Below, piece by piece: positions 1 through 52,847 of a stretch of 52,847 nt of DNA; position 1 is the stretch's first letter, and each line of letters starts with the position of its first letter. A program made the position numbers and the translations under genes. The stretch spans positions 1 through 52,847 of the forward strand of contig JANRLT010000050.1 in NCBI GenBank assembly GCA_033762255.1, read 5' to 3'. The DNA is from Pirellulales bacterium (GTDB lineage: Bacteria > Planctomycetota > Planctomycetia > Pirellulales > JALHPA01). The notes under the pieces were generated by a model. The model did no database searches. It was not told where the DNA came from and was given only the letters and a program-made list of their open reading frames with translations.

Positions 1-1301
1 CAGCTAGCATAGGTGCTAAATTTGAACCCGCGGGAGTAGTCGAATTTTTCCACGGCGCGAATCAGCGAGATATTTCCGTCGCTGACCAGTTCAAAAAAGT
101 TGTCGCTGGGGCCGACATGGCGCTTGGCGATGGAAACCACCAACCGCAGGTTGGAACGCACAATTTGATTCTTGACCGCGACCGCCAAATCATACAGCCG
201 TTCGATCTCGTCCATGACGCCGCTTTTGGCGGTGGCGGGATCCAGATCGGCACGTAGTTTGGCAGCGCGGTACTTGAGGTAATTAAACCGGCGAAATAAG
301 TACGCTTCTTGCTCGCGGGTCAGCAGCGGCGTCTCGTACAGGCTTTGCAGGTAGGAGGGCAAACCGTTGGGCGCGCGGCTTTTCTTGACGGTGGTCTCGG
401 GCTGGGGGAACTCCTCTTGCAGCACTTTTGCGGGATTAAGCCGCGGAAAAGAGGCATGTTCGATGTAATCCAGGGGCAATTCCAGAATGCGCCGGGCCCG
501 CATTTCATTGACAATGCGATAAATGCTGGTCCGTGTCCGGCCAAAGTTTTTTACCAGTTGGTCGATGCTGACGCCGCGGTGGAATTGCTGAAAAATCTTT
601 TTCTTGGCCTCATCATCCAGCGGCCCAGATCCATTGGGAAAAATAGCCAGTTCGGGGTGCTTGGCGTCAAAGTTCTTAATGGTATAGCGGATGGTCTCCA
701 CGCTGCGGGTAAACTTTTCCGCCACATCGCGAATCACCTCGGACGCGGACCCGCCCCCCCGCGCCAGTCGTCGGGCGGTGCTGAGGATTTCTTGCCGTTC
801 CTCTTCGGTCATCTGGCTAAACCGCGCCCCGCGGCGAATCTGATCTTCGTGCGTGCGGACAAAGTTATTGACGCTGCTTTGCAAAAAGCCCACGCGCTTT
901 CGCCCATCAAATACAAACCGGCGGCTGACTAACCCCTGTTGCCGCCAACGGTTAATCGTCTTGGTCGAAACCTGAAACGTCTTGCTCAGGTCCTCGACGG
1001 TCAAAACTTGCTCCCCGGCCGCTTCCACGGGAATGTTGGCTGATTCGCTCAGGTCCTCGACAAAGAGCAATAAGTCATGCCGCGCGTCCTCTCCCTTGAG
1101 CTTTAACTGGGGGAACGACTGCGGCTTAAAATCAGTAATCTTTTGGCACAAATATTCATAGGTATAGACCTTTTCCGGAACCAATTCGCCCACCAAGCGC
1201 TCGGCACGATTAATTTGTAGCAGTTTGGCGTCACGGGGGGCATAACCCACCTGTTGGTCGCGAAGTTGCTTTAAAATCGGAGTTTTGTATTCCATACGCA
1301 T
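1..1301 (-). CDS. Sigma-70 family RNA polymerase sigma factor with extra N-terminal HTH segments (3' end outside window)
   Basis: About 433 codons are visible and the frame runs off the window edge. The last residues read out are the sigma region 2 core: NLRLVVSIAKRH, then SDGNISLIRAVEKFDY and FKFSTYAS. This is the core-binding and -10 recognition module of primary-type sigma factors. Region 1.2 (LPSYLQSLYETPLLTREQEA, about residues 312-345) precedes it. The first 280 residues are unusual: a MerR/excisionase-like HTH (TVEDLSKTFQVSTKTINRWR, about 100-145), a second HTH-like stretch (EVIRDVAEKFTRSVETIRYT, about 186-212) and a third (SIDQLVKNFGRTRTSIYRIV, about 243-270). The start is the ATG at 1301, with GGAGG five bases upstream; a second in-frame ATG lies at 1295. 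The gene is divergent from the next one. Sigma identity is certain; the role of the HTH segments is inferred. Regions 3 and 4 are not in view. Confidence 0.93.
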   Translation of the reverse strand, partial: MRMEYKTPILKQLRDQQVGYAPRDAKLLQINRAERLVGELVPEKVYTYEYLCQKITDFKPQSFPQLKLKGEDARHDLLLFVEDLSESANIPVEAAGEQVLTVEDLSKTFQVSTKTINRWRQQGLVSRRFVFDGRKRVGFLQSSVNNFVRTHEDQIRRGARFSQMTEEERQEILSTARRLARGGGSASEVIRDVAEKFTRSVETIRYTIKNFDAKHPELAIFPNGSGPLDDEAKKKIFQQFHRGVSIDQLVKNFGRTRTSIYRIVNEMRARRILELPLDYIEHASFPRLNPAKVLQEEFPQPETTVKKSRAPNGLPSYLQSLYETPLLTREQEAYLFRRFNYLKYRAAKLRADLDPATAKSGVMDEIERLYDLAVAVKNQIVRSNLRLVVSIAKRHVGPSDNFFELVSDGNISLIRAVEKFDYSRGFKFSTYAS

Positions 1302-1801
1302 GATTGCCTCCACCCTGGCAAAAAAATTCCATCCCACAATCCGGGGGGGTCACTGGCTAAAATCAATCCTGCACGAGCAGTCATCTACAGCAGAAATCGT
1401 TCCGCAACCGCAAAGCTTGCCAAAATCCTGTAAATTTGCCTGATGGGCAGGTCGCCTAAGTGTCCTACCCAGTTTTACGAAAGAGAGTGGCAAAAGGTCG
1501 AGAGAAAGTTCACCTCCAGAGTAAGTATTTACCGCAATCAGCTTTTCGGGGGAGACGGATTCGCAATAGTCCGATCATCTTAAATTATTGATACTAAACA
1601 ACTTGTGACATTTTAATAGCAGTCCTGAATTTTGCGCATCACAAGTTTGTAACAAACACGAGGGGGAGTCCATTCGCAGGCTCTGATGCTGGTTTTAACG
1701 ATTCCACTGAATATTCTGTTTGACTCTAGTCGATGCAGATTTTAGCTAATCCATATTAATCGATTTCTGCCAATCTGGCAGTTTGCGCTCAAGGAGTGGG
1801 C
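1302..1801. other. 500-bp divergent intergenic region
   Basis: This stretch separates the divergent sigma factor and secreted-protein genes and should hold both promoters. It has no credible ORF. It is more AT-rich than its flanks around 1570-1660 and contains an inverted repeat (listed separately). A good Shine-Dalgarno sequence, AAGGAG, sits at 1791-1796 for the plus-strand gene. I see no tRNA or riboswitch-like fold. Confidence 0.6.
1597..1650. promoter_or_regulatory. Inverted repeat AACAACTTGTGA / TCACAAGTTTGT
   Basis: AACAACTTGTGA (1597-1608) and TCACAAGTTTGT (1639-1650) are near-perfect inverted copies with a 30-base AT-rich spacer. No T-run follows, and the repeat sits about 150 bases upstream of the plus-strand gene and 300 upstream of the sigma gene. 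It is better read as a possible operator pair than as a terminator. Function is inferred from layout only. Confidence 0.3.
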
Positions 1802-3211
1802 ATGGTTGTGAATTTTTTGACAAAGCAAAGCTTGCTGTGGCAAGTTACCGGGTTATTGGCCGGATTAGGTTGGGTGTTATCCCAATCGGTACTAGCGGAA
1901 GACCCCCAGACGTACCAACTGCGGGCCAGCGCCCTCACGGAAACGCAACAAAAGTACAACTACCAGCTAGAAATCGCGGGGCACTTGCTGGTGCAGAGCG
2001 GCGCGGAACCGCAAAAAGTTCCCCTGCAAGTGAAGGGTGAAATCGCCTATGGCGAGCGGCGCGTGGATGACGGCAGCTTAGCCGGAGAAGCCCGCTCCTT
2101 GCGATTTTATGAATCCGCCAAAGCTGTCCTGCGCATTAATAAAGAAAGCATTATTCAGCGACTGACGCCCGAGCATCAGTTGGTGCGGGGACGCCAGAGC
2201 AATGACAAAATCATGCTGCAAGCCGCGCGGGGACCGATGACCCGGGATGAGCGGGATCTTTTGGAAATTCCCGGCGACTCATTGGCGCTAGCGCGCTTGT
2301 TACCTGACCACGCCGTCAATCTACGGGAAAAATGGTCCCCCGACGCCCAGTTGCTGGGGATGATTTTTTGCATGGAAGAAGTGCGGGACTCGACCGTTAC
2401 CGCACAGCTCATTTCCGTCGCCGACCAGACCGCCGAGTTGCGGGTGTTGGGCCGCTTGACGGGCAAGACCCTGGGAGCGGCGGCAAAAATGGAAGTCCAG
2501 GGCAAATTACTGTTTGACTTGGCGCGGGGTCACTTTGTGGAATGCCAGTGGCAATTTCAAGAAGAGCGGGCCATGGGATCGGTCTCGCCGGGGTTGAGCG
2601 TCTCTGGCAAAGTGACCTGCCAAATCACGGCCATACCCGAAATTCCTGAACTGTCGGATCAACAGCTCGGAGCGATCCCCCTTGTGGCGGACCAGGCCGA
2701 CTTGCTGGCTTATGTGCATCGCCGCGGGGTGTTTGCCATGCAGTATGACCAGCGGTGGAGAATCATCGCCGACGAGCCCCAGCATCTGAGCATGCGGCTG
2801 ATGGACCAGGGAAAAGTCATCGCTCAGTGCAATATCAAATTGGCCCAGACGGCGGGAGACGCGCCCGAGTATAAATTGAGCGAATTAGCCGCGGAAGTGC
2901 AAAATTCACTGGGCAAGAATTTTACAAAACTTCAGGATACCAGCGAAGGCTCTAATCCCGCTGGTAACCGCACCTTAAAGGTAGTGGCGGAAGGGTCGGT
3001 GGAAGGGGTTCCTGTGCTTTGGCTCTGTTATTTATTTGAAGGCCCCTCCGGCTGGCGCCTGACCGCCATGATAACCTTTGATAACCAACTTCTGGATCAA
3101 TTTGGCGAGGCGGATCGGGCCATCCTCGAATCGCTCATTTTTCTTCCTGGCGAAGGCTCCCCCCAGGAATCGACCGAAACGGCCAATATTCCCCGGGAAT
3201 TACCCCGGTAG
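1802..3211 (+). CDS. Secreted protein of unknown function
   Basis: A 469-residue product that I do not recognise. The N-terminus (MVVNFLTKQSLLWQ, then a hydrophobic stretch ending near SVLAED) looks like a Sec signal peptide cleaved around residue 33. The rest is soluble, mixed alpha/beta in character, with no membrane segment, cysteine pattern or catalytic motif that I can name. The ATG at 1802 is preferred over an in-frame GTG at 1796 because AAGGAG (1791-1796) gives five-base spacing to the ATG and overlaps the GTG. The gene stands alone, divergent from the sigma factor. It resembles the many conserved hypothetical secreted proteins of planctomycetes. Coding status is firm; function is unknown. 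Confidence 0.85.
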   Translation: MVVNFLTKQSLLWQVTGLLAGLGWVLSQSVLAEDPQTYQLRASALTETQQKYNYQLEIAGHLLVQSGAEPQKVPLQVKGEIAYGERRVDDGSLAGEARSLRFYESAKAVLRINKESIIQRLTPEHQLVRGRQSNDKIMLQAARGPMTRDERDLLEIPGDSLALARLLPDHAVNLREKWSPDAQLLGMIFCMEEVRDSTVTAQLISVADQTAELRVLGRLTGKTLGAAAKMEVQGKLLFDLARGHFVECQWQFQEERAMGSVSPGLSVSGKVTCQITAIPEIPELSDQQLGAIPLVADQADLLAYVHRRGVFAMQYDQRWRIIADEPQHLSMRLMDQGKVIAQCNIKLAQTAGDAPEYKLSELAAEVQNSLGKNFTKLQDTSEGSNPAGNRTLKVVAEGSVEGVPVLWLCYLFEGPSGWRLTAMITFDNQLLDQFGEADRAILESLIFLPGEGSPQESTETANIPRELPR

Positions 3212-3379
3212 CAGGGCAAACGCGCCAACCTGCCAAGCCCGCGTCCGGCGGCTGCTTGGCTCCCGTGCATCCGCCCCCTTGCGTCGTCAAGTCATAGGCC
3301 GCGCCACTGGCAAACTTTTCGCTACGGCTTAGAATACTGCCATCAGCAGCATTGGCAATTTTCTAAATTGGAGCCAGCT

Positions 3380-3628
3380 ATGTCCCAGCCGGTCGTGATA
3401 CGTTGTCGTGAAAATGGCCCCCTTGTTATTGAAGGCCCCTTTCAGTTGATCGATCATCAGGGAAATATTTTCACTCTTCCAGCCAATAAGCCGGTTGTTG
3501 CCCTTTGTCGCTGCGGCGCTTCCGCCAATAAGCCCTTTTGCGACGGTGCGCATCGGAATTGCAGCTTTGTGGGAAATACCCTGGCCCCCCCGCCAGCTCC
3601 TTCCACCGGGGTGGATGTTCCTTCCTAG
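3380..3628 (+). CDS. CDGSH iron-sulfur domain protein
   Basis: An 82-residue protein with one CDGSH-type 2Fe-2S site: CRCGASANKPFCDGAH fits C-x-C-x2-S-x3-P-x-C-D-G-x-H, giving three Cys and one His ligand. Family members (mitoNEET-like and small bacterial homologues) carry a redox-active cluster. The partner and role in bacteria are usually unknown. The start is the ATG at 3380 with GGAG at 3370-3373, six bases upstream; the frame also opens at a TTG at 3368 inside the ribosome site, which is rejected. The C-terminus ends in a short Pro/Ala-rich tail. No transmembrane segment is present, so it is probably cytosolic. Confidence 0.9.
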   Translation: MSQPVVIRCRENGPLVIEGPFQLIDHQGNIFTLPANKPVVALCRCGASANKPFCDGAHRNCSFVGNTLAPPPAPSTGVDVPS

Positions 3629-3710
3629 GAGGACGTCTCGGCGAAGACCTTTGTATTCCAGTGGCTTGGATGATCGGCCAATCATCCCACTCTGAATTTA
3701 GGGTTTTCGT

Positions 3711-4571
3711 TTATTCCCATTGAAATGGGGGTCGCAGCCAGCCCTCGCGCAGGCCCACAAATAGGCCTGCGCATATCAGGTCGGCGGTTGTGCCCGGATT
3801 GCGGCGATGCCCATCCGATCGCAGCCAAAAATCCCAATCCGCCAAGGCTTGTTGGTAACTTTCGTCGCTATCCTTAGCCGCGGCCAGCACTTCGGCCGCC
3901 CAGTCACTGGCGTGTCGAGCTGTTGCGACACCGCATTTCCGTTGAATCAGGGTATCGGGCAAGGCGGCCAGCACTTCGACGAACGTTTTTACAATGGCCG
4001 CCAGCGTGGGGAGGCGTTGCAGGTTTTGTCGCAGGCTGGGGACCACCAAATGCCAAAGGTCATGAAAATTGGTGGCGTATTGACGGGCGATTGAATCGTA
4101 TTGGGCGGCAAACCGCATCGCCGCCAGCAAGTCCTGCGGCGGAGCGGCTTGTAAATCAGCCTGCGTGACCTGGCCCATTCCTCCGGGTCGGGCCAGGTTG
4201 ATCGCGGCGTAGGTTAATGTGGCGTCTTGAGGAGATAGATTATCTAGTACAGCGGATATGCCCTCTGCCAAGGATTGATGCCGTGGTACCAGGCAGAGCG
4301 GGGCCAACAATAAAATAATCCCCAAATTGGCGTTGGTGTTCACGGCGGCGCGAGTGGCGGCAACCGCAGCGTGAATCGCCTGGCCCAAAGGGAGGGAAGG
4401 GGACTGGGCTAAAACCGGGGCGATGGCCTGTCCCGCCATGATCAGATCGGGATAGGTTAGATCCTCAAAATCCGCACCGCGATGGACGTTGCCCGGTTTT
4501 GCGGCGGTAGCCTCTAAGAGGCAGGCCCAAAAGACACAGTCCGTCAGATTGGACAGAGGAGAAATATTCAC
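3711..4571 (-). CDS. CitG/MdcB-like triphosphoribosyl-dephospho-CoA synthase family protein
   Basis: A 286-residue protein whose N-terminus (ACLLEATAAKPGNVHRG) is the hallmark of the CitG/MdcB family. Classical members make the 2'-(5''-triphosphoribosyl)-3'-dephospho-CoA precursor of the citrate or malonate lyase prosthetic group. No citrate lyase or malonate decarboxylase genes are nearby, so that role is doubtful here. From family knowledge, homologues also occur in methanopterin-using methylotrophs and planctomycetes, where the function may be different. The start is a GTG at 4571 with no clear ribosome site; an internal start would cut into the conserved N-terminal motif. Family assignment is good; the substrate is uncertain. 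Confidence 0.85.
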   Translation of the reverse strand: MNISPLSNLTDCVFWACLLEATAAKPGNVHRGADFEDLTYPDLIMAGQAIAPVLAQSPSLPLGQAIHAAVAATRAAVNTNANLGIILLLAPLCLVPRHQSLAEGISAVLDNLSPQDATLTYAAINLARPGGMGQVTQADLQAAPPQDLLAAMRFAAQYDSIARQYATNFHDLWHLVVPSLRQNLQRLPTLAAIVKTFVEVLAALPDTLIQRKCGVATARHASDWAAEVLAAAKDSDESYQQALADWDFWLRSDGHRRNPGTTADLICAGLFVGLREGWLRPPFQWE

Positions 4572-4691
4572 GGACGGAGATGAACGAGTAAGAAGAAGTT
4601 ACTTTTGATAATGAATGCCGCGGCGGAGAATGGTTCCAGATTTCCGACCTCAAATCTTAAATCTCAGATTATGAGATGTCGAATTCTGAAA

Positions 4692-5570
4692 CTAACTCCC
4701 CGTCCACCACGGCACAAACATGCTGGTGGTCCTTTGGTACTCGCGATAGGCTTCACCACGCGAGCGGAGCGCCTGGGCCTCGGTCGCGGGGATACCCGTT
4801 ACCTTGAGTAAAAAATACAACATGAGCGAGGGCGCGATAAGCGTCAACCACCAAAGGCTGCTAGTTATACTCCACAAGACATAGCTCCACCAATGCAACC
4901 ATTCAAAAAAGTAATTTGGATGTCGCGAATATCGCCACCATCCCGCCTGGCAAACCTTTCCCTTGTTGACGGGATTGGATCGAAAACGGGCTAGCTGTCG
5001 ATCCGCCAGGGCTTCATTAGTTATAGAAATTGTCCAGACCACCACGCCCAACAAATCCCCCGCGCTCCAGTTTGCTCCGGCAATCCGCCAGGCGGGCCAC
5101 AATGCGGCGTTTCCTAGCCACGATTGCCCGGTCACTACAGGTTGCAGCGCCACCCAGGGGGACATGGCAAAGACCAGCACTAACAGTGCCTGTCCCCAAA
5201 AAAATAGCAAAAACGCCCCGTTCGCATATTTCCCCCAATAGGCGCGCAAGGCCTGGTAGCGGCCATCCTCGCTTTTGCCACGCACGCGATCGGTAAAAAT
5301 GTAATACGCCAAGCGAAAGGACCAAACCGCGTTTAACCCCGCAATCAACCAACCGCGGCTATCAATCCCGGCAGTCGTGGCCGCAAACCACAGTGCCGAC
5401 AAACCCACGCCCGCGGACCAACCCACATCCACAATCCCCGCGTCCCGGTGCCGCCATTGATAGAGCCACAACAGAGTCATCCCAACCAGTAAACCCGCGC
5501 CGGCGTAGCTAAACTGCGACACTGGGTCGAGGGGGAACATGGGTGAACTATTTCCGGGCCTCAGGCCCAT
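4692..5570 (-). CDS. DUF1295 / steroid 5-alpha-reductase-like membrane protein
   Basis: A 292-residue integral membrane protein with about seven hydrophobic segments. The family is recognised from DVGWSAGVGLSALW near the N-terminus, RLAYYIFTDRVRGKSEDGRY in the middle, and the C-terminal WWRYSRHPNYFFEWLHWW, which matches the conserved NADPH-binding region of 5-alpha-reductase-like and isoprenylcysteine-methyltransferase-like proteins. The ATG at 5570 gives the longest form. An ATG at 5540 (MFPLDPV) starts just before the first membrane segment and is equally plausible, because neither has a strong ribosome site. The reaction and substrate cannot be told from sequence. Neighbours on the same strand do not suggest a pathway. 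Confidence 0.87.
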   Translation of the reverse strand: MGLRPGNSSPMFPLDPVSQFSYAGAGLLVGMTLLWLYQWRHRDAGIVDVGWSAGVGLSALWFAATTAGIDSRGWLIAGLNAVWSFRLAYYIFTDRVRGKSEDGRYQALRAYWGKYANGAFLLFFWGQALLVLVFAMSPWVALQPVVTGQSWLGNAALWPAWRIAGANWSAGDLLGVVVWTISITNEALADRQLARFRSNPVNKGKVCQAGWWRYSRHPNYFFEWLHWWSYVLWSITSSLWWLTLIAPSLMLYFLLKVTGIPATEAQALRSRGEAYREYQRTTSMFVPWWTGS

Positions 5571-5642
5571 GCGTATAGTGGGATCAATTTACAGTAAAAT
5601 TGCGGAATCGCGGTCAGTAATAATTATTGGATTTTTTGCCAC

Positions 5643-6215
5643 TCAACCCAGTAATTCCGCTTGGCCCAGCGGTTCGTACGAGGAGCCATTGCCGTGGGGG
5701 TCGCTATGCATAATCGTGACATCGCAGACGCTCATGACGCCCGCCTCGTAGGCGGCGTATTCCGCGATTAATTCCGCCAAGTTTTCCGGCCCGTGGGGCA
5801 AGGAGCGTACCCGTCCCAGGGTCAAATGCGGTCGAAAGCGGCGTCCTTCGCCCCGGAGGCCTAGCTGCTTGAGTCCCCGGTCAAGAGCCTGATGCAGTTC
5901 GATCATGGCCTCCGCCCCGGTGGTAACCCCCAGCCAAATCGTGCGGGGATTTTCCAACGAGGGAAAAACGCCCAGGCCGCGGCAGAGTAAGTCAAATGCG
6001 GGGAGGGGCCGGACGGCGTCTGTTACCAGTCGCAGCAGTTCAGGGATTTCGCGGTCGCGGATATCCCCCAAAAAATTCAGCGTAAAGTGCATTTGCTGGG
6101 GCCGAATCCAGCTAACCTTGGCATCGGTGGCTTTGAGCCGGTTAATCAGCGTTTGCGCCCGACCGGCCACATCGGGGCCGATCTCGACGGCGATAAACGT
6201 GCGCAAGATGGGCAT
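5643..6215 (-). CDS. thpR: RNA 2',3'-cyclic phosphodiesterase (LigT/ThpR, 2H family)
   Basis: A 190-residue 2H phosphoesterase. Both catalytic HxTx motifs are visible: HFTL in QMHFTLNFLG and HLTL in FRPHLTLGRV. The N-terminus MPILRTFIAVEI is typical of the ThpR/LigT family. Members hydrolyse 2',3'-cyclic phosphate ends of RNA to 2'-phosphates and were first described as 2'-5' tRNA ligases. The frame stays open upstream to 6281, but the ATG at 6215 begins exactly where family similarity begins, so it is preferred. No strong ribosome site is visible. The protein is cytosolic, of normal length, and divergent from the Cys-rich secreted protein gene. Confidence 0.9.
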   Translation of the reverse strand: MPILRTFIAVEIGPDVAGRAQTLINRLKATDAKVSWIRPQQMHFTLNFLGDIRDREIPELLRLVTDAVRPLPAFDLLCRGLGVFPSLENPRTIWLGVTTGAEAMIELHQALDRGLKQLGLRGEGRRFRPHLTLGRVRSLPHGPENLAELIAEYAAYEAGVMSVCDVTIMHSDPHGNGSSYEPLGQAELLG

Positions 6216-6581
6216 GGTGAGATGAAACGAAGCGTTAGTTAAGGGACAAAAGCCGGTGGATGTCATCCCGCAGGCAAACATTTTATAGCGGGGGGTGCAT
6301 TTGATAGGAACGATATAACTGGCAAAATCGGTCCCCTGGGAGTTTAAGGAATAAGCAATCCGGGGACTTTAGTGAAATTCTGGGAATTTAGCAAACTGGC
6401 TAAGATGGCGAAATTGTGCTGGACGATAGCACAACTAGGTCAAGCCAAAATGCGCTGCGAACCATCGAGCCTCAATGTGTGGACTCCCCAGGTGTTGTCC
6501 TCCGGGCCGCCGGGCACGTTGCCCAACCATGCAGACCGATTTGGCAAGTTTATTGTTTCTGTTTTTTAGGAGTTGTATCCC
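6216..6581. other. 366-bp divergent intergenic region
   Basis: This stretch lies between thpR (minus) and the Cys-rich gene (plus). A 65-codon plus-strand frame (6372-6569) ends in the TAG inside the TTTTTTAGGAG stretch that forms the next gene's ribosome site. It has no recognisable content and looks accidental. The only clear element is AGGAG at 6568-6572 for the gene starting at 6582. I see no structured RNA. Confidence 0.5.
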
Positions 6582-7139
6582 ATGAAGCGTCGAGTTGTCT
6601 TGTTAGCGGGCTTGCTGGCTGCTTTCTTGCTGGCCGGTGCCTCGTCTGCCCAGGCTTTCCACCTGTTTGGCGGACATTGTGGCGGTTGTGCCGCGGAACC
6701 CAGTTGCTGCGCTCCGGAGCCGACTTGCTGCGCTCCGGCTCCTTGCTGCCACAAGCATCATTGTCGTTTGTTTGGTCACAAGCATCGCTGCTGTGCCCCG
6801 ACATGTTGTGAACCAGTTTGTGAACCCGCTCCTTGCTGCGAACCTTGCTGCAAGAAGCACCATTGCCGTCTGTTCGGTCACAAGCACCGCTGCTGCAAGC
6901 CCGCTTGCTGTGAACCGGCTTGTGAGCCGACCTGTGCCGCTCCGGCCACTTGTGCTGCTGAGCCGACCTGTGCCGCCGAACCGACCTGCTGTGCCGCTCC
7001 CGCTTGCGAACCAAGCTGCTGCGAACCTTGCTGCAAGAAGCATTGCCGCAAGCACCACCGCCGTCACCGCTGCTGCAAGCCCGCTTGCTGCGAACCTTGC
7101 TGCCCCGCTCCCGCTTGCGAACCAAGCTGCTGCGGTTAG
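6582..7139 (+). CDS. Secreted Cys/His-rich repeat protein, putative metal binder
   Basis: A 185-residue precursor with a clear signal peptide (MKRRVVLLAGLLAAFLLAGA, then SSAQA, cleavage near residue 24). The mature part is built almost only from CC pairs, Pro, Ala, Glu, His and Lys. By my count it has about 44 Cys in about 160 residues. The module KHHCRLFGHKHRCC occurs twice, and a shorter His/Arg-rich variant (KHCRKHHRRHRCC) near the C-terminus; CCEPxCEP units separate them. Such composition suggests metal binding or a disulfide-crosslinked envelope protein, but no named domain fits. The ATG at 6582 is chosen because AGGAG lies nine bases upstream; an in-frame TTG at 6573 abuts that site. 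A strong hairpin follows. The neighbouring convergent gene encodes a His-rich haem lipoprotein. Confidence 0.85.
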   Translation: MKRRVVLLAGLLAAFLLAGASSAQAFHLFGGHCGGCAAEPSCCAPEPTCCAPAPCCHKHHCRLFGHKHRCCAPTCCEPVCEPAPCCEPCCKKHHCRLFGHKHRCCKPACCEPACEPTCAAPATCAAEPTCAAEPTCCAAPACEPSCCEPCCKKHCRKHHRRHRCCKPACCEPCCPAPACEPSCCG

Positions 7140-7148
7140 TCGTTAACG

Positions 7149-7164
7149 ACCACTTAATAGTGGT
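7149..7164 (+). other. Small hairpin after the Cys-rich gene
   Basis: ACCACT (7149-7154) and AGTGGT (7159-7164) form a perfect six-base stem with a TAAT loop, ten bases after the stop codon. It may assist the larger hairpin just downstream. No long T-run follows. Confidence 0.4.
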
Positions 7165-7183
7165 TTGATAGCCCGATTCAGCA

Positions 7184-7225
7184 CAACGGCTCCCTGTGTG
7201 CAAGCAGGAGAGCCGTTGCTGTTTT
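7184..7225 (+). terminator. Rho-independent-type terminator of the Cys-rich gene
   Basis: The left arm CAACGGCTCCCTG and right arm CAGGAGAGCCGTTG pair with one bulged A around an eight-base loop (7184-7218), followed by CTGTTTT. It lies in the 125-bp convergent gap between the Cys-rich gene and the di-haem peroxidase gene. On the minus strand no T-run follows the stem, so it serves mainly the plus-strand gene. Confidence 0.7.
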
Positions 7226-7264
7226 GATGGTGGATAAGCAAGTAATAGGTTGGTAGCCAGCTCG

Positions 7265-8836
7265 CTAATTTGGCGGGAGCCGGCCGGTTTCCACCTTGGG
7301 AAATTCACCCGTGCAGGCTTTCATAAATTCCACCAAGTCGGCTTTTTCCTGATCCGTCAGATCCAGCTTTTTAATTTTGTCGCTCAGATGGGGATTTGGA
7401 TGCCCCCCCTTGTTGTACCATTCCACCACTTCCTCTAGCGTCTTTTGCGTCCCATCGTGCATGTACGGCGCGGTCAGGGCGACGTTGCGGATCGTGGGCG
7501 TTTTAAAGGCCCCGGTATCTTTTGCGTCCTTGCTAATTTCCGACCGACCGAGGTCGGGCTTGTCGGCCATCATTCCAACCCCTAGGTTGTGAAATTTTTC
7601 GTCGGTCAAGTTGGGGCCCACATGGCAGGCGGTGCAGTTGGCTTTTTGGCCAAAAAACAGCTCGCGGCCCCGCTTGGCGCTGTCGCTCATGGGATTTTTG
7701 GCCAGAAACTGTTTTGCTTCTTCAAATTTCGCCCAAGCGGCCATATCTTCGCGAATATCATCCTCTTCCTGTCCCTCAAAGGCCCGTAAAACTTCGTTGT
7801 AATCGAACGGAGATGGCCCGGTCACAATCACCCGTTCAAAGCTGGCAATAGCCTTCGCGATGTTGTCGATCGTGACATCGCCAAAGATTTTTTCAAATTG
7901 GATGCGGTATCCCTCGATTCCTTTAACGGTCTGGACCACGTTTTCATGGGTGTTGCCCATTTCGATTGGATTTTGGATGGGACCTTTGGCTTGTTCCTCC
8001 AGCGATCCGGCCCGGCCATCCCAAAACTGCACATCGCTGAGGATGCGATTGTACGAGGTGGGGGAATTTCGCCCCCCCAGTTGGTCCTTGACCCCGACGC
8101 CAAATTGAGTGTCCTTGGCATAACCAAAATCGGGGTGGTGGCAACTGGCGCAGCTAATGGTGTTATCCACCGAAAGCCGCGTATCAAAGTACAATTGCCG
8201 CCCCAACTCGATCTTGGCCCGTGTGAGGGGGTTTTCAGAGAGGCCTTTTTCTTGCCCCGCGCCTGCGGAGAGGCCGAGGGGAAGTTGGACAGTCAACTCC
8301 TCATGATTTTTAGGGTCTTGGAGCCAGCTTTGAATAACTTCCACGGTTAGCGGTCCTTCGCCAGGAATTCCGGCGGTGAGTTTGGGATCGCCTAACACCA
8401 CATCCTTGGCATCATCTGATCCAAGAATCTCACCCCCCGAATTTTTCTCGGTATTGGCACCAGTAGCCGCACTATCGCCAGCCGGCGTGGCAGTTTCGAT
8501 GGCTGGTTTTTCGTTAGTGGCTTTTTCAGGAGCGGCTTTTTCCGTGCTGGCCTTATCAGTACTGGCCTTGTCGCTGGGGGCCTTTCCTGTCACGGCTTTG
8601 CCCTCAGTCGCATGGTCATGCCCTTCATGCCCATGATCATGCCCGGCGTGGTCATGGCCCGCATGGTCATGCCCCTCGTGGGAGTGGTCGTGGCCATCAC
8701 CGGGGTGATGCGCGTCGGGCTTTTTATCCTTGTCAATGACGACCGGCTTGGCCGTGGGTTTACCGGTACAGCCCGCCAGACCACCCACACCTAACCCCAG
8801 GATTACCAACAAGCTCAAGGCAAAAAATCTGCACAT
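7265..8836 (-). CDS. Di-haem cytochrome c peroxidase/MauG-family lipoprotein with His-rich N-terminal region
   Basis: A 523-residue product. The start MCRFFALSLLVILGLG leads to a lipobox (GGLAGC, Cys 23), so it should be a lipid-anchored exported protein. A linker rich in HDH/HEGHDH units (about residues 38-75) is followed by a Lys/Ala/Thr-rich spacer to about residue 130. The catalytic part has two haem c sites, CASCHHPDFGYAKD and CTACHVGPNLTDEKFH, and a C-terminal APYMHDGT segment, all typical of bacterial di-haem peroxidases that reduce H2O2 in the periplasm. The ATG at 8836 is preferred to a TTG at 8851. The His-rich insert is extra to the family and may bind metal. The gene converges on the Cys-rich secreted protein gene. 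Confidence 0.92.
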   Translation of the reverse strand: MCRFFALSLLVILGLGVGGLAGCTGKPTAKPVVIDKDKKPDAHHPGDGHDHSHEGHDHAGHDHAGHDHGHEGHDHATEGKAVTGKAPSDKASTDKASTEKAAPEKATNEKPAIETATPAGDSAATGANTEKNSGGEILGSDDAKDVVLGDPKLTAGIPGEGPLTVEVIQSWLQDPKNHEELTVQLPLGLSAGAGQEKGLSENPLTRAKIELGRQLYFDTRLSVDNTISCASCHHPDFGYAKDTQFGVGVKDQLGGRNSPTSYNRILSDVQFWDGRAGSLEEQAKGPIQNPIEMGNTHENVVQTVKGIEGYRIQFEKIFGDVTIDNIAKAIASFERVIVTGPSPFDYNEVLRAFEGQEEDDIREDMAAWAKFEEAKQFLAKNPMSDSAKRGRELFFGQKANCTACHVGPNLTDEKFHNLGVGMMADKPDLGRSEISKDAKDTGAFKTPTIRNVALTAPYMHDGTQKTLEEVVEWYNKGGHPNPHLSDKIKKLDLTDQEKADLVEFMKACTGEFPKVETGRLPPN

Positions 8837-9018
8837 GTGTGAATTTTCCAAAATTTTTCAAGGAAAAAGAAGTTGATTTCAGGATGACCCAGCGATCGGT
8901 GGCCCGACCATGAGCCAAATTCCACCTCAATGTACTAAAATTCTAGCCGAAGTGCCAATTTCCGGCGAGTAGCCGCTCCCGAGAGAATTTGCCGCTAAAT
9001 CAGCGATTTTCCCGCATT

Positions 9019-10107
9019 TTACTGACTTTGCTCTTCCGCCTGGTCCACGTGCTCCAGCAATTCCTCGACGGCGTGATCCATCGCCTCCTCCGATCCTTCG
9101 CCAGGTGCCGTGGCCTCCGCCACCAACTCCACCGTCGGGTCGTGTTTGGGCGGGAACAGGATTGAGGCCAAGATTGCAAAAGCTAGCAGAGAGACCACAA
9201 CCAGCAAGGAGACCTCTGGCCGGATCAGTTTATCCCCCTCGTGCAGTTGATAGCCAAAAAGCTGCGTCCAAATGGTCGTTTTGGAAAAGTAATCCGCGAT
9301 CATCTTGATCCCCACAAACCCCAGGATCGCGCTCAGTCCATAATTTAAATAATGAAAAATGTCCATCACCCCCGCCAGAAGAAAATACAACGCACGCAGG
9401 CCCATGATGGCAAAGATATTGGACGTAAACACAATAAACGTGTCCCTGGTAATCCCCAGGATAGTCGGGACGCTATCAACGGCGAACATGACATCGGTGC
9501 TCTCCACGACCAAGAGGACCAAAAAGAGGGGTGTCACATGCCAGAGCCCGTCAATTTTGACAAAAAAGTGATCCTGTTCGGAATGTTTGCTCACGCGAAA
9601 AATACGCCGCCCCAGCCGAATCACAAAGTTCTGGTCGGGGTGAATTTCGTCATCGTCATGGGCGATCAGCATGATGCCAGTGTAGATCAAAAACGCCCCA
9701 AAGATCGGCATCGTCCAATCGGCATAATGCAGGATCGCGCTGCCGATCAAAATAAAGATCAGCCGCATTACAATCGCCCCCAAAATCCCCCAAAAGAGCA
9801 CGCGATATTGATATTTTAGCGGCAGCTTAAAATATTTAAAAATCACCGCAAACACAAAGACATTGTCCACCGACAACGACCATTCCACTAAATATCCCGT
9901 CAAAAACTCGATCGCCGGGCCGGAGCCCGCCTCCCACCAGATCCACAGATTAAACGTCAACGCCAACCCGCACCAAAACAGCGTCCAAAGCGCGCTCTCA
10001 CGCAAGGTCGGCTCATGGGCGTGTTTGTGAAACACAAACAAGTCCAGACCCAGCATGATCGTGACAAAGATACTAAAGGCCACCCAATGCCAAACCGTGA
10101 CGTCCAA
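9019..10107 (-). CDS. TerC/Alx-family integral membrane protein
   Basis: A 362-residue protein with about nine hydrophobic segments. Family signatures are VEWSLSVDNVFVFAVIF in the first half and LLVVESTDVMFAVDSVPTIL in the second, which carry the conserved membrane aspartates. TerC proteins are linked to tellurite resistance and, in Alx/MeeY-type members, to manganese export. Length and topology are normal. The C-terminus is an acidic Glu-rich cytoplasmic tail. The start is a TTG at 10107 with AAGGA about eight bases upstream (minus strand). I looked for a yybP-ykoY manganese riboswitch in the upstream gap and could not recognise one; the gap instead holds a 64-bp dyad repeat. Confidence 0.93.
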   Translation of the reverse strand: MDVTVWHWVAFSIFVTIMLGLDLFVFHKHAHEPTLRESALWTLFWCGLALTFNLWIWWEAGSGPAIEFLTGYLVEWSLSVDNVFVFAVIFKYFKLPLKYQYRVLFWGILGAIVMRLIFILIGSAILHYADWTMPIFGAFLIYTGIMLIAHDDDEIHPDQNFVIRLGRRIFRVSKHSEQDHFFVKIDGLWHVTPLFLVLLVVESTDVMFAVDSVPTILGITRDTFIVFTSNIFAIMGLRALYFLLAGVMDIFHYLNYGLSAILGFVGIKMIADYFSKTTIWTQLFGYQLHEGDKLIRPEVSLLVVVSLLAFAILASILFPPKHDPTVELVAEATAPGEGSEEAMDHAVEELLEHVDQAEEQSQ

Positions 10108-10239
10108 AGTTGAATTCCTTTGAGGAGCTTTTTCCAGTATTTGCGGTATGCCGCAGATAGATCACAGGGTCAAAGCGCTGCAAATATCATAAAGGATTGG
10201 GGGGCGATTGGCAAAGATGGCGTAATGTGGAACGAGACT

Positions 10240-10303
10240 CGTAGCGGAACTTACAAAAGTTCCGAGACGATTGATTTTCGGAATTCTGGCGAATTCCGCT
10301 ACG
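10240..10303. repeat. 64-bp dyad element, copy 1 (terminal CGTAGCGGAA/TTCCGCTACG)
   Basis: The element starts CGTAGCGGAA and ends TTCCGCTACG. Inside are two hairpins: CGGAACTT/AAGTTCCG on the left and CGGAATTC/GAATTCCG on the right. A second copy in inverted orientation lies at 38779-38843. It sits between two minus-strand genes (terC and the MBL nuclease). It looks like a REP/MITE-type element without coding capacity. Confidence 0.8.
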
Positions 10304-10365
10304 GTATGGATCCTCGTCCCTATCCCCTCACCTCTCGCCCCTTAGTCCCATCCGGCAAACGGTAC

Positions 10366-11751
10366 CTACTCCAACTCCACCGTTTCTTGATGATGGGGAA
10401 TGATCACCGGCCAGCCACGGGTGCGAGTAAGGGTTTCGGCTAATGATTGGGAACTGGGAAGTTCGCCGTGGGTCAGAAATGTCATCTTGGGCGGGGGGAG
10501 GGGCTCCAACCAGCGGAGAAGCTCGCTTTTCCCCGCATGGCCGCTCAGCGCGGGAAGCTTGGAAATGGCCGCCCGCACCGGCACGTCATGGCCATGAATT
10601 CGCAAGAAACGCGCCCCATCGGCCAACATCCGCGAGCGGGTTCCCGGCGCGGTATATCCGCCAATAAACACCGTGTTGCGATGGTCCGGCAAACGTTGTT
10701 TGAGATGGTGCAAGATTCTGCCGCCGGTCATCATTCCCGAGGAAGAAATGATCATGGCCGGTCCCGCCACGGCGTTAATCGCTTTGGATTCCCCTTGCGA
10801 ACGGGCCAAATGAATCTGTTTTCCGTCCAAAACACATCCCGGTCCACGCAATTCGCCTTCGCTGAGATCGTGCTCATCGCTGTAGGTGCAATAAATATTG
10901 GTGGCATCCACGGCCATGGGGCTATCAATATAAATCGGCAATTCCGGAATTTTGCGTTGTTGCATCAGCACGCGCATCAGATAAATCAATTGCTGGGTGC
11001 GGCCAATCGCAAAGGAAGCCACCAGCATAATCCCGCCCCGGGCGATGGCGTCATGCACCTCGCGGACAACTTGCTCGAGCACTGGTTCGGGCGCATGGTC
11101 GCGATCGCCGTAGGTGCTTTCACAAATGAGGTAGTCGCAGGGAGGCGGCGAGCCGGGATCGTGATAGAGGGGCGCTTGATAGCGTCCGACATCGCCGGAA
11201 AACAGGATTCGCCGCGTGCCGCGTGGCAGGCGGGCCTCCACCTGGATCATGGACGAGCCTAACAAATGTCCCGCGTCAATGTAGCGGGCAAAAAGCGCAC
11301 CCCCCAACGGAAACCAACTGTTCCTCTCCCGCGGCTGCAGGAGCTTGATCGCGCGGCTGACGTCTTTGTCGTCATATAACGGTAAAGCGGGCTGGTGTTT
11401 GCTAAAGCCTTTTTTATTGGCGTAGTCCGCGTCCTCCAGCTGGCATTTGGCGGAATCATACAATGTGATCTCGGTTAATTCAGCGGTCGCGGGAGTGCAA
11501 TAAATCGCCCCCCGAAAACCGTCCCGCACAAATCGGGGGATATAACCCACATGGTCAATGTGGGCATGCGTGACCAGCAAGGCATCCACCGAGGCGGGGT
11601 CGAACGGCAGCGGGTCCCAATTGCGGAGGCGGAGTTCCTTCAATCCCTGAAAGAGACCGCAATCGACGAGGACGCGCTGGTTATCAATTTCGAGGAGATA
11701 TTTAGAACCGGTCACGGTTTCGGCCGCGCCATGAAAAGAAAGTCGCAGCAT
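10366..11751 (-). CDS. Metallo-beta-lactamase/beta-CASP family exonuclease-like protein
   Basis: A 461-residue protein. The N-terminal MBL fold shows GAAETVTGSKYLLE, LVDCGLFQG and the zinc-binding HAHIDH motif, then DAGHLLGSS and FSGDVGR. The beta-CASP part includes ICESTYGDRDH and ASFAIGRTQQLIYLM, followed by SSSGMMTGGRILHHLK and LSGHAGKSELLRWL. The family (COG1236, CPSF73-like/YsgA-like) comprises RNA-processing nucleases. The frame is open to 11859, but the ATG at 11751 (MLRLSFHGAAETVTG) starts where homology starts and has a GGGGGA stretch about eight bases upstream. It is cytosolic and probably acts on RNA; the substrate is unknown. Confidence 0.93.
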   Translation of the reverse strand: MLRLSFHGAAETVTGSKYLLEIDNQRVLVDCGLFQGLKELRLRNWDPLPFDPASVDALLVTHAHIDHVGYIPRFVRDGFRGAIYCTPATAELTEITLYDSAKCQLEDADYANKKGFSKHQPALPLYDDKDVSRAIKLLQPRERNSWFPLGGALFARYIDAGHLLGSSMIQVEARLPRGTRRILFSGDVGRYQAPLYHDPGSPPPCDYLICESTYGDRDHAPEPVLEQVVREVHDAIARGGIMLVASFAIGRTQQLIYLMRVLMQQRKIPELPIYIDSPMAVDATNIYCTYSDEHDLSEGELRGPGCVLDGKQIHLARSQGESKAINAVAGPAMIISSSGMMTGGRILHHLKQRLPDHRNTVFIGGYTAPGTRSRMLADGARFLRIHGHDVPVRAAISKLPALSGHAGKSELLRWLEPLPPPKMTFLTHGELPSSQSLAETLTRTRGWPVIIPHHQETVELE

Positions 11752-12014
11752 GCCGCCGAATCCCCCTGGGAAAACAGGATCAATACAGAAAAGAACTCTC
11801 GTGGTGTGCACCGCCCCAAGAGACTGCTCGATTATGGGACGCGGGGGGGCGGAGAGCAAGCGGAAAGGGGATTTTCATTTGTATTCCTCCACGCCTGCTG
11901 CCTTTCCCGTCAGCGGCTGCTAAAATAAGGATGCTGGATATGGCGTAGTCGGTATTTGTCGCGCTACGCCATTCCCCCTTTGAATAGCCACAAATTTCCT
12001 GCCAGCCGACTTTT

Positions 12015-12926
12015 ATGGGTTTATACGATCGAGATTACGTTCGCGAGGATCCCCGCGGGATTCACCTAGGTGGTGAATGGTCGGGGGTCGTGCTCTTAAT
12101 TGTGGTAAATGTGGCGGTCTATGTGGTGGATTTGCTTAGCAATTTTAAATTACAGGATTATGCCCGTCTCCAAGCCAATCTCTTTTTTGCCCCGTGGAAC
12201 GCCTGGCAGCTTATCACCGCCGGCTTTTTGCACTCGGGGGATAATTTAGGGCACCTGTTCTGGAATATGTTTGCCCTCTGGCTTTTTGGCAATGATCTGG
12301 AAGGAATTATTGGTAAGCGCCGGTTTATTTTGTTTTATCTCAGCACGCTCATCTTGTCCGGTTTGGCCTGGGTGGCGGTGGAAACACTAACCGCTATCAA
12401 CACCCCCGGCGCGATCGACCAACTGCACAAACATACGGTCATTGGAGCCTCCGGGGCGATCTCCGGCGTGATCGCCGCCTCCATTTTGTTCCTGCCCAAT
12501 CGCATTCTGTACTTTTTTGGTGTGTTTCCCCTGCCGGTGTGGCTCTTGGGCATTTTTTACCTGATCGGGGACCTCAGCGGAGCATTGGGTTATCGTGATT
12601 CGGATGTCGCGTATGTCGCACACTTGGGTGGGGCGGCGTGCGGTGCCCTCTTTTGGAAAACTGGTTTTAGCCTGGGAGAGTTGTGGCCGTCTGGCTGGCA
12701 ACTGGGAAATTTTCGCAGTTGGTCCAAAAAACTGCGTCCCAAAAATGTTCGGATTTATCGCCCCCAAGACGCCAGCGACGACCTGGAACCCACTCTGGAT
12801 CAGACCGACGACGCTGTCGAGCGCATTTTGCAAAAAATTACTGATCAAGGGATTGGCAGCTTGACCGCCGCCGAAAAGCAAATCCTGGAACAAGCCAGTC
12901 GCAAACTGCAAAAACGCCGACGTTAA
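12015..12926 (+). CDS. Rhomboid-family intramembrane serine protease
   Basis: A 303-residue protein with six or so membrane segments in residues 20-230. The catalytic pair is visible: Ser146 in GASGAISG and His203 in AYVAHLGGAACG. HLFWNMFALWLFGNDLE supplies the conserved HxxxN-type segment on the second helix. The C-terminal 70 residues are cytosolic and helical. The rhomboid protease cuts substrates within the membrane; the substrate is unknown. The ATG at 12015 lacks a clear ribosome site, but the first membrane helix follows about 20 residues later, as usual. It is monocistronic by spacing. Confidence 0.93.
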   Translation: MGLYDRDYVREDPRGIHLGGEWSGVVLLIVVNVAVYVVDLLSNFKLQDYARLQANLFFAPWNAWQLITAGFLHSGDNLGHLFWNMFALWLFGNDLEGIIGKRRFILFYLSTLILSGLAWVAVETLTAINTPGAIDQLHKHTVIGASGAISGVIAASILFLPNRILYFFGVFPLPVWLLGIFYLIGDLSGALGYRDSDVAYVAHLGGAACGALFWKTGFSLGELWPSGWQLGNFRSWSKKLRPKNVRIYRPQDASDDLEPTLDQTDDAVERILQKITDQGIGSLTAAEKQILEQASRKLQKRRR

Positions 12927-13035
12927 GTATCGTGGTAAGGGTTTCAGCCCGTAACCCAAAGGACTGTTTGCTAAATGGGTCTGTATAATTGGATGAATCG
13001 GGCCGTTGGCCCTTCCATTTATACTGTATTCTAAA

Positions 13036-13063
13036 CCTAGGGCGACGCTGCGCTTGCCCTAGG
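13036..13063. repeat. Hairpin with conserved AGCGCAGCG-type loop, copy 1 (inverted)
   Basis: CCTAGGGC (13036-13043) and GCCCTAGG (13056-13063) form a perfect eight-base stem. Read on the minus strand, the loop contains AAGCGCAGCG, shared with hairpins at 32238-32268 and 48341-48369 whose arms differ. Flanking GGGCC(G/T)TTGGCCC-like palindromes at 12999-13011 and 13075-13090 suggest a longer composite repeat in this 277-bp gap. Confidence 0.7.
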
Positions 13064-13203
13064 CTGGGATAAGTCGAGCCTTTGGCCCGCAAAGTATCAA
13101 ACGCCTTTCGCACGGGAATGCTTCAGCAACGAAAAATCTTCGCTCGGTGTCAAAATTTGCAAAGTTAGTAATACTGAAGGTCAGTTTTTCCCCCTGAACC
13201 AGC

Positions 13204-13620
13204 ATGGAAGCCAGCGTCATTTCTCGAGAAGTCGCCATTGCCGTGATTGTGCGACAAAACTGTGTCTTGGTGGGGGAGCGTCCCCCCCATGCCAGCTTTG
13301 CGGGATATGCGGAATTTCCCGGGGGCAAAGTCGAACCGGGAGAAACCCCGGACGTGGCCGCGGTGCGGGAAACAGAGGAAGAATCCGGCTTGAAGGTGCG
13401 GGTCATGCGAATCCTCGACACGGCGGAAAGCCCCACCCCGCGAGGAACGCTGCGACTTTGGTTTTTTCTGTGCGAGTTGCAAGATCCCGACCAGCACCCC
13501 GCCCCGCCGTGGCACTGGGTGCCGCGACCTCTGCTAGCGGAATTAAAATTTCCTCCCGCGAATGCCCCCCTCTTGCGGTTTTTGACTCAGGGGGAATGCC
13601 TCATCACGGGCACGCGTTAA
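13204..13620 (+). CDS. Nudix hydrolase, MutT-like
   Basis: A 138-residue protein with a complete Nudix box: GGKVEPGETPDVAAVRETEE followed by ESG, fitting G-x5-E-x7-REx2EE-x-G. The remainder matches small MutT/NTP pyrophosphohydrolase proteins (VAIAVIVRQNCVLVGER at the N-terminus). Members hydrolyse nucleoside diphosphate-X compounds, often oxidised dNTPs; the exact substrate here is not determined. The ATG at 13204 has no strong ribosome site. The preceding gap contains palindromic repeats, and an imperfect GGAAAAACCCG/CCGGGTTTTCC hairpin follows the stop. Confidence 0.92.
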   Translation: MEASVISREVAIAVIVRQNCVLVGERPPHASFAGYAEFPGGKVEPGETPDVAAVRETEEESGLKVRVMRILDTAESPTPRGTLRLWFFLCELQDPDQHPAPPWHWVPRPLLAELKFPPANAPLLRFLTQGECLITGTR

Positions 13621-13687
13621 GTGGCAATTGTCGCACGCGCGCCATCCCCCCGACAGAGGCAGCCAGTGGGGAGAGGCTGCTGAATGC

Positions 13688-13724
13688 GGAAAAACCCGCG
13701 TAAACCGGTCTATCCGGGTTTTCC
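13688..13724 (+). terminator. Imperfect hairpin downstream of the Nudix gene
   Basis: GGAAAAACCCG (13688-13698) can pair with CCGGGTTTTCC (13714-13724) with one bulged A. It lies 70 bases after the Nudix stop. No clean T-run follows, only CAGTTTGTTT, so terminator function is uncertain. Confidence 0.35.
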
Positions 13725-13887
13725 CAGTTTGTTTATGGTTTGCAAACTTTACATACGGCTGGTGGTGTCCAGTGCCGCGCTGTGGATGAGGAACATCCGC
13801 GCCGACGGACTGAAACAGGGCTGATTTCCACCGCTAGGGCGGAAGATCCCCAAGATTCCGCAAGATCTTTTCTTTGCAGGGTGGAGC

Positions 13888-15285
13888 ATGGATGCTCGCA
13901 ATTTACGCGCCCGCGGCGTGCTGGCTATTATTGTCTTGGCTTGCAATCTGGGCGCTGGTTTTCAAACGCCCAACTTTACCGTTCAGGCACCCACGCCCGA
14001 GCTGGCCGAACGCATCGGCCGCGCCGCCGAAAAATACCGCCACGTGCTGGCAATCTTGTGGACCGGGCAACCCATGCCCGATTGGTCCGCCCCCTGCCCA
14101 ATCGTCGCGCGGGTGGCTCCCACCCTGGGCGCGGGTGGAGAAACCAGCTTCTTGTTTGACCGGGGAGAAGTCTACGGCTGGCAAATGAAAATCCAAGGCT
14201 CCGAAGAGCGCGTCCTCGATAGCGTGCTGCCGCACGAGATCACCCACACCATTTTTGCCAGCCACTTTCGCCGGCCGCTGCCACGCTGGGCGGACGAGGG
14301 GGCCTGCACCACGATGGAACACATTAGCGAACGGGGCAAGCAGCACCGTCTGTTGTATGAATTCCTGAAGACGGACCGGGGCATTGCCTTTAGCGAATTG
14401 TTCGTGATGAAGCAGTATCCGCCAGAGATGCTGCCGCTGTACGCGGAGGGTTATTCGCTGGCAAAATTTTTATTGCAACAAGGGGGGCGGCTGAAGTTTG
14501 TCGCATTTCTGCAGGATGGAATGCGGCAAGAACAATGGTCAGCCGCCGTAAAAAAACATTACGGATACGAAAACCTGGGGGACTTGCAAAATAGTTGGCT
14601 TGCCTGGGTCAAGCAAGGAATGCCCGCGCTCAATGAAACCGCCGCCGAACTGGAAGGCCCCCCCACCATGGAAATGGCCCAAGCCTTTTTGCGGGGAAAT
14701 GGCCGGATTATACCCGTGGGACGCACAGCCGCGCGAGGTCAAAAACAATCCTCGCGGGATAATTTGACCGCGGTGGCCAGCAGCGAAAAACCGGAGCCGG
14801 CGACCGGCTATCTGGACGAGTCGGACCGCCAAATTCGCCAGGCACAGGCCCGGGCCTCACAAGCGGTCCGTGAATCAACGGTGAATCCGGCAACCGCTGT
14901 CCCGCGCGACACCGCGGCTCTTGCCGAGCAGGATGCCGCCGACTGGCAAGGCCCCATCGTGGATCAAGGCCTGCCAGCCGGAATCGGCGGGGGATTATCC
15001 GCGAACGCCGCGGGAGCAAACTCCTTGGCCGGACCGCCACGGTCGATTTATGAACGCAAGTTTTTACCCTCCGTGGATGAAGACACGCCCATCTCTCCCA
15101 GTGCCCCCAATCCCACGCGTCTGGCTCCGCTACAAGACGCCGCCGGCATCCCCGCTGGGCAAGCCGTGATAGATACCATGGTGAATGGCTCCGCGCCGGG
15201 CGCGGGGTTAGCTTCTCCCCCCTCAAGTCAAAAGGTTCTCTTGGAATGGGGCCGCCCCGCCGCAGCCAATGATGTGGCTTGGTAG
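13888..15285 (+). CDS. Secreted gluzincin-type metallopeptidase (peptidase MA-like) with low-complexity tail
   Basis: A 465-residue product. Residues 1-25 form a signal peptide (RGVLAIIVLACNLGAG). The zinc site is LPHEITHTIF, an HExxH with His116, Glu117 and His120; the likely third ligand lies in RWADEGACTTMEH (Glu137), which is gluzincin/peptidase-MA spacing. The segment to residue 250 (AEGYSLAKFLLQQGG, WLAWVKQG) is typical of the family. The last 210 residues are Ala/Pro/Ser-rich and have no recognised domain. AGGG six bases before the ATG at 13888 supports the start. It probably acts outside the cytoplasm; the substrate is unknown. It converges on the BrkB gene. Confidence 0.85.
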   Translation: MDARNLRARGVLAIIVLACNLGAGFQTPNFTVQAPTPELAERIGRAAEKYRHVLAILWTGQPMPDWSAPCPIVARVAPTLGAGGETSFLFDRGEVYGWQMKIQGSEERVLDSVLPHEITHTIFASHFRRPLPRWADEGACTTMEHISERGKQHRLLYEFLKTDRGIAFSELFVMKQYPPEMLPLYAEGYSLAKFLLQQGGRLKFVAFLQDGMRQEQWSAAVKKHYGYENLGDLQNSWLAWVKQGMPALNETAAELEGPPTMEMAQAFLRGNGRIIPVGRTAARGQKQSSRDNLTAVASSEKPEPATGYLDESDRQIRQAQARASQAVRESTVNPATAVPRDTAALAEQDAADWQGPIVDQGLPAGIGGGLSANAAGANSLAGPPRSIYERKFLPSVDEDTPISPSAPNPTRLAPLQDAAGIPAGQAVIDTMVNGSAPGAGLASPPSSQKVLLEWGRPAAANDVAW

Positions 15286-15564
15286 CATAGTAGGGGAGTA
15301 TCGTATATAGATGTGGCGCGTAACGTCGGGCGGGCGCGATATTGAACCACTGAACCGCACGGAGCTTCGTGCATCCAGCTGACCGCTTAAATTTTTTTGA
15401 TTGCGAAGGCAATAGGGCGTTTTGGATGCGTGTTGATAAGCGAAGGCAAAAAACGATGGGCTAGCGTGCGGCGGCCGATTTTTTTCCACATAAAGTTTTC
15501 ACCTTGACACCGTGTTTATCGTGTACGCGTAAGTTTAAAGTTCGTATTTAATTGGGTTTCTCCC

Positions 15565-16503
15565 TTACAGCCCATAAAATTGCCCCGCTAGCTCTCCGGT
15601 GGATTGCCGCCGCATGCGGCAACTTACTTGGGCAAATTCCGCCCCAAAAAAAAGCACGCTCCACGCATAATAAAACCAAAGCATTACGGCGATAAACGAA
15701 CCCACGATGCCATAGGCGGTGTAAGTTCCCTGCATCAGATACGTGGTTAGGGCAATGCGCCCCGCTTCCCACAGCACACTTGCCACAAAGCTACCTTGCC
15801 AACACTCGCTCAGCCAAACAAAGCGCGGCGAAAAGAGGCGGTACAAAAACAGAAAAAAACAATTATTCAACACCACGCCAATCGCGAACTGCGCCATCTT
15901 CCACGGCAGATTGCCCATCGGCCAGTCGTGAAAAATCACACCCAATGTGGAAAATAGCACACTGCTAAAAAACGTAATGCTAATAAACAGCCCCAGGCCC
16001 AGAATGACCAAAAAGGCCTTGAGCCGATTGAATAACACCCTGCCCAGGATGGCGATCCAGCGCATATCGCTAGGGGGCAAGTGTTCCTTCCAAATGCGGG
16101 CAAACACGACTTCGATCTGACTAAAGATCCCCACCGCGCCAAATAACAGTATGATAAAGCCGACCGGGCCGTTCACGCCGGCATTGTCCTTGACCTGGTC
16201 CAGGATAATGTCAAGCTGTTGAGCTAATTGGGGACTGACCTGTTCTTGAATGGGGTTTAGCAGATATTCGGCGGCGTCCCGTCGACCGAGTTGAGCCCGT
16301 TCCAAAAAAAATCCCAGAATCGACAGCAGCACCAGCACCAGCGGAAAAAAAGAAAACGCCGTATAAAACGCCAATGCCGCCGCGCTGTGGCCGCCGTCGT
16401 CCTTTTGCCATTCCTGGACGGTTCCCCACAGCCGGGGCCAGAGCGATTGTTTGAGCCAAGCGATCAAAATCCAAATTCCGGCGGGTTTTTGTTGCTGTGC
16501 CAC
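15565..16503 (-). CDS. YihY/BrkB-family inner membrane protein
   Basis: A 312-residue protein with six predicted membrane helices. Hallmarks are HSAAALAFYTAFSFFPLVLVLLS near the N-terminus, NGPVGFIILLFGAVGIFSQIE mid-protein, and the C-terminal YTAYGIVGSFIAVMLWFYYA and FFGAEFAQV. The family was once annotated as RNase BN, which is now known to be a misassignment; its function, possibly transport, is unsettled. The start is a GTG at 16503 (MAQQQKPAG); no clear ribosome site. Length is normal. It is convergent with the gluzincin gene and divergent from obg. Confidence 0.92.
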   Translation of the reverse strand: MAQQQKPAGIWILIAWLKQSLWPRLWGTVQEWQKDDGGHSAAALAFYTAFSFFPLVLVLLSILGFFLERAQLGRRDAAEYLLNPIQEQVSPQLAQQLDIILDQVKDNAGVNGPVGFIILLFGAVGIFSQIEVVFARIWKEHLPPSDMRWIAILGRVLFNRLKAFLVILGLGLFISITFFSSVLFSTLGVIFHDWPMGNLPWKMAQFAIGVVLNNCFFLFLYRLFSPRFVWLSECWQGSFVASVLWEAGRIALTTYLMQGTYTAYGIVGSFIAVMLWFYYAWSVLFFGAEFAQVSCRMRRQSTGELAGQFYGL

Positions 16504-16653
16504 AGGGTTATTCTCCCACGGGGGGGAAATCTTGGAAAGAGGAAGAGGGAGAATGACAAATTATGAGCTGCTGAATATGTGGAAGGTGCTAAAAAGTGAT
16601 AGCTCTATCTGAGCGAGATTTACCTGGATAATTCTCACCCGCGATACCGCGAC

Positions 16654-16672
16654 CCGCCCATGCCATCGGCGG
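16654..16672. repeat. CCGCCGAT-type hairpin, copy 1 (inverted)
   Basis: CCGCCCATGCCATCGGCGG with its flank reading GTGCACAAAACCGCCGAT on the minus strand matches copies at 20170-20188 and 48564-48582, including the ACAAA(G/A)CCGCCGATG core. It lies in the divergent gap between the BrkB and obg genes. Confidence 0.6.
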
Positions 16673-16765
16673 TTTTGTGCACCCTGCTCCTCGTCCCGCC
16701 ACCTAGCCCCGCACGCTCGTTTACCGCATAATACATCTTTACACACTCTGCCTAGAAAAGATGCC

Positions 16766-17890
16766 ATGTTTGTTGATCGCGTTCAAATCGAAGTCCAAGG
16801 GGGTCGCGGCGGCAAGGGGTGCGTCAGCTTTCGCCGTGAAAAATTTGTCCCCCGTGGCGGGCCGGATGGGGGGAATGGCGGCGATGGCGGCAGCATCCTG
16901 ATCCGGGCCGAAACCGGCGTGAATCACTTGGCCGCGCTCGCCCATAAGAAACATTGGCGGGGGGAACATGGCCAGCCGGGACTGGGTTCGGATTGCCATG
17001 GCCGGGCCGCGCCGGATGTCACGATTGACGTTCCTCCCGGCACCTTGGTGATCGACGCCGCGACCGGGTTGGTGCTCAAGGATTTGGTGCATCCCGGGGA
17101 AAGTGTGGTTGCCGCGCGGGGGGGAATTGGGGGCAAGGGGAACGCCCATTTTAAATCTGCCAACAACCGTGCGCCGCGGGACTCCGCCCCTCCCGGCCAA
17201 GGAGAGCAACGGACACTCATTCTCGAACTCAAGGTCATTGCCGACGTCGGTCTGGTCGGCAAACCCAATGCCGGTAAAAGCACGCTCCTCTCGCGGCTGT
17301 CGCGCGCCCGGCCCGAGATCGCCGCCTATCCCTTTACCACCAAGCATCCCAACCTGGGCCTGGTCACACTCGACGCTGATCGCTCGTTTGTCATGGCCGA
17401 CTTGCCCGGACTGATCGAAGGGGCCAGCGCGGGCGTGGGCCTGGGTCATGAATTTTTGCGCCATATCGAGCGGGCGGGAATTTTGGTTCATTTGGTGGAA
17501 CCGGAGCCAGCGGACGGCACGCAGCCGTTAGAAAACTACCGCGCGATCCGGCATGAACTGACCGAATACGCGGTGGAGTTGGGCCAAAGGCCCGAAATTA
17601 TCGTAATTTCCAAGGCCGAACTTCCCGCGGCCGCCGAGGTTCAGCGGGAATTTCAGGTGGCATTGGCGCGCGACGATATTATGCTACTCAGTGCGGTCAC
17701 GGGCGCCGGGCTGGACCGGCTGTTGGTCCGTATTGCTGCCGAACTTGACCAAAATCGAACCAAGCCGCAGCCTCTGCCGGTCCGTATTCCGCCCCATATG
17801 CGCGTGGCTCCCGCCGCCGATACACCTACACCTCATCCGGATCTGCCATCTCCTGACAATTCCGTCGAGCAATCGGAACCCTCGGTCTGA
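16766..17890 (+). CDS. obg: Obg/CgtA GTPase
   Basis: A 374-residue P-loop GTPase. The N-terminal glycine-rich Obg fold is plain (GGRGGKGCVSFRREKFVPRG, GGPDGGNGGDGG). The G domain starts with GLVGKPNAGKSTLLS (G1), then PFTT (G2), DLPGLIEGA (G3) and VISKAE in the NKxD position (G4), where the usual Asn is Ser. Obg is an essential GTPase that binds the 50S ribosomal subunit and links growth to stress responses. The C-terminal OCT domain is absent; a Pro-rich, probably disordered tail of about 40 residues follows instead. The ATG at 16766 gives the conserved MFVDRVQI start. The next gene begins 33 bp downstream, so co-transcription is likely. Confidence 0.96.
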   Translation: MFVDRVQIEVQGGRGGKGCVSFRREKFVPRGGPDGGNGGDGGSILIRAETGVNHLAALAHKKHWRGEHGQPGLGSDCHGRAAPDVTIDVPPGTLVIDAATGLVLKDLVHPGESVVAARGGIGGKGNAHFKSANNRAPRDSAPPGQGEQRTLILELKVIADVGLVGKPNAGKSTLLSRLSRARPEIAAYPFTTKHPNLGLVTLDADRSFVMADLPGLIEGASAGVGLGHEFLRHIERAGILVHLVEPEPADGTQPLENYRAIRHELTEYAVELGQRPEIIVISKAELPAAAEVQREFQVALARDDIMLLSAVTGAGLDRLLVRIAAELDQNRTKPQPLPVRIPPHMRVAPAADTPTPHPDLPSPDNSVEQSEPSV

Positions 17891-17923
17891 TTTTTATCGA
17901 ATTCGTTGAACGGTATTTCAACC

Positions 17924-20137
17924 ATGCGTAAACCCAATCATGGCGGCGGCTGGCAAGCGGTGTGGTACACCTGGCGCAAAGCGCGCGAGGCGGGTGGCCT
18001 GTGGAAGCTGTGGCGCGCCATGCGGTCAAAAAACGCGTGCAAAACCTGCGCGTTGGGCATGGGGGGCCAGCAGGGAGGCATGGTCAACGAAGCGGGGCAT
18101 TTTCCGGAAGTGTGCAAGAAATCGCTGCAGGCGATGGTCTCGGACATGCAGGGGGCCATTGGCGAGCAATTTTGGAAAACGTACTCCATCCCGCAGTTGC
18201 AGCAGTTTACCCCGCGCGAACTGGAGGTCTGCGGCCGACTGACGCAGCCGGTACTGCTGGGGCCAAACGAGCAGTATTACCGGCCCATCAGTTGGGAAGC
18301 GGCGTACGCCAAATTGGCGGAACAGCTCCGCGCGCTTGAGCCCCATGAGACCTTTTGGTATTTCAGCGGGCGCAGTTCCAACGAAGCGGCGTTTTTGCTG
18401 CAGTTGTTTGCCCGCTTGTATGGGACCAACAACGTCAACAATTGCAGTTACTATTGCCACCAGGCCAGCGGCGTCGGGCTGACCCAGACCATAGGCAGCG
18501 GCGCGGGGACGGTGCAGTTGGAAGATGTCGAGAAAGCCGATCTGGTGTTTGTGATCGGGGGAAATCCCCCCAGCAACCACCCGCGGTTGATGCGCACGCT
18601 GATGACCGTGCGGCGGAACGGGGGCCAGGTCATTGTGGTCAATCCGCTGATCGAGGCGGGACTGGTGAACTTTCGCGTCCCCAGCGATGTGCGCAGCATG
18701 CTCTTTGGCAGCGAAATTGCCAACCTGTATGTGCAGCCACATATTGGCGGAGACCTGGCGCTGCTGGTCGCCGTGGCCAAGCGAATTGTGGAACTGGGCG
18801 CGATCGATGCCGCATTTCTTTCCGCGCATTGCGACCATTGGCCCGAATTACAAGCCAGTCTGGCTGGACACGCCTGGGATGATCTCGTCCGCAAAAGCGG
18901 GGTCTCCCGCGAGCAAATCGACGATATCGCCGCGCGTTACGCACGTGCAAAAAACGCCGTCTTTAGCTGGACGATGGGGATCACGCACCATGTCCACGGC
19001 GTGGAAAATGTCCGCGCCATCGCCAATCTGGCGCTCCTCCGCGGCATGGTGGGACGCCCCCATGCCGGACTCCTGCCGATTCGCGGACATTCCAACGTGC
19101 AGGGGATCGGCACCATGGGCGTGACCCCCAAACTACGCGACGCTGTCTTTGACCGATTGCAAAATCACTTTGCCGTTCGCCTGCCAACCTCGCCGGGCCT
19201 AGACACGATGGGCTGCATGGAAAGCGCGCTGGCCGGAGAGCTTAAATTTGGTTTTTGCCTGGGGGGAAACCTGTACGGGTCAAATCCGGACGCCGAATTT
19301 GCCCGCAAGTCGCTGGCCAAACTGGATCTAATTACGTATGTCAGTACGACGCTGAATACCGGACACGCCCACGGCCTGGGGCGGGAGACCCTTATCCTAC
19401 CGGCACTCGCCCGCGACGAGGAGCCGGAACCGACCACGCAGGAGTCGATGTTTAGCTATGTGCGGCTGAGCGACGGCGGCCCCCGTCGGCATGAAGGACC
19501 CAAAAGCGAAATCGAGTTAGTCGCGGATTTAGCCGGACAAGTGCTGGGAAACCACGGGGGGAATGGGCCGCTCGATTGGCGGGTCTTGCGCAGCGCCGAG
19601 CAAATTCGCAAGGCAATCGCTAAAATTATTCCCGGCATGGAACAGATGGAGCAAATTGGCGGGAATAAACAGGAATTTCAGATTCCCGGGCGGACATTTC
19701 ATACGCCCCGCTTTGCCACGCCCAACGGCCGGGCACAATTGCATCCCTTAACCGAAATCCCGGAATTGGCGGGAGGCGACTCTAACGGAAAAAATCTCTT
19801 GCGGCTGATGACCATTCGCAGCGAAGGGCAATTTAACACGGTGGTCTACGAGGACTACGACATTTATCGCGGCATTGACCGGCGGAATGTGATTTTAATG
19901 CATCCCAGTGACATGCAGCGTTTGGGATTGCAACACGCGCAACCAGCGCTAATCACCAGTGACGTGGGCCAAATGTCCGGCGTCTTAGCCTGGGAATTTA
20001 CGGATATCAAGCCGGGCAACGCGGCCATGTATTATCCCGAAGCCAATGTGCTCGTCCCGCGCAAACTAGACCCCCAGTCCAAAACACCCGCCTTCAAAAA
20101 TGTGCTCGTTAGCGTGGAGCCGTTGGTCAGGGGATAG
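17924..20137 (+). CDS. FdhF/YdeP-type molybdopterin oxidoreductase
   Basis: A 737-residue member of the FdhF/YdeP family of molybdopterin enzymes. The N-terminal block (GGGWQAVWYTWRKAREAGG, SKNACKTCALGMGGQ) is diagnostic. Cofactor-binding stretches include YFSGRSSNEAAFLLQLFARL, NNCSYYCHQASGVGL, VFVIGGNPPSNHPRLM and RGMVGRPHAGLLPIRGHSNVQ. The C-terminal domain carries TIRSEGQFNTVVYEDYD. Related enzymes resemble formate dehydrogenase alpha subunits, but the substrate of this clade is unknown. No iron-sulfur or membrane partner subunit and no fdhD lies nearby. The ATG at 17924 (MRKPN) is chosen over a TTG at 17906 because the family begins near here. It follows obg by 33 bp. Confidence 0.92.
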   Translation: MRKPNHGGGWQAVWYTWRKAREAGGLWKLWRAMRSKNACKTCALGMGGQQGGMVNEAGHFPEVCKKSLQAMVSDMQGAIGEQFWKTYSIPQLQQFTPRELEVCGRLTQPVLLGPNEQYYRPISWEAAYAKLAEQLRALEPHETFWYFSGRSSNEAAFLLQLFARLYGTNNVNNCSYYCHQASGVGLTQTIGSGAGTVQLEDVEKADLVFVIGGNPPSNHPRLMRTLMTVRRNGGQVIVVNPLIEAGLVNFRVPSDVRSMLFGSEIANLYVQPHIGGDLALLVAVAKRIVELGAIDAAFLSAHCDHWPELQASLAGHAWDDLVRKSGVSREQIDDIAARYARAKNAVFSWTMGITHHVHGVENVRAIANLALLRGMVGRPHAGLLPIRGHSNVQGIGTMGVTPKLRDAVFDRLQNHFAVRLPTSPGLDTMGCMESALAGELKFGFCLGGNLYGSNPDAEFARKSLAKLDLITYVSTTLNTGHAHGLGRETLILPALARDEEPEPTTQESMFSYVRLSDGGPRRHEGPKSEIELVADLAGQVLGNHGGNGPLDWRVLRSAEQIRKAIAKIIPGMEQMEQIGGNKQEFQIPGRTFHTPRFATPNGRAQLHPLTEIPELAGGDSNGKNLLRLMTIRSEGQFNTVVYEDYDIYRGIDRRNVILMHPSDMQRLGLQHAQPALITSDVGQMSGVLAWEFTDIKPGNAAMYYPEANVLVPRKLDPQSKTPAFKNVLVSVEPLVRG

Positions 20138-20327
20138 GGGTTAGGGATCAGGGGCGAAAATACACAAAGCCGCCGATGGTCTCGGCGGTGCGGGCGTGGG
20201 TAGGACAGGGGCGTGAGACGCGGGTGGCGGGGTGGAACCTCAGCGAGCCCCCTGCTTAACAAAGTCAGAAGGATGAATGCAGAAGGAAGAATGACTGCAA
20301 ATCAATTCTTCATTTTTAATTCTTAAT
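20138..20327 (+). repeat. 3' repeat cassette after the YdeP-type gene
   Basis: After the stop come GGGGTTAGGGATCAGGGG, the CCGCCGA/TCGGCGG hairpin, a GGGTGGCGGGG...CAGCGAGCCCCCTG block, then AAAGTCAGAAGGATGAATGC and an AT-rich tail. The same order of blocks (GTGGCGGGGGACGAGCC, GAGGACCCCGTCGGG, AAAGTCAGAATTCAGAATG) follows the isomerase gene at about 31900-32050. This is a composite noncoding repeat in a convergent gap. Confidence 0.6.
20170..20188. repeat. CCGCCGAT-type hairpin, copy 2
   Basis: CCGCCGA (20170-20176) and TCGGCGG (20182-20188) pair perfectly around TGGTC. The flank ACACAAAG before the left arm is shared with the copy at 48564. Confidence 0.65.
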
Positions 20328-20819
20328 TCATAGTTGAATCTCGCACCACGCCCATTGACCCGCGCATTCGTCGACGCCGATGGCCAGGGTTAGCGGCAAC
20401 GGATGATCTAGCGCGCGCAATCGCGCGGCCAATTGTTCGGCCAAGTGCGCCGCAAGTAATTCCGCCGTTGTATTCGCCACCGGCAAAAGCACGCAATCCT
20501 CCGCCGGAAACACCCACCGCCGCTCTTCAAACGTGGCGATAACTTCCCCGTCGGTTTGCCGCACTAGAATCCGTGGGTGGTGCAGCGGCAGCAGCACATG
20601 ATGATCCCAAGCGGCGATCAAGTTCTTTAACGTTTCCTTGAGCGCGATAAAGTCATACACATAGTGGTTTTCGTCCAGGGGGCCGCGAACTTCCGCCGCC
20701 ACGCGGTAGTTGTGGCCATGCAGCCGCTCGCAAATATTGCCGTTAAACGTGATAAAATGCGCCGCCGAAAAAATCAGCTCTTCCTTGGTCAAACGGACCG
20801 AAAATTGGGGGGATTTCAT
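20328..20819 (-). CDS. 6-pyruvoyl-tetrahydropterin synthase / QueD-family protein
   Basis: A 163-residue T-fold enzyme. Zinc ligands sit in FSAAHF and in CERLHGHNY; the Cys of CERLHGH is in the catalytic position of QueD and PTPS. AWDHHVLL supplies the conserved Asp-His pair and GVDECAG the substrate-anchoring Glu. Family members turn dihydroneopterin triphosphate into 6-carboxy- or 6-pyruvoyl-tetrahydropterin, in queuosine or pterin biosynthesis. No other queuosine gene (queC, queE, queF) is near, so the pathway is not settled. The ATG at 20819 (MKSPQFSVRLTKEE) fits the family start. It is convergent with the YdeP-type gene. Confidence 0.92.
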   Translation of the reverse strand: MKSPQFSVRLTKEELIFSAAHFITFNGNICERLHGHNYRVAAEVRGPLDENHYVYDFIALKETLKNLIAAWDHHVLLPLHHPRILVRQTDGEVIATFEERRWVFPAEDCVLLPVANTTAELLAAHLAEQLAARLRALDHPLPLTLAIGVDECAGQWAWCEIQL

Positions 20820-20964
20820 GAATTTTTGGCAACTTTCGGGGCAAGCGCGGTAGTTTTTGGCGTTTTTTCGCCCGGTTGGAAAAAATTCGCCAACTTTGAA
20901 TTAGCATAAAAGAGAGTCCCCCCCTTCACAAGGAATACCCGCTATTTGCCCGGTCCAGCCGCTT

Positions 20965-21696
20965 ATGGTCCCTCATCAACATAACTTTGTGATCCGCTGG
21001 GCATGCGCCATCGCCGTCGTGGCTAGCGTTTCCCTGGCCAGCGTCGCCACGGGGCAGATACCCACGGTTGGCGAAGAGATCAGCCGCCGTTACGACCCCT
21101 ATTATGGACCCACTGCATCCGACAACCCCGCCAACCGATATCCCGCCACTCTGAATATGGAGTGGGAAATTGACGCCACCGCATTACCGCCGACACTAAG
21201 CGACTTTCCCGCTGAAATGGCTATCCCTCCGACGCTCTCCAGTTGGGATCCGATCTTTTTTCACCAGCCTCAGCTTGCCTGGGGGGGGTGGGGTTGGCAG
21301 GGGCCTCGCTGGGGACCTTGGGGAGGGTGGAGAGGTCCAATTTGGGGGCCGCGCTGGGGCTTTGGACCAGTTTGGAGTCGACCGTTTGCCGTGGGACCTT
21401 GGGGTGGATGGAGCGGTTGGGGGCCAGGCCGGGGAAGCTGGGCGTGGGGAGCGCGCTTTCCCCGGGGAGTGCCGTTAGGGCCACGCTATGGCGAATTTTT
21501 TTACGGACCGTTTCATGGTTTTCACGGGCCTTTGCAATCCACACCGGGATTTCACAGCTATGGGCCGTTTTTGCCCCCTAGTTTTTGTCCGCCAGGGTTG
21601 GGGGATACCATGGGACCGCGGGAATATGTGGTTCCCGGGTCGGAGCAGTTAATATTGCCGGGCAAAACAGAGGGAGAGATTTCGATCAAAGAATAA
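20965..21696 (+). CDS. Secreted Trp/Gly/Pro-rich protein of unknown function
   Basis: A 243-residue product with a signal peptide (about residues 12-30: WACAIAVVASVSLASVATG). The middle (about 100-175) is dominated by WG, GPW and RWG units, for example WGGWGWQGPRWGPWGGW and WGGWSGWGPGRGSWAWG. A Gly/Phe/His/Pro stretch follows (FYGPFHGFHGPL). No domain is recognised; the aromatic-Gly repeats suggest a surface or structural protein. The frame is unbroken and carries a secretion signal, which supports coding. The antisense frames over the same region are shadows of this composition. Confidence 0.75.
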   Translation: MVPHQHNFVIRWACAIAVVASVSLASVATGQIPTVGEEISRRYDPYYGPTASDNPANRYPATLNMEWEIDATALPPTLSDFPAEMAIPPTLSSWDPIFFHQPQLAWGGWGWQGPRWGPWGGWRGPIWGPRWGFGPVWSRPFAVGPWGGWSGWGPGRGSWAWGARFPRGVPLGPRYGEFFYGPFHGFHGPLQSTPGFHSYGPFLPPSFCPPGLGDTMGPREYVVPGSEQLILPGKTEGEISIKE

Positions 21697-22006
21697 TTCC
21701 GGCTGAAGTTGAAAATCCCAGGAGTCTAATTCACCTCAACCGGGATACCCGGGAAAACGGCTTGCCAAGTCACGCGAGTTGGCCCAGCGCATTTATCACT
21801 GGCAATCTGGGTTAAGTTTGCCGATTATGCGGCCGATAAATCTAAACGGCGGATGACGTACCATTGCGCGCGATCCATTCTTATCGCGCCAGTTTGCCCG
21901 GCGGTTTCGTGCTAGCAAGCTGCGTTTTTTTATTCATCACGAACAGCCACGAGGGTTGTTCCGCGCCCCCCCGGTTTGGCCCACGAATATTTACAGGATG
22001 CAGGCC
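21697..22006. other. 310-bp intergenic region before the FkbM gene
   Basis: No gene is supported here. It contains the 12-mer TTCGTGCTAGCA at 21906-21917, which recurs in two other intergenic sites. A longer upstream start of the FkbM frame (TTG at 21956, after GAGGG) cannot be excluded. Confidence 0.5.
21906..21917 (+). promoter_or_regulatory. TTCGTGCTAGCA motif, copy 1
   Basis: Exact 12-mer also found at 29556-29567 and 43540-43551. Here it lies about 90 bases upstream of the FkbM gene, in the same orientation as that gene. Regulatory function is inferred from its recurrence between genes. Confidence 0.35.
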
Positions 22007-23239
22007 ATGCAACAAATTGCTGGAATTTTTTTGCCTGATCATGAAGCGCACATGCCCGCGTATCTGCGGCAAACAGGTGGGGCATACCAGTCGAAGCAAT
22101 TGCAGCGGGCACTGCAGTTTGTGACCAACTGGCGCACGGCCGTGGATATCGGCGCGCATGTGGGGACTTGGAGCAAGGCCCTGGTCCAAAAGTTTCAGCG
22201 CGTGATCGCGTTTGAGCCGCTCCCCCAACTGCGCGCTTGCCTGGAAAAAAACGTAGTGAGCGACCGGTTGCAGATCATCCCGATCGCGCTAGGCAACGAG
22301 CATGGCGCGGTCAGTTTTTCTTATGACGAGGCGCATTCCGGCGCCACACATGTCGAACCGGGCAAGGCTGGCCTGATCCCCCTGGGCATGCTGGACGATT
22401 TTCGGCTGGAGGAAGTCGATTTTATCAAAATCGACACCGAGGGGTTTGAATTGCCGGTGCTGCAGGGAGCCGCCAAAACTTTGGCCGCCAACCAACCGGT
22501 GATCATTGTTGAGGACAAGCTGCACGGCGTCAAACATTACGGGCAGCAACCGTACGCCGTGATCGAATTTTTGGAAAGCCTGGGAGGGGTGATTCTCGAC
22601 CGGATTGTCGACGACTTTATCATGGGCTGGCCAGATACTCCCGGCAAAGTCCGCAAAACAGCCCCGCGCGAGGTGGAGCAGCAATTTGCCGAATGCATGG
22701 CCCGCCAGCAGACGGGGGATTTGCCGGGGATGCGTTTGGGCTTTCGCAAGCTGACGCGCGAATTTCCCCGCCATGCCGAATCCTGGAATATGCTAGCCAT
22801 TTGCGAGTTGCAATTGGGTCATATTCGACCGGCGGTGGCCGCCGCGCTGAACGCCGTCGAGCTGCTCCCCACGGAGGCCCGCTTGCAAAATACACTCGCC
22901 ACGGCGTTGTGGCTGAATGGAAATATCGCCGACGCGGTCGATACGCTCAAACGCGCGCTGCAGATCAACCCCGAACTGTTTGAGGCGCATTTGAATCTGG
23001 GGGAAATATATGAACATGCCCGCGACCATTCCTCGGCGTTCGCGTGCTTTCAGCAAGCGTTGCGGATTCGGCCCAATTCTCCGCAAGTGCTGATCAAAAT
23101 GGGACGGATTCACGCCGCGCACGGATCAACCGCGCAAGCCAGCACCTTGTTTCGCCAGGCCTTAACCTTGGATCCCGCGCAGCGTAAAGCCCGCGAGGAA
23201 CTGCAGGCCCTGGAGAGCCGCTCCCGCGCGGGAATGTAG
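22007..23239 (+). CDS. FkbM-type methyltransferase with C-terminal TPR region
   Basis: A 410-residue protein. The N-terminal SAM-dependent FkbM methyltransferase shows AVDIGAHVGTWSKAL (motif I), VIAFEPLPQLRACLEKNV, and the FkbM signature EEVDFIKIDTEGFELPVLQGA. Residues from about 240 to the end are helical repeats of TPR type (ESWNMLAICELQLGHIRPAV, EAHLNLGEIYEHARDHSSAF, PQVLIKMGRIHAAHGSTAQA). FkbM enzymes methylate sugar or polyketide hydroxyls; the TPRs probably bind a protein partner. The ATG at 22007 has AGGA eight bases upstream; in-frame starts at 21998 and 21956 are alternatives. The next gene, a glycosyltransferase 190 bp downstream, supports a glycan-modifying role. Confidence 0.88.
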   Translation: MQQIAGIFLPDHEAHMPAYLRQTGGAYQSKQLQRALQFVTNWRTAVDIGAHVGTWSKALVQKFQRVIAFEPLPQLRACLEKNVVSDRLQIIPIALGNEHGAVSFSYDEAHSGATHVEPGKAGLIPLGMLDDFRLEEVDFIKIDTEGFELPVLQGAAKTLAANQPVIIVEDKLHGVKHYGQQPYAVIEFLESLGGVILDRIVDDFIMGWPDTPGKVRKTAPREVEQQFAECMARQQTGDLPGMRLGFRKLTREFPRHAESWNMLAICELQLGHIRPAVAAALNAVELLPTEARLQNTLATALWLNGNIADAVDTLKRALQINPELFEAHLNLGEIYEHARDHSSAFACFQQALRIRPNSPQVLIKMGRIHAAHGSTAQASTLFRQALTLDPAQRKAREELQALESRSRAGM

Positions 23240-23429
23240 GTTGCGCCCTTTTCCGTGAGGAATCTCATCCCGCGACGGCGCTAATGTGGAAGGCAGGGCC
23301 TTCTTCAGGTCCCTTGACGAATTGCCAGTTCCGTGCAGTGGCTCTGGGAGTCTCACGTTCAGTTAAATGTGGTTCCTGGTGTTCCCTTGTTGACGCGTCG
23401 GGCTGAGTTCCTCTATTTTATTCGCTCTT

Positions 23430-24491
23430 ATGCGCATCACTTGGCTTGTCTCGGCGGAAATCACGGGGAACACGCCCGAAACGTGGGATTGTCAATTGGC
23501 CAGTGTGCGTTACCGCGTTCTGGCCCCCGCGCGGCAGCTGCACCAGCGGGGGGAGCATGTCGGCTGGCTCCGATTTGAGCAATTAGCCGAATTAGCCGCG
23601 GCGGAAAAAGGCTCGGACGCGGCGGACCATGATCACTGGCCCGCCGATGTCGTGATTCTGTCCAAAGTCTTTGCCCAAAACGCGGTTCCCGCCTTGCGTT
23701 ATGCCCGGGCGCAAGGATCCCGCGTGCTAGTCGATTTGTGTGACGACCATTTTGATCATCCGGCGCTGGGTCCGGTTTATCACGAATTGTGCGCCCAGGC
23801 CGATGGCGTCATCGCCAGCACGCGGGCTATGGCCGAACTCATTCGCCAGCGAACCGGCCGGAGCGCCATCCAGATCGATGATCCGCTCGAAGGACCGGGG
23901 GGAGTTCCCCGGTTTAATCCCGACTTACCCCAGCGCCCGCTGCGCTTGGCCTGGTTTGGCCATCCAGTCAACTTTGACACCGTGGCCCCCTGCCTGCCCG
24001 AATTGCAAAAGCTATCCGTCATGTTTCCGCTCGAGTTGCGATTAATTACGGATTTAGCCGCCGTGCGTGACAACCCGTTTGGGCGGATCCTGGAAAAAGC
24101 CACCGGTCCGCGCTTGCAAATCCAGGCCCTCCCCTGGAGCCAAGCCCTAACCTGGCAAGCCCTGGCCGAATGTGACATAGTTCTCTTGCCCAGTTTGCCC
24201 GATCAAAAAAAACTAGTCAAAAGTCCCAATCGCGCCGTCGAGGGGATCCACGCGGGACGTTTGGTCTTGGCCTACCCGCTTCCCGCTTATACCGAATTGG
24301 CCGGGGGATTGTGGCTGGGTGAGGACCTTTGCCAGGGAATACGCTGGGCGGTCAATCATCCCGTGGCGGCGCGGCAACTGATCAGCCAGGGTCAAGTATT
24401 GATTCGGCGGCGTTTTTTGCCCGAGATTGCCGGCCAGGCCTGGGGAGGCGTGGTGGAAGCCGTGCTGGAACAAGAAGCGTGCGTCCCGTAA
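23430..24491 (+). CDS. Glycosyltransferase, GT-B fold (GT4-like)
   Basis: A 353-residue cytosolic protein. The N-terminus MRITWLVSAEITGN and SVRYRVLAPARQLHQRGEHV match GT-B acceptor domains. LVDLCDDHFD and GVIASTRAMAELI are the usual linker features. The donor half contains LRLAWFGHPVNFDT, then IVLLPSLPDQKKLVKSPNRAVEGIHAGRL, with the Lys-Ser-Pro-Asn-Arg and acidic residue placement typical of GT4 sugar-nucleotide sites. The donor and acceptor cannot be told. It follows the FkbM-TPR gene and probably works on the same glycan. The ATG at 23430 lacks a clear ribosome site. It converges on glnE with a 67-bp gap. Confidence 0.85.
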   Translation: MRITWLVSAEITGNTPETWDCQLASVRYRVLAPARQLHQRGEHVGWLRFEQLAELAAAEKGSDAADHDHWPADVVILSKVFAQNAVPALRYARAQGSRVLVDLCDDHFDHPALGPVYHELCAQADGVIASTRAMAELIRQRTGRSAIQIDDPLEGPGGVPRFNPDLPQRPLRLAWFGHPVNFDTVAPCLPELQKLSVMFPLELRLITDLAAVRDNPFGRILEKATGPRLQIQALPWSQALTWQALAECDIVLLPSLPDQKKLVKSPNRAVEGIHAGRLVLAYPLPAYTELAGGLWLGEDLCQGIRWAVNHPVAARQLISQGQVLIRRRFLPEIAGQAWGGVVEAVLEQEACVP

Positions 24492-24558
24492 ATCACCGAC
24501 TGGCTGATTCCACGCTGGGTTGTCCGAGGGAATAAGTTTACCGGTTGATTCCTGAATC

Positions 24559-27500
24559 TTACGCCCCTCGTCCCGCCTGTTGCACCACGCGCTGCAACCG
24601 CAAGCGATTTTCTCTTTGTAAGCGCTGGCAATCCCGCAGCAATTTGTCCGAATCCGGGTAGCCCAACAGCGCGGCCAGTTTGGCCAATTCGGCCGGTTGT
24701 CGCGGCAGGTCATTTAGCGCGGTCATATTCATCAAACGCAAGCGGCCTTGGATCGTGCGCAACACCTGATAACTGGTCGTCAGGTAATCACAATCGTCGG
24801 CCGTCAGTAACCGATGTTCCCGCAACAGCCCCAAGGCCGCGAGGGTGTTGGGTTCGCGAATTTGCGGCAGTTCTCCCCCGTATTTTAGCTGCAACAGTTG
24901 CACGATGAATTCGACATCCAAGACCCCCCCCGGTCCCCGCTTGAGGTTTAAATCCGTGGCTCCCTCTTGCATGCGCATGCGCATTTCATAAATTTCCGCG
25001 GCAAATTCCGGACGCCAGGGGTGGGCGTACATCGCCGCCGCCAGGGTCTGTCGCACCACGTCGTGGCAAGCCGCGCTGCCATGTACAATCCGTCCCCGCG
25101 CCAGTGCCTGCCGTTCCCACAGTTGACCTTCCCCCGCTTCAAAATAACGCAGGAATTCAGCCAGGGACGTGACCAGCCGTCCGCTTTTGCCGGTGGGACG
25201 CAGGCGGGCGTCAATCTCGTACAATTTGCCGTGCGGTCCCAGGGTTCCGGCGGTTTTTACAATCCGCTGCGCCAGTTCGCTAAAAAAGTGTTGGTTGCTG
25301 GTCGTTTCGCCGCTGCGTCGAGATCTGCGCGCATGAAACGTGCCTCCATCGCCACTATATAAAAACAGCAAATCCAGGTCGCTGTGATAGTTGAGTTCCC
25401 GCCCTCCAAATTTGCCCAACGCCACCACGATCAATTCCGCTCCCCCACCTCCGCCGTCGGATTGGCTGGCTAATTGCGGTTCGCCATATTTTGCGGTCAA
25501 GCGGTCAAATTCGGTCTGGGCGATCTGGCTTAGGACCGCCTCGGCGATGTTGCACAATGCTTCGTTGATCCGCTCGACCGGCTCCTTGTTTAGAATGTCG
25601 CGCACGCCCACGCGCAGGCGTTCGGCCTTGGCAAAGCTGTGCAAGATGGGAGTCACATCCTCGGCTCCGCGGGCCAGTTCTTGCAATTGTTGGCGTAGTT
25701 GCCCGGCGGTGGGAAGTTTATCCAACAGCAGGCTATCGAGTAATTCGTCGATCATGCCGGGATTTTGCGTAAGCAGGTCGCACAGATACGGGCTTGAGGC
25801 GCATAATTCGACATATAACTCGAGCGAGGGGGGGTTAAAGCTAAAAAGTTCCCACAATACCGCCTTACCACCCAAATGATCACTGACGCGGGTCAAATTC
25901 TTGAGGGTGGCGTCGGGATCGGCGGTGGCGGAAAGGGCCGCCAACAACCGCGGGGCGATCGCCGCCAAAAAGTGTCGACACCGCCGCTGTGACAGGTACC
26001 GCACGCTTTCATGCGCCAGGGCCAGCAAGTTTTGATACGCGGCCGTATTGTCCGCAAAGCGGTATTTGGACAGGACTTCGTGAATCAGTTCCAGACTGGG
26101 ATCGGGGTCAAAAATCAGATCGCTTTCCGGCGCCGAGGTTTCATCATCGACAAACGCATCATGCAGCAAATGGTCCAGGATTTTGCGGTTGAGTTGGGTC
26201 ACACGCTCTAGGTCGGCCATGAACGTCGATTGTGGAGTTCCGGCGGGGGTTTCGCCGTAGCCCAGCCGCAAGGCCAACCGCCGCAATTCGGCTGGTTGGG
26301 CGGGAAGGCGATGCGTTTGCAGGTCGTACATGATCTGCAAATAATGCTCCACCCTGCGTAAAAAAGTGTAGTTTTCTTCCAGAAGAACGCGTTCTTGATT
26401 GGTCAGGCAGCCAGCGTTTTCCAGTTCGACAATCGCCGCCAGGGTGTTAGTCGTGCGAACGCGGGGCAAATCCCCCCCGTTGAGTAATTGCAGAAATTGA
26501 ATGACAAATTCGATATCGCGGATGCCCCCCCGTCCGCTTTTGACATCGGTGGCTTCGCCGCCGGCGCGGCGGGCCCGGCCCTCGATCCGACGCTTAAGCG
26601 CGCTAATGCCCGTGATATCCGCCCGACTCAGATAGCGGCGATAAATCCACGGCTCTAGCCGGGTAAGAAACTCCCGTCCCACCGCCAGATTTCCTGCGGC
26701 CGCGCGAGCCTTGACTAGCGCCTGGCGCTCCCAGGTCCGGCCCGACAGGTCGTAGTAATGTAGCGCGGCCTCGGTACTGGTGATAACCAGGCCGCTTTGC
26801 CCGCCGGGTCGCAAACGCAGATCCACGCGGTACACGCTACCCAGCGCGGTCGATTCCGTCAGCAAACGGACAATTTCGCGGGCCAGGCGATCATAGTATT
26901 CCTGAGCCGCCGCGGCCGCCAGGCGGTTCTGTCCCGCCGCCGCTTCATAGACAAACATCAGGTCAATATCGCTTGAATAATTCAGTTCATTACCGCCAAG
27001 TTTGCCAAACGCCAGCACGGCCAAACGGGGCGGAGCGACGGTTGTTCCCTTGGGCGTTTGTTTTTTTCGCAATAAGGTTTGCTCCGCGGCCAGGACCGCG
27101 GCTTCCAGCAGGGCATCGGCCAGATAAGATATTTGCCGCGTCACGGTCTCTAGCCGCAATCCGCGAATGATATCGCCATAGGCAATGCGCAGGGTTTCCC
27201 GCCGTTTAAAACGCCGCAGCGCGGTCAGCACGTGCCGCTCGTCCGGCAGGGAAAGCACTTCACTGGTGATTTCTTGAATCAAGACTTCGCGGGCCACCGC
27301 TTCGCCCGCGGTCATACGTAAAAGGTCGTAGCTTTCGGGATCACTAATCAGCAGCTCGCCCAAATAATGGCTGGCGGCAAAAATTTGCAACAGCGTTCCC
27401 AGCGATTCCGGTTCGCGCTCCCACAAGCTAGCCAAGCCCAGGGGATTGCGCGCGGCGCTGACAAAACGCTCTAAACTATTCAGCGCGCGGTCGGGATCGC

Positions 27501-27687
27501 TCAGTTGCGGTAGCTCCGCCAGTAGTTGCTGGCACACTCGCCCCAGCAATTCCGGCGGCAAGCCCCGTTGGGCCAGGCCGGTCAAGTTAGCCACGGCGCG
27601 GGGTATGTCTTGGACACCCCATGGTTTGAGGGTCGCGCTGGCGGCGGCGGGATCTGCCAACCATTCCCAAGTTTCAAAGACGGCCAT
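24559..27687 (-). CDS. glnE: Bifunctional glutamine synthetase adenylyltransferase/deadenylylase
   Basis: A 1042-residue protein with the duplicated GlnE architecture. Each half has a nucleotidyltransferase core: GKLGGNELNYSSDIDLMFVY in the N-terminal half and GKFGGRELNYHSDLDLLFLY in the C-terminal half. Each core is followed by GRTWERQALVKARA or QLWERQALARGR and by an RGGIRDIEFVIQ or PGGVLDVEFIVQ helix. GlnE adds and removes AMP on glutamine synthetase in response to PII and glutamine, controlling nitrogen assimilation. The frame is open to 27885, but the extra 66 residues are Gly/Cys-rich and unlike the family; the ATG at 27687 (MAVFETWEWL) is preferred. No glnA or glnB is in the window. 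Confidence 0.95.
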   Translation of the reverse strand: MAVFETWEWLADPAAASATLKPWGVQDIPRAVANLTGLAQRGLPPELLGRVCQQLLAELPQLSDPDRALNSLERFVSAARNPLGLASLWEREPESLGTLLQIFAASHYLGELLISDPESYDLLRMTAGEAVAREVLIQEITSEVLSLPDERHVLTALRRFKRRETLRIAYGDIIRGLRLETVTRQISYLADALLEAAVLAAEQTLLRKKQTPKGTTVAPPRLAVLAFGKLGGNELNYSSDIDLMFVYEAAAGQNRLAAAAAQEYYDRLAREIVRLLTESTALGSVYRVDLRLRPGGQSGLVITSTEAALHYYDLSGRTWERQALVKARAAAGNLAVGREFLTRLEPWIYRRYLSRADITGISALKRRIEGRARRAGGEATDVKSGRGGIRDIEFVIQFLQLLNGGDLPRVRTTNTLAAIVELENAGCLTNQERVLLEENYTFLRRVEHYLQIMYDLQTHRLPAQPAELRRLALRLGYGETPAGTPQSTFMADLERVTQLNRKILDHLLHDAFVDDETSAPESDLIFDPDPSLELIHEVLSKYRFADNTAAYQNLLALAHESVRYLSQRRCRHFLAAIAPRLLAALSATADPDATLKNLTRVSDHLGGKAVLWELFSFNPPSLELYVELCASSPYLCDLLTQNPGMIDELLDSLLLDKLPTAGQLRQQLQELARGAEDVTPILHSFAKAERLRVGVRDILNKEPVERINEALCNIAEAVLSQIAQTEFDRLTAKYGEPQLASQSDGGGGGAELIVVALGKFGGRELNYHSDLDLLFLYSGDGGTFHARRSRRSGETTSNQHFFSELAQRIVKTAGTLGPHGKLYEIDARLRPTGKSGRLVTSLAEFLRYFEAGEGQLWERQALARGRIVHGSAACHDVVRQTLAAAMYAHPWRPEFAAEIYEMRMRMQEGATDLNLKRGPGGVLDVEFIVQLLQLKYGGELPQIREPNTLAALGLLREHRLLTADDCDYLTTSYQVLRTIQGRLRLMNMTALNDLPRQPAELAKLAALLGYPDSDKLLRDCQRLQRENRLRLQRVVQQAGRGA

Positions 27688-27991
27688 GATGCGAGACGCG
27701 TTGCGGCTAAAATATGATGACAGTTGACTAGGATCGGTCACGACTCCCGCTGTTTTCAGGCCCAGGCGTGAATCCCGTGGAATTCTTGCCGTCCCCGTGT
27801 CAACCTGCTCCCGCTCATTTCCCCCGCAACAATTGTCATTATATCTGTCACCCGCCCAAAGTCCCAGCCCACCCCCCCCCGTCATCTTCGCTAGGACAAA
27901 CTGACTAGGAACTCTCTGGGTGCCGCCGTATGATACATGTTAGCCTTGTAAAAAAGAGCTAATCAAATCCGGCAACTTTAGCGCGGGGCCT
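27688..27991. other. 304-bp divergent gap between glnE and the HtrA-like gene
   Basis: No gene is supported. A perfect TATAAT on the minus strand at 27838-27843 could be a -10 box for glnE, about 150 bases upstream of its start, but no good -35 is seen at 17-18 bases. A run of C (about 27870-27880) stands out. On the plus strand TATGAT at 27929-27934 is a weak -10 candidate for the protease gene. Confidence 0.35.
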
Positions 27992-29551
27992 ATGATGAAA
28001 ATTGTACTGACACGCTTTCCTTGGTGGGGGTGGCGGCTGTTTTTAGCTGGTCTGCTGGGGACGAATGGACTAGGGGTGGGAATTTGGCCCGCCCTGGGCC
28101 AACCGGGTGAGCCCGCTTCGGCGGCCAATTCCGCACTGCTGGCCGCCTGGGAAGCGGAACTGACCGCCGCCATTGCCAAATGCGAAAAATCCGTGGTTGC
28201 CATCGCCCGGGTCGATCCCCAGCCCGCGCCTGCCCGGGCTCCTAATTTGGCAAATGGTGCCAACCCACAACAACCACTGCTGTTACGGGCGTTGGATGAC
28301 CCCGATAGCCCGGATTTTCGGCCAGATTTGTTTGCCACGGGCATCGTGGTTGATAAGAACGGCCTGATTTTGACAAACTATCATGTGGTGGGGCTGAATA
28401 GCCAGCATTGGGTGACCACACCGGATCGACGGCGGTACCGCGCCACCATCAAGGGGGCTGATCCGCGCAGCGACTTGGCCGTGCTGGAGATCGCGGCCAC
28501 CGACCTGACACCCATGCCCCTGGGGGATGGAAACGCCCTGAAAAAAGGGCAATTCGCCATCGCGCTGGGGAATCCCTATGCCATTGCGGAGGATGGCTCC
28601 GCCAGCGCGGCGTGGGGCCTGATTGCCAACCTGGGTCGAAAAATTCCCGTGGATCAAACGCAGCCGCAGGCGGGACGCGATAAACTGTACCATTATGGAA
28701 TGTTGGTTCAAACCGATGCGAAGCTCAATCTGGGGACTAGCGGCGGCGCGCTTATTAACCTGCGTGGCGAAATGATCGGCCTGACCACCGCGCAGGCGGC
28801 ATTGTCGGGTTATGAACAGGCGGCCGGTTATGCCTTGCCCGTGAATGAAACTTTTCGCCGCGTGGTCGAGACACTCAAAGCAGGCCGCGAGGTCGAATAC
28901 GGATTCTTGGGGGTCAAACCAGAAAACCTAACCCAAGCTGAGCGGCAAAACCTGCCGGGTGATTTGGGCCAAGGAGGGGTTCGCATTGCCGAGGTCGTTC
29001 CCGGGACGCCCGCCGAACGAGCGGGGGTGCGGGCGGGGGACCTGCTGACGCATATTGACCAACAATTACTGCGCGACACGGACGATCTGGTCCTGCGGAT
29101 GGGGCAGTTTCCCATCGAGACAAAATTGCCGGTGCGGTTGGTGCGTAACCAGCGTCCGCTGGCATTGGCGGTGGAGTTGACCAAATATCCGGTAAAAGGG
29201 GAAAAGATTATCACTACTCCTCCCGCGCTATGGCGGGGAATGGGGATCGATTTTGCGACAGCGCTGCCGGACGACTTTGAACGGGTGAACCGGTTGCCGC
29301 TGTTTCGTGGCGGCGGGGTCGCCGTTTTGCATGTCACGCCGGGAAGTCCGGCCGCCACGGCGGGTTTGCAGTCGGGAATGTTTATCACCGCCGTGGGAGA
29401 GCAACCCATCGCCAGCCCGCGCGAGTTTCGCGCGGCGGTGGCGGAATTGTCCGGCCCCGTCCAGTTGCAAACAATCACTCCCGCCGGAGCCAATACCCAG
29501 CTCGAGCCGCGCACCGTCATGGAAGGGGAAGCCCCCCCCGACGCGCGCTAA
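27992..29551 (+). CDS. HtrA/DegP-like trypsin-type serine protease with two PDZ domains
   Basis: A 519-residue exported protein. A signal peptide covers about residues 1-36 (LFLAGLLGTNGLGVGIWPAL). The protease domain has the catalytic triad His131 in LTNYHVVG, Asp161 in RSDLAVLE and Ser250 in LGTSGGAL; the usual GNSGG is GTSGG. PDZ1 (about 300-390) carries YGFLGVKPENL and GTPAERAGVRAGDLLTHID; PDZ2 (about 415-505) carries VAVLHVTPGSPAATAGLQSGM. HtrA proteases degrade or refold damaged envelope proteins. The next gene downstream, a parvulin-type isomerase, also fits envelope protein quality control. The ATG at 27992 is followed by a second ATG at 27995. Confidence 0.92.
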   Translation: MMKIVLTRFPWWGWRLFLAGLLGTNGLGVGIWPALGQPGEPASAANSALLAAWEAELTAAIAKCEKSVVAIARVDPQPAPARAPNLANGANPQQPLLLRALDDPDSPDFRPDLFATGIVVDKNGLILTNYHVVGLNSQHWVTTPDRRRYRATIKGADPRSDLAVLEIAATDLTPMPLGDGNALKKGQFAIALGNPYAIAEDGSASAAWGLIANLGRKIPVDQTQPQAGRDKLYHYGMLVQTDAKLNLGTSGGALINLRGEMIGLTTAQAALSGYEQAAGYALPVNETFRRVVETLKAGREVEYGFLGVKPENLTQAERQNLPGDLGQGGVRIAEVVPGTPAERAGVRAGDLLTHIDQQLLRDTDDLVLRMGQFPIETKLPVRLVRNQRPLALAVELTKYPVKGEKIITTPPALWRGMGIDFATALPDDFERVNRLPLFRGGGVAVLHVTPGSPAATAGLQSGMFITAVGEQPIASPREFRAAVAELSGPVQLQTITPAGANTQLEPRTVMEGEAPPDAR

Positions 29552-29555
29552 AATT

Positions 29556-29567
29556 TTCGTGCTAGCA
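29556..29567 (+). promoter_or_regulatory. TTCGTGCTAGCA motif, copy 2
   Basis: Exact 12-mer, five bases after the HtrA-like stop codon and about 275 bases upstream of the parvulin gene. Same orientation as both genes. See copies at 21906 and 43540. Confidence 0.35.
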
Positions 29568-29614
29568 TCCTCGCGCCGGACCCGCGGCGGTAGCAGATAA
29601 TCCTCGACGACCTT

Positions 29615-29633
29615 AATTTTTGATTCAAAAATT
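29615..29633. other. AT-rich hairpin AATTTTTG/CAAAAATT
   Basis: A perfect eight-base inverted repeat with an ATT loop, 64 bases after the HtrA-like gene and followed shortly by a T-run (TTTTTT at about 29641). It could act as a weak terminator. Confidence 0.3.
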
Positions 29634-29729
29634 GCGGCGGTTTTTTCCATTTAATTCCGCCTTTCTCAGGTAAGTCGGGCACGCACAAGGGCCTAAGGTA
29701 GCTTTTGTCGGTTCTGTGGGGAATCGCTC

Positions 29730-29758
29730 TTGACCCTGTGGGCGATCTTACCTATTCT
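29730..29758 (+). promoter_or_regulatory. Sigma-70-like promoter candidate for the parvulin gene
   Basis: TTGACC (29730-29735) and TATTCT (29753-29758) are separated by 17 bases. They match the -35 consensus at five of six positions and the -10 at four of six. The site lies 84 bases upstream of the ATG at 29842. It is a consensus match only. Confidence 0.4.
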
Positions 29759-29841
29759 CTCGCCGATTTGTAAAACTTTCCGCCGCGTCACAATGTCGCG
29801 CGGCTTTCATTGGGATTTTTATATTTTTGCGGAGAATTACC

Positions 29842-31896
29842 ATGACCCAGCGGCAAAACCCCGGCAAATCCAGTCATACAACCTGGCAGCGACGATGGCT
29901 GCTCGTGGGTGGTCCGTTGGCGGTGATTGGAGTCAGCATGGCGGCCAAGGTTATGTGGACGAATCCCCAGGCTGGTGCCGCGGGTGTACCCGGTCAACCG
30001 GCCCGTCCGGCGGCTGTGGGGGGGGTAAACCCCGCGGCGGGCACTGCCCGGCAACCCGGCGCTCCGGCCGCGGTCCAGCCCAAGGCCCTGCCCCAACCCG
30101 GCGCGGCGAATCCGCAAGCGCAGATCGTGGCCAACATTAATGGCGAGGAAATCTCTCGCGAGGAATTGGCTTCCGCGTGCGTGCAACGGTTTGGCAAGCC
30201 CGTGATCGAAAGCATGATCAATAAACAATTGATCGCCCGCTATTGCGCTCAGCAAAAAATTCAAGTCACCGACCAGGACGTGGCGGTGGAGATCGACCGT
30301 CTGGCCCGCAAATTTCGGATGACCAGCGAAGACTACCTCAAGATGCTCAAACAAGAGCGCGGCATCCAGGCCGAGCAATACGCTTCCGAGATCGTCTGGC
30401 CGACGCTGGCCCTGCGCCGTCTGGCCGCCCAAAAAATCACCCCCACCGAAGCTGAGATCGACCAGGCCATCGAAGCCCAATACGGCGAGGCGATCAAAAC
30501 CCGCATTATCATTTGCAACGACCAAGCCACCGCCCAGCAAGTCTGGCAACAGGCCCGGCAAAATCCCGATGACTTTGGCGCGCTAGCCCGCAAACATTCC
30601 CAGGATCCCAGCGCCAGCGTGGGGGGACTGATCCCCCCCATCCGCCACCACTTGGGCGAGCCGGTGCTGGAAGAAGCGGCTTTTTCGCTGAATGAAAGCG
30701 ACCGCGTGGTTTCGGAATTACTGACGTTGGATTTGCCCACGCCGGAGGGTACCACTCCCGTGCGGCAATTTGCCATTTTGAAATACGAGGGCCGGTTAAA
30801 GCCGGTGCCAATTCAGCGGGAACAGGTAGCGGCTCAAATTCGGGACGGCATTGTCGATAAAAAACTGCGCGAGGAGGCCGCCCGCATCTTTGAAGCGCTG
30901 GAACAACAGGCCCAGGCCGACCGGGCGATCGTGAATGTGGCCAACGATCCACGGTTAAAGCAGCAATTTCCCGGGGTGGCCGCCCAGGTCTACCAGCAAA
31001 ATATCACGCTGGCCCAGGTGTCGGAGGAATGCGTGAAGCGGCACGGGATCGAGGTGTTGGAAACGATGATTTCCAAGCGGATGCTGCAGCATGCCTTGCG
31101 GTCGAATCAGATGCAAGTGACGCAGGACGACCTGGACGCCGAAGTCGCCCGCGCGGCCCTGATGATGGGCAAAAAGAACGCGCAAGGGGGGCCGGATGTG
31201 CAAGCCTGGCTGGCCGCCGTGACCGAGGAAAATGGCGTCAGTGTAAAAACGTATGTGGATGATAGCGTCTGGCCATCAGTCGCGCTGATGAAACTGGCGG
31301 GGCAGGTCGAGATCACCCCGGAGGACCTGCAAAAGGGGTACGAGGCCAATTACGGCCCGCGCGTCAAATGCCGGGCCATTGTCATGAGCAACCTGCGCAA
31401 AGCACAAGAAGTTTGGGAGGAAGCCCGGCAAAATCCGACCAAGGAGCACTTTGCCAAACTGGCCGAAATGCACAGCATGGACCCTTCGAGCAAGGCCCTG
31501 CAGGGGCAGATTCCCCCTATTCAACGACATGGGGGCCAACAAGTGCTGGAGGAAGAGGCATTTAAGCTAAAGCCGAACGAACTGTCCAGCATCATCAACA
31601 TGTCCAACAACTACGTGATCCTGTTCTGCGAGGGGTACACCCAACCCAGCCAGGTCCCCTTTGCCGAGGTGCAACAAGACATCCAGGACGACCTGTACGA
31701 AAAGAAACTGCGGATTCAGATGGCGCAAACCTATTCCGAGTTGAAGGAAAACTCGCGGGTGGATAACTATCTGGCCGGGACGATGCACTACCCGACCAAA
31801 AAAGCCGCCTACCAGCAAGCGGCCGGCGCCGCGGTGGACGAGATTCCCGCCAACACCCCGACCGCCGCCGGAGCGCAACCCGGCCCGCGCCGCTAG
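29842..31896 (+). CDS. SurA/PpiC-like peptidyl-prolyl isomerase with duplicated module
   Basis: A 684-residue protein. One membrane or signal segment (WLLVGGPLAVIGVSMAAKVM, about residues 17-37) precedes a Pro/Ala/Gly-rich linker. Two SurA-N plus parvulin modules follow. The first has VANINGEEISREELASACVQ and a rotamase part with SQDPSASVGGLIPPI and VLEEAAFSLNESDRVV. The second has ECVKRHGIEVLETMISKRML and SMDPSSKALQGQIPPIQRHG with VLEEEAFKLKPNELSS. Such proteins chaperone exported or outer membrane proteins; whether both isomerase sites are active cannot be told. The ATG at 29842 has GGAGA seven bases upstream. It follows the HtrA-like protease on the same strand, fitting envelope protein folding. 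Confidence 0.88.
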   Translation: MTQRQNPGKSSHTTWQRRWLLVGGPLAVIGVSMAAKVMWTNPQAGAAGVPGQPARPAAVGGVNPAAGTARQPGAPAAVQPKALPQPGAANPQAQIVANINGEEISREELASACVQRFGKPVIESMINKQLIARYCAQQKIQVTDQDVAVEIDRLARKFRMTSEDYLKMLKQERGIQAEQYASEIVWPTLALRRLAAQKITPTEAEIDQAIEAQYGEAIKTRIIICNDQATAQQVWQQARQNPDDFGALARKHSQDPSASVGGLIPPIRHHLGEPVLEEAAFSLNESDRVVSELLTLDLPTPEGTTPVRQFAILKYEGRLKPVPIQREQVAAQIRDGIVDKKLREEAARIFEALEQQAQADRAIVNVANDPRLKQQFPGVAAQVYQQNITLAQVSEECVKRHGIEVLETMISKRMLQHALRSNQMQVTQDDLDAEVARAALMMGKKNAQGGPDVQAWLAAVTEENGVSVKTYVDDSVWPSVALMKLAGQVEITPEDLQKGYEANYGPRVKCRAIVMSNLRKAQEVWEEARQNPTKEHFAKLAEMHSMDPSSKALQGQIPPIQRHGGQQVLEEEAFKLKPNELSSIINMSNNYVILFCEGYTQPSQVPFAEVQQDIQDDLYEKKLRIQMAQTYSELKENSRVDNYLAGTMHYPTKKAAYQQAAGAAVDEIPANTPTAAGAQPGPRR

Positions 31897-32114
31897 GCGC
31901 GGCGGCAGGGGCAGGGAAGATGGGGTAGGGGTGAGGGAACAGGGAACGGGGGCAGGGGAGCCACGGGTGGCGGGGGACGAGCCCTAGCGAGGACCCCGTC
32001 GGGCAAAGTCAGAATTCAGAATGAAGAAGTCAAAATTGCTGCATTTCCAATCTACTTCTGCACTCTGCATTCAGCATTCTAACTTTGATTGGGGGACGAT
32101 GATTTGGCCGTAGC

Positions 32115-32162
32115 GGCGAGTTTTACTCGCCGAACTGGCCGTAGCGGCGAGTTCCACTCGCC
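32115..32162. repeat. Tandem GTAGCGGCGAG hairpins
   Basis: GGCGAGT/ACTCGCC (32115-32131, loop TTT) is followed directly by a second copy (32146-32162, GGCGAGTTCCACTCGCC). Both are led by GTAGC and trailed by GAA. Single copies occur at 48229-48245 and 48673-48689 with leader GTACC. Confidence 0.75.
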
Positions 32163-32237
32163 GAATTAGTTTTTAGTTACTGGTTTTTGGTATTTGGTTC
32201 AAAAGTCTTTCTAGCGCAAATCGGTTACAACCCCTAG

Positions 32238-32268
32238 CCCCGGGTTAGAGTGCAGCGACCACCCGAGG
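32238..32268. repeat. Hairpin with conserved GTGCAGCGA-type loop, copy 2
   Basis: CCCCGGGT (32238-32245) and ACCCGAGG (32261-32268) pair with one mismatch around TAGAGTGCAGCGACC. The leader CGGTTACA...TAGCC is shared with the copy at 48341-48369, whose arms are different. Confidence 0.65.
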
Positions 32269-32313
32269 GACGCAAAACAACCCCTCCCCTATATTGCCGC
32301 GACGCCCACAATG

Positions 32314-32332
32314 CCGCCGCTGGCATCGGCGG
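32314..32332. repeat. CCGCCG/CGGCGG hairpin, copy 3
   Basis: CCGCCG (32314-32319) and CGGCGG (32327-32332) around CTGGCAT. It is a less conserved member of the CCGCCGAT family seen at 16654, 20170 and 48564. Confidence 0.5.
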
Positions 32333-32481
32333 TATGTTTGCCTGTTCGCACAAATATATTTACGCAGCGAAATTGCTGCCACTTCTACGTCACGAAACTT
32401 TGGCGAGGTTAATAATGAAAGATTAAAATGAAATGAGGCTCACCAGACCAATCGATTAATCCCTTATTAAGGCAATAGCTT

Positions 32482-32613
32482 ATGTTTAAATTAAACACAA
32501 ATAATACAGTTGTTAAACTAATTTTATGCGCATTGTGTATTTTAATTATTGCCGCCTTCACTTACTGGGCAATTCAATTCGGGGGCGTCAAATTTCAGTG
32601 GAGTTTCTGGTAA
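32482..32613 (+). CDS. Small single-pass membrane protein (43 residues), hypothetical
   Basis: The frame encodes MFKLNTNNTVVKLILCALCI and then a hydrophobic run LIIAAFTYWAIQF, ending GGVKFQWSFW and TAA. It has one clear transmembrane segment (about residues 11-33) with Lys residues near both ends. AAGG lies about nine bases before the ATG. The DNA here (about 32400-32600) is AT-rich compared with the GC-rich window. I do not recognise a family. Size and composition are those of real small membrane proteins, but a short frame of this kind could be chance; confidence is moderate. It lies between repeat-rich DNA and the convergent propeller gene. Confidence 0.45.
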   Translation: MFKLNTNNTVVKLILCALCILIIAAFTYWAIQFGGVKFQWSFW

Positions 32614-32673
32614 ATGGGTTAGGACAAAAAATGCCTGATGCTTATCCAGAAATGGCAATTCCAGAAGTGCGAG

Positions 32674-32795
32674 GTAGCGGCATTTGCCAAAATTCCGGCT
32701 GACTGCCACACATGGCAAGAAAACATGGAATTCTTTCTCGTAACTCTGGCTAGTTGCTCTACTATTCCCACGACACTCTGGCCAGTTCCGCTACT
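32674..32795. repeat. Degenerate relative of the GTAGCGGAA dyad element
   Basis: GTAGCGG at 32674-32680 and TTCCGCTAC at 32787-32795 bracket about 122 bp containing ATTCCGGCTGACTGCC and ATGGAATTC. The ends match the 64-bp element at 10240 and 38779, but the interior is longer and eroded. A 63-codon frame over it has no recognisable content. Confidence 0.4.
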
Positions 32796-32801
32796 GAAAA
32801 T

Positions 32802-34325
32802 TTATTTCCCCAACCGATTCAGCGTGTAGTACGCCTCCGGGTGCAAGAGCGGCTGGCCCGTCGCGCTGCGAATGCCGTCCAGGTGGAACTCGTGGATGTG
32901 GCCCAGTTGCAGGCCGTCGATCACCAGCCGGACGCTTTTGCCATCGTCCCCCGCCCGGGCGGAAAGAATCTTGGGATGCGTGTGGTCCACCTCGGGGCTG
33001 CCATACTGGCTTTGGTAGATATAGGTGTAGGTTAAAAGCTCATAGGAACTTAGGTTTTCCACGCTCGCTTTGTCCACCGGCTGGGTAAAGGTCAGTTCAA
33101 ACCCGTCCGGCTTGGCCCGCATTTCGTGAACTTCAAAAGGTGTTTTGCCGGTCCAGCGCAGCCGATCCAGCGAGAACGGCTTGCTCCCCCGCGAACCCCA
33201 GCCGCGGTTGGTCCCGCCGATAAACATGGTGCCATCCTCCCCCTGCGCCAGACTGAGCGCGCCCGAGCCAGCCCCTTCACGAAAGGGAAACGCCACACCC
33301 TGGTACTGGCCGTCAATCTCCTCCAAAAACACGCGCATCACCGTGCTATGGCCCTGATCAGTGACAAACATTTGCCCGGCGAAGGGGCCAAATTTGCCGC
33401 CAGAATGATCGGTGATGATCCCCGCCGCCGACTGGCCCATCTTGTTATAGGGGAGCAGCACCGCGGTGGGGACTAGTTCGGGCACGCGGGCCTGTTCGGG
33501 GACCATTCGTCCTCCATCCTTGGGCTGGGGGGGCGTTTTGCCAAATTCCGGGGTGTACCATTTCCAGCCGCCGGGATGGCCCATAAAGCCGCCGGGCTTG
33601 AGATGCTTGAGTCCGCAGGTACCGTTCCAGGGGCCTTGGTTGTCGGTGTAAAAGACGTCTCCTTTGTCATTCATGCCGATCCCCCCGGGGGACCGGACGC
33701 CGCTGCACGTGGGGACCGCCGTGCCGTCGGGCTTGATCCGCAGACACCAACCACGGTAGGGAACATCGCTGCTAAACGAGCCCGTCAAGCACAAGACCAG
33801 CCACAGGTCCCCCGCCTTGTCAAATTTAGAGGTAAACGCGTACTCATGGTAGTCGCCGCTGATTTCCCACCCATCGGCAAAGTTGACAAACAGATCAGCC
33901 TGGCCATCGCCGTTGGTGTCTTTGAGCTTGGTGATTTCTCCCCGCTGGGTGGCATAGAGGTATCCGTCCCGCCAGGCCAGGCCAAGGACTTCGTGCAGGC
34001 CGCCGGCGAATTTTTGAAATTTGACTTTATCAAGCGTCGGTTCGAACAGGCCAGAAATGGTGTAGATGTCGCCGCGGCGGGACGCGAACGCCAATTGACC
34101 GTCGGGAAGCAGCTCCAGCGCGCCCGCCTCCAGCACGATGCCATCGGGAATGGTCACCGGCTCGAGCGTGTAGTATTCCCGCTCTTTTTCCGCCGAAAAC
34201 GTGCCATTGCGTCCGGCGGGTTGGGCCAACAGCGGAATGGTCCACAAGAACCCGACGGCTAGGAGGCCCAGGATCATGCCGAAGCGGAATAAGCGTGCGA
34301 TCAAGGGTGGGGATGTGCGAATCAT
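32802..34325 (-). CDS. Secreted beta-propeller protein (sugar-dehydrogenase/PQQ-like fold, planctomycete type)
   Basis: A 507-residue product with a signal peptide ([20 protein letters not shown]). The body looks like a six-bladed beta-propeller of the glucose/sorbosone dehydrogenase-like group: [74 protein letters not shown]. The final 120 residues ([22 protein letters not shown]) form an immunoglobulin-like domain common in planctomycete haem-binding proteins. No CxxCH site is present. It lies 153 bp downstream of the multihaem cytochrome gene on the same strand, so the pair probably acts together in periplasmic oxidation. The ATG at 34325 is preferred to a TTG at 34331. Confidence 0.85.
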
Positions 34326-34395
34326 GATCAAGGAATGGGGAAATGTGGATGAGTGATTTAAAATTTTCAGATCTGGGATTTCAGATCAAAATTTC

Positions 34396-34415
34396 AAATT
34401 TGAGATCTCAAATTT
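34396..34415. repeat. 20-bp perfect palindrome in an AT-rich spacer
   Basis: AAATTTGAGATCTCAAATTT is its own reverse complement. Around it (34370-34435) are further TTTCAGATCTGRGA-like repeats, so the whole 60-bp stretch can fold in several registers. It lies between the cytochrome gene and the propeller gene and could affect processing or expression within the pair. Confidence 0.7.
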
Positions 34416-34460
34416 CAGATCTGAGAATTGAGATTCAAAATTGATTGGTGAAACCTGTTT

Positions 34461-34480
34461 CGGCGACGGAGTCGCCTCCT
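34461..34480. repeat. GGCGAC hairpin overlapping the cytochrome stop codon
   Basis: On the minus strand this reads AGGAGGCGACTCCGTCGCCG, identical over 20 bases to 48141-48160. The TAG stop of the large cytochrome gene (34479-34481) is the TAG of the repeat's GTAGGAGG leader, so the element begins inside the stop codon. Confidence 0.8.
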
Positions 34481-37400
34481 ACCAGTGATACTCGAGCGTC
34501 AATTCCGACTGGCCTGCTCCACCAATAGGCACTAGCAATTCCTGCTGGTTGTTTTGGTCGCGCAGTGTCGCCGTCAGACCGTCGGGGAGTTGCAGCTTGA
34601 GGATCAGATTATCATCGACCCGATAGGTCCCGGCCCCTTCCGGCAAGGGGACAATTTTTCCCGCTGCCACGCGATACCACAAATCCTTTTGTCCCTCGGG
34701 CACGGTAAATGACAGCGTCCGCGTTAAAAAGTTTTCCGTGGTGTTGCTGCTTCCCCGGGGGAAATCAATCACGCGCACCAACTGGCCATCCGCCAGTTTG
34801 CCCGTGGGGGACCATTCGTAGCGAAACGCGGGACGTCGCTGTTCATCCAGCGAATAGCCTAAAAAGCGATAGCCCGGGGCTTTGGCCCGCATATCTTGCT
34901 CGGTGGATGGCCAGGGGGCCTCGGGATTATCCAGCCTAGCCAGGGGCGGTCCGGCAAATAGCTTGAGCACTTTGTTTCCCAGCGGTTTTTCAAATCCTTC
35001 GCCACGCCCTTCCCAGTGGCGTTTGCCATCCATGAATTTTCCCTGCCAGATCAGCGGCAAACTTAATCGGTTGGCATCCCAGGCGATATTCACTTCCTCG
35101 GGGTAGCCCACGCCGATGCCGCGGGGACTGGCCCCTTCGATGAAGTTACGGTAAATCACCGCTTCTCCCCCCACGACCAATTCCAATCCCTGCGTGATCA
35201 GGCCCGTGGGTGTTTTCGCTTTGCGGCCATCCTCTAGATACGCCCAGAGGGCTTGAATTTGGCGGGTGGGATCGCCATCCAGAATAGCGCGTTGGGTGCT
35301 TTTGCCGTTAATAAACGCCTGGGGCATGCGGGTGCCGGGGCGGTATTCGCTGGGGTTAAGCATATAACGGGCGAACCATTCGGGGCGCAGGCGATCGCGC
35401 AGGGTGGTCAGGTCCAGCGCCTGAATGCCCAGCGACTTTTGCCGGTTGAACATGTGGCAAGAGATACATCCCAGTCCCTCTTTGCTGACCAGGGCATGTC
35501 CGGCAGCTTTCAGTTCGGCCGGGGGATCGGAGGGAATTGGCAAAGAACTTTTGACCAGATCGATCGAGGCAAAATCCCCTGGCAAGGCACCGATATTGGC
35601 CTCGCCAAAGGCGGGCATGCGGGTATCCATGTAGGGGCGGGCGACCCCGTTGCCAGCCAGGACCTTGGTGATCCAGGTGGCAAGCAGTTTATCCCCCACG
35701 CCCGTGAGCGTCGGCGGCAAACGTCCTTCATCCCCCAGGTCGGGGCTATTGGCCGTAAAGTAGGGGTCGCGCTCGCGAATGACGCCGCCAAAATCCTGGG
35801 TGTGAGGTGCTTCTCCGTTATTACCTGCTATCAGCGGAGCGGAGCGTTTGTGGCAGGCATAGCAGTTGAGCGCCATCAGACGAAAATGCGTCTGTTCCGC
35901 CAGAGAACGTTCTGGCAGCGCGGATTTTTGGATGGAGGTCAACGCCTCCCGCAAGGCGGATTGCTGCGAGTCATTTAGCTGATAGAAGGGATGAGCTGCG
36001 GCGGGTTGGGGGGCCAGGCAACCGGCTTGGCCCCGAAAATCGACAATCGGCGGTGCGGCTTTTCCCGGAGGATTGTCGCCGGTTGGACCCAATTGATGGC
36101 AATTGGCACAGCCCACGGTCGTAAAGAGCCGGGCGCCTTCCCGGGCTAGTTGTGCATCCACAACAAACGGTTGCTCGGCGGGGGGGGGATCCTTGGACGC
36201 GGTCAACAGCGCGCTGGGAATCGGTCCCTGTTCGATATTTGGCCCCTTGAACTTCACGTTGAGCGTGGCTTGGCCACCGCCTTGAAAATAAACCAGCCGG
36301 ATCGCATGCTTGCCGGGCTGCAGGGTAATTGTCCCCGACTTTTGCTGGGTGGCATGAATGCCATCATTGTCTACGACCAATTGGTCATCGATCCACAGCC
36401 CCGTGCCGTCATCGGAGGAGACAAAAAACGTGTAGTCCCCCGCGGTCGGTATCTCCAGGTATCCCTCAAACTTCATGGCGAAATTGCTTTTGCCTGCGTA
36501 TTCCCCCAGTTCAAAGCGAAAAGCATTGCCCACCGTGGTTGGTTGCAGTTGATCCAGTTCCGCGAGCGAATTGATACTATGTTCATAGATCGATTGCCGC
36601 AACGGCGCTGGGACTTGGGTGTCCTTGAGCAGGTAGTTCGCGATATCGTTAGCTTCCTGCGCTGTTAAATGCAAATGGGGCATCCGACCGCTGGGGCGAA
36701 TGGCCAGTGGATTCTGCAAGAAGCCAAATAGGCCCGCCAGCGAATACTTTTCGTGCAACTTGCGCGACAGCGGGATCGAGGTGGCGTTCAGATCGATGCG
36801 GGGCGTGGCTTCGTCTTCATTTACCGGGGCGGGGCCGCGATCCTCGCGCGGGGCATGGCAGGCGACGCAACCAACCTTGTGAAATAAATTTTGCCCCCGC
36901 CCAATCGCCGCGGTATCAACCGCCGAACGGCTAAACGGCTGGCTGGCTAGCGATGCTAAATAATGCGTCAACGCCGCGGCCTGCGCCTGGGCCTGCTCAG
37001 GCGGCAAATGGGCGAGCAAACTGGGCATGGTCGTGCCAGGCTTGGTCCCGTGCGTATTGGCAATGAATTTTTGAAGAAAGCGGGGATCGGCCCGTTGGGC
37101 GATTTCCCCCAGGTAGGGGGCCTGCTTTTTTAATAACAGGGCTTCCGCCGCGGCGGGAACCTGATGACAACTCGTGCAGTTAAGTTCCCCCAGCAGCAAG
37201 TATCCGCCTGATAAAAGCTGCGCCGCATGCGCGGGATCCTCTCCCGCGGGCAGTTGGGCGTGCAGCCGATCAAATCCACTGACTATCGCATGGTCCGCGA
37301 CGGCAACTGCGGGAGCCGGGCTCTGGGGGGTGGCGGTGACCGGAGCGACAAGCACCAACGTCATCCAGCCCAGCGCCACTGTGGCAAACCGAACAAGCGG

Positions 37401-37502
37401 CGAAAAAGCGTTGTCGGTCGCGCGAAGACCCCGCTGGCCAATTCTATCTTCAATCGATTCTCCGCTGACAGAAAAAGAATAATTTTGCGTCATCGTAAAC
37501 AT
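34479..37502 (-). CDS. Exported pentahaem cytochrome c with PA14 domain
   Basis: A 1007-residue product, exported by an N-terminal hydrophobic segment (FATVALGWMTLVLVAPV). Five CxxCH haem sites are visible, in order: CTSCH, CVACH, CANCH, CYACH and CISCH. Between the second and third lies a PA14 domain (about residues 320-440: EGYLEIPTAGDYTFFVSSDD, GTGLWIDDQLVVDND, LQPGKHAIRLVYFQGGG), a carbohydrate-binding module. The C-terminal third (EEVNIAWDANRLSLPLIW onward) resembles planctomycete cytochrome-associated domains. This suggests electron transfer coupled to binding or oxidation of a glycan or sugar. The propeller gene follows on the same strand. The ATG at 37502 is chosen; the frame is open to 37556 but without homology. 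Confidence 0.88.
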   Translation of the reverse strand: MFTMTQNYSFSVSGESIEDRIGQRGLRATDNAFSPLVRFATVALGWMTLVLVAPVTATPQSPAPAVAVADHAIVSGFDRLHAQLPAGEDPAHAAQLLSGGYLLLGELNCTSCHQVPAAAEALLLKKQAPYLGEIAQRADPRFLQKFIANTHGTKPGTTMPSLLAHLPPEQAQAQAAALTHYLASLASQPFSRSAVDTAAIGRGQNLFHKVGCVACHAPREDRGPAPVNEDEATPRIDLNATSIPLSRKLHEKYSLAGLFGFLQNPLAIRPSGRMPHLHLTAQEANDIANYLLKDTQVPAPLRQSIYEHSINSLAELDQLQPTTVGNAFRFELGEYAGKSNFAMKFEGYLEIPTAGDYTFFVSSDDGTGLWIDDQLVVDNDGIHATQQKSGTITLQPGKHAIRLVYFQGGGQATLNVKFKGPNIEQGPIPSALLTASKDPPPAEQPFVVDAQLAREGARLFTTVGCANCHQLGPTGDNPPGKAAPPIVDFRGQAGCLAPQPAAAHPFYQLNDSQQSALREALTSIQKSALPERSLAEQTHFRLMALNCYACHKRSAPLIAGNNGEAPHTQDFGGVIRERDPYFTANSPDLGDEGRLPPTLTGVGDKLLATWITKVLAGNGVARPYMDTRMPAFGEANIGALPGDFASIDLVKSSLPIPSDPPAELKAAGHALVSKEGLGCISCHMFNRQKSLGIQALDLTTLRDRLRPEWFARYMLNPSEYRPGTRMPQAFINGKSTQRAILDGDPTRQIQALWAYLEDGRKAKTPTGLITQGLELVVGGEAVIYRNFIEGASPRGIGVGYPEEVNIAWDANRLSLPLIWQGKFMDGKRHWEGRGEGFEKPLGNKVLKLFAGPPLARLDNPEAPWPSTEQDMRAKAPGYRFLGYSLDEQRRPAFRYEWSPTGKLADGQLVRVIDFPRGSSNTTENFLTRTLSFTVPEGQKDLWYRVAAGKIVPLPEGAGTYRVDDNLILKLQLPDGLTATLRDQNNQQELLVPIGGAGQSELTLEYHW

Positions 37503-37784
37503 GGTAGGGAGTGAATCGTCAATGTTGGTAAATTTCAACGGAGGAGCGCGCGGCAATATGATTTTTGCGCGGGTCGCGCTCGCGGCAATCCAGGTGGGGG
37601 AGAAATCTCAGGCGGGCAAAGTTTCAGGCGGGACTGGCAGGTTCACAAATACTAATCCACTAGATACTAATCAAAAGAATTAGCAAATGCTAGTAAATTC
37701 TGCCCGGCAACCACGGTTACCAATAATGTCATTTTTTTCTTTGCGGTTACCATTTATTTACCCTCTTGATCGCTCAATGCTATT

Positions 37785-38774
37785 TTATGAACGCTTTCGC
37801 GCGTACCCATGATCCACAAACCATTCCCAAGCCGCCGTCACCGTCTCCCGAAGGTCCCGGGGCCGATAATCCAGCTCCGCCGCGGCGCGCGCGTAACTGT
37901 AATGATGCTCGATTCGTGACATGGCGACCGCCGCGCTATTAAAATCCGGCTCTTTGCCCGTTAAACGATAAATCAAGTCCCCCGCCGTCCCGGCCAGCCA
38001 AAGCATGGGCGTCCGGGCGTTGCGCCAGGGAGGTTTTGCGCCGGTAATCTCGGCAAACAGCGTCCAGGCGTCAAAATATGAAAGTGGCGTTCCCCCCAGG
38101 ATGTAGCGCCGGCCGGTTTTTCCCCGCGCACAAGCGGTAAGAATGCCTAGCGCCACATCGCGCACATCGACAAAGTCGTTTCCTCCCGGTGGGCTTAGCT
38201 TGGCCCAACCGCGGGCCACTTCCAGGAGCATCCTGCCGGAGGAGGGCTTCCAGTCCCAGGGACCTAGCATATACACCGGATTGACAATCACGGCGTCCAG
38301 GCCGCGGGCCACTTCCGCCTGGACCGCCGCTTCCGCCGCGCGCTTGGTTCGGACATAACCACAAAGGACGGGATACGTGTCAGTGGGCGTATCCTCATTG
38401 GCCGGATTGGCCCGTGTTCCCAGGCCCAGCGCGTCGACGCTAGAAACATACAGCAGAAGCACGCCCGCGTTCCGGCAAGCAGTGGCAATACTGGCGGTGC
38501 CGTCCACATTGGCGGCCTGCATTAGGTCTTCTTGGGAAGATCCCAAATGCACAAACGCCGCGCAGTGGATGACGGCATCCACCCCGTCGATCGCGGCTGA
38601 GAGCGTGTCGGATTGGGTGATGTCCCCCCTCACGGTCTGAATGGGCAAGTTGGCCAACGAACGATCCAGCTGGGATTGCCGGACTAGCGCGCGAACAGAG
38701 TCGCCACGTTCGAGGAGCAAGCGGGTGACGTTGTTGCCCACCAGGCCGGTCGCGCCAGTGATTAGATATTTCAT
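37785..38774 (-). CDS. NAD(P)-dependent epimerase/dehydratase (extended SDR, dihydroflavonol-reductase/HpnA-like)
   Basis: A 329-residue Rossmann enzyme. The nucleotide site is GATGLVGNNVTRLL; DAVIHCAA, YVSSVDALG and the catalytic YVRTK (YxxxK) follow, with an upstream Ser in VSSVDA. NPVYMLGPWDWKPS and RRYILGG are typical of the HpnA and dihydroflavonol-4-reductase-like group. The substrate is unknown; related proteins act on sugar- or isoprenoid-derived carbonyls. No hopanoid genes are adjacent. The ATG at 38774 has no ribosome site: a 65-bp dyad repeat begins only four bases upstream of it, so translation initiation or the promoter must accommodate the element. Confidence 0.93.
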   Translation of the reverse strand: MKYLITGATGLVGNNVTRLLLERGDSVRALVRQSQLDRSLANLPIQTVRGDITQSDTLSAAIDGVDAVIHCAAFVHLGSSQEDLMQAANVDGTASIATACRNAGVLLLYVSSVDALGLGTRANPANEDTPTDTYPVLCGYVRTKRAAEAAVQAEVARGLDAVIVNPVYMLGPWDWKPSSGRMLLEVARGWAKLSPPGGNDFVDVRDVALGILTACARGKTGRRYILGGTPLSYFDAWTLFAEITGAKPPWRNARTPMLWLAGTAGDLIYRLTGKEPDFNSAAVAMSRIEHHYSYARAAAELDYRPRDLRETVTAAWEWFVDHGYARKRS

Positions 38775-38778
38775 AAAG

Positions 38779-38843
38779 CGTAGCGGAATTCGCTAGAATT
38801 CCGTTAGTCATTCTCCCCGGAACTGTTGGCAAGTTCCGCTACG
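38779..38843. repeat. 65-bp dyad element, copy 2 (inverted relative to copy 1)
   Basis: CGTAGCGGAA (38779-38788) and TTCCGCTACG (38834-38843) are the ends. Inside are CGGAATTC/GAATTCCG and CGGAACT/AGTTCCG. Read on the minus strand, the order and sequence match the element at 10240-10303. It occupies most of the gap between ybjQ-like and epimerase genes. Confidence 0.8.
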
Positions 38844-38860
38844 ACAAACTGGATCACCCT

Positions 38861-39253
38861 TTACCTGGGTTGGGCCTCAATGATCACCGCCGTGCCATAA
38901 GCCAGCACTTCGGTCACGCCCTGCATCACTTCATTGGCGTCGTAGTGCATGCCGACGATGGCGTTGGCCCCCATTTCGGCGGCGTGTTGCAATAGCAGAT
39001 CATAGGCATCCTGGCGGGCCCGTTCGCACAATTCAGTATAGACGGTGATATTTCCGCCAAAGATGGTTTGAATGCCGCCAAAAAAATTCCCCACGACGCT
39101 GCGCGAGCGGCAGACAATTCCGCGCACCACGCCCAGATTGCGGACGATGCGGCAACCTGGCAGTTCCAGGGCGGTGGTGACCCACTGGGGATCAATATGG
39201 GACTGACGGGCATTGCCCGTTCCGGTGTGCAGGGTGCCTTGGTAAGGATTCAT
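38861..39253 (-). CDS. YbjQ/UPF0145-family protein
   Basis: A 130-residue protein matching the UPF0145 family: CRIVRNLGVVRGIVCRSRSV, then FFGGIQTIFGGNITVYTELC and the highly conserved MGANAIVGMHYDAN and LAYGTAVIIE. Members form pentamers and are described as putative heavy-metal-binding or membrane-associated proteins; the function is not settled. Length is normal. The ATG at 39253 begins MNPYQGTLHTG. It lies upstream of the epimerase gene on the same strand, separated by the dyad element. Confidence 0.9.
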   Translation of the reverse strand: MNPYQGTLHTGTGNARQSHIDPQWVTTALELPGCRIVRNLGVVRGIVCRSRSVVGNFFGGIQTIFGGNITVYTELCERARQDAYDLLLQHAAEMGANAIVGMHYDANEVMQGVTEVLAYGTAVIIEAQPR

Positions 39254-39542
39254 GACGTGGATCGTACACGAGCCGTGTACCGTGGTGGGTATAAGTGAAT
39301 CAAAAGTTGAATCAGCCCGTGGCTGATTTTAGCGCATCAACTAAACCGTTGGCAAGGGAAAGTTTTTTATCACAATGATTGCCAGATGCTCGCCATACAT
39401 CTCTACCAGCCATCGTGGCAAACACGCACTGCCATCATCAAATCCCACCCCAGGGTTTGTCCCCTTTTCCCACAGTTAGCAGGTCGCGCGCGTCATTGTA
39501 GTCCCGCGCGGCATCAAAAGGCACGCGGGGATAGTAGGCGAA

Positions 39543-42500
39543 TTAACCGGGAGACGCGTTCTCGTTGTTGAGCGATTTCAGAAAGTTGAATAACTCTTCC
39601 GGCTGAAAAGGCTTGACCAGATGCAGATCAAACCCCGCCGCCCGTGATTTAAACCGATCCTCGGGCTGGCCCCAACCTGTTAAGGCAACCAGGATAATAT
39701 CCCTCCCCCAGGGCGCGGCCCGAATATGCCTGGCCGCGTCAAAACCATTAAGGTGGGGCATGCCGATGTCCAATATCATCACATGTGGCAAAAATTGCTC
39801 CGCTACGGACAATGCCTGTCTTCCATCATGCGCGGTTTGCGTGGTGTGACCCATCATCCGCAGCATCAATGCCAGGCTTTCTGCGGCATCGGTGTTGTCA
39901 TCCACGACCAGAATTTTTTGACGGGGAAAATGATGGGCCTCCTGTGCGGAGGCCGGGTCGCCGACTGCCGCCGCGATGCTCCCACGGGGCAAAAAAACCG
40001 TGAACGAGCTGCCTTGTCCGTGCCCGCCGCTGGTGGCGGTAACTTTTCCCCCATGCAGTTCCACCATCCGCCGCACCAATGACAACCCGATCCCCAGCCC
40101 CCCCTGCGAATGCTCCAGGCTGCGATCCACCTGCGTGAACATTTCAAAGACGTGTGGCAGCATTTCCGCGGGTATGCCCACGCCATTATCGCTTACCGTA
40201 AGTTCCACGGTGGCGGGCGTGGCGGTTGCCGTCAGGCGGATTTTGCCCCCCCTAGGAGTGTATTTGGCCGCGTTGTTTAGTAAATTTGCCAGCATTTGTG
40301 CCAAGCGGGTCAGGTCGCCGGAGAGCGAGATAGGCTCCACCGGTAATTCCACCGACAAGTGATGCTCCATCTGCTCGATCAGGGGGCGACTGGTTTCCAC
40401 CGCCTGCCGCACAATCTCGGCCAGTTTTAGGGAGGATACTTTTAATTCTATCTTGCCCTGGCTGATGCGGCTGATATCCAACAAGTCATCCACCAGCCGG
40501 ACCAAATGGGAAATTTGCCGATCCATCAACTGTCGCGTTTCGGCAATCAGCCTTTGGTCATGTTCGGCCAGCTTCATCAATTGCAGCCCATTTCGCAGGG
40601 GAGCCAAGGGATTGCGCAACTCATGCGCGAGGGTGGCCAAAAACTCATCCTTGCGCCGGGCGGAATCCCGCAGCGCGGCCTCGGCCATTTTCAGGTCGTG
40701 GATGTCCGTCATGGTCCCCACCCATTTCAGCACATTCCCGGCATCATCTTTTAACGGGACCGTCCTTCCCGCAAACCAGCGGTATTCGCCATCATACCGG
40801 CGCGTTCGCGCTTCCACGCTAATGGCTTGGCCATGTTCGAGCGCCCACGCCCATAATTGCCGCAACCGGGGAATATCGTCGGGATGGTGGATTATATCCC
40901 AACCCCGTTGTTTTAATTCTTCATGGGTGGAACCGGTGTATTTTTTCCAGGCGGGATTTTGATATTCGGGATTTCCCCGGCCATCCGACATCCACAAAAA
41001 ATCCGGCACCGCCTCGCCCAGGGTGCGAAAGAGGGCTTCGCGTTCGCGGAGGGATTCGACCGCTTGTTTCCGTTCGGTGATATCTTGGACCACGCCCAGC
41101 ATGCGCAGGGGCTTTCCCTGGGTATCGCGCAGTAATCTCCCCCGCGTGCCAATCCAGCGATATCCGCCGTTGCCGTGCAAGACGCGAAATTCACTTTCGT
41201 ATTCGCCTGTAGAGAGGGCCTCGGAGGTTTTTTGGCGGTTGGGCTCGATGTCGGGGGGATGCAACCGCGACTCGAACAAGTCAAACGTTATCGGCACGTC
41301 CGGGGGGACGCCAAATAACTCGCGCGTTTTTTCGGACCAAATGACCTCGTTGGTTAAAATATTCCAATCCCAACTCCCCATTTGAGCCGAATCCAGCGCT
41401 AGCACCAAGCGTTGGGAAGAGCTTTTGAGTTCTTCTTCCACCCGCTTTTGCTCATGGATTTCGGTGGAGGTGCCGAACCAGCGGTCAATTTCTCCGTTGG
41501 AATTTTTGACGGGGACCGCACGGGTAAGGAACCAACGAAATTCGCCATCATAACGCCGCATCCGAAATTGAGCGGAATACGGCGCTTTGGCCGTGCGGGC
41601 GGTATCCCACAAGGCCAGCGTAGCGGGGTAATCCTCGGGATGGATCATTTGGGCGGTTAGCTCCGAGGTTGCTCCAATCTGGCCGGTATAAATTTGCCAT
41701 TGCTGATTAATGAAAGTGATTGAGCCCGAGGGATCGGTCACATACACAATCTGCGGCATGGCGTTAGCCAACTCCACCAACCGTTCCTGGCTGGCGCGCA
41801 GGTCCGATTCGGCCTGTGCCCGTTCCAGGGCATTCCATGTCCGTTCCGCCACATCCTGGACCAGCTGACGCTCGGCCAATGTCCATCGTCGCGGAGACGC
41901 GGATTCGACACTGACCGCCCCCACCCAAGTGTTTTGCTTATAAAGCAGGACCGCGAGGTAGGCCGTTGTTTGAACAGCGGCATAATTTTCGCGCTGTTGA
42001 TCGGAAAATCGCCCGTCCTTGGCGACGTTTTCGACAATGATCAGTCCCCCTTCGGACCGCAAACTGTGAAAGAAATCCCCAAACGACTGGTAGGACACAC
42101 TTTCCGGAAAAGGGGGGACCCCTTGGTGGTAGGCCCCTTCCACCGTCGCCATCTCCCCCTCAATTTTAAAATACGTTGCCCGATTTACTTTTAAATAGCC
42201 TCCCAATAATGTTGTCGCCCGTGATTTAATCTGGGCCGGTTGATTGATAGCCCGCAGTTCGTCGCTAAACCGCAACAGAAACTCTTGACGCGCTTGATTT
42301 TCGCGCAGTTCGGCCTCCAACCGTTTTTTCTCGGTGATGTCCTGGGCCACCACATTCAGGCCAATAACCTGGCCCCGGCTGTCACGCAGCGGAAACCATG
42401 ATTCCAGCCAGGTATGCGTGACCCCGGGATCGGCGGGGGTTTCTCCTTCTAATTCCACATTCAAGAGCGGCTCGCCTGTTTCGATGACGCGCCGAAAGGC

Positions 42501-42746
42501 GGGTTCAATTTTGGGGGCCAAGTCAGGCACGATCTCAGACAATGTTTTGCCAATATGGTCCGCGGCGGGAATGCCGTTCATGGCAGCCATTTGCGCGTTC
42601 AGCCGCACATAACGCATGTTAAGGTCCATCTGCAGCATCCCGACCGGCGACTGGTCGTAGGTAAGTTGCAGTTGAAATAAAACTTCTTTTAAGAGCCGGT
42701 CTTCAGCAAAAACGCTCTGATCTTGCTGTCGTTCGGTAATCATCAT
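39543..42746 (-). CDS. Hybrid sensor histidine kinase with PAS, GAF and receiver domains
   Basis: A 1067-residue protein without membrane segments, so probably a cytosolic sensor. Order: PAS (about 25-145), GAF (about 165-320), three further PAS/PAC units (about 325-700, each ending in a DITERK- or MTDIHDL-type linker), HisKA with the phospho-acceptor His in FLATLAHELRNPLAPLR, HATPase_c (N box NNAAKYTP, G1 DNGVGIPAEM, G2 GGLGIGLSLV), and a C-terminal receiver (KILVVDDNTDAAESL, phospho-acceptor Asp in MILDIGMPHLNG, Lys in LVKPFQP). The signal is unknown; GAF and PAS suggest small-molecule, redox or light sensing. The ATG at 42746 (followed by an in-frame ATG) is preferred to an open extension up to 42818. 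The response regulator gene lies 186 bp upstream on the same strand. Confidence 0.93.
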   Translation of the reverse strand: MMITERQQDQSVFAEDRLLKEVLFQLQLTYDQSPVGMLQMDLNMRYVRLNAQMAAMNGIPAADHIGKTLSEIVPDLAPKIEPAFRRVIETGEPLLNVELEGETPADPGVTHTWLESWFPLRDSRGQVIGLNVVAQDITEKKRLEAELRENQARQEFLLRFSDELRAINQPAQIKSRATTLLGGYLKVNRATYFKIEGEMATVEGAYHQGVPPFPESVSYQSFGDFFHSLRSEGGLIIVENVAKDGRFSDQQRENYAAVQTTAYLAVLLYKQNTWVGAVSVESASPRRWTLAERQLVQDVAERTWNALERAQAESDLRASQERLVELANAMPQIVYVTDPSGSITFINQQWQIYTGQIGATSELTAQMIHPEDYPATLALWDTARTAKAPYSAQFRMRRYDGEFRWFLTRAVPVKNSNGEIDRWFGTSTEIHEQKRVEEELKSSSQRLVLALDSAQMGSWDWNILTNEVIWSEKTRELFGVPPDVPITFDLFESRLHPPDIEPNRQKTSEALSTGEYESEFRVLHGNGGYRWIGTRGRLLRDTQGKPLRMLGVVQDITERKQAVESLREREALFRTLGEAVPDFLWMSDGRGNPEYQNPAWKKYTGSTHEELKQRGWDIIHHPDDIPRLRQLWAWALEHGQAISVEARTRRYDGEYRWFAGRTVPLKDDAGNVLKWVGTMTDIHDLKMAEAALRDSARRKDEFLATLAHELRNPLAPLRNGLQLMKLAEHDQRLIAETRQLMDRQISHLVRLVDDLLDISRISQGKIELKVSSLKLAEIVRQAVETSRPLIEQMEHHLSVELPVEPISLSGDLTRLAQMLANLLNNAAKYTPRGGKIRLTATATPATVELTVSDNGVGIPAEMLPHVFEMFTQVDRSLEHSQGGLGIGLSLVRRMVELHGGKVTATSGGHGQGSSFTVFLPRGSIAAAVGDPASAQEAHHFPRQKILVVDDNTDAAESLALMLRMMGHTTQTAHDGRQALSVAEQFLPHVMILDIGMPHLNGFDAARHIRAAPWGRDIILVALTGWGQPEDRFKSRAAGFDLHLVKPFQPEELFNFLKSLNNENASPG

Positions 42747-42932
42747 TTCATAGGATAAATTAAAATCTGATGGCACATGACAATAGGCCGTATCAGGCCT
42801 TATGGAACATAACCACAAATTGTGTCCGTGCAGGGTAAAAGAGACCTGGTAACATCAACGCGTAAGAAAAAGTGGATGTAAAATAGCCATGAAGCTAGAT
42901 TGTAGAAACTGCAGAGGCGATTGCAAGCAAAT

Positions 42933-43349
42933 TTACACCAAACGCAGCCTATCCTGAACGCTGGAGCAAATTTCGCGGACTTCCTCAAAATCGGCGGGTT
43001 TAATCAAATGATAATCAAAACCAGCCGCCAAAGACCGCTGCCGATCAGCTTCTTGGCCGTAACCGGTGACCGCCACCAAGACGATCTCTGCGGTCCGGGG
43101 ATCCGCGCGGAGTTTCTCCGCCACCAGCCAGCCGCTGATGTCCGGCAGGCCAATATCCAGCACCACGATCTGGGGTTGGTAGGTCACGCAAGCCTGCAAC
43201 GCGCTATGCCCATCGGTCGCCGTTTGCACATCAAAACCCGATACATTTAACAAAGTAGCCATCATATGTACCGCGTCGCGACGATCATCAACCACAAGCA
43301 CCCGTAATTTAGGCGTGTGAAGATCAGTGGTATCATGGGACATAGACAT
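42933..43349 (-). CDS. Single-domain response regulator
   Basis: A 138-residue receiver domain with no output domain. VLVVDDRRDAVHMM carries the acidic pair, VVLDIGLPDISG the phospho-acceptor Asp, VAVTGYG the conserved Thr, and HLIKPADFEEV the Lys. Such proteins act by protein contact, often in phosphorelay with a hybrid kinase. The hybrid kinase gene follows downstream on the same strand and has its own receiver, which makes a phosphorelay likely. The ATG at 43349 is supported by GGAGG six bases upstream (minus strand). Its receiver is clearly similar to the kinase's C-terminal receiver. Confidence 0.94.
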   Translation of the reverse strand: MSMSHDTTDLHTPKLRVLVVDDRRDAVHMMATLLNVSGFDVQTATDGHSALQACVTYQPQIVVLDIGLPDISGWLVAEKLRADPRTAEIVLVAVTGYGQEADRQRSLAAGFDYHLIKPADFEEVREICSSVQDRLRLV

Positions 43350-43704
43350 GAGTGACCTCCGAATCAATATTTGGCAAAATCTTTAAATCAACTCCAATCA
43401 TGCTGTTGTAAGTTATTTTCATTTTTCAAGCTAGCATTCTGCAAATAATATGCCCAATGGTTTGTCGGCTTATTATTTTGGTTGATAGAAATAGTTAACC
43501 CCTTGCAATTTCCTCCGCGCCGCTTTGGGAGATTTGGCCTTCGTGCTAGCAAAACATTTTAGCGTTCAGTGGCATCATTTCACGCCCTGTAAAACTAGGC
43601 AATTTCCCCTTTGCTCCAGGCGCAATTGACGCCCCCGCCGCTACCTCTTACAGTTTGCAACCGCAAAGTAATCAAAGCTCCCGCGGCCCCGAGTACCGCC
43701 AGCC
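43350..43704. other. 355-bp divergent intergenic region
   Basis: This stretch lies between the response regulator (minus) and the ArnT-like gene (plus). It is AT-rich at 43380-43500. It contains AAGCTAGCAT at about 43429 and the 12-mer TTCGTGCTAGCA at 43540-43551. No gene or structured RNA is supported. Confidence 0.5.
43540..43551 (+). promoter_or_regulatory. TTCGTGCTAGCA motif, copy 3
   Basis: Exact 12-mer about 155 bases upstream of the ArnT-like gene, in the same orientation. Two other exact copies in the window are also intergenic (21906, 29556). Confidence 0.35.
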
Positions 43705-45738
43705 ATGCCCCGCCACCCCCGCGCGGCTGCCACGATCGTTACCCCGCAACGCCAGCCCCATTTTGCTAGACCCATGCACGGAACGGAATCCACCGGCATT
43801 ATCGAAAAACTCGCGCGCGATCGGGTCGCCCCCTGGCTGGTGCTGGCCCTGGCGGCGCTGGTTTGCTTTACAAATTTGGGGGGTGCCCGCCTGTGGGATG
43901 AGGACGAACCCCGCAACGCCGCCTGCGCCGCAGAAATGCTGGCCCGCGGCGATTGGGTGGTCCCTACCTTTAATGAAAATCTGCGCACCGCCAAGCCGGT
44001 ACTACTTTATTGGCTGCAAATGCTGGCCTACAGCGCGGGGGGGGTAAATGAATTTACCGCCCGGCTCCCTTCAGCGATTTTAGGCTGTGGCACCTGTCTG
44101 TTGACTTGGTGGCTGGGACGGGGCTTGTTGGGCCGCGCCGCGGGATTGCTGGCGGGGATGATACTGGCCACCTCGCTCAGCTTTGACCTTTCGGCCCGCG
44201 CCGCCACGCCCGATGGAACGCTGCTGTTTGGCGTCACGTTAACCTTAACCCTGTTTGTTAGTGCCCTGGGGGGTATGTCCCCCGCTGGTTTTAGCGGTGC
44301 CACGCCGCAGAATCTAACTTGGCGGTGGATGTCCCTCATCTATGCCGCCATGGCATGGTCATTTTTGGGAAAAGGACCCGTCGGGGTAGTCTTGCCACTG
44401 GCGATCTTAGGACTGCACTTATTGATAGAAAAACTAATCAGCGTAGTGCCCCGAGACCTGAGCGGCTGGAGCTGGTGGAAACAGGCCTGGCCCCTGACTC
44501 CACGCCAGTTGGTCGCGTCCATCCTTGATTTACGCCTGTGGCTAGGGGTGCTGGTCATCGGCCTGATCGCCGGGCCGTGGTACTTGTGGGTGGGGCTGCG
44601 AACCGAGGGAGAATGGACGCGGCAGTTCTTTTTGTACGAAAATGTGCAGCGATTCCAGGAGCCGCTCGAACGGCATGGCGGGCCAATATACCTGTACTTT
44701 TGGTTTTATCCGGCGGCGCTGTTGGTGGGTTTTTTCCCCTGGTCGATCTTTCTGCCGTATGCCTTGTGGCATAGTTTGAAACATTCACCGCCAGCCCTTC
44801 AGCCGCCAAAATTCCCCCCGGCCACCGCGCAGCGATCCGCGCATCTGGCCGCTAGTATTCCCGTTCCAGTCTTTACCCATCATGCCGCCAGTCGCCGATT
44901 TTTATGGTGCTGGTTGGGCGTCTGGTTGGGAGCATTTACGCTTGCCAGCACCAAGCTGCCAAGTTATGTCCTGCCCGCTTATCCGGCGCTGGCAATTGTT
45001 ATTTCGGCTTGCCTGGTTGATTGGCTGGGCCATGCCGCCACCATTCCACGTTGGCTCATGCGCTGCGGGTGGATCTGTTTGGGGCTGGTGGGAATGGGAC
45101 TGGCCATCGCATTGCCGGTCATCGCGGGACAATATTTTCCTGACGAAGCCTGCCTGGGCCTGATAGGCGTTTGGCCGATGCTGGCCGCGGCCTGTGCCTG
45201 GCAATTGCATCATTGGCGGAAAATCCCGCTGGTGATTGGCACACTGGGCCTAACGGCTGTGGCGTTTTCGCTATCGCTCTTTGCCTGGGGCGCGCCGCGA
45301 ATTAGCCAATACCAGACCAGTCCCCAATTGTTAGCCGCCCTGGCGAATTCCATGACAGACAAGCCGTTACCCCCGCTGACAATGGAAAATGACTCGCCCC
45401 GGGAACCGCGGCAACAGCCGCTGCCAGGGAAAAGTGCTCGGTCGATCGGTAGTTTTTACTATCCTAGTTCGAATCTGGTGTATTACGCGGGGAGAAAAAT
45501 CCTTAGCTGTCCCGCTCCCAAAGCGGCGGCGGAACTGTTGTCCTCTGATCCGGCCGCCGTCATTATCACCCCTTATGATCAGTATGTCACCCAGTTGCAG
45601 CCGGTCCTTCCCCCGGATGTGCAAATCCTGTCGCGGCATCGACAATTTTTAAAACCCGGAGAGATCGTCGTGCTTGGGCGTGCTTTGACGGGCTTGTCCA
45701 CCGCGGTCCGCGAGGCAAGCCAGACCCAACGCAAATAA
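43705..45738 (+). CDS. ArnT/PMT-like membrane glycosyltransferase (GT39/GT83)
   Basis: A 677-residue polytopic membrane protein. The first periplasmic loop has the family hallmark RLWDEDEPRNAACAAEMLARGDW, whose acidic residues are catalytic in ArnT and PMT enzymes. About a dozen hydrophobic helices follow, then a soluble C-terminal domain from about residue 560. These enzymes move a sugar from a polyprenyl phosphate to lipid A or protein outside the cytoplasm. The two downstream genes (a UPF0104 membrane protein and a DPM1-like GT2) fit: GT2 could charge the lipid carrier. The start is uncertain; an in-frame ATG at 43774 (MHGTESTG) is an alternative. Confidence 0.9.
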   Translation: MPRHPRAAATIVTPQRQPHFARPMHGTESTGIIEKLARDRVAPWLVLALAALVCFTNLGGARLWDEDEPRNAACAAEMLARGDWVVPTFNENLRTAKPVLLYWLQMLAYSAGGVNEFTARLPSAILGCGTCLLTWWLGRGLLGRAAGLLAGMILATSLSFDLSARAATPDGTLLFGVTLTLTLFVSALGGMSPAGFSGATPQNLTWRWMSLIYAAMAWSFLGKGPVGVVLPLAILGLHLLIEKLISVVPRDLSGWSWWKQAWPLTPRQLVASILDLRLWLGVLVIGLIAGPWYLWVGLRTEGEWTRQFFLYENVQRFQEPLERHGGPIYLYFWFYPAALLVGFFPWSIFLPYALWHSLKHSPPALQPPKFPPATAQRSAHLAASIPVPVFTHHAASRRFLWCWLGVWLGAFTLASTKLPSYVLPAYPALAIVISACLVDWLGHAATIPRWLMRCGWICLGLVGMGLAIALPVIAGQYFPDEACLGLIGVWPMLAAACAWQLHHWRKIPLVIGTLGLTAVAFSLSLFAWGAPRISQYQTSPQLLAALANSMTDKPLPPLTMENDSPREPRQQPLPGKSARSIGSFYYPSSNLVYYAGRKILSCPAPKAAAELLSSDPAAVIITPYDQYVTQLQPVLPPDVQILSRHRQFLKPGEIVVLGRALTGLSTAVREASQTQRK

Positions 45739-45873
45739 CGCCATTCTTGCGTGTTGGCTTTTTGAATTGCGGCAGCAGTTCGAAAAACGCATTTTTATAT
45801 TTGATTTCCTTAAGAAAATCCATTTCCCCCTTCCGCCGATGATAAACCGACTTGCGGCATCGATGACATCACT

Positions 45874-46881
45874 ATGTGCCACCTGACCAACGCCCTTCAG
45901 CCCCTACGCAAACATTTGTCGCTCTTATTGCGGATCGGCCTGAGCGTGGGCCTAATGGCAATTTTACTATGGCGACAAGATTGGCCGACTTTGGGAGCCA
46001 CTTTTGCGCAGCTTGACCCGATAGGTTGGACGCTGGGCCTGGCGATTTTTTTGGTCTCGCAATTGCTCTCCGCGGTTCGCTGGCACAGCCTGGCCCGGCC
46101 GCTGGGATTTACCGCTGGCTTGCCACGTTTTGTGCGTCTATATGCCGAAGGAATGTTTTTTAGCCTGTGCCTCCCCTCATCGATCGGAGGGGATGTGGTC
46201 AAGGCGTACCGCCTGGGGAATACCGCCGCATCCCGCGTCTTGGCGGCTTGTTCGGTTGTGGCGGATCGACTAACGGGGTTATGCGCGGTGCTGGTCATCG
46301 GGCTGGCCGCGCTGGCCGCTCGGCAATGGGGCTGGTCGGGCGGGGGGGCGCTGCTCTTGGGTATGGTTTTTTACCTGGTGGCCTGCCTGGCAATGACCGC
46401 GGCGCTCATGCTCAGTGGAGTCCTTACCCGGCGACTTTCCCCCGATTCTCGCCTGCGCAAATTCACCGTCGCTCTCGATCCTTATCATGATCGGCCTAGT
46501 CTGTTCTGGCGGGGTATTGCCTGGGGCGTCGGTGTCCAGGGGTGCAATGTGCTCAGCGTCATGTTTCTGGGCCGGGCGTTGGGTCTGGAACTACAACTGG
46601 CGGATTACGCCGCGGTGGTGCCGCTGGTCGCACTAGCCACCACGCTTCCCATCAGCCTGAATGGCGTGGGCGTGCGGGAGGGAGCCATGGTGCTGCTTTT
46701 GGACGATTACGGCGTTTCGACCGAGGTCAGCACGACCCTGGCCCTGGTTTGGTTTACCGTGCAGGTCGCGGGGGGACTCTTGGGCGGGTTGGTTTATGCC
46801 CTGGCTCCCAAATTGGATGCGATTTCCGGTGATGCCAGCCTGGAAAATTCCCCACAGGAAGTTTACAAGCACGCGGCATAA
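45874..46881 (+). CDS. UPF0104/LPG-synthase-transmembrane-type membrane protein
   Basis: A 335-residue protein with about eight membrane segments. The family signature is plain: LLSAVRWHSLARPLGF, YAEGMFFSLCLPSSIGGDVVKAYRL and the later SLNGVGVREGAMVLLL. These proteins share the transmembrane part of lysylphosphatidylglycerol synthase (MprF) and AglD-type proteins and are proposed to flip or handle lipids; no synthase domain is attached here. Its place between an ArnT-like transferase and a DPM1-like GT2 suggests it moves or assists a polyprenyl-phosphate sugar. It starts at the ATG at 45874 with no clear ribosome site. Confidence 0.9.
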   Translation: MCHLTNALQPLRKHLSLLLRIGLSVGLMAILLWRQDWPTLGATFAQLDPIGWTLGLAIFLVSQLLSAVRWHSLARPLGFTAGLPRFVRLYAEGMFFSLCLPSSIGGDVVKAYRLGNTAASRVLAACSVVADRLTGLCAVLVIGLAALAARQWGWSGGGALLLGMVFYLVACLAMTAALMLSGVLTRRLSPDSRLRKFTVALDPYHDRPSLFWRGIAWGVGVQGCNVLSVMFLGRALGLELQLADYAAVVPLVALATTLPISLNGVGVREGAMVLLLDDYGVSTEVSTTLALVWFTVQVAGGLLGGLVYALAPKLDAISGDASLENSPQEVYKHAA

Positions 46882-46940
46882 CAGTCGCCCACTATTATTG
46901 CTTGGTTTTGGCTTTAATCATTTTTGTGTGAAGGTCCGCC

Positions 46941-48110
46941 ATGTCCGCTCTTGCCACGATCTCTATTGTCATTCCGGTCTATAACGAAGTCGAGACGTTG
47001 CCCCGGCTGTATGACGCGCTTGCGCCGGTGCTAAAGAACCTGGGCCGTGATTATGAAGTGCTGCTGATCGATGACGGCTCGCGGGATGGCTCTTGGGAAG
47101 TACTTTGCCAACTGGCGGCGCGGGATGCGGCCTGGAAGGTGATTCGCTTTCGCCGCAACTACGGCCAAACCGCCGCCATGAACGCCGGCCTGCACGAGGC
47201 CGCTGGCGAGATCATCATCACTATGGACGCCGACCTGCAAAACGACCCCGCCGATATTCCGCTCTTGATCGCAAAGCTAGAACAAGGCTATGACCTGGTT
47301 CACGGCTGGCGCAAGGATCGCCAGGACACCTGGCTGACGCGCAAAATCCCCTCGCGCCTGGCCAATTGGCTCATCTCCCGCGTCACGGGCTTTCCGATCC
47401 ATGATCTGGGCTGCACGCTGAAGGCCATCCGCCGCGAAATCGCCCAAGATTTAGAACTGTACGGCGAAATGCATCGCTTTATTCCCATCCTGGCCCACTG
47501 GCGCGGGGCCAACTGCGCGGAGATTGTCACGCGGCACCATCCCCGCCGCTACGGCACCAGCAAATACGGCCTGTCGCGCACCGTCCGGGTGGTCCTGGAC
47601 CTGATCACGGTCAAATACTTGACCAGCTACATGACCAGCCCGATGAAACTCTTTGGACGCTTTGGCCTGTTGTCGTTTGTGGTCATGCTTTTGGCCGGAC
47701 TGGGGACCGCGGGCATGAAAGTTTTTGGCCAGGTCGACATGACGGGCAACCCGCTGTTGCTGCTCACGGTCTTTGCCGGATTTGTGGGAATGCAGTTTTT
47801 GGTCCTGGGGATGTTGGGGGAATTGGGCGTGCGAACCTACTACGAAAGCCAGGAAAAAACTTACTATACCGTACGGACACGATTAAATATGGGGGGCAAG
47901 GGAGCGCTGCCAGAGTTGCGGGTAATCACGATGCCGCGCGTCCCCGCTGCGGCATTTTCCGCGTCAAGCGTTGCGATTGATCCCCGCGTGACGCTCCCCG
48001 CGGACCTGCACGCGGCACTCATGACACTTTCTAAACATGGCTGGAAAGCCGCCCCGACAACTACGGAAAACACAGAACAAGAATTGCCGATCCTCCGCCG
48101 CGCGGCATAG
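46941..48110 (+). CDS. GT2 glycosyltransferase, DPM1/ArnC/GtrB-like
   Basis: A 389-residue protein. The GT-A domain shows [42 protein letters not shown] and the metal-binding [28 protein letters not shown] and [12 protein letters not shown] are typical of polyprenyl-phosphate glycosyltransferases. Two membrane helices follow ([38 protein letters not shown]). It should load a sugar on polyprenyl phosphate at the inner membrane face. The last 70 residues are a soluble extension. The ATG at 46941 has AAGG about seven bases upstream. It ends the three-gene glycosylation cluster. Confidence 0.93.
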
Positions 48111-48144
48111 TTTTGCGGTGTGGCATGTGGCATCAATTGTAGGA

Positions 48145-48159
48145 GGCGACTCCGTCGCC
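48145..48159. repeat. GGCGAC-TCC-GTCGCC hairpin
   Basis: Perfect six-base arms around TCC with leader GTAGGA. The 20 bases 48141-48160 equal the minus-strand sequence at 34461-34480. A covarying version is at 48644-48658. Confidence 0.75.
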
Positions 48160-48228
48160 GATCTGGTTTTTGTTTAGCCGCGACGCGCAGCGGAACGCGG
48201 GTTAGAGACGAGAAGCAAAACCCGTACC

Positions 48229-48245
48229 GGCGAGTTTTACTCGCC
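48229..48245. repeat. GGCGAGT-TTT-ACTCGCC hairpin
   Basis: Perfect seven-base arms with leader CCCGTACC. The same hairpin is at 48673-48689, also led by CCCGTACC, and in tandem at 32115-32162 with leader GTAGC. Confidence 0.75.
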
Positions 48246-48340
48246 GATCTGGTATTTGGTTGCTGGTATTTGGTTTTTGGATTTTGGAGGCTGGTTTTTG
48301 GAACTTAAGCTTCCTACCGCGAAGCGGTTACAGCACATAG

Positions 48341-48369
48341 CCGGTGGTTGAGCGCAGCGATACCACCGG
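48341..48369. repeat. Hairpin with conserved AGCGCAGCGA loop, copy 3
   Basis: CCGGTGGT (48341-48348) and ACCACCGG (48362-48369) pair perfectly around TGAGCGCAGCGAT. The leader CGGTTACAGCACATAG parallels the leader of the copy at 32238. Confidence 0.75.
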
Positions 48370-48390
48370 AAAGTATGGAGGCTAATTCCC

Positions 48391-48443
48391 CCCTCTCCCG
48401 ATAGCGACTTTCTCTTTTATATAAATCCCCTATCGGGAGAGGG
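48391..48443. repeat. Inverted repeat with 14-bp arms
   Basis: CCCTCTCCCGATAG (48391-48404) and CTATCGGGAGAGGG (48430-48443) are perfect inverted copies with a 25-base AT-rich loop, followed by CCGGGGTGAGGG. Similar CTCTCCC...GGGAGAGGG...GGGGTGAGGG repeats are widespread in bacterial genomes. Confidence 0.75.
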
Positions 48444-48563
48444 CCGGGGTGAGGGATGCTGGAAATTGGTAGTTAGTATGGTTGTTAAAGCCAAGGACTA
48501 TCCCGCAGATATCACAGCCCCCAGCCGCTGGGCTAACGCGGCGCCGGAAAACCAGACACAAAG

Positions 48564-48582
48564 CCGCCGATGACATCGGCGG
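48564..48582. repeat. CCGCCGAT-GAC-ATCGGCGG hairpin, copy 4
   Basis: Perfect eight-base arms. The leader ACACAAAG and a G-rich follower (GTGGGACGAGGGTTGCGGGG) are shared in part with copies at 16654 (inverted) and 20170. Confidence 0.7.
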
Positions 48583-48643
48583 TGGGGGTGCGTGGGACGA
48601 GGGTTGCGGGGCGCGGGGTGAGAGTTGCGTGAAAAATGTAGGA

Positions 48644-48658
48644 GGCAACTCCGTTGCC
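48644..48658. repeat. GGCAAC-TCC-GTTGCC hairpin (covarying copy)
   Basis: Compared with GGCGAC-TCC-GTCGCC at 48145, the left arm has G to A and the right arm C to T at the paired position, so pairing is kept. Leader GTAGGA is the same. Confidence 0.75.
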
Positions 48659-48672
48659 GAATTCCCCGTACC

Positions 48673-48689
48673 GGCGAGTTTTACTCGCC
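48673..48689. repeat. GGCGAGT-TTT-ACTCGCC hairpin, second copy
   Basis: Identical to 48229-48245, including the CCCGTACC leader. It directly follows the GGCAAC hairpin, so the two hairpin types form a composite here. Confidence 0.75.
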
Positions 48690-48935
48690 TAATCCAGCTC
48701 CAGCGGACCGAAATCTTTATAGCCAGCGCCAAAAACTCCACCTACTATCCCTCTGAATTCACAGCCCCAGCGAGCGCGGCGGCATAGGAAATGGTTATCC
48801 GCAACCCCCCTTCTGCATTTTTAATCGTAATTTTTTAATTTAAACCATCAAATCCTAACGTTCTCTTTGCTAAAATTGTAGTTACCCTCCACGAGCAATC
48901 TCCCATAAACTGACAACATTCGGGCAGACCAAATT

Positions 48936-48970
48936 ATTCGGGGCAAACGATTTCATTCGGGGCAAACGAT
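48936..48970 (+). promoter_or_regulatory. Direct repeat ATTCGGGGCAAACGAT abutting the start codon
   Basis: ATTCGGGGCAAACGAT occurs at 48936-48951 and 48955-48970, a period of 19. A third partial copy, ATTCGGGCA, starts at 48918. The second copy runs into the ATG at 48969. It may bind a regulator, or be a chance slippage duplication; no other ribosome site is visible. Confidence 0.45.
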
Positions 48971-51900
48971 GTCCAACGCGCGTGATCTTTTCGGTGGCTC
49001 TCAACAAGGCCCAGACTCCCGTTCGGCCAGGCTCTTTTCCGCCACGCGCCGCCGCCGCGCGGGATTTGAACAGTTAGAAACACGCCTCCCCCTGGCGGGG
49101 GATCTGGAGTTGGTGAAGGATATTAATCAGGATTTCTATTCTTCGACTCCCGGGCTACTTGTCGATGTAGGTGGGACGTTATACTTTGTGGCTGAAGATG
49201 GAATCAGCGGCCAAGAACTCTGGAAAAGTGATGGGACTGAGGCTGGTACAGTCCTTGTTAAGGATATTTGGCCAGGGACTCAATCGTCATCCCCATTTTA
49301 CCTGACGAACGTCGGCGGGACACTCTTCTTCAGTGCTGATGACGGTACAACTGCCAGGCAGCTTTGGAAAAGTGATGGAACTGAAGCGGGTACAATACGT
49401 GTTAAGGATTTATTTTTAGGTTTTGGTCCTGATCCAAGTAACCTAACAAGTGTTGGAGGGACGCTATTTTTCACAAGGATTGATGCGTTCAACAACAGCT
49501 CAGAACTCTGGAAAAGTGATGGCACCGACGCTGGAACGGTATTAGTTAAAAAATTTCTATCTGGTTTACCCGGTGCAAGCATACAACACTTGACAGACGT
49601 TGGTGGTTCTCTCTTTTTTTCTGCCAATGAGGGTGTCAGTGGCGATGAACTTTGGAAAAGCGACGGGACCGAAGCGGGCACCATCCTTGTCAAGGATATT
49701 CTTCCAGGAGGAGGCTCCTCTAGTCCTCGTTACTTAACTGACGTTGGTGGAACGCTTTACTTCAGTGCTACTGATGGGGGCAGTGGCCACGAATTATGGA
49801 GAAGTGATGGCACCGAGACAGGCACCGTCCTTGTCAAGGATATCCGACCAGGAACCGCATCTTCGTTCCCCTCCTCCTCGTTTTATTCCGGTTACCCTCT
49901 GATAATCAATGTTGGTGGAACGGTTTATTTTGGCGTCACTGACGGGGTAAGCGGCGCTCAGCTATGGAGGAGCGACGGGACCGAAGCCGGTACCGTCCTT
50001 GTCAAGGATCTTTTTACGGGTAATGCGTTTTACTCTACCTCTCGATCCTTGTATGACGTCAATGGCACCGTCTTTTTTGCTGCTGGCAACAGTGCAAGTG
50101 GCTTTGAGTTATGGAAGAGCGATGGGACAGAGTCAGGCACCGTACAAGTCAAGGACATCTGGCCGGGAGCTCGATCCTCGTTTGGCTTTTTTGGTGTTAG
50201 CTTCGTAACTAAAATCGGCGCGACGCTCTATTTTCAAGCTGACGACGGGGTCAGCGGCAGTGAATTGTGGAAGAGCGACGGGACCGAGGCCGGCACCGTC
50301 CGTGTGAAGGACATTCTGCCGGGTTCTAGGAAATCTGATCCTCGCTACTTGACCAACTTAGGAGGCACGCTTTACTTTCGAGCGGATGACGGATCGAGTG
50401 GCACGGAGCTTTGGAGGAGCGACGGGACGGAGGCAGGCACGGTACGTGTCAAGGATATCCGACCGGGCACCTTACTCGTTCCACCTCGCGACTTAACAGA
50501 CCTTGGAGGGACACTTTACTTTACAGCAAGTGAACTGAATTCTAATTTTGAGCTCTGGAAAAGTGATGGGACTGAAACGGGCACAATCCTGGTTAATGAT
50601 ATCTACAAGGATTACCCTGGTGGGCAACCTCGCTATCTTACCAATGTTGCCGGGCTACTCTACTTTACGGCTAATGACCGAGTAAGCGGGATTGAACTCT
50701 GGAAAAGCAATGGAACCGTGGCTGGTACCGTGCGTGTCAAGGATATCCGGCCCGGAAACCAGAACTCTGAACCTCGGAATCTAACAAATGTCGGTGGGAT
50801 ACTTTTTTTCACTGCGGATGATGGAATAAGCGGCCGTGAACTGTGGAGAAGCGACGGTACTGAGGCAGGCACCGTACGCGTCAAAGATATAAGGCCAGGT
50901 ATAGGTACAGGATCATATGGTGGTTTAAGCTCTAATCCTACTTTATTGAAAGAAGTCGGCGGAAAGCTTTATTTTAGTGCAAATGACGGTGTCAGCGGCT
51001 ACGAACTGTGGAAGAGCGACGGGACCGAAGCCGACACCGTCCGCGTCAAAGATATCCGGCCTGGTTCATATTTATCAAGTTCAAGCCCTAGTAACCTTAC
51101 GGACGTCAACGGAACTCTTTTCTTTATAGCCAATGACGGTCTCAGCGGTGTAGAGCTCTGGAAGAGCGACGGTATGGAAGCCGGCACTGTGCGCGTTAAG
51201 GATATTCGACCTGGAGCAGACTCCGCGTTCAATCCAAATTTTCCCGGATTCTTAACGAACTTCAATGGGACACTTTACTTTCGCACAAATAATGGAATCA
51301 GCGGCTTTGACCTGTGGAAGAGCGACGGGACTGAAGCTGGAACTGTTCGCGTTGCTGACGTCGATCCTCGTTATATTACGAATATCAACGGAACCTTATT
51401 CTTTAGTGGCTATGACAACATAGCTGGCCGTGAGCTGTGGAAGAGCGACGGGACTGAAGCTGGAACTGTTCGCGTTAAGGATATTTGGTCTGGAATAGCA
51501 AATGCCTATCCGATTAGTCTCACCAACGTCCACGGCACGCTCTATTTTCGTGCCAACAATGGGCTAGACGGCACCGAACTCTGGAAAAGCGACGGGACCG
51601 AGGCCGGGACTGTCCCGGTTCGCTTGCCTGGAAATCTGCCCCTCCAAAGCCCGTCGGCAATAACTGTTGCTGGCGACCGTGTATATGTCGCGGGCACGCG
51701 GCCAGATATCGGAACGGAACTCTATTCAATCCAGCTCAACCCCGCCGCACCTTCCGGGTTGACGGCCACGCCCACGGGGGCTAATAAAATCCAGCTTTCC
51801 TGGACCGATAACGCCACCAGCGAGACCGGCTACCGCGTCGAACGCTCCACCAGTGGCCCTGGTGGCCCCTTTACCACGATAGCCACGCTCCCCGCCAATG

Positions 51901-52847
51901 CGACCAACTACACGAACACGCAGTTGCCGTCGTATGTAAACTACACATATCGAGTCGTGGCCAGTAGCGCTGTGGGGGACTCCGATCCGTCCAACACCGC
52001 CACCGCCAGCACGACGCTGGAACTGATTACCGGCACGAGCGCCGCCGACACCTACCGTGTCCGCCGCAATGGCAGCCTGCTAGAAGTGTACGAAAACACG
52101 CTCCCCGGTCCGGGCGTCAATCCCGACTACGTGGCGGAATTGGCAGCGATGACGACCGGGGTGCTCACGTTCAATACGCTCGCCGGCAACGACGCGCTCG
52201 TGATCGACGCCAATGGCGCGGCGGATTTTGGCGCGCTGCGGTTTGTCTATAACGCCGGCGCGGATGAAAACACTCTGCAAATCTCCGCTGGCGCGGCGCG
52301 CGTCGATAGCACGGTGGTTGGCGGGACACTGGATACGACCGTCGACGCGGGGGCCACGCTCGTGACCGCGGGCCTGCGACAGCGGGACCTAGCACTGGCC
52401 GGGGCGAACTCAGTTGTCCGCGTCTTGCCCAATGGTTCGGCGGCAGGGCTGGTGGTCCTCACCCGCAATCTGTCCATTGCCAATGGCGCGGTCCTGGACC
52501 TCAACGATAACGATCTGGTCTTGCACTACGATCCGCAAGCAGCCAGCCCGCTCGCGGCCATCACCACACTGGTTGACAACTTTTACACATTTGGTCCCCT
52601 CCCTGGCAGCGGCGTTCCCCTTATCGCCAGTACTACAGTCGACAACTCCGGTGGCACGCGTGTCATCATTCCAGTCGATAATGCCAACAGCCAATTTGGC
52701 GACGTCGGCAACCCCTTTTACGACCTAACGCTGGGCGACAGCGGCGCGGGGACCGGCTTTCACCAGGTGATTGTCCGGTTTACCTATCCAGGGGATTACA
52801 ATCTGGATGGGCAGGTGGATGGCGCGGATTATATTGTCGTCGATTCC
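48969..52847 (+). CDS. Giant secreted ELWxxDGT-repeat protein with FN3 and dockerin-like end (3' end outside window)
   Basis: 1293 codons are visible and open to the edge. The N-terminus (RRRRAGFEQLETRLPLAG) resembles the LEPR-XLL-type segment of planctomycete surface proteins. Residues about 45-885 hold 17 units of roughly 47 residues with the core ELWKSDGTEAGTVRVKDI and LTNVGGTLYFSADDG, the ELWxxDGT family, probably a beta-propeller or beta-solenoid. A fibronectin type III domain follows (about 926-1015: PSGLTATPTGANKIQLSW). Then comes a region of about 260 residues with no named domain, and GDYNLDGQVDGADYIVVD, a calcium-binding dockerin-like motif near the likely C-terminus. It is a probable cell-surface or extracellular protein; ligand unknown. 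Confidence 0.93.
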   Translation, partial: MSNARDLFGGSQQGPDSRSARLFSATRRRRAGFEQLETRLPLAGDLELVKDINQDFYSSTPGLLVDVGGTLYFVAEDGISGQELWKSDGTEAGTVLVKDIWPGTQSSSPFYLTNVGGTLFFSADDGTTARQLWKSDGTEAGTIRVKDLFLGFGPDPSNLTSVGGTLFFTRIDAFNNSSELWKSDGTDAGTVLVKKFLSGLPGASIQHLTDVGGSLFFSANEGVSGDELWKSDGTEAGTILVKDILPGGGSSSPRYLTDVGGTLYFSATDGGSGHELWRSDGTETGTVLVKDIRPGTASSFPSSSFYSGYPLIINVGGTVYFGVTDGVSGAQLWRSDGTEAGTVLVKDLFTGNAFYSTSRSLYDVNGTVFFAAGNSASGFELWKSDGTESGTVQVKDIWPGARSSFGFFGVSFVTKIGATLYFQADDGVSGSELWKSDGTEAGTVRVKDILPGSRKSDPRYLTNLGGTLYFRADDGSSGTELWRSDGTEAGTVRVKDIRPGTLLVPPRDLTDLGGTLYFTASELNSNFELWKSDGTETGTILVNDIYKDYPGGQPRYLTNVAGLLYFTANDRVSGIELWKSNGTVAGTVRVKDIRPGNQNSEPRNLTNVGGILFFTADDGISGRELWRSDGTEAGTVRVKDIRPGIGTGSYGGLSSNPTLLKEVGGKLYFSANDGVSGYELWKSDGTEADTVRVKDIRPGSYLSSSSPSNLTDVNGTLFFIANDGLSGVELWKSDGMEAGTVRVKDIRPGADSAFNPNFPGFLTNFNGTLYFRTNNGISGFDLWKSDGTEAGTVRVADVDPRYITNINGTLFFSGYDNIAGRELWKSDGTEAGTVRVKDIWSGIANAYPISLTNVHGTLYFRANNGLDGTELWKSDGTEAGTVPVRLPGNLPLQSPSAITVAGDRVYVAGTRPDIGTELYSIQLNPAAPSGLTATPTGANKIQLSWTDNATSETGYRVERSTSGPGGPFTTIATLPANATNYTNTQLPSYVNYTYRVVASSAVGDSDPSNTATASTTLELITGTSAADTYRVRRNGSLLEVYENTLPGPGVNPDYVAELAAMTTGVLTFNTLAGNDALVIDANGAADFGALRFVYNAGADENTLQISAGAARVDSTVVGGTLDTTVDAGATLVTAGLRQRDLALAGANSVVRVLPNGSAAGLVVLTRNLSIANGAVLDLNDNDLVLHYDPQAASPLAAITTLVDNFYTFGPLPGSGVPLIASTTVDNSGGTRVIIPVDNANSQFGDVGNPFYDLTLGDSGAGTGFHQVIVRFTYPGDYNLDGQVDGADYIVVDS
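49101..51620 (+). repeat. 17 coding repeats of the ELWxxDGT type
   Basis: Units are mostly 141-165 bases and differ at many synonymous sites, so the array is old on the whole. The exception is units 15 and 16, which share an identical 42-base stretch (51312-51353 and 51435-51476) and are only 123 bases apart. Variation is greatest between the DI(R/W)PG motif and the GGTLYF strand. Confidence 0.9.

Follow-up and report, generated by a model that had tools for sequence, protein, structure and literature searches.

The window, a stretch of 52,847 nucleotides from a Pirellulales bacterium, contains on its minus strand a gene for a multihaem c-type cytochrome with a PA14 domain (34479..37556; an open frame with an uncertain start codon and matches to Pfam PF00034 and PF07691). 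The next gene on the same strand is an open frame at 32802..34331, whose product shows a weak, below cut-off match to the PVC-type heme-binding protein TIGR02604. On the minus strand, the cytochrome gene ends with TAT CAC TGG TAG and is followed by GAGGCGACTCCGTCGCCG. The TAG stop codon (34479..34481, minus strand), which is defined by translation and by the same end residue in homologues, lies within the GTAG tag of a 22-base element, GTAGGAGGCGACTCCGTCGCCG, at 34461..34482 on the minus strand. The element consists of this tag and a hairpin and exactly matches a repeat family that we call REP1. The hairpin, GGCGAC-TCC-GTCGCC (34462..34476, minus strand), has a stem of 6 bp and a loop of 3 nt. 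In the RNA fold, it starts 2 nt 3' of the TAG and leaves GTAG unpaired at its 5' foot, with a folding energy of -9.7 kcal/mol, a modest improvement on shuffled sequences (z -1.89). An earlier note on this DNA had already proposed that a repeat element holds the cytochrome TAG and folds straight after the stop, and both proposals agree with the sequence and with the position of the 6-bp stem. The interval given there, 34461-34481, was correctly placed but one base too short for the 22-mer that it quoted, because it omitted the first G, the third position of the Trp codon.

What kind of element holds the cytochrome stop codon? A second exact copy of REP1, with all 22 bases identical, is located in intergenic DNA at 48139..48160 on the plus strand, 28 nt behind a predicted 390-aa gene, and the two copies are 93% alike when they are compared over 30 bases. 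This copy had been recorded as a 20-base core at 48141-48160; the intergenic location stands, and the match is longer than the core. A third copy (48638..48659, plus strand) has two mismatches and carries a compensating A-T stem pair. The 15-base hairpin occurs at five sites in the window when up to two mismatches are allowed, compared with 0.22 expected, and none of 100 shuffles reached five. Three of the five sites are REP1, and those at 29309 and 35640 fall outside the 22-mer family.

The window's own genome (G000; 5.47 Mb in 72 contigs) harbors 101 copies of the REP1 22-mer at up to three mismatches, 24 of them exact, and the reversed pattern returns no match, in agreement with the earlier description of a dispersed repeat. 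At the fourth stem position, 60 of the 101 copies have a G-C pair and 36 have an A-T pair, and all six Watson-Crick pairs are intact in 80, which points to compensating changes in the stem. The TAG is intact in 96 copies; a T precedes the tag in 91, and an A follows the element in 99. Genes around the copies were called with our own codon-usage script instead of a standard gene finder, usually with at least 1.5 kb of context per side. None of the 101 copies lies inside a called gene, a count that covers only genes of typical codon usage, given that the caller missed the RAYT gene described below. In 68 of the 84 copies that have called genes on both sides, the left neighbor is on the strand of REP1 itself. 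No inverted REP1 partner was found near 34461, where the REPIN arrangement of two inverted REPs in one unit is therefore lacking, and the REP1 copies of this genome do not form inverted pairs.

REP1 can be assigned to the GTAG super-family of REPs because it combines a short palindrome with an unpaired GTAG on the 5' side and is present in many copies, and the element at the cytochrome stop is a single copy of such a REP, a kind of element that was known before. Di Nocera, De Gregorio and Rocco (2013, PMC3733652) describe that flanking ORFs often obtain their stop from the TAG of the GTAG tag, and they report GTAG REPs also from the PVC group, including Planctomycetes. REP1 resembles the GTAG REPs of that article in its unpaired 5' GTAG, its short palindrome, its high copy number, its mostly intergenic location and its association with a tyrosine transposase. 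REP1 is a family of a Pirellulales genome, and it was compared with the 24 GTAG families described there in general features. The REPs of Pseudomonas, Xanthomonas and Stenotrophomonas that are associated with RAYTs follow the same plan (Nunvar et al. 2010, PMC2817692); a tabulated example, GTAGGAGCGCGCTCGCGCGCGA, consists of GTAGGAG and a palindrome. However, REP1 differs from them in its stem and in the mostly uniform direction of its neighboring copies, 15 of 16 pairs within 200 nt pointing the same way. Moreover, E. coli REPs are described in PMC8266576 as imperfect palindromes with a bulge, whereas the REP1 palindrome is perfect.

REP1 adds a Pirellulales REP family that has a RAYT gene beside family copies. 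This RAYT gene (L045:2176-2820, contig C17) matches NCBIfam NF047646, the model for REP-associated tyrosine transposases (RAYTs), with 114 bits against a cut-off of 80 and is bracketed by REP1 in opposite orientation, with copies at 56632 and 56490 on the minus strand and at 55871 and 55825 on the plus strand. The listed RAYT open frame extends back across the copy at 56490, and the true RAYT start is therefore probably downstream of that copy. Its position suggests that the C17 RAYT mobilizes the REP1 family, a pairing to be read against the 10 Y1-transposase family matches in this genome, one of which carries internal stops. A decayed Y1-transposase reading with three TAG codons and one TAA codon inside is located at C42:27709-27954 (L038, L082), approximately 200 nt from a REP1 copy with three mismatches (27487-27508).

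The natural end of the cytochrome was examined in two sets of homologues, with at least one genome common to both. The first set contained 30 loci, from which the window itself, one locus that runs off its contig end and four distant homologues with other ends were left out. Of the resulting 24 close homologues, 22 end with Trp and a stop (10 TAA, 7 TAG and 5 TGA). The remaining two, from a single genus, have Asn as their last residue, in one case six residues beyond a Trp. The second set consisted of the best 80 of 527 named loci, among which a Pirellulales metagenome genome (JALHPA010000443.1) provides the nearest homologue; 79 loci reach a stop, and all 79 end with Trp and a stop (28 TGA, 27 TAG and 24 TAA). 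At some loci, the alignment ends a few to many residues early, and the comparison there rests on the shared final Trp. In up to 220 nt downstream of the 79 named homologues, no sequence closer to REP1 than seven mismatches was found. The closest relative compared (G001) shares only the family with the window's genome, and its contig stops before the end of the cytochrome gene; REP1 was not found in this genome, which is 73% complete. The nearest named homologue, in JALHPA010000443.1, has match coordinates identical to those of the G001 locus, which would place the window in a planctomycete of that family; the named set may exclude records of the window's own genome. Because the Trp-stop end is common to the homologues, the cytochrome ends where its relatives end, and the repeat appears to have come to lie on an ancestral stop. 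Trp is encoded by TGG only, and a Trp codon followed by a TAG stop thus spells GTAG even without a repeat. Judging from the homologue ends, the cytochrome protein is not shortened by REP1. This result disagrees with the earlier proposal that the element replaced or truncated the gene end, since the homologues share this final Trp and have other sequence behind it, and the worry that a mobile repeat had shortened a large respiratory protein is answered in the negative.

The cytochrome gene is not the only gene that ends in REP1. A genome-wide count of copies at stop codons, which the earlier note had suggested, shows that the REP1 TAG is the stop of a called gene in 8 of the 101 copies, the cytochrome included, with one frame-shifted reading and one shortened gene among them. 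For the GspF-like gene on C70, all 29 homologues end 0-8 residues before the GspF-like end, and for the HAD gene beside the RAYT gene on C17, the ends of all 29 homologues fall between -3 and +5 residues from the HAD end. The tails of the PPX-like gene on C14 are too variable among 29 relatives, and for the nitroreductase-like gene on C21, 2 of 16 loci were alignable, with ends +1 and -3 residues away. A further stop-holding copy is located at C15:75825. The copy at C65:198651 (L020) was set aside from the sound cases. It terminates a frame-shifted gene, which we take to be RarA-like, whose natural C-terminus is read in a different frame that reaches its stop further upstream, and the shifted frame, due to either a mutation or an assembly error, meets the REP1 TAG. 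The radical-SAM gene at C61:3289 (L069, L435) is the shortened one: all 10 homologues with data, from 12 examined, run 27-48 residues further. Homology breaks approximately nine codons before the element, the tail beyond the break is non-homologous and a search of the 900 nt downstream did not recover the missing residues (best E 0.12). This shortened gene ends in a REP, yet the break is not at the element. Therefore, among the four stop-holding copies with informative homologues, three (cytochrome, GspF-like and HAD) are at natural ends and the radical-SAM copy is not.

We propose that the cytochrome element is, with high probability, a single GTAG REP copy that was spread by a RAYT and whose tag lies exactly on the ancestral cytochrome stop, leaving the protein at its full length. 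REP1 would be a short non-autonomous repeat that is spread by a RAYT/TnpA-REP. Its arrival presumably took place close to or on a pre-existing TGG-stop, where the last G of the Trp codon and the TAG would together make up the 5' GTAG tag. The case is that of a common kind of REP located at an ancestral stop codon, and the general phenomenon has already been published (PMC3733652).

Once transcribed, the hairpin may make termination slower or give the 3' end some protection, effects that have been reported for stop-proximal REPs of E. coli. As cited in PMC12306157, Liang and co-workers found that E. coli REPs close to stops affect translation, and REPs within 15 nt of a stop are cited there as stalling ribosomes. 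The cytochrome copy resembles these REPs in carrying its hairpin within that distance, and its position 2 nt past the stop and before a same-strand gene would allow ribosome stalling and altered mRNA stability as in E. coli. REP1 could accordingly be viewed as a co-opted control element that is kept at stops, where stop and hairpin together would adjust termination, translation or the stability of the 3' end for the gene upstream. The spacing and the same-strand neighbor would suit such a role, but we consider it rather improbable because the element is absent at the same place in the 79 named homologues, which argues against an old, required role, and because 93 of the 101 copies lie away from the stop of any called gene. 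A hairpin directly behind the stop would also be expected if the cytochrome gene had an ordinary intrinsic terminator of transcription. This explanation is highly improbable and was rejected, given that a scan of the same strand over 34300-34560 detected no terminator-like site, that the stem is followed by GAAACAGG instead of a T run and that the sequence is dispersed 101-fold. Least probable, and close to negligible, is an insertion within the gene that truncated a once-longer cytochrome, which would fit the presence of the stop in the element and the short radical-SAM gene on C61 but conflicts with the Trp-stop ends of both homologue sets and with the absence, in all 101 copies, of a called gene that reads through in another frame, as random insertion before a stop would produce.

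A second REP family, REP2 (GTAGGTCCCGTCCGCCGGACGGGA), has 60 matches, a few of which are the same palindrome on the other strand. Among its 30 exact copies, two hold a stop and two overlap called genes on the opposite strand. The earlier note had named two observations that would speak against its reading, namely orthologues that end at the same residue before unrelated downstream sequence and a lack of other copies at stop codons. The first was made for the cytochrome homologues; the second was not, as seven other REP1 copies (six without the frame-shifted one) and the two REP2 copies lie at stops.

The distribution of REP1 across genomes is patchy. Any match was obtained in 30 of 97 searched genomes, the window's own included, and more than two matches in 11, counts of one or two being at the level of the reversed control. 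More than 30 matches were found, besides G000, in G015, G031, G057, G074, G080 and G085, where the matches listed mostly differ in the letters of the stem and often carry GTGG as the tag. A set of 30 loci from four relatives comprised 23 with GTAG and 7 with GTGG. The related family of G015 has a GTGG tag and a different stem and forms inverted pairs approximately 80 nt apart; none of its 30 loci is at a stop and four overlap called genes, many of the loci being the two arms of one pair. The GTGG tag contains no stop codon. The related family of G080 forms inverted pairs approximately 61 nt apart, and G015 and G080 offer a natural contrast of tags without and with a stop codon. In their inverted pairs, both families are reminiscent of REPINs, which Bertels and Rainey reportedly described in 2011 as REP units together with a RAYT, whereas the cytochrome copy is a single unit.

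REP1 coincides with stop codons more often than its density behind genes predicts. Twenty-five copies are located 0-50 nt behind same-strand genes, corresponding to 0.49 per nt, and eight copies at one position are therefore a strong excess (Poisson P 5e-8; 2e-7 against the density at 0-20 nt; 9e-7 with seven copies). The excess at the exact stop is 14-16-fold for seven or eight copies. A random landing model predicts approximately 1-fold, and a pure GTAG-target model predicts approximately 35-fold, as calculated from the 37 of 336 genes that end with G-TAG and from the GTAG frequency behind stops. Furthermore, only one frame holds the stop, and random insertion just before stops would thus be read through in two of three frames; such read-through is absent among called genes, as stated above. 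The T before the tag is missing from three of the eight stop copies, including that of the cytochrome, compared with its presence in 86 of the remaining 93 (Fisher P 0.03).

These numbers raise the idea that REP mobilization joins the hairpin to a GTAG already in the target. G-TAG amber stops would then be natural landing sites, and the "supplied" stop would be the gene's own. The REP1 numbers lean toward such landing on a pre-existing G-TAG and the REP2 numbers hardly do, and we regard the idea, for which the cases are few, as possible but unlikely. The two REP2 copies at a stop stand against 9 of 30 that start 0-11 nt behind one, and in the four related genomes, 1 of 30 loci is at a stop and 14 are within 0-50 nt. 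In addition, PMC8266576 presents GTAG as a likely guide that chooses CT or CA cleavage sites and not as the cleavage site itself, and landing on GTAG is thus not an accepted mechanism on that account. The question of whether REPs land on existing GTAG stops becomes answerable by strain pairs.

The relationship between hairpins and TAG stops in general was evaluated in a 562,847-base sample that consisted of the window and 26 stretches picked by round coordinates. Stems of at least seven pairs, a threshold that is blind to REP1 itself, follow 1 of 103 TAG stops. Stems of at least six pairs follow 3 of 103 TAG, 1 of 162 TAA and 0 of 71 TGA stops. One of the three TAG hairpins is that of the cytochrome; a second lies between two convergent genes, where the same palindrome also accounts for the TAA case. 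REPs would therefore account for no more than a few per cent of TAG stops, and a general, family-independent excess of hairpins after TAG stops was rejected. Genes upstream of REP1 use TAG in 34 of 61 cases, the eight stop-holders included, versus 24 of 89 for controls and the window and 103 of 336 in the larger sample; on visual inspection, several of these upstream genes have their ends within tags that belong to further REP families.

The window contains additional repeats. A further GTAG-type repeat is present at 32108-32169, 48222-48252 and 48666-48696, and its sequence GTAGCGGCGAGTTTTACTCGCCG has 27 sites at up to two mismatches in 861,038 bases of the genome. In the same 861,038 bases, a palindrome repeat, GCCGCCGATG...CATCGGCGG, found in the window at 20162-20194 and 48556-48588, gives 83 matches at up to three mismatches, some double-counted across strands. 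A perfect 20-bp palindrome, AAATTTGAGATCTCAAATTT, lies between the cytochrome and the next gene at 34396-34415 and has 10 matches at up to two mismatches in these bases, both strands counted. An inverted repeat, CCCTCTCCCGATA...TATCGGGAGAGGG, at 48391-48443 occurs also on C61, C46 and C14, and one form of it adjoins REP copies on C61. Finally, the region at 49143-51622 comprises up to 17 repeats, mostly at a spacing of 144 nt, and its DNA reads by eye as ELWKSDGTEAGT-like units.
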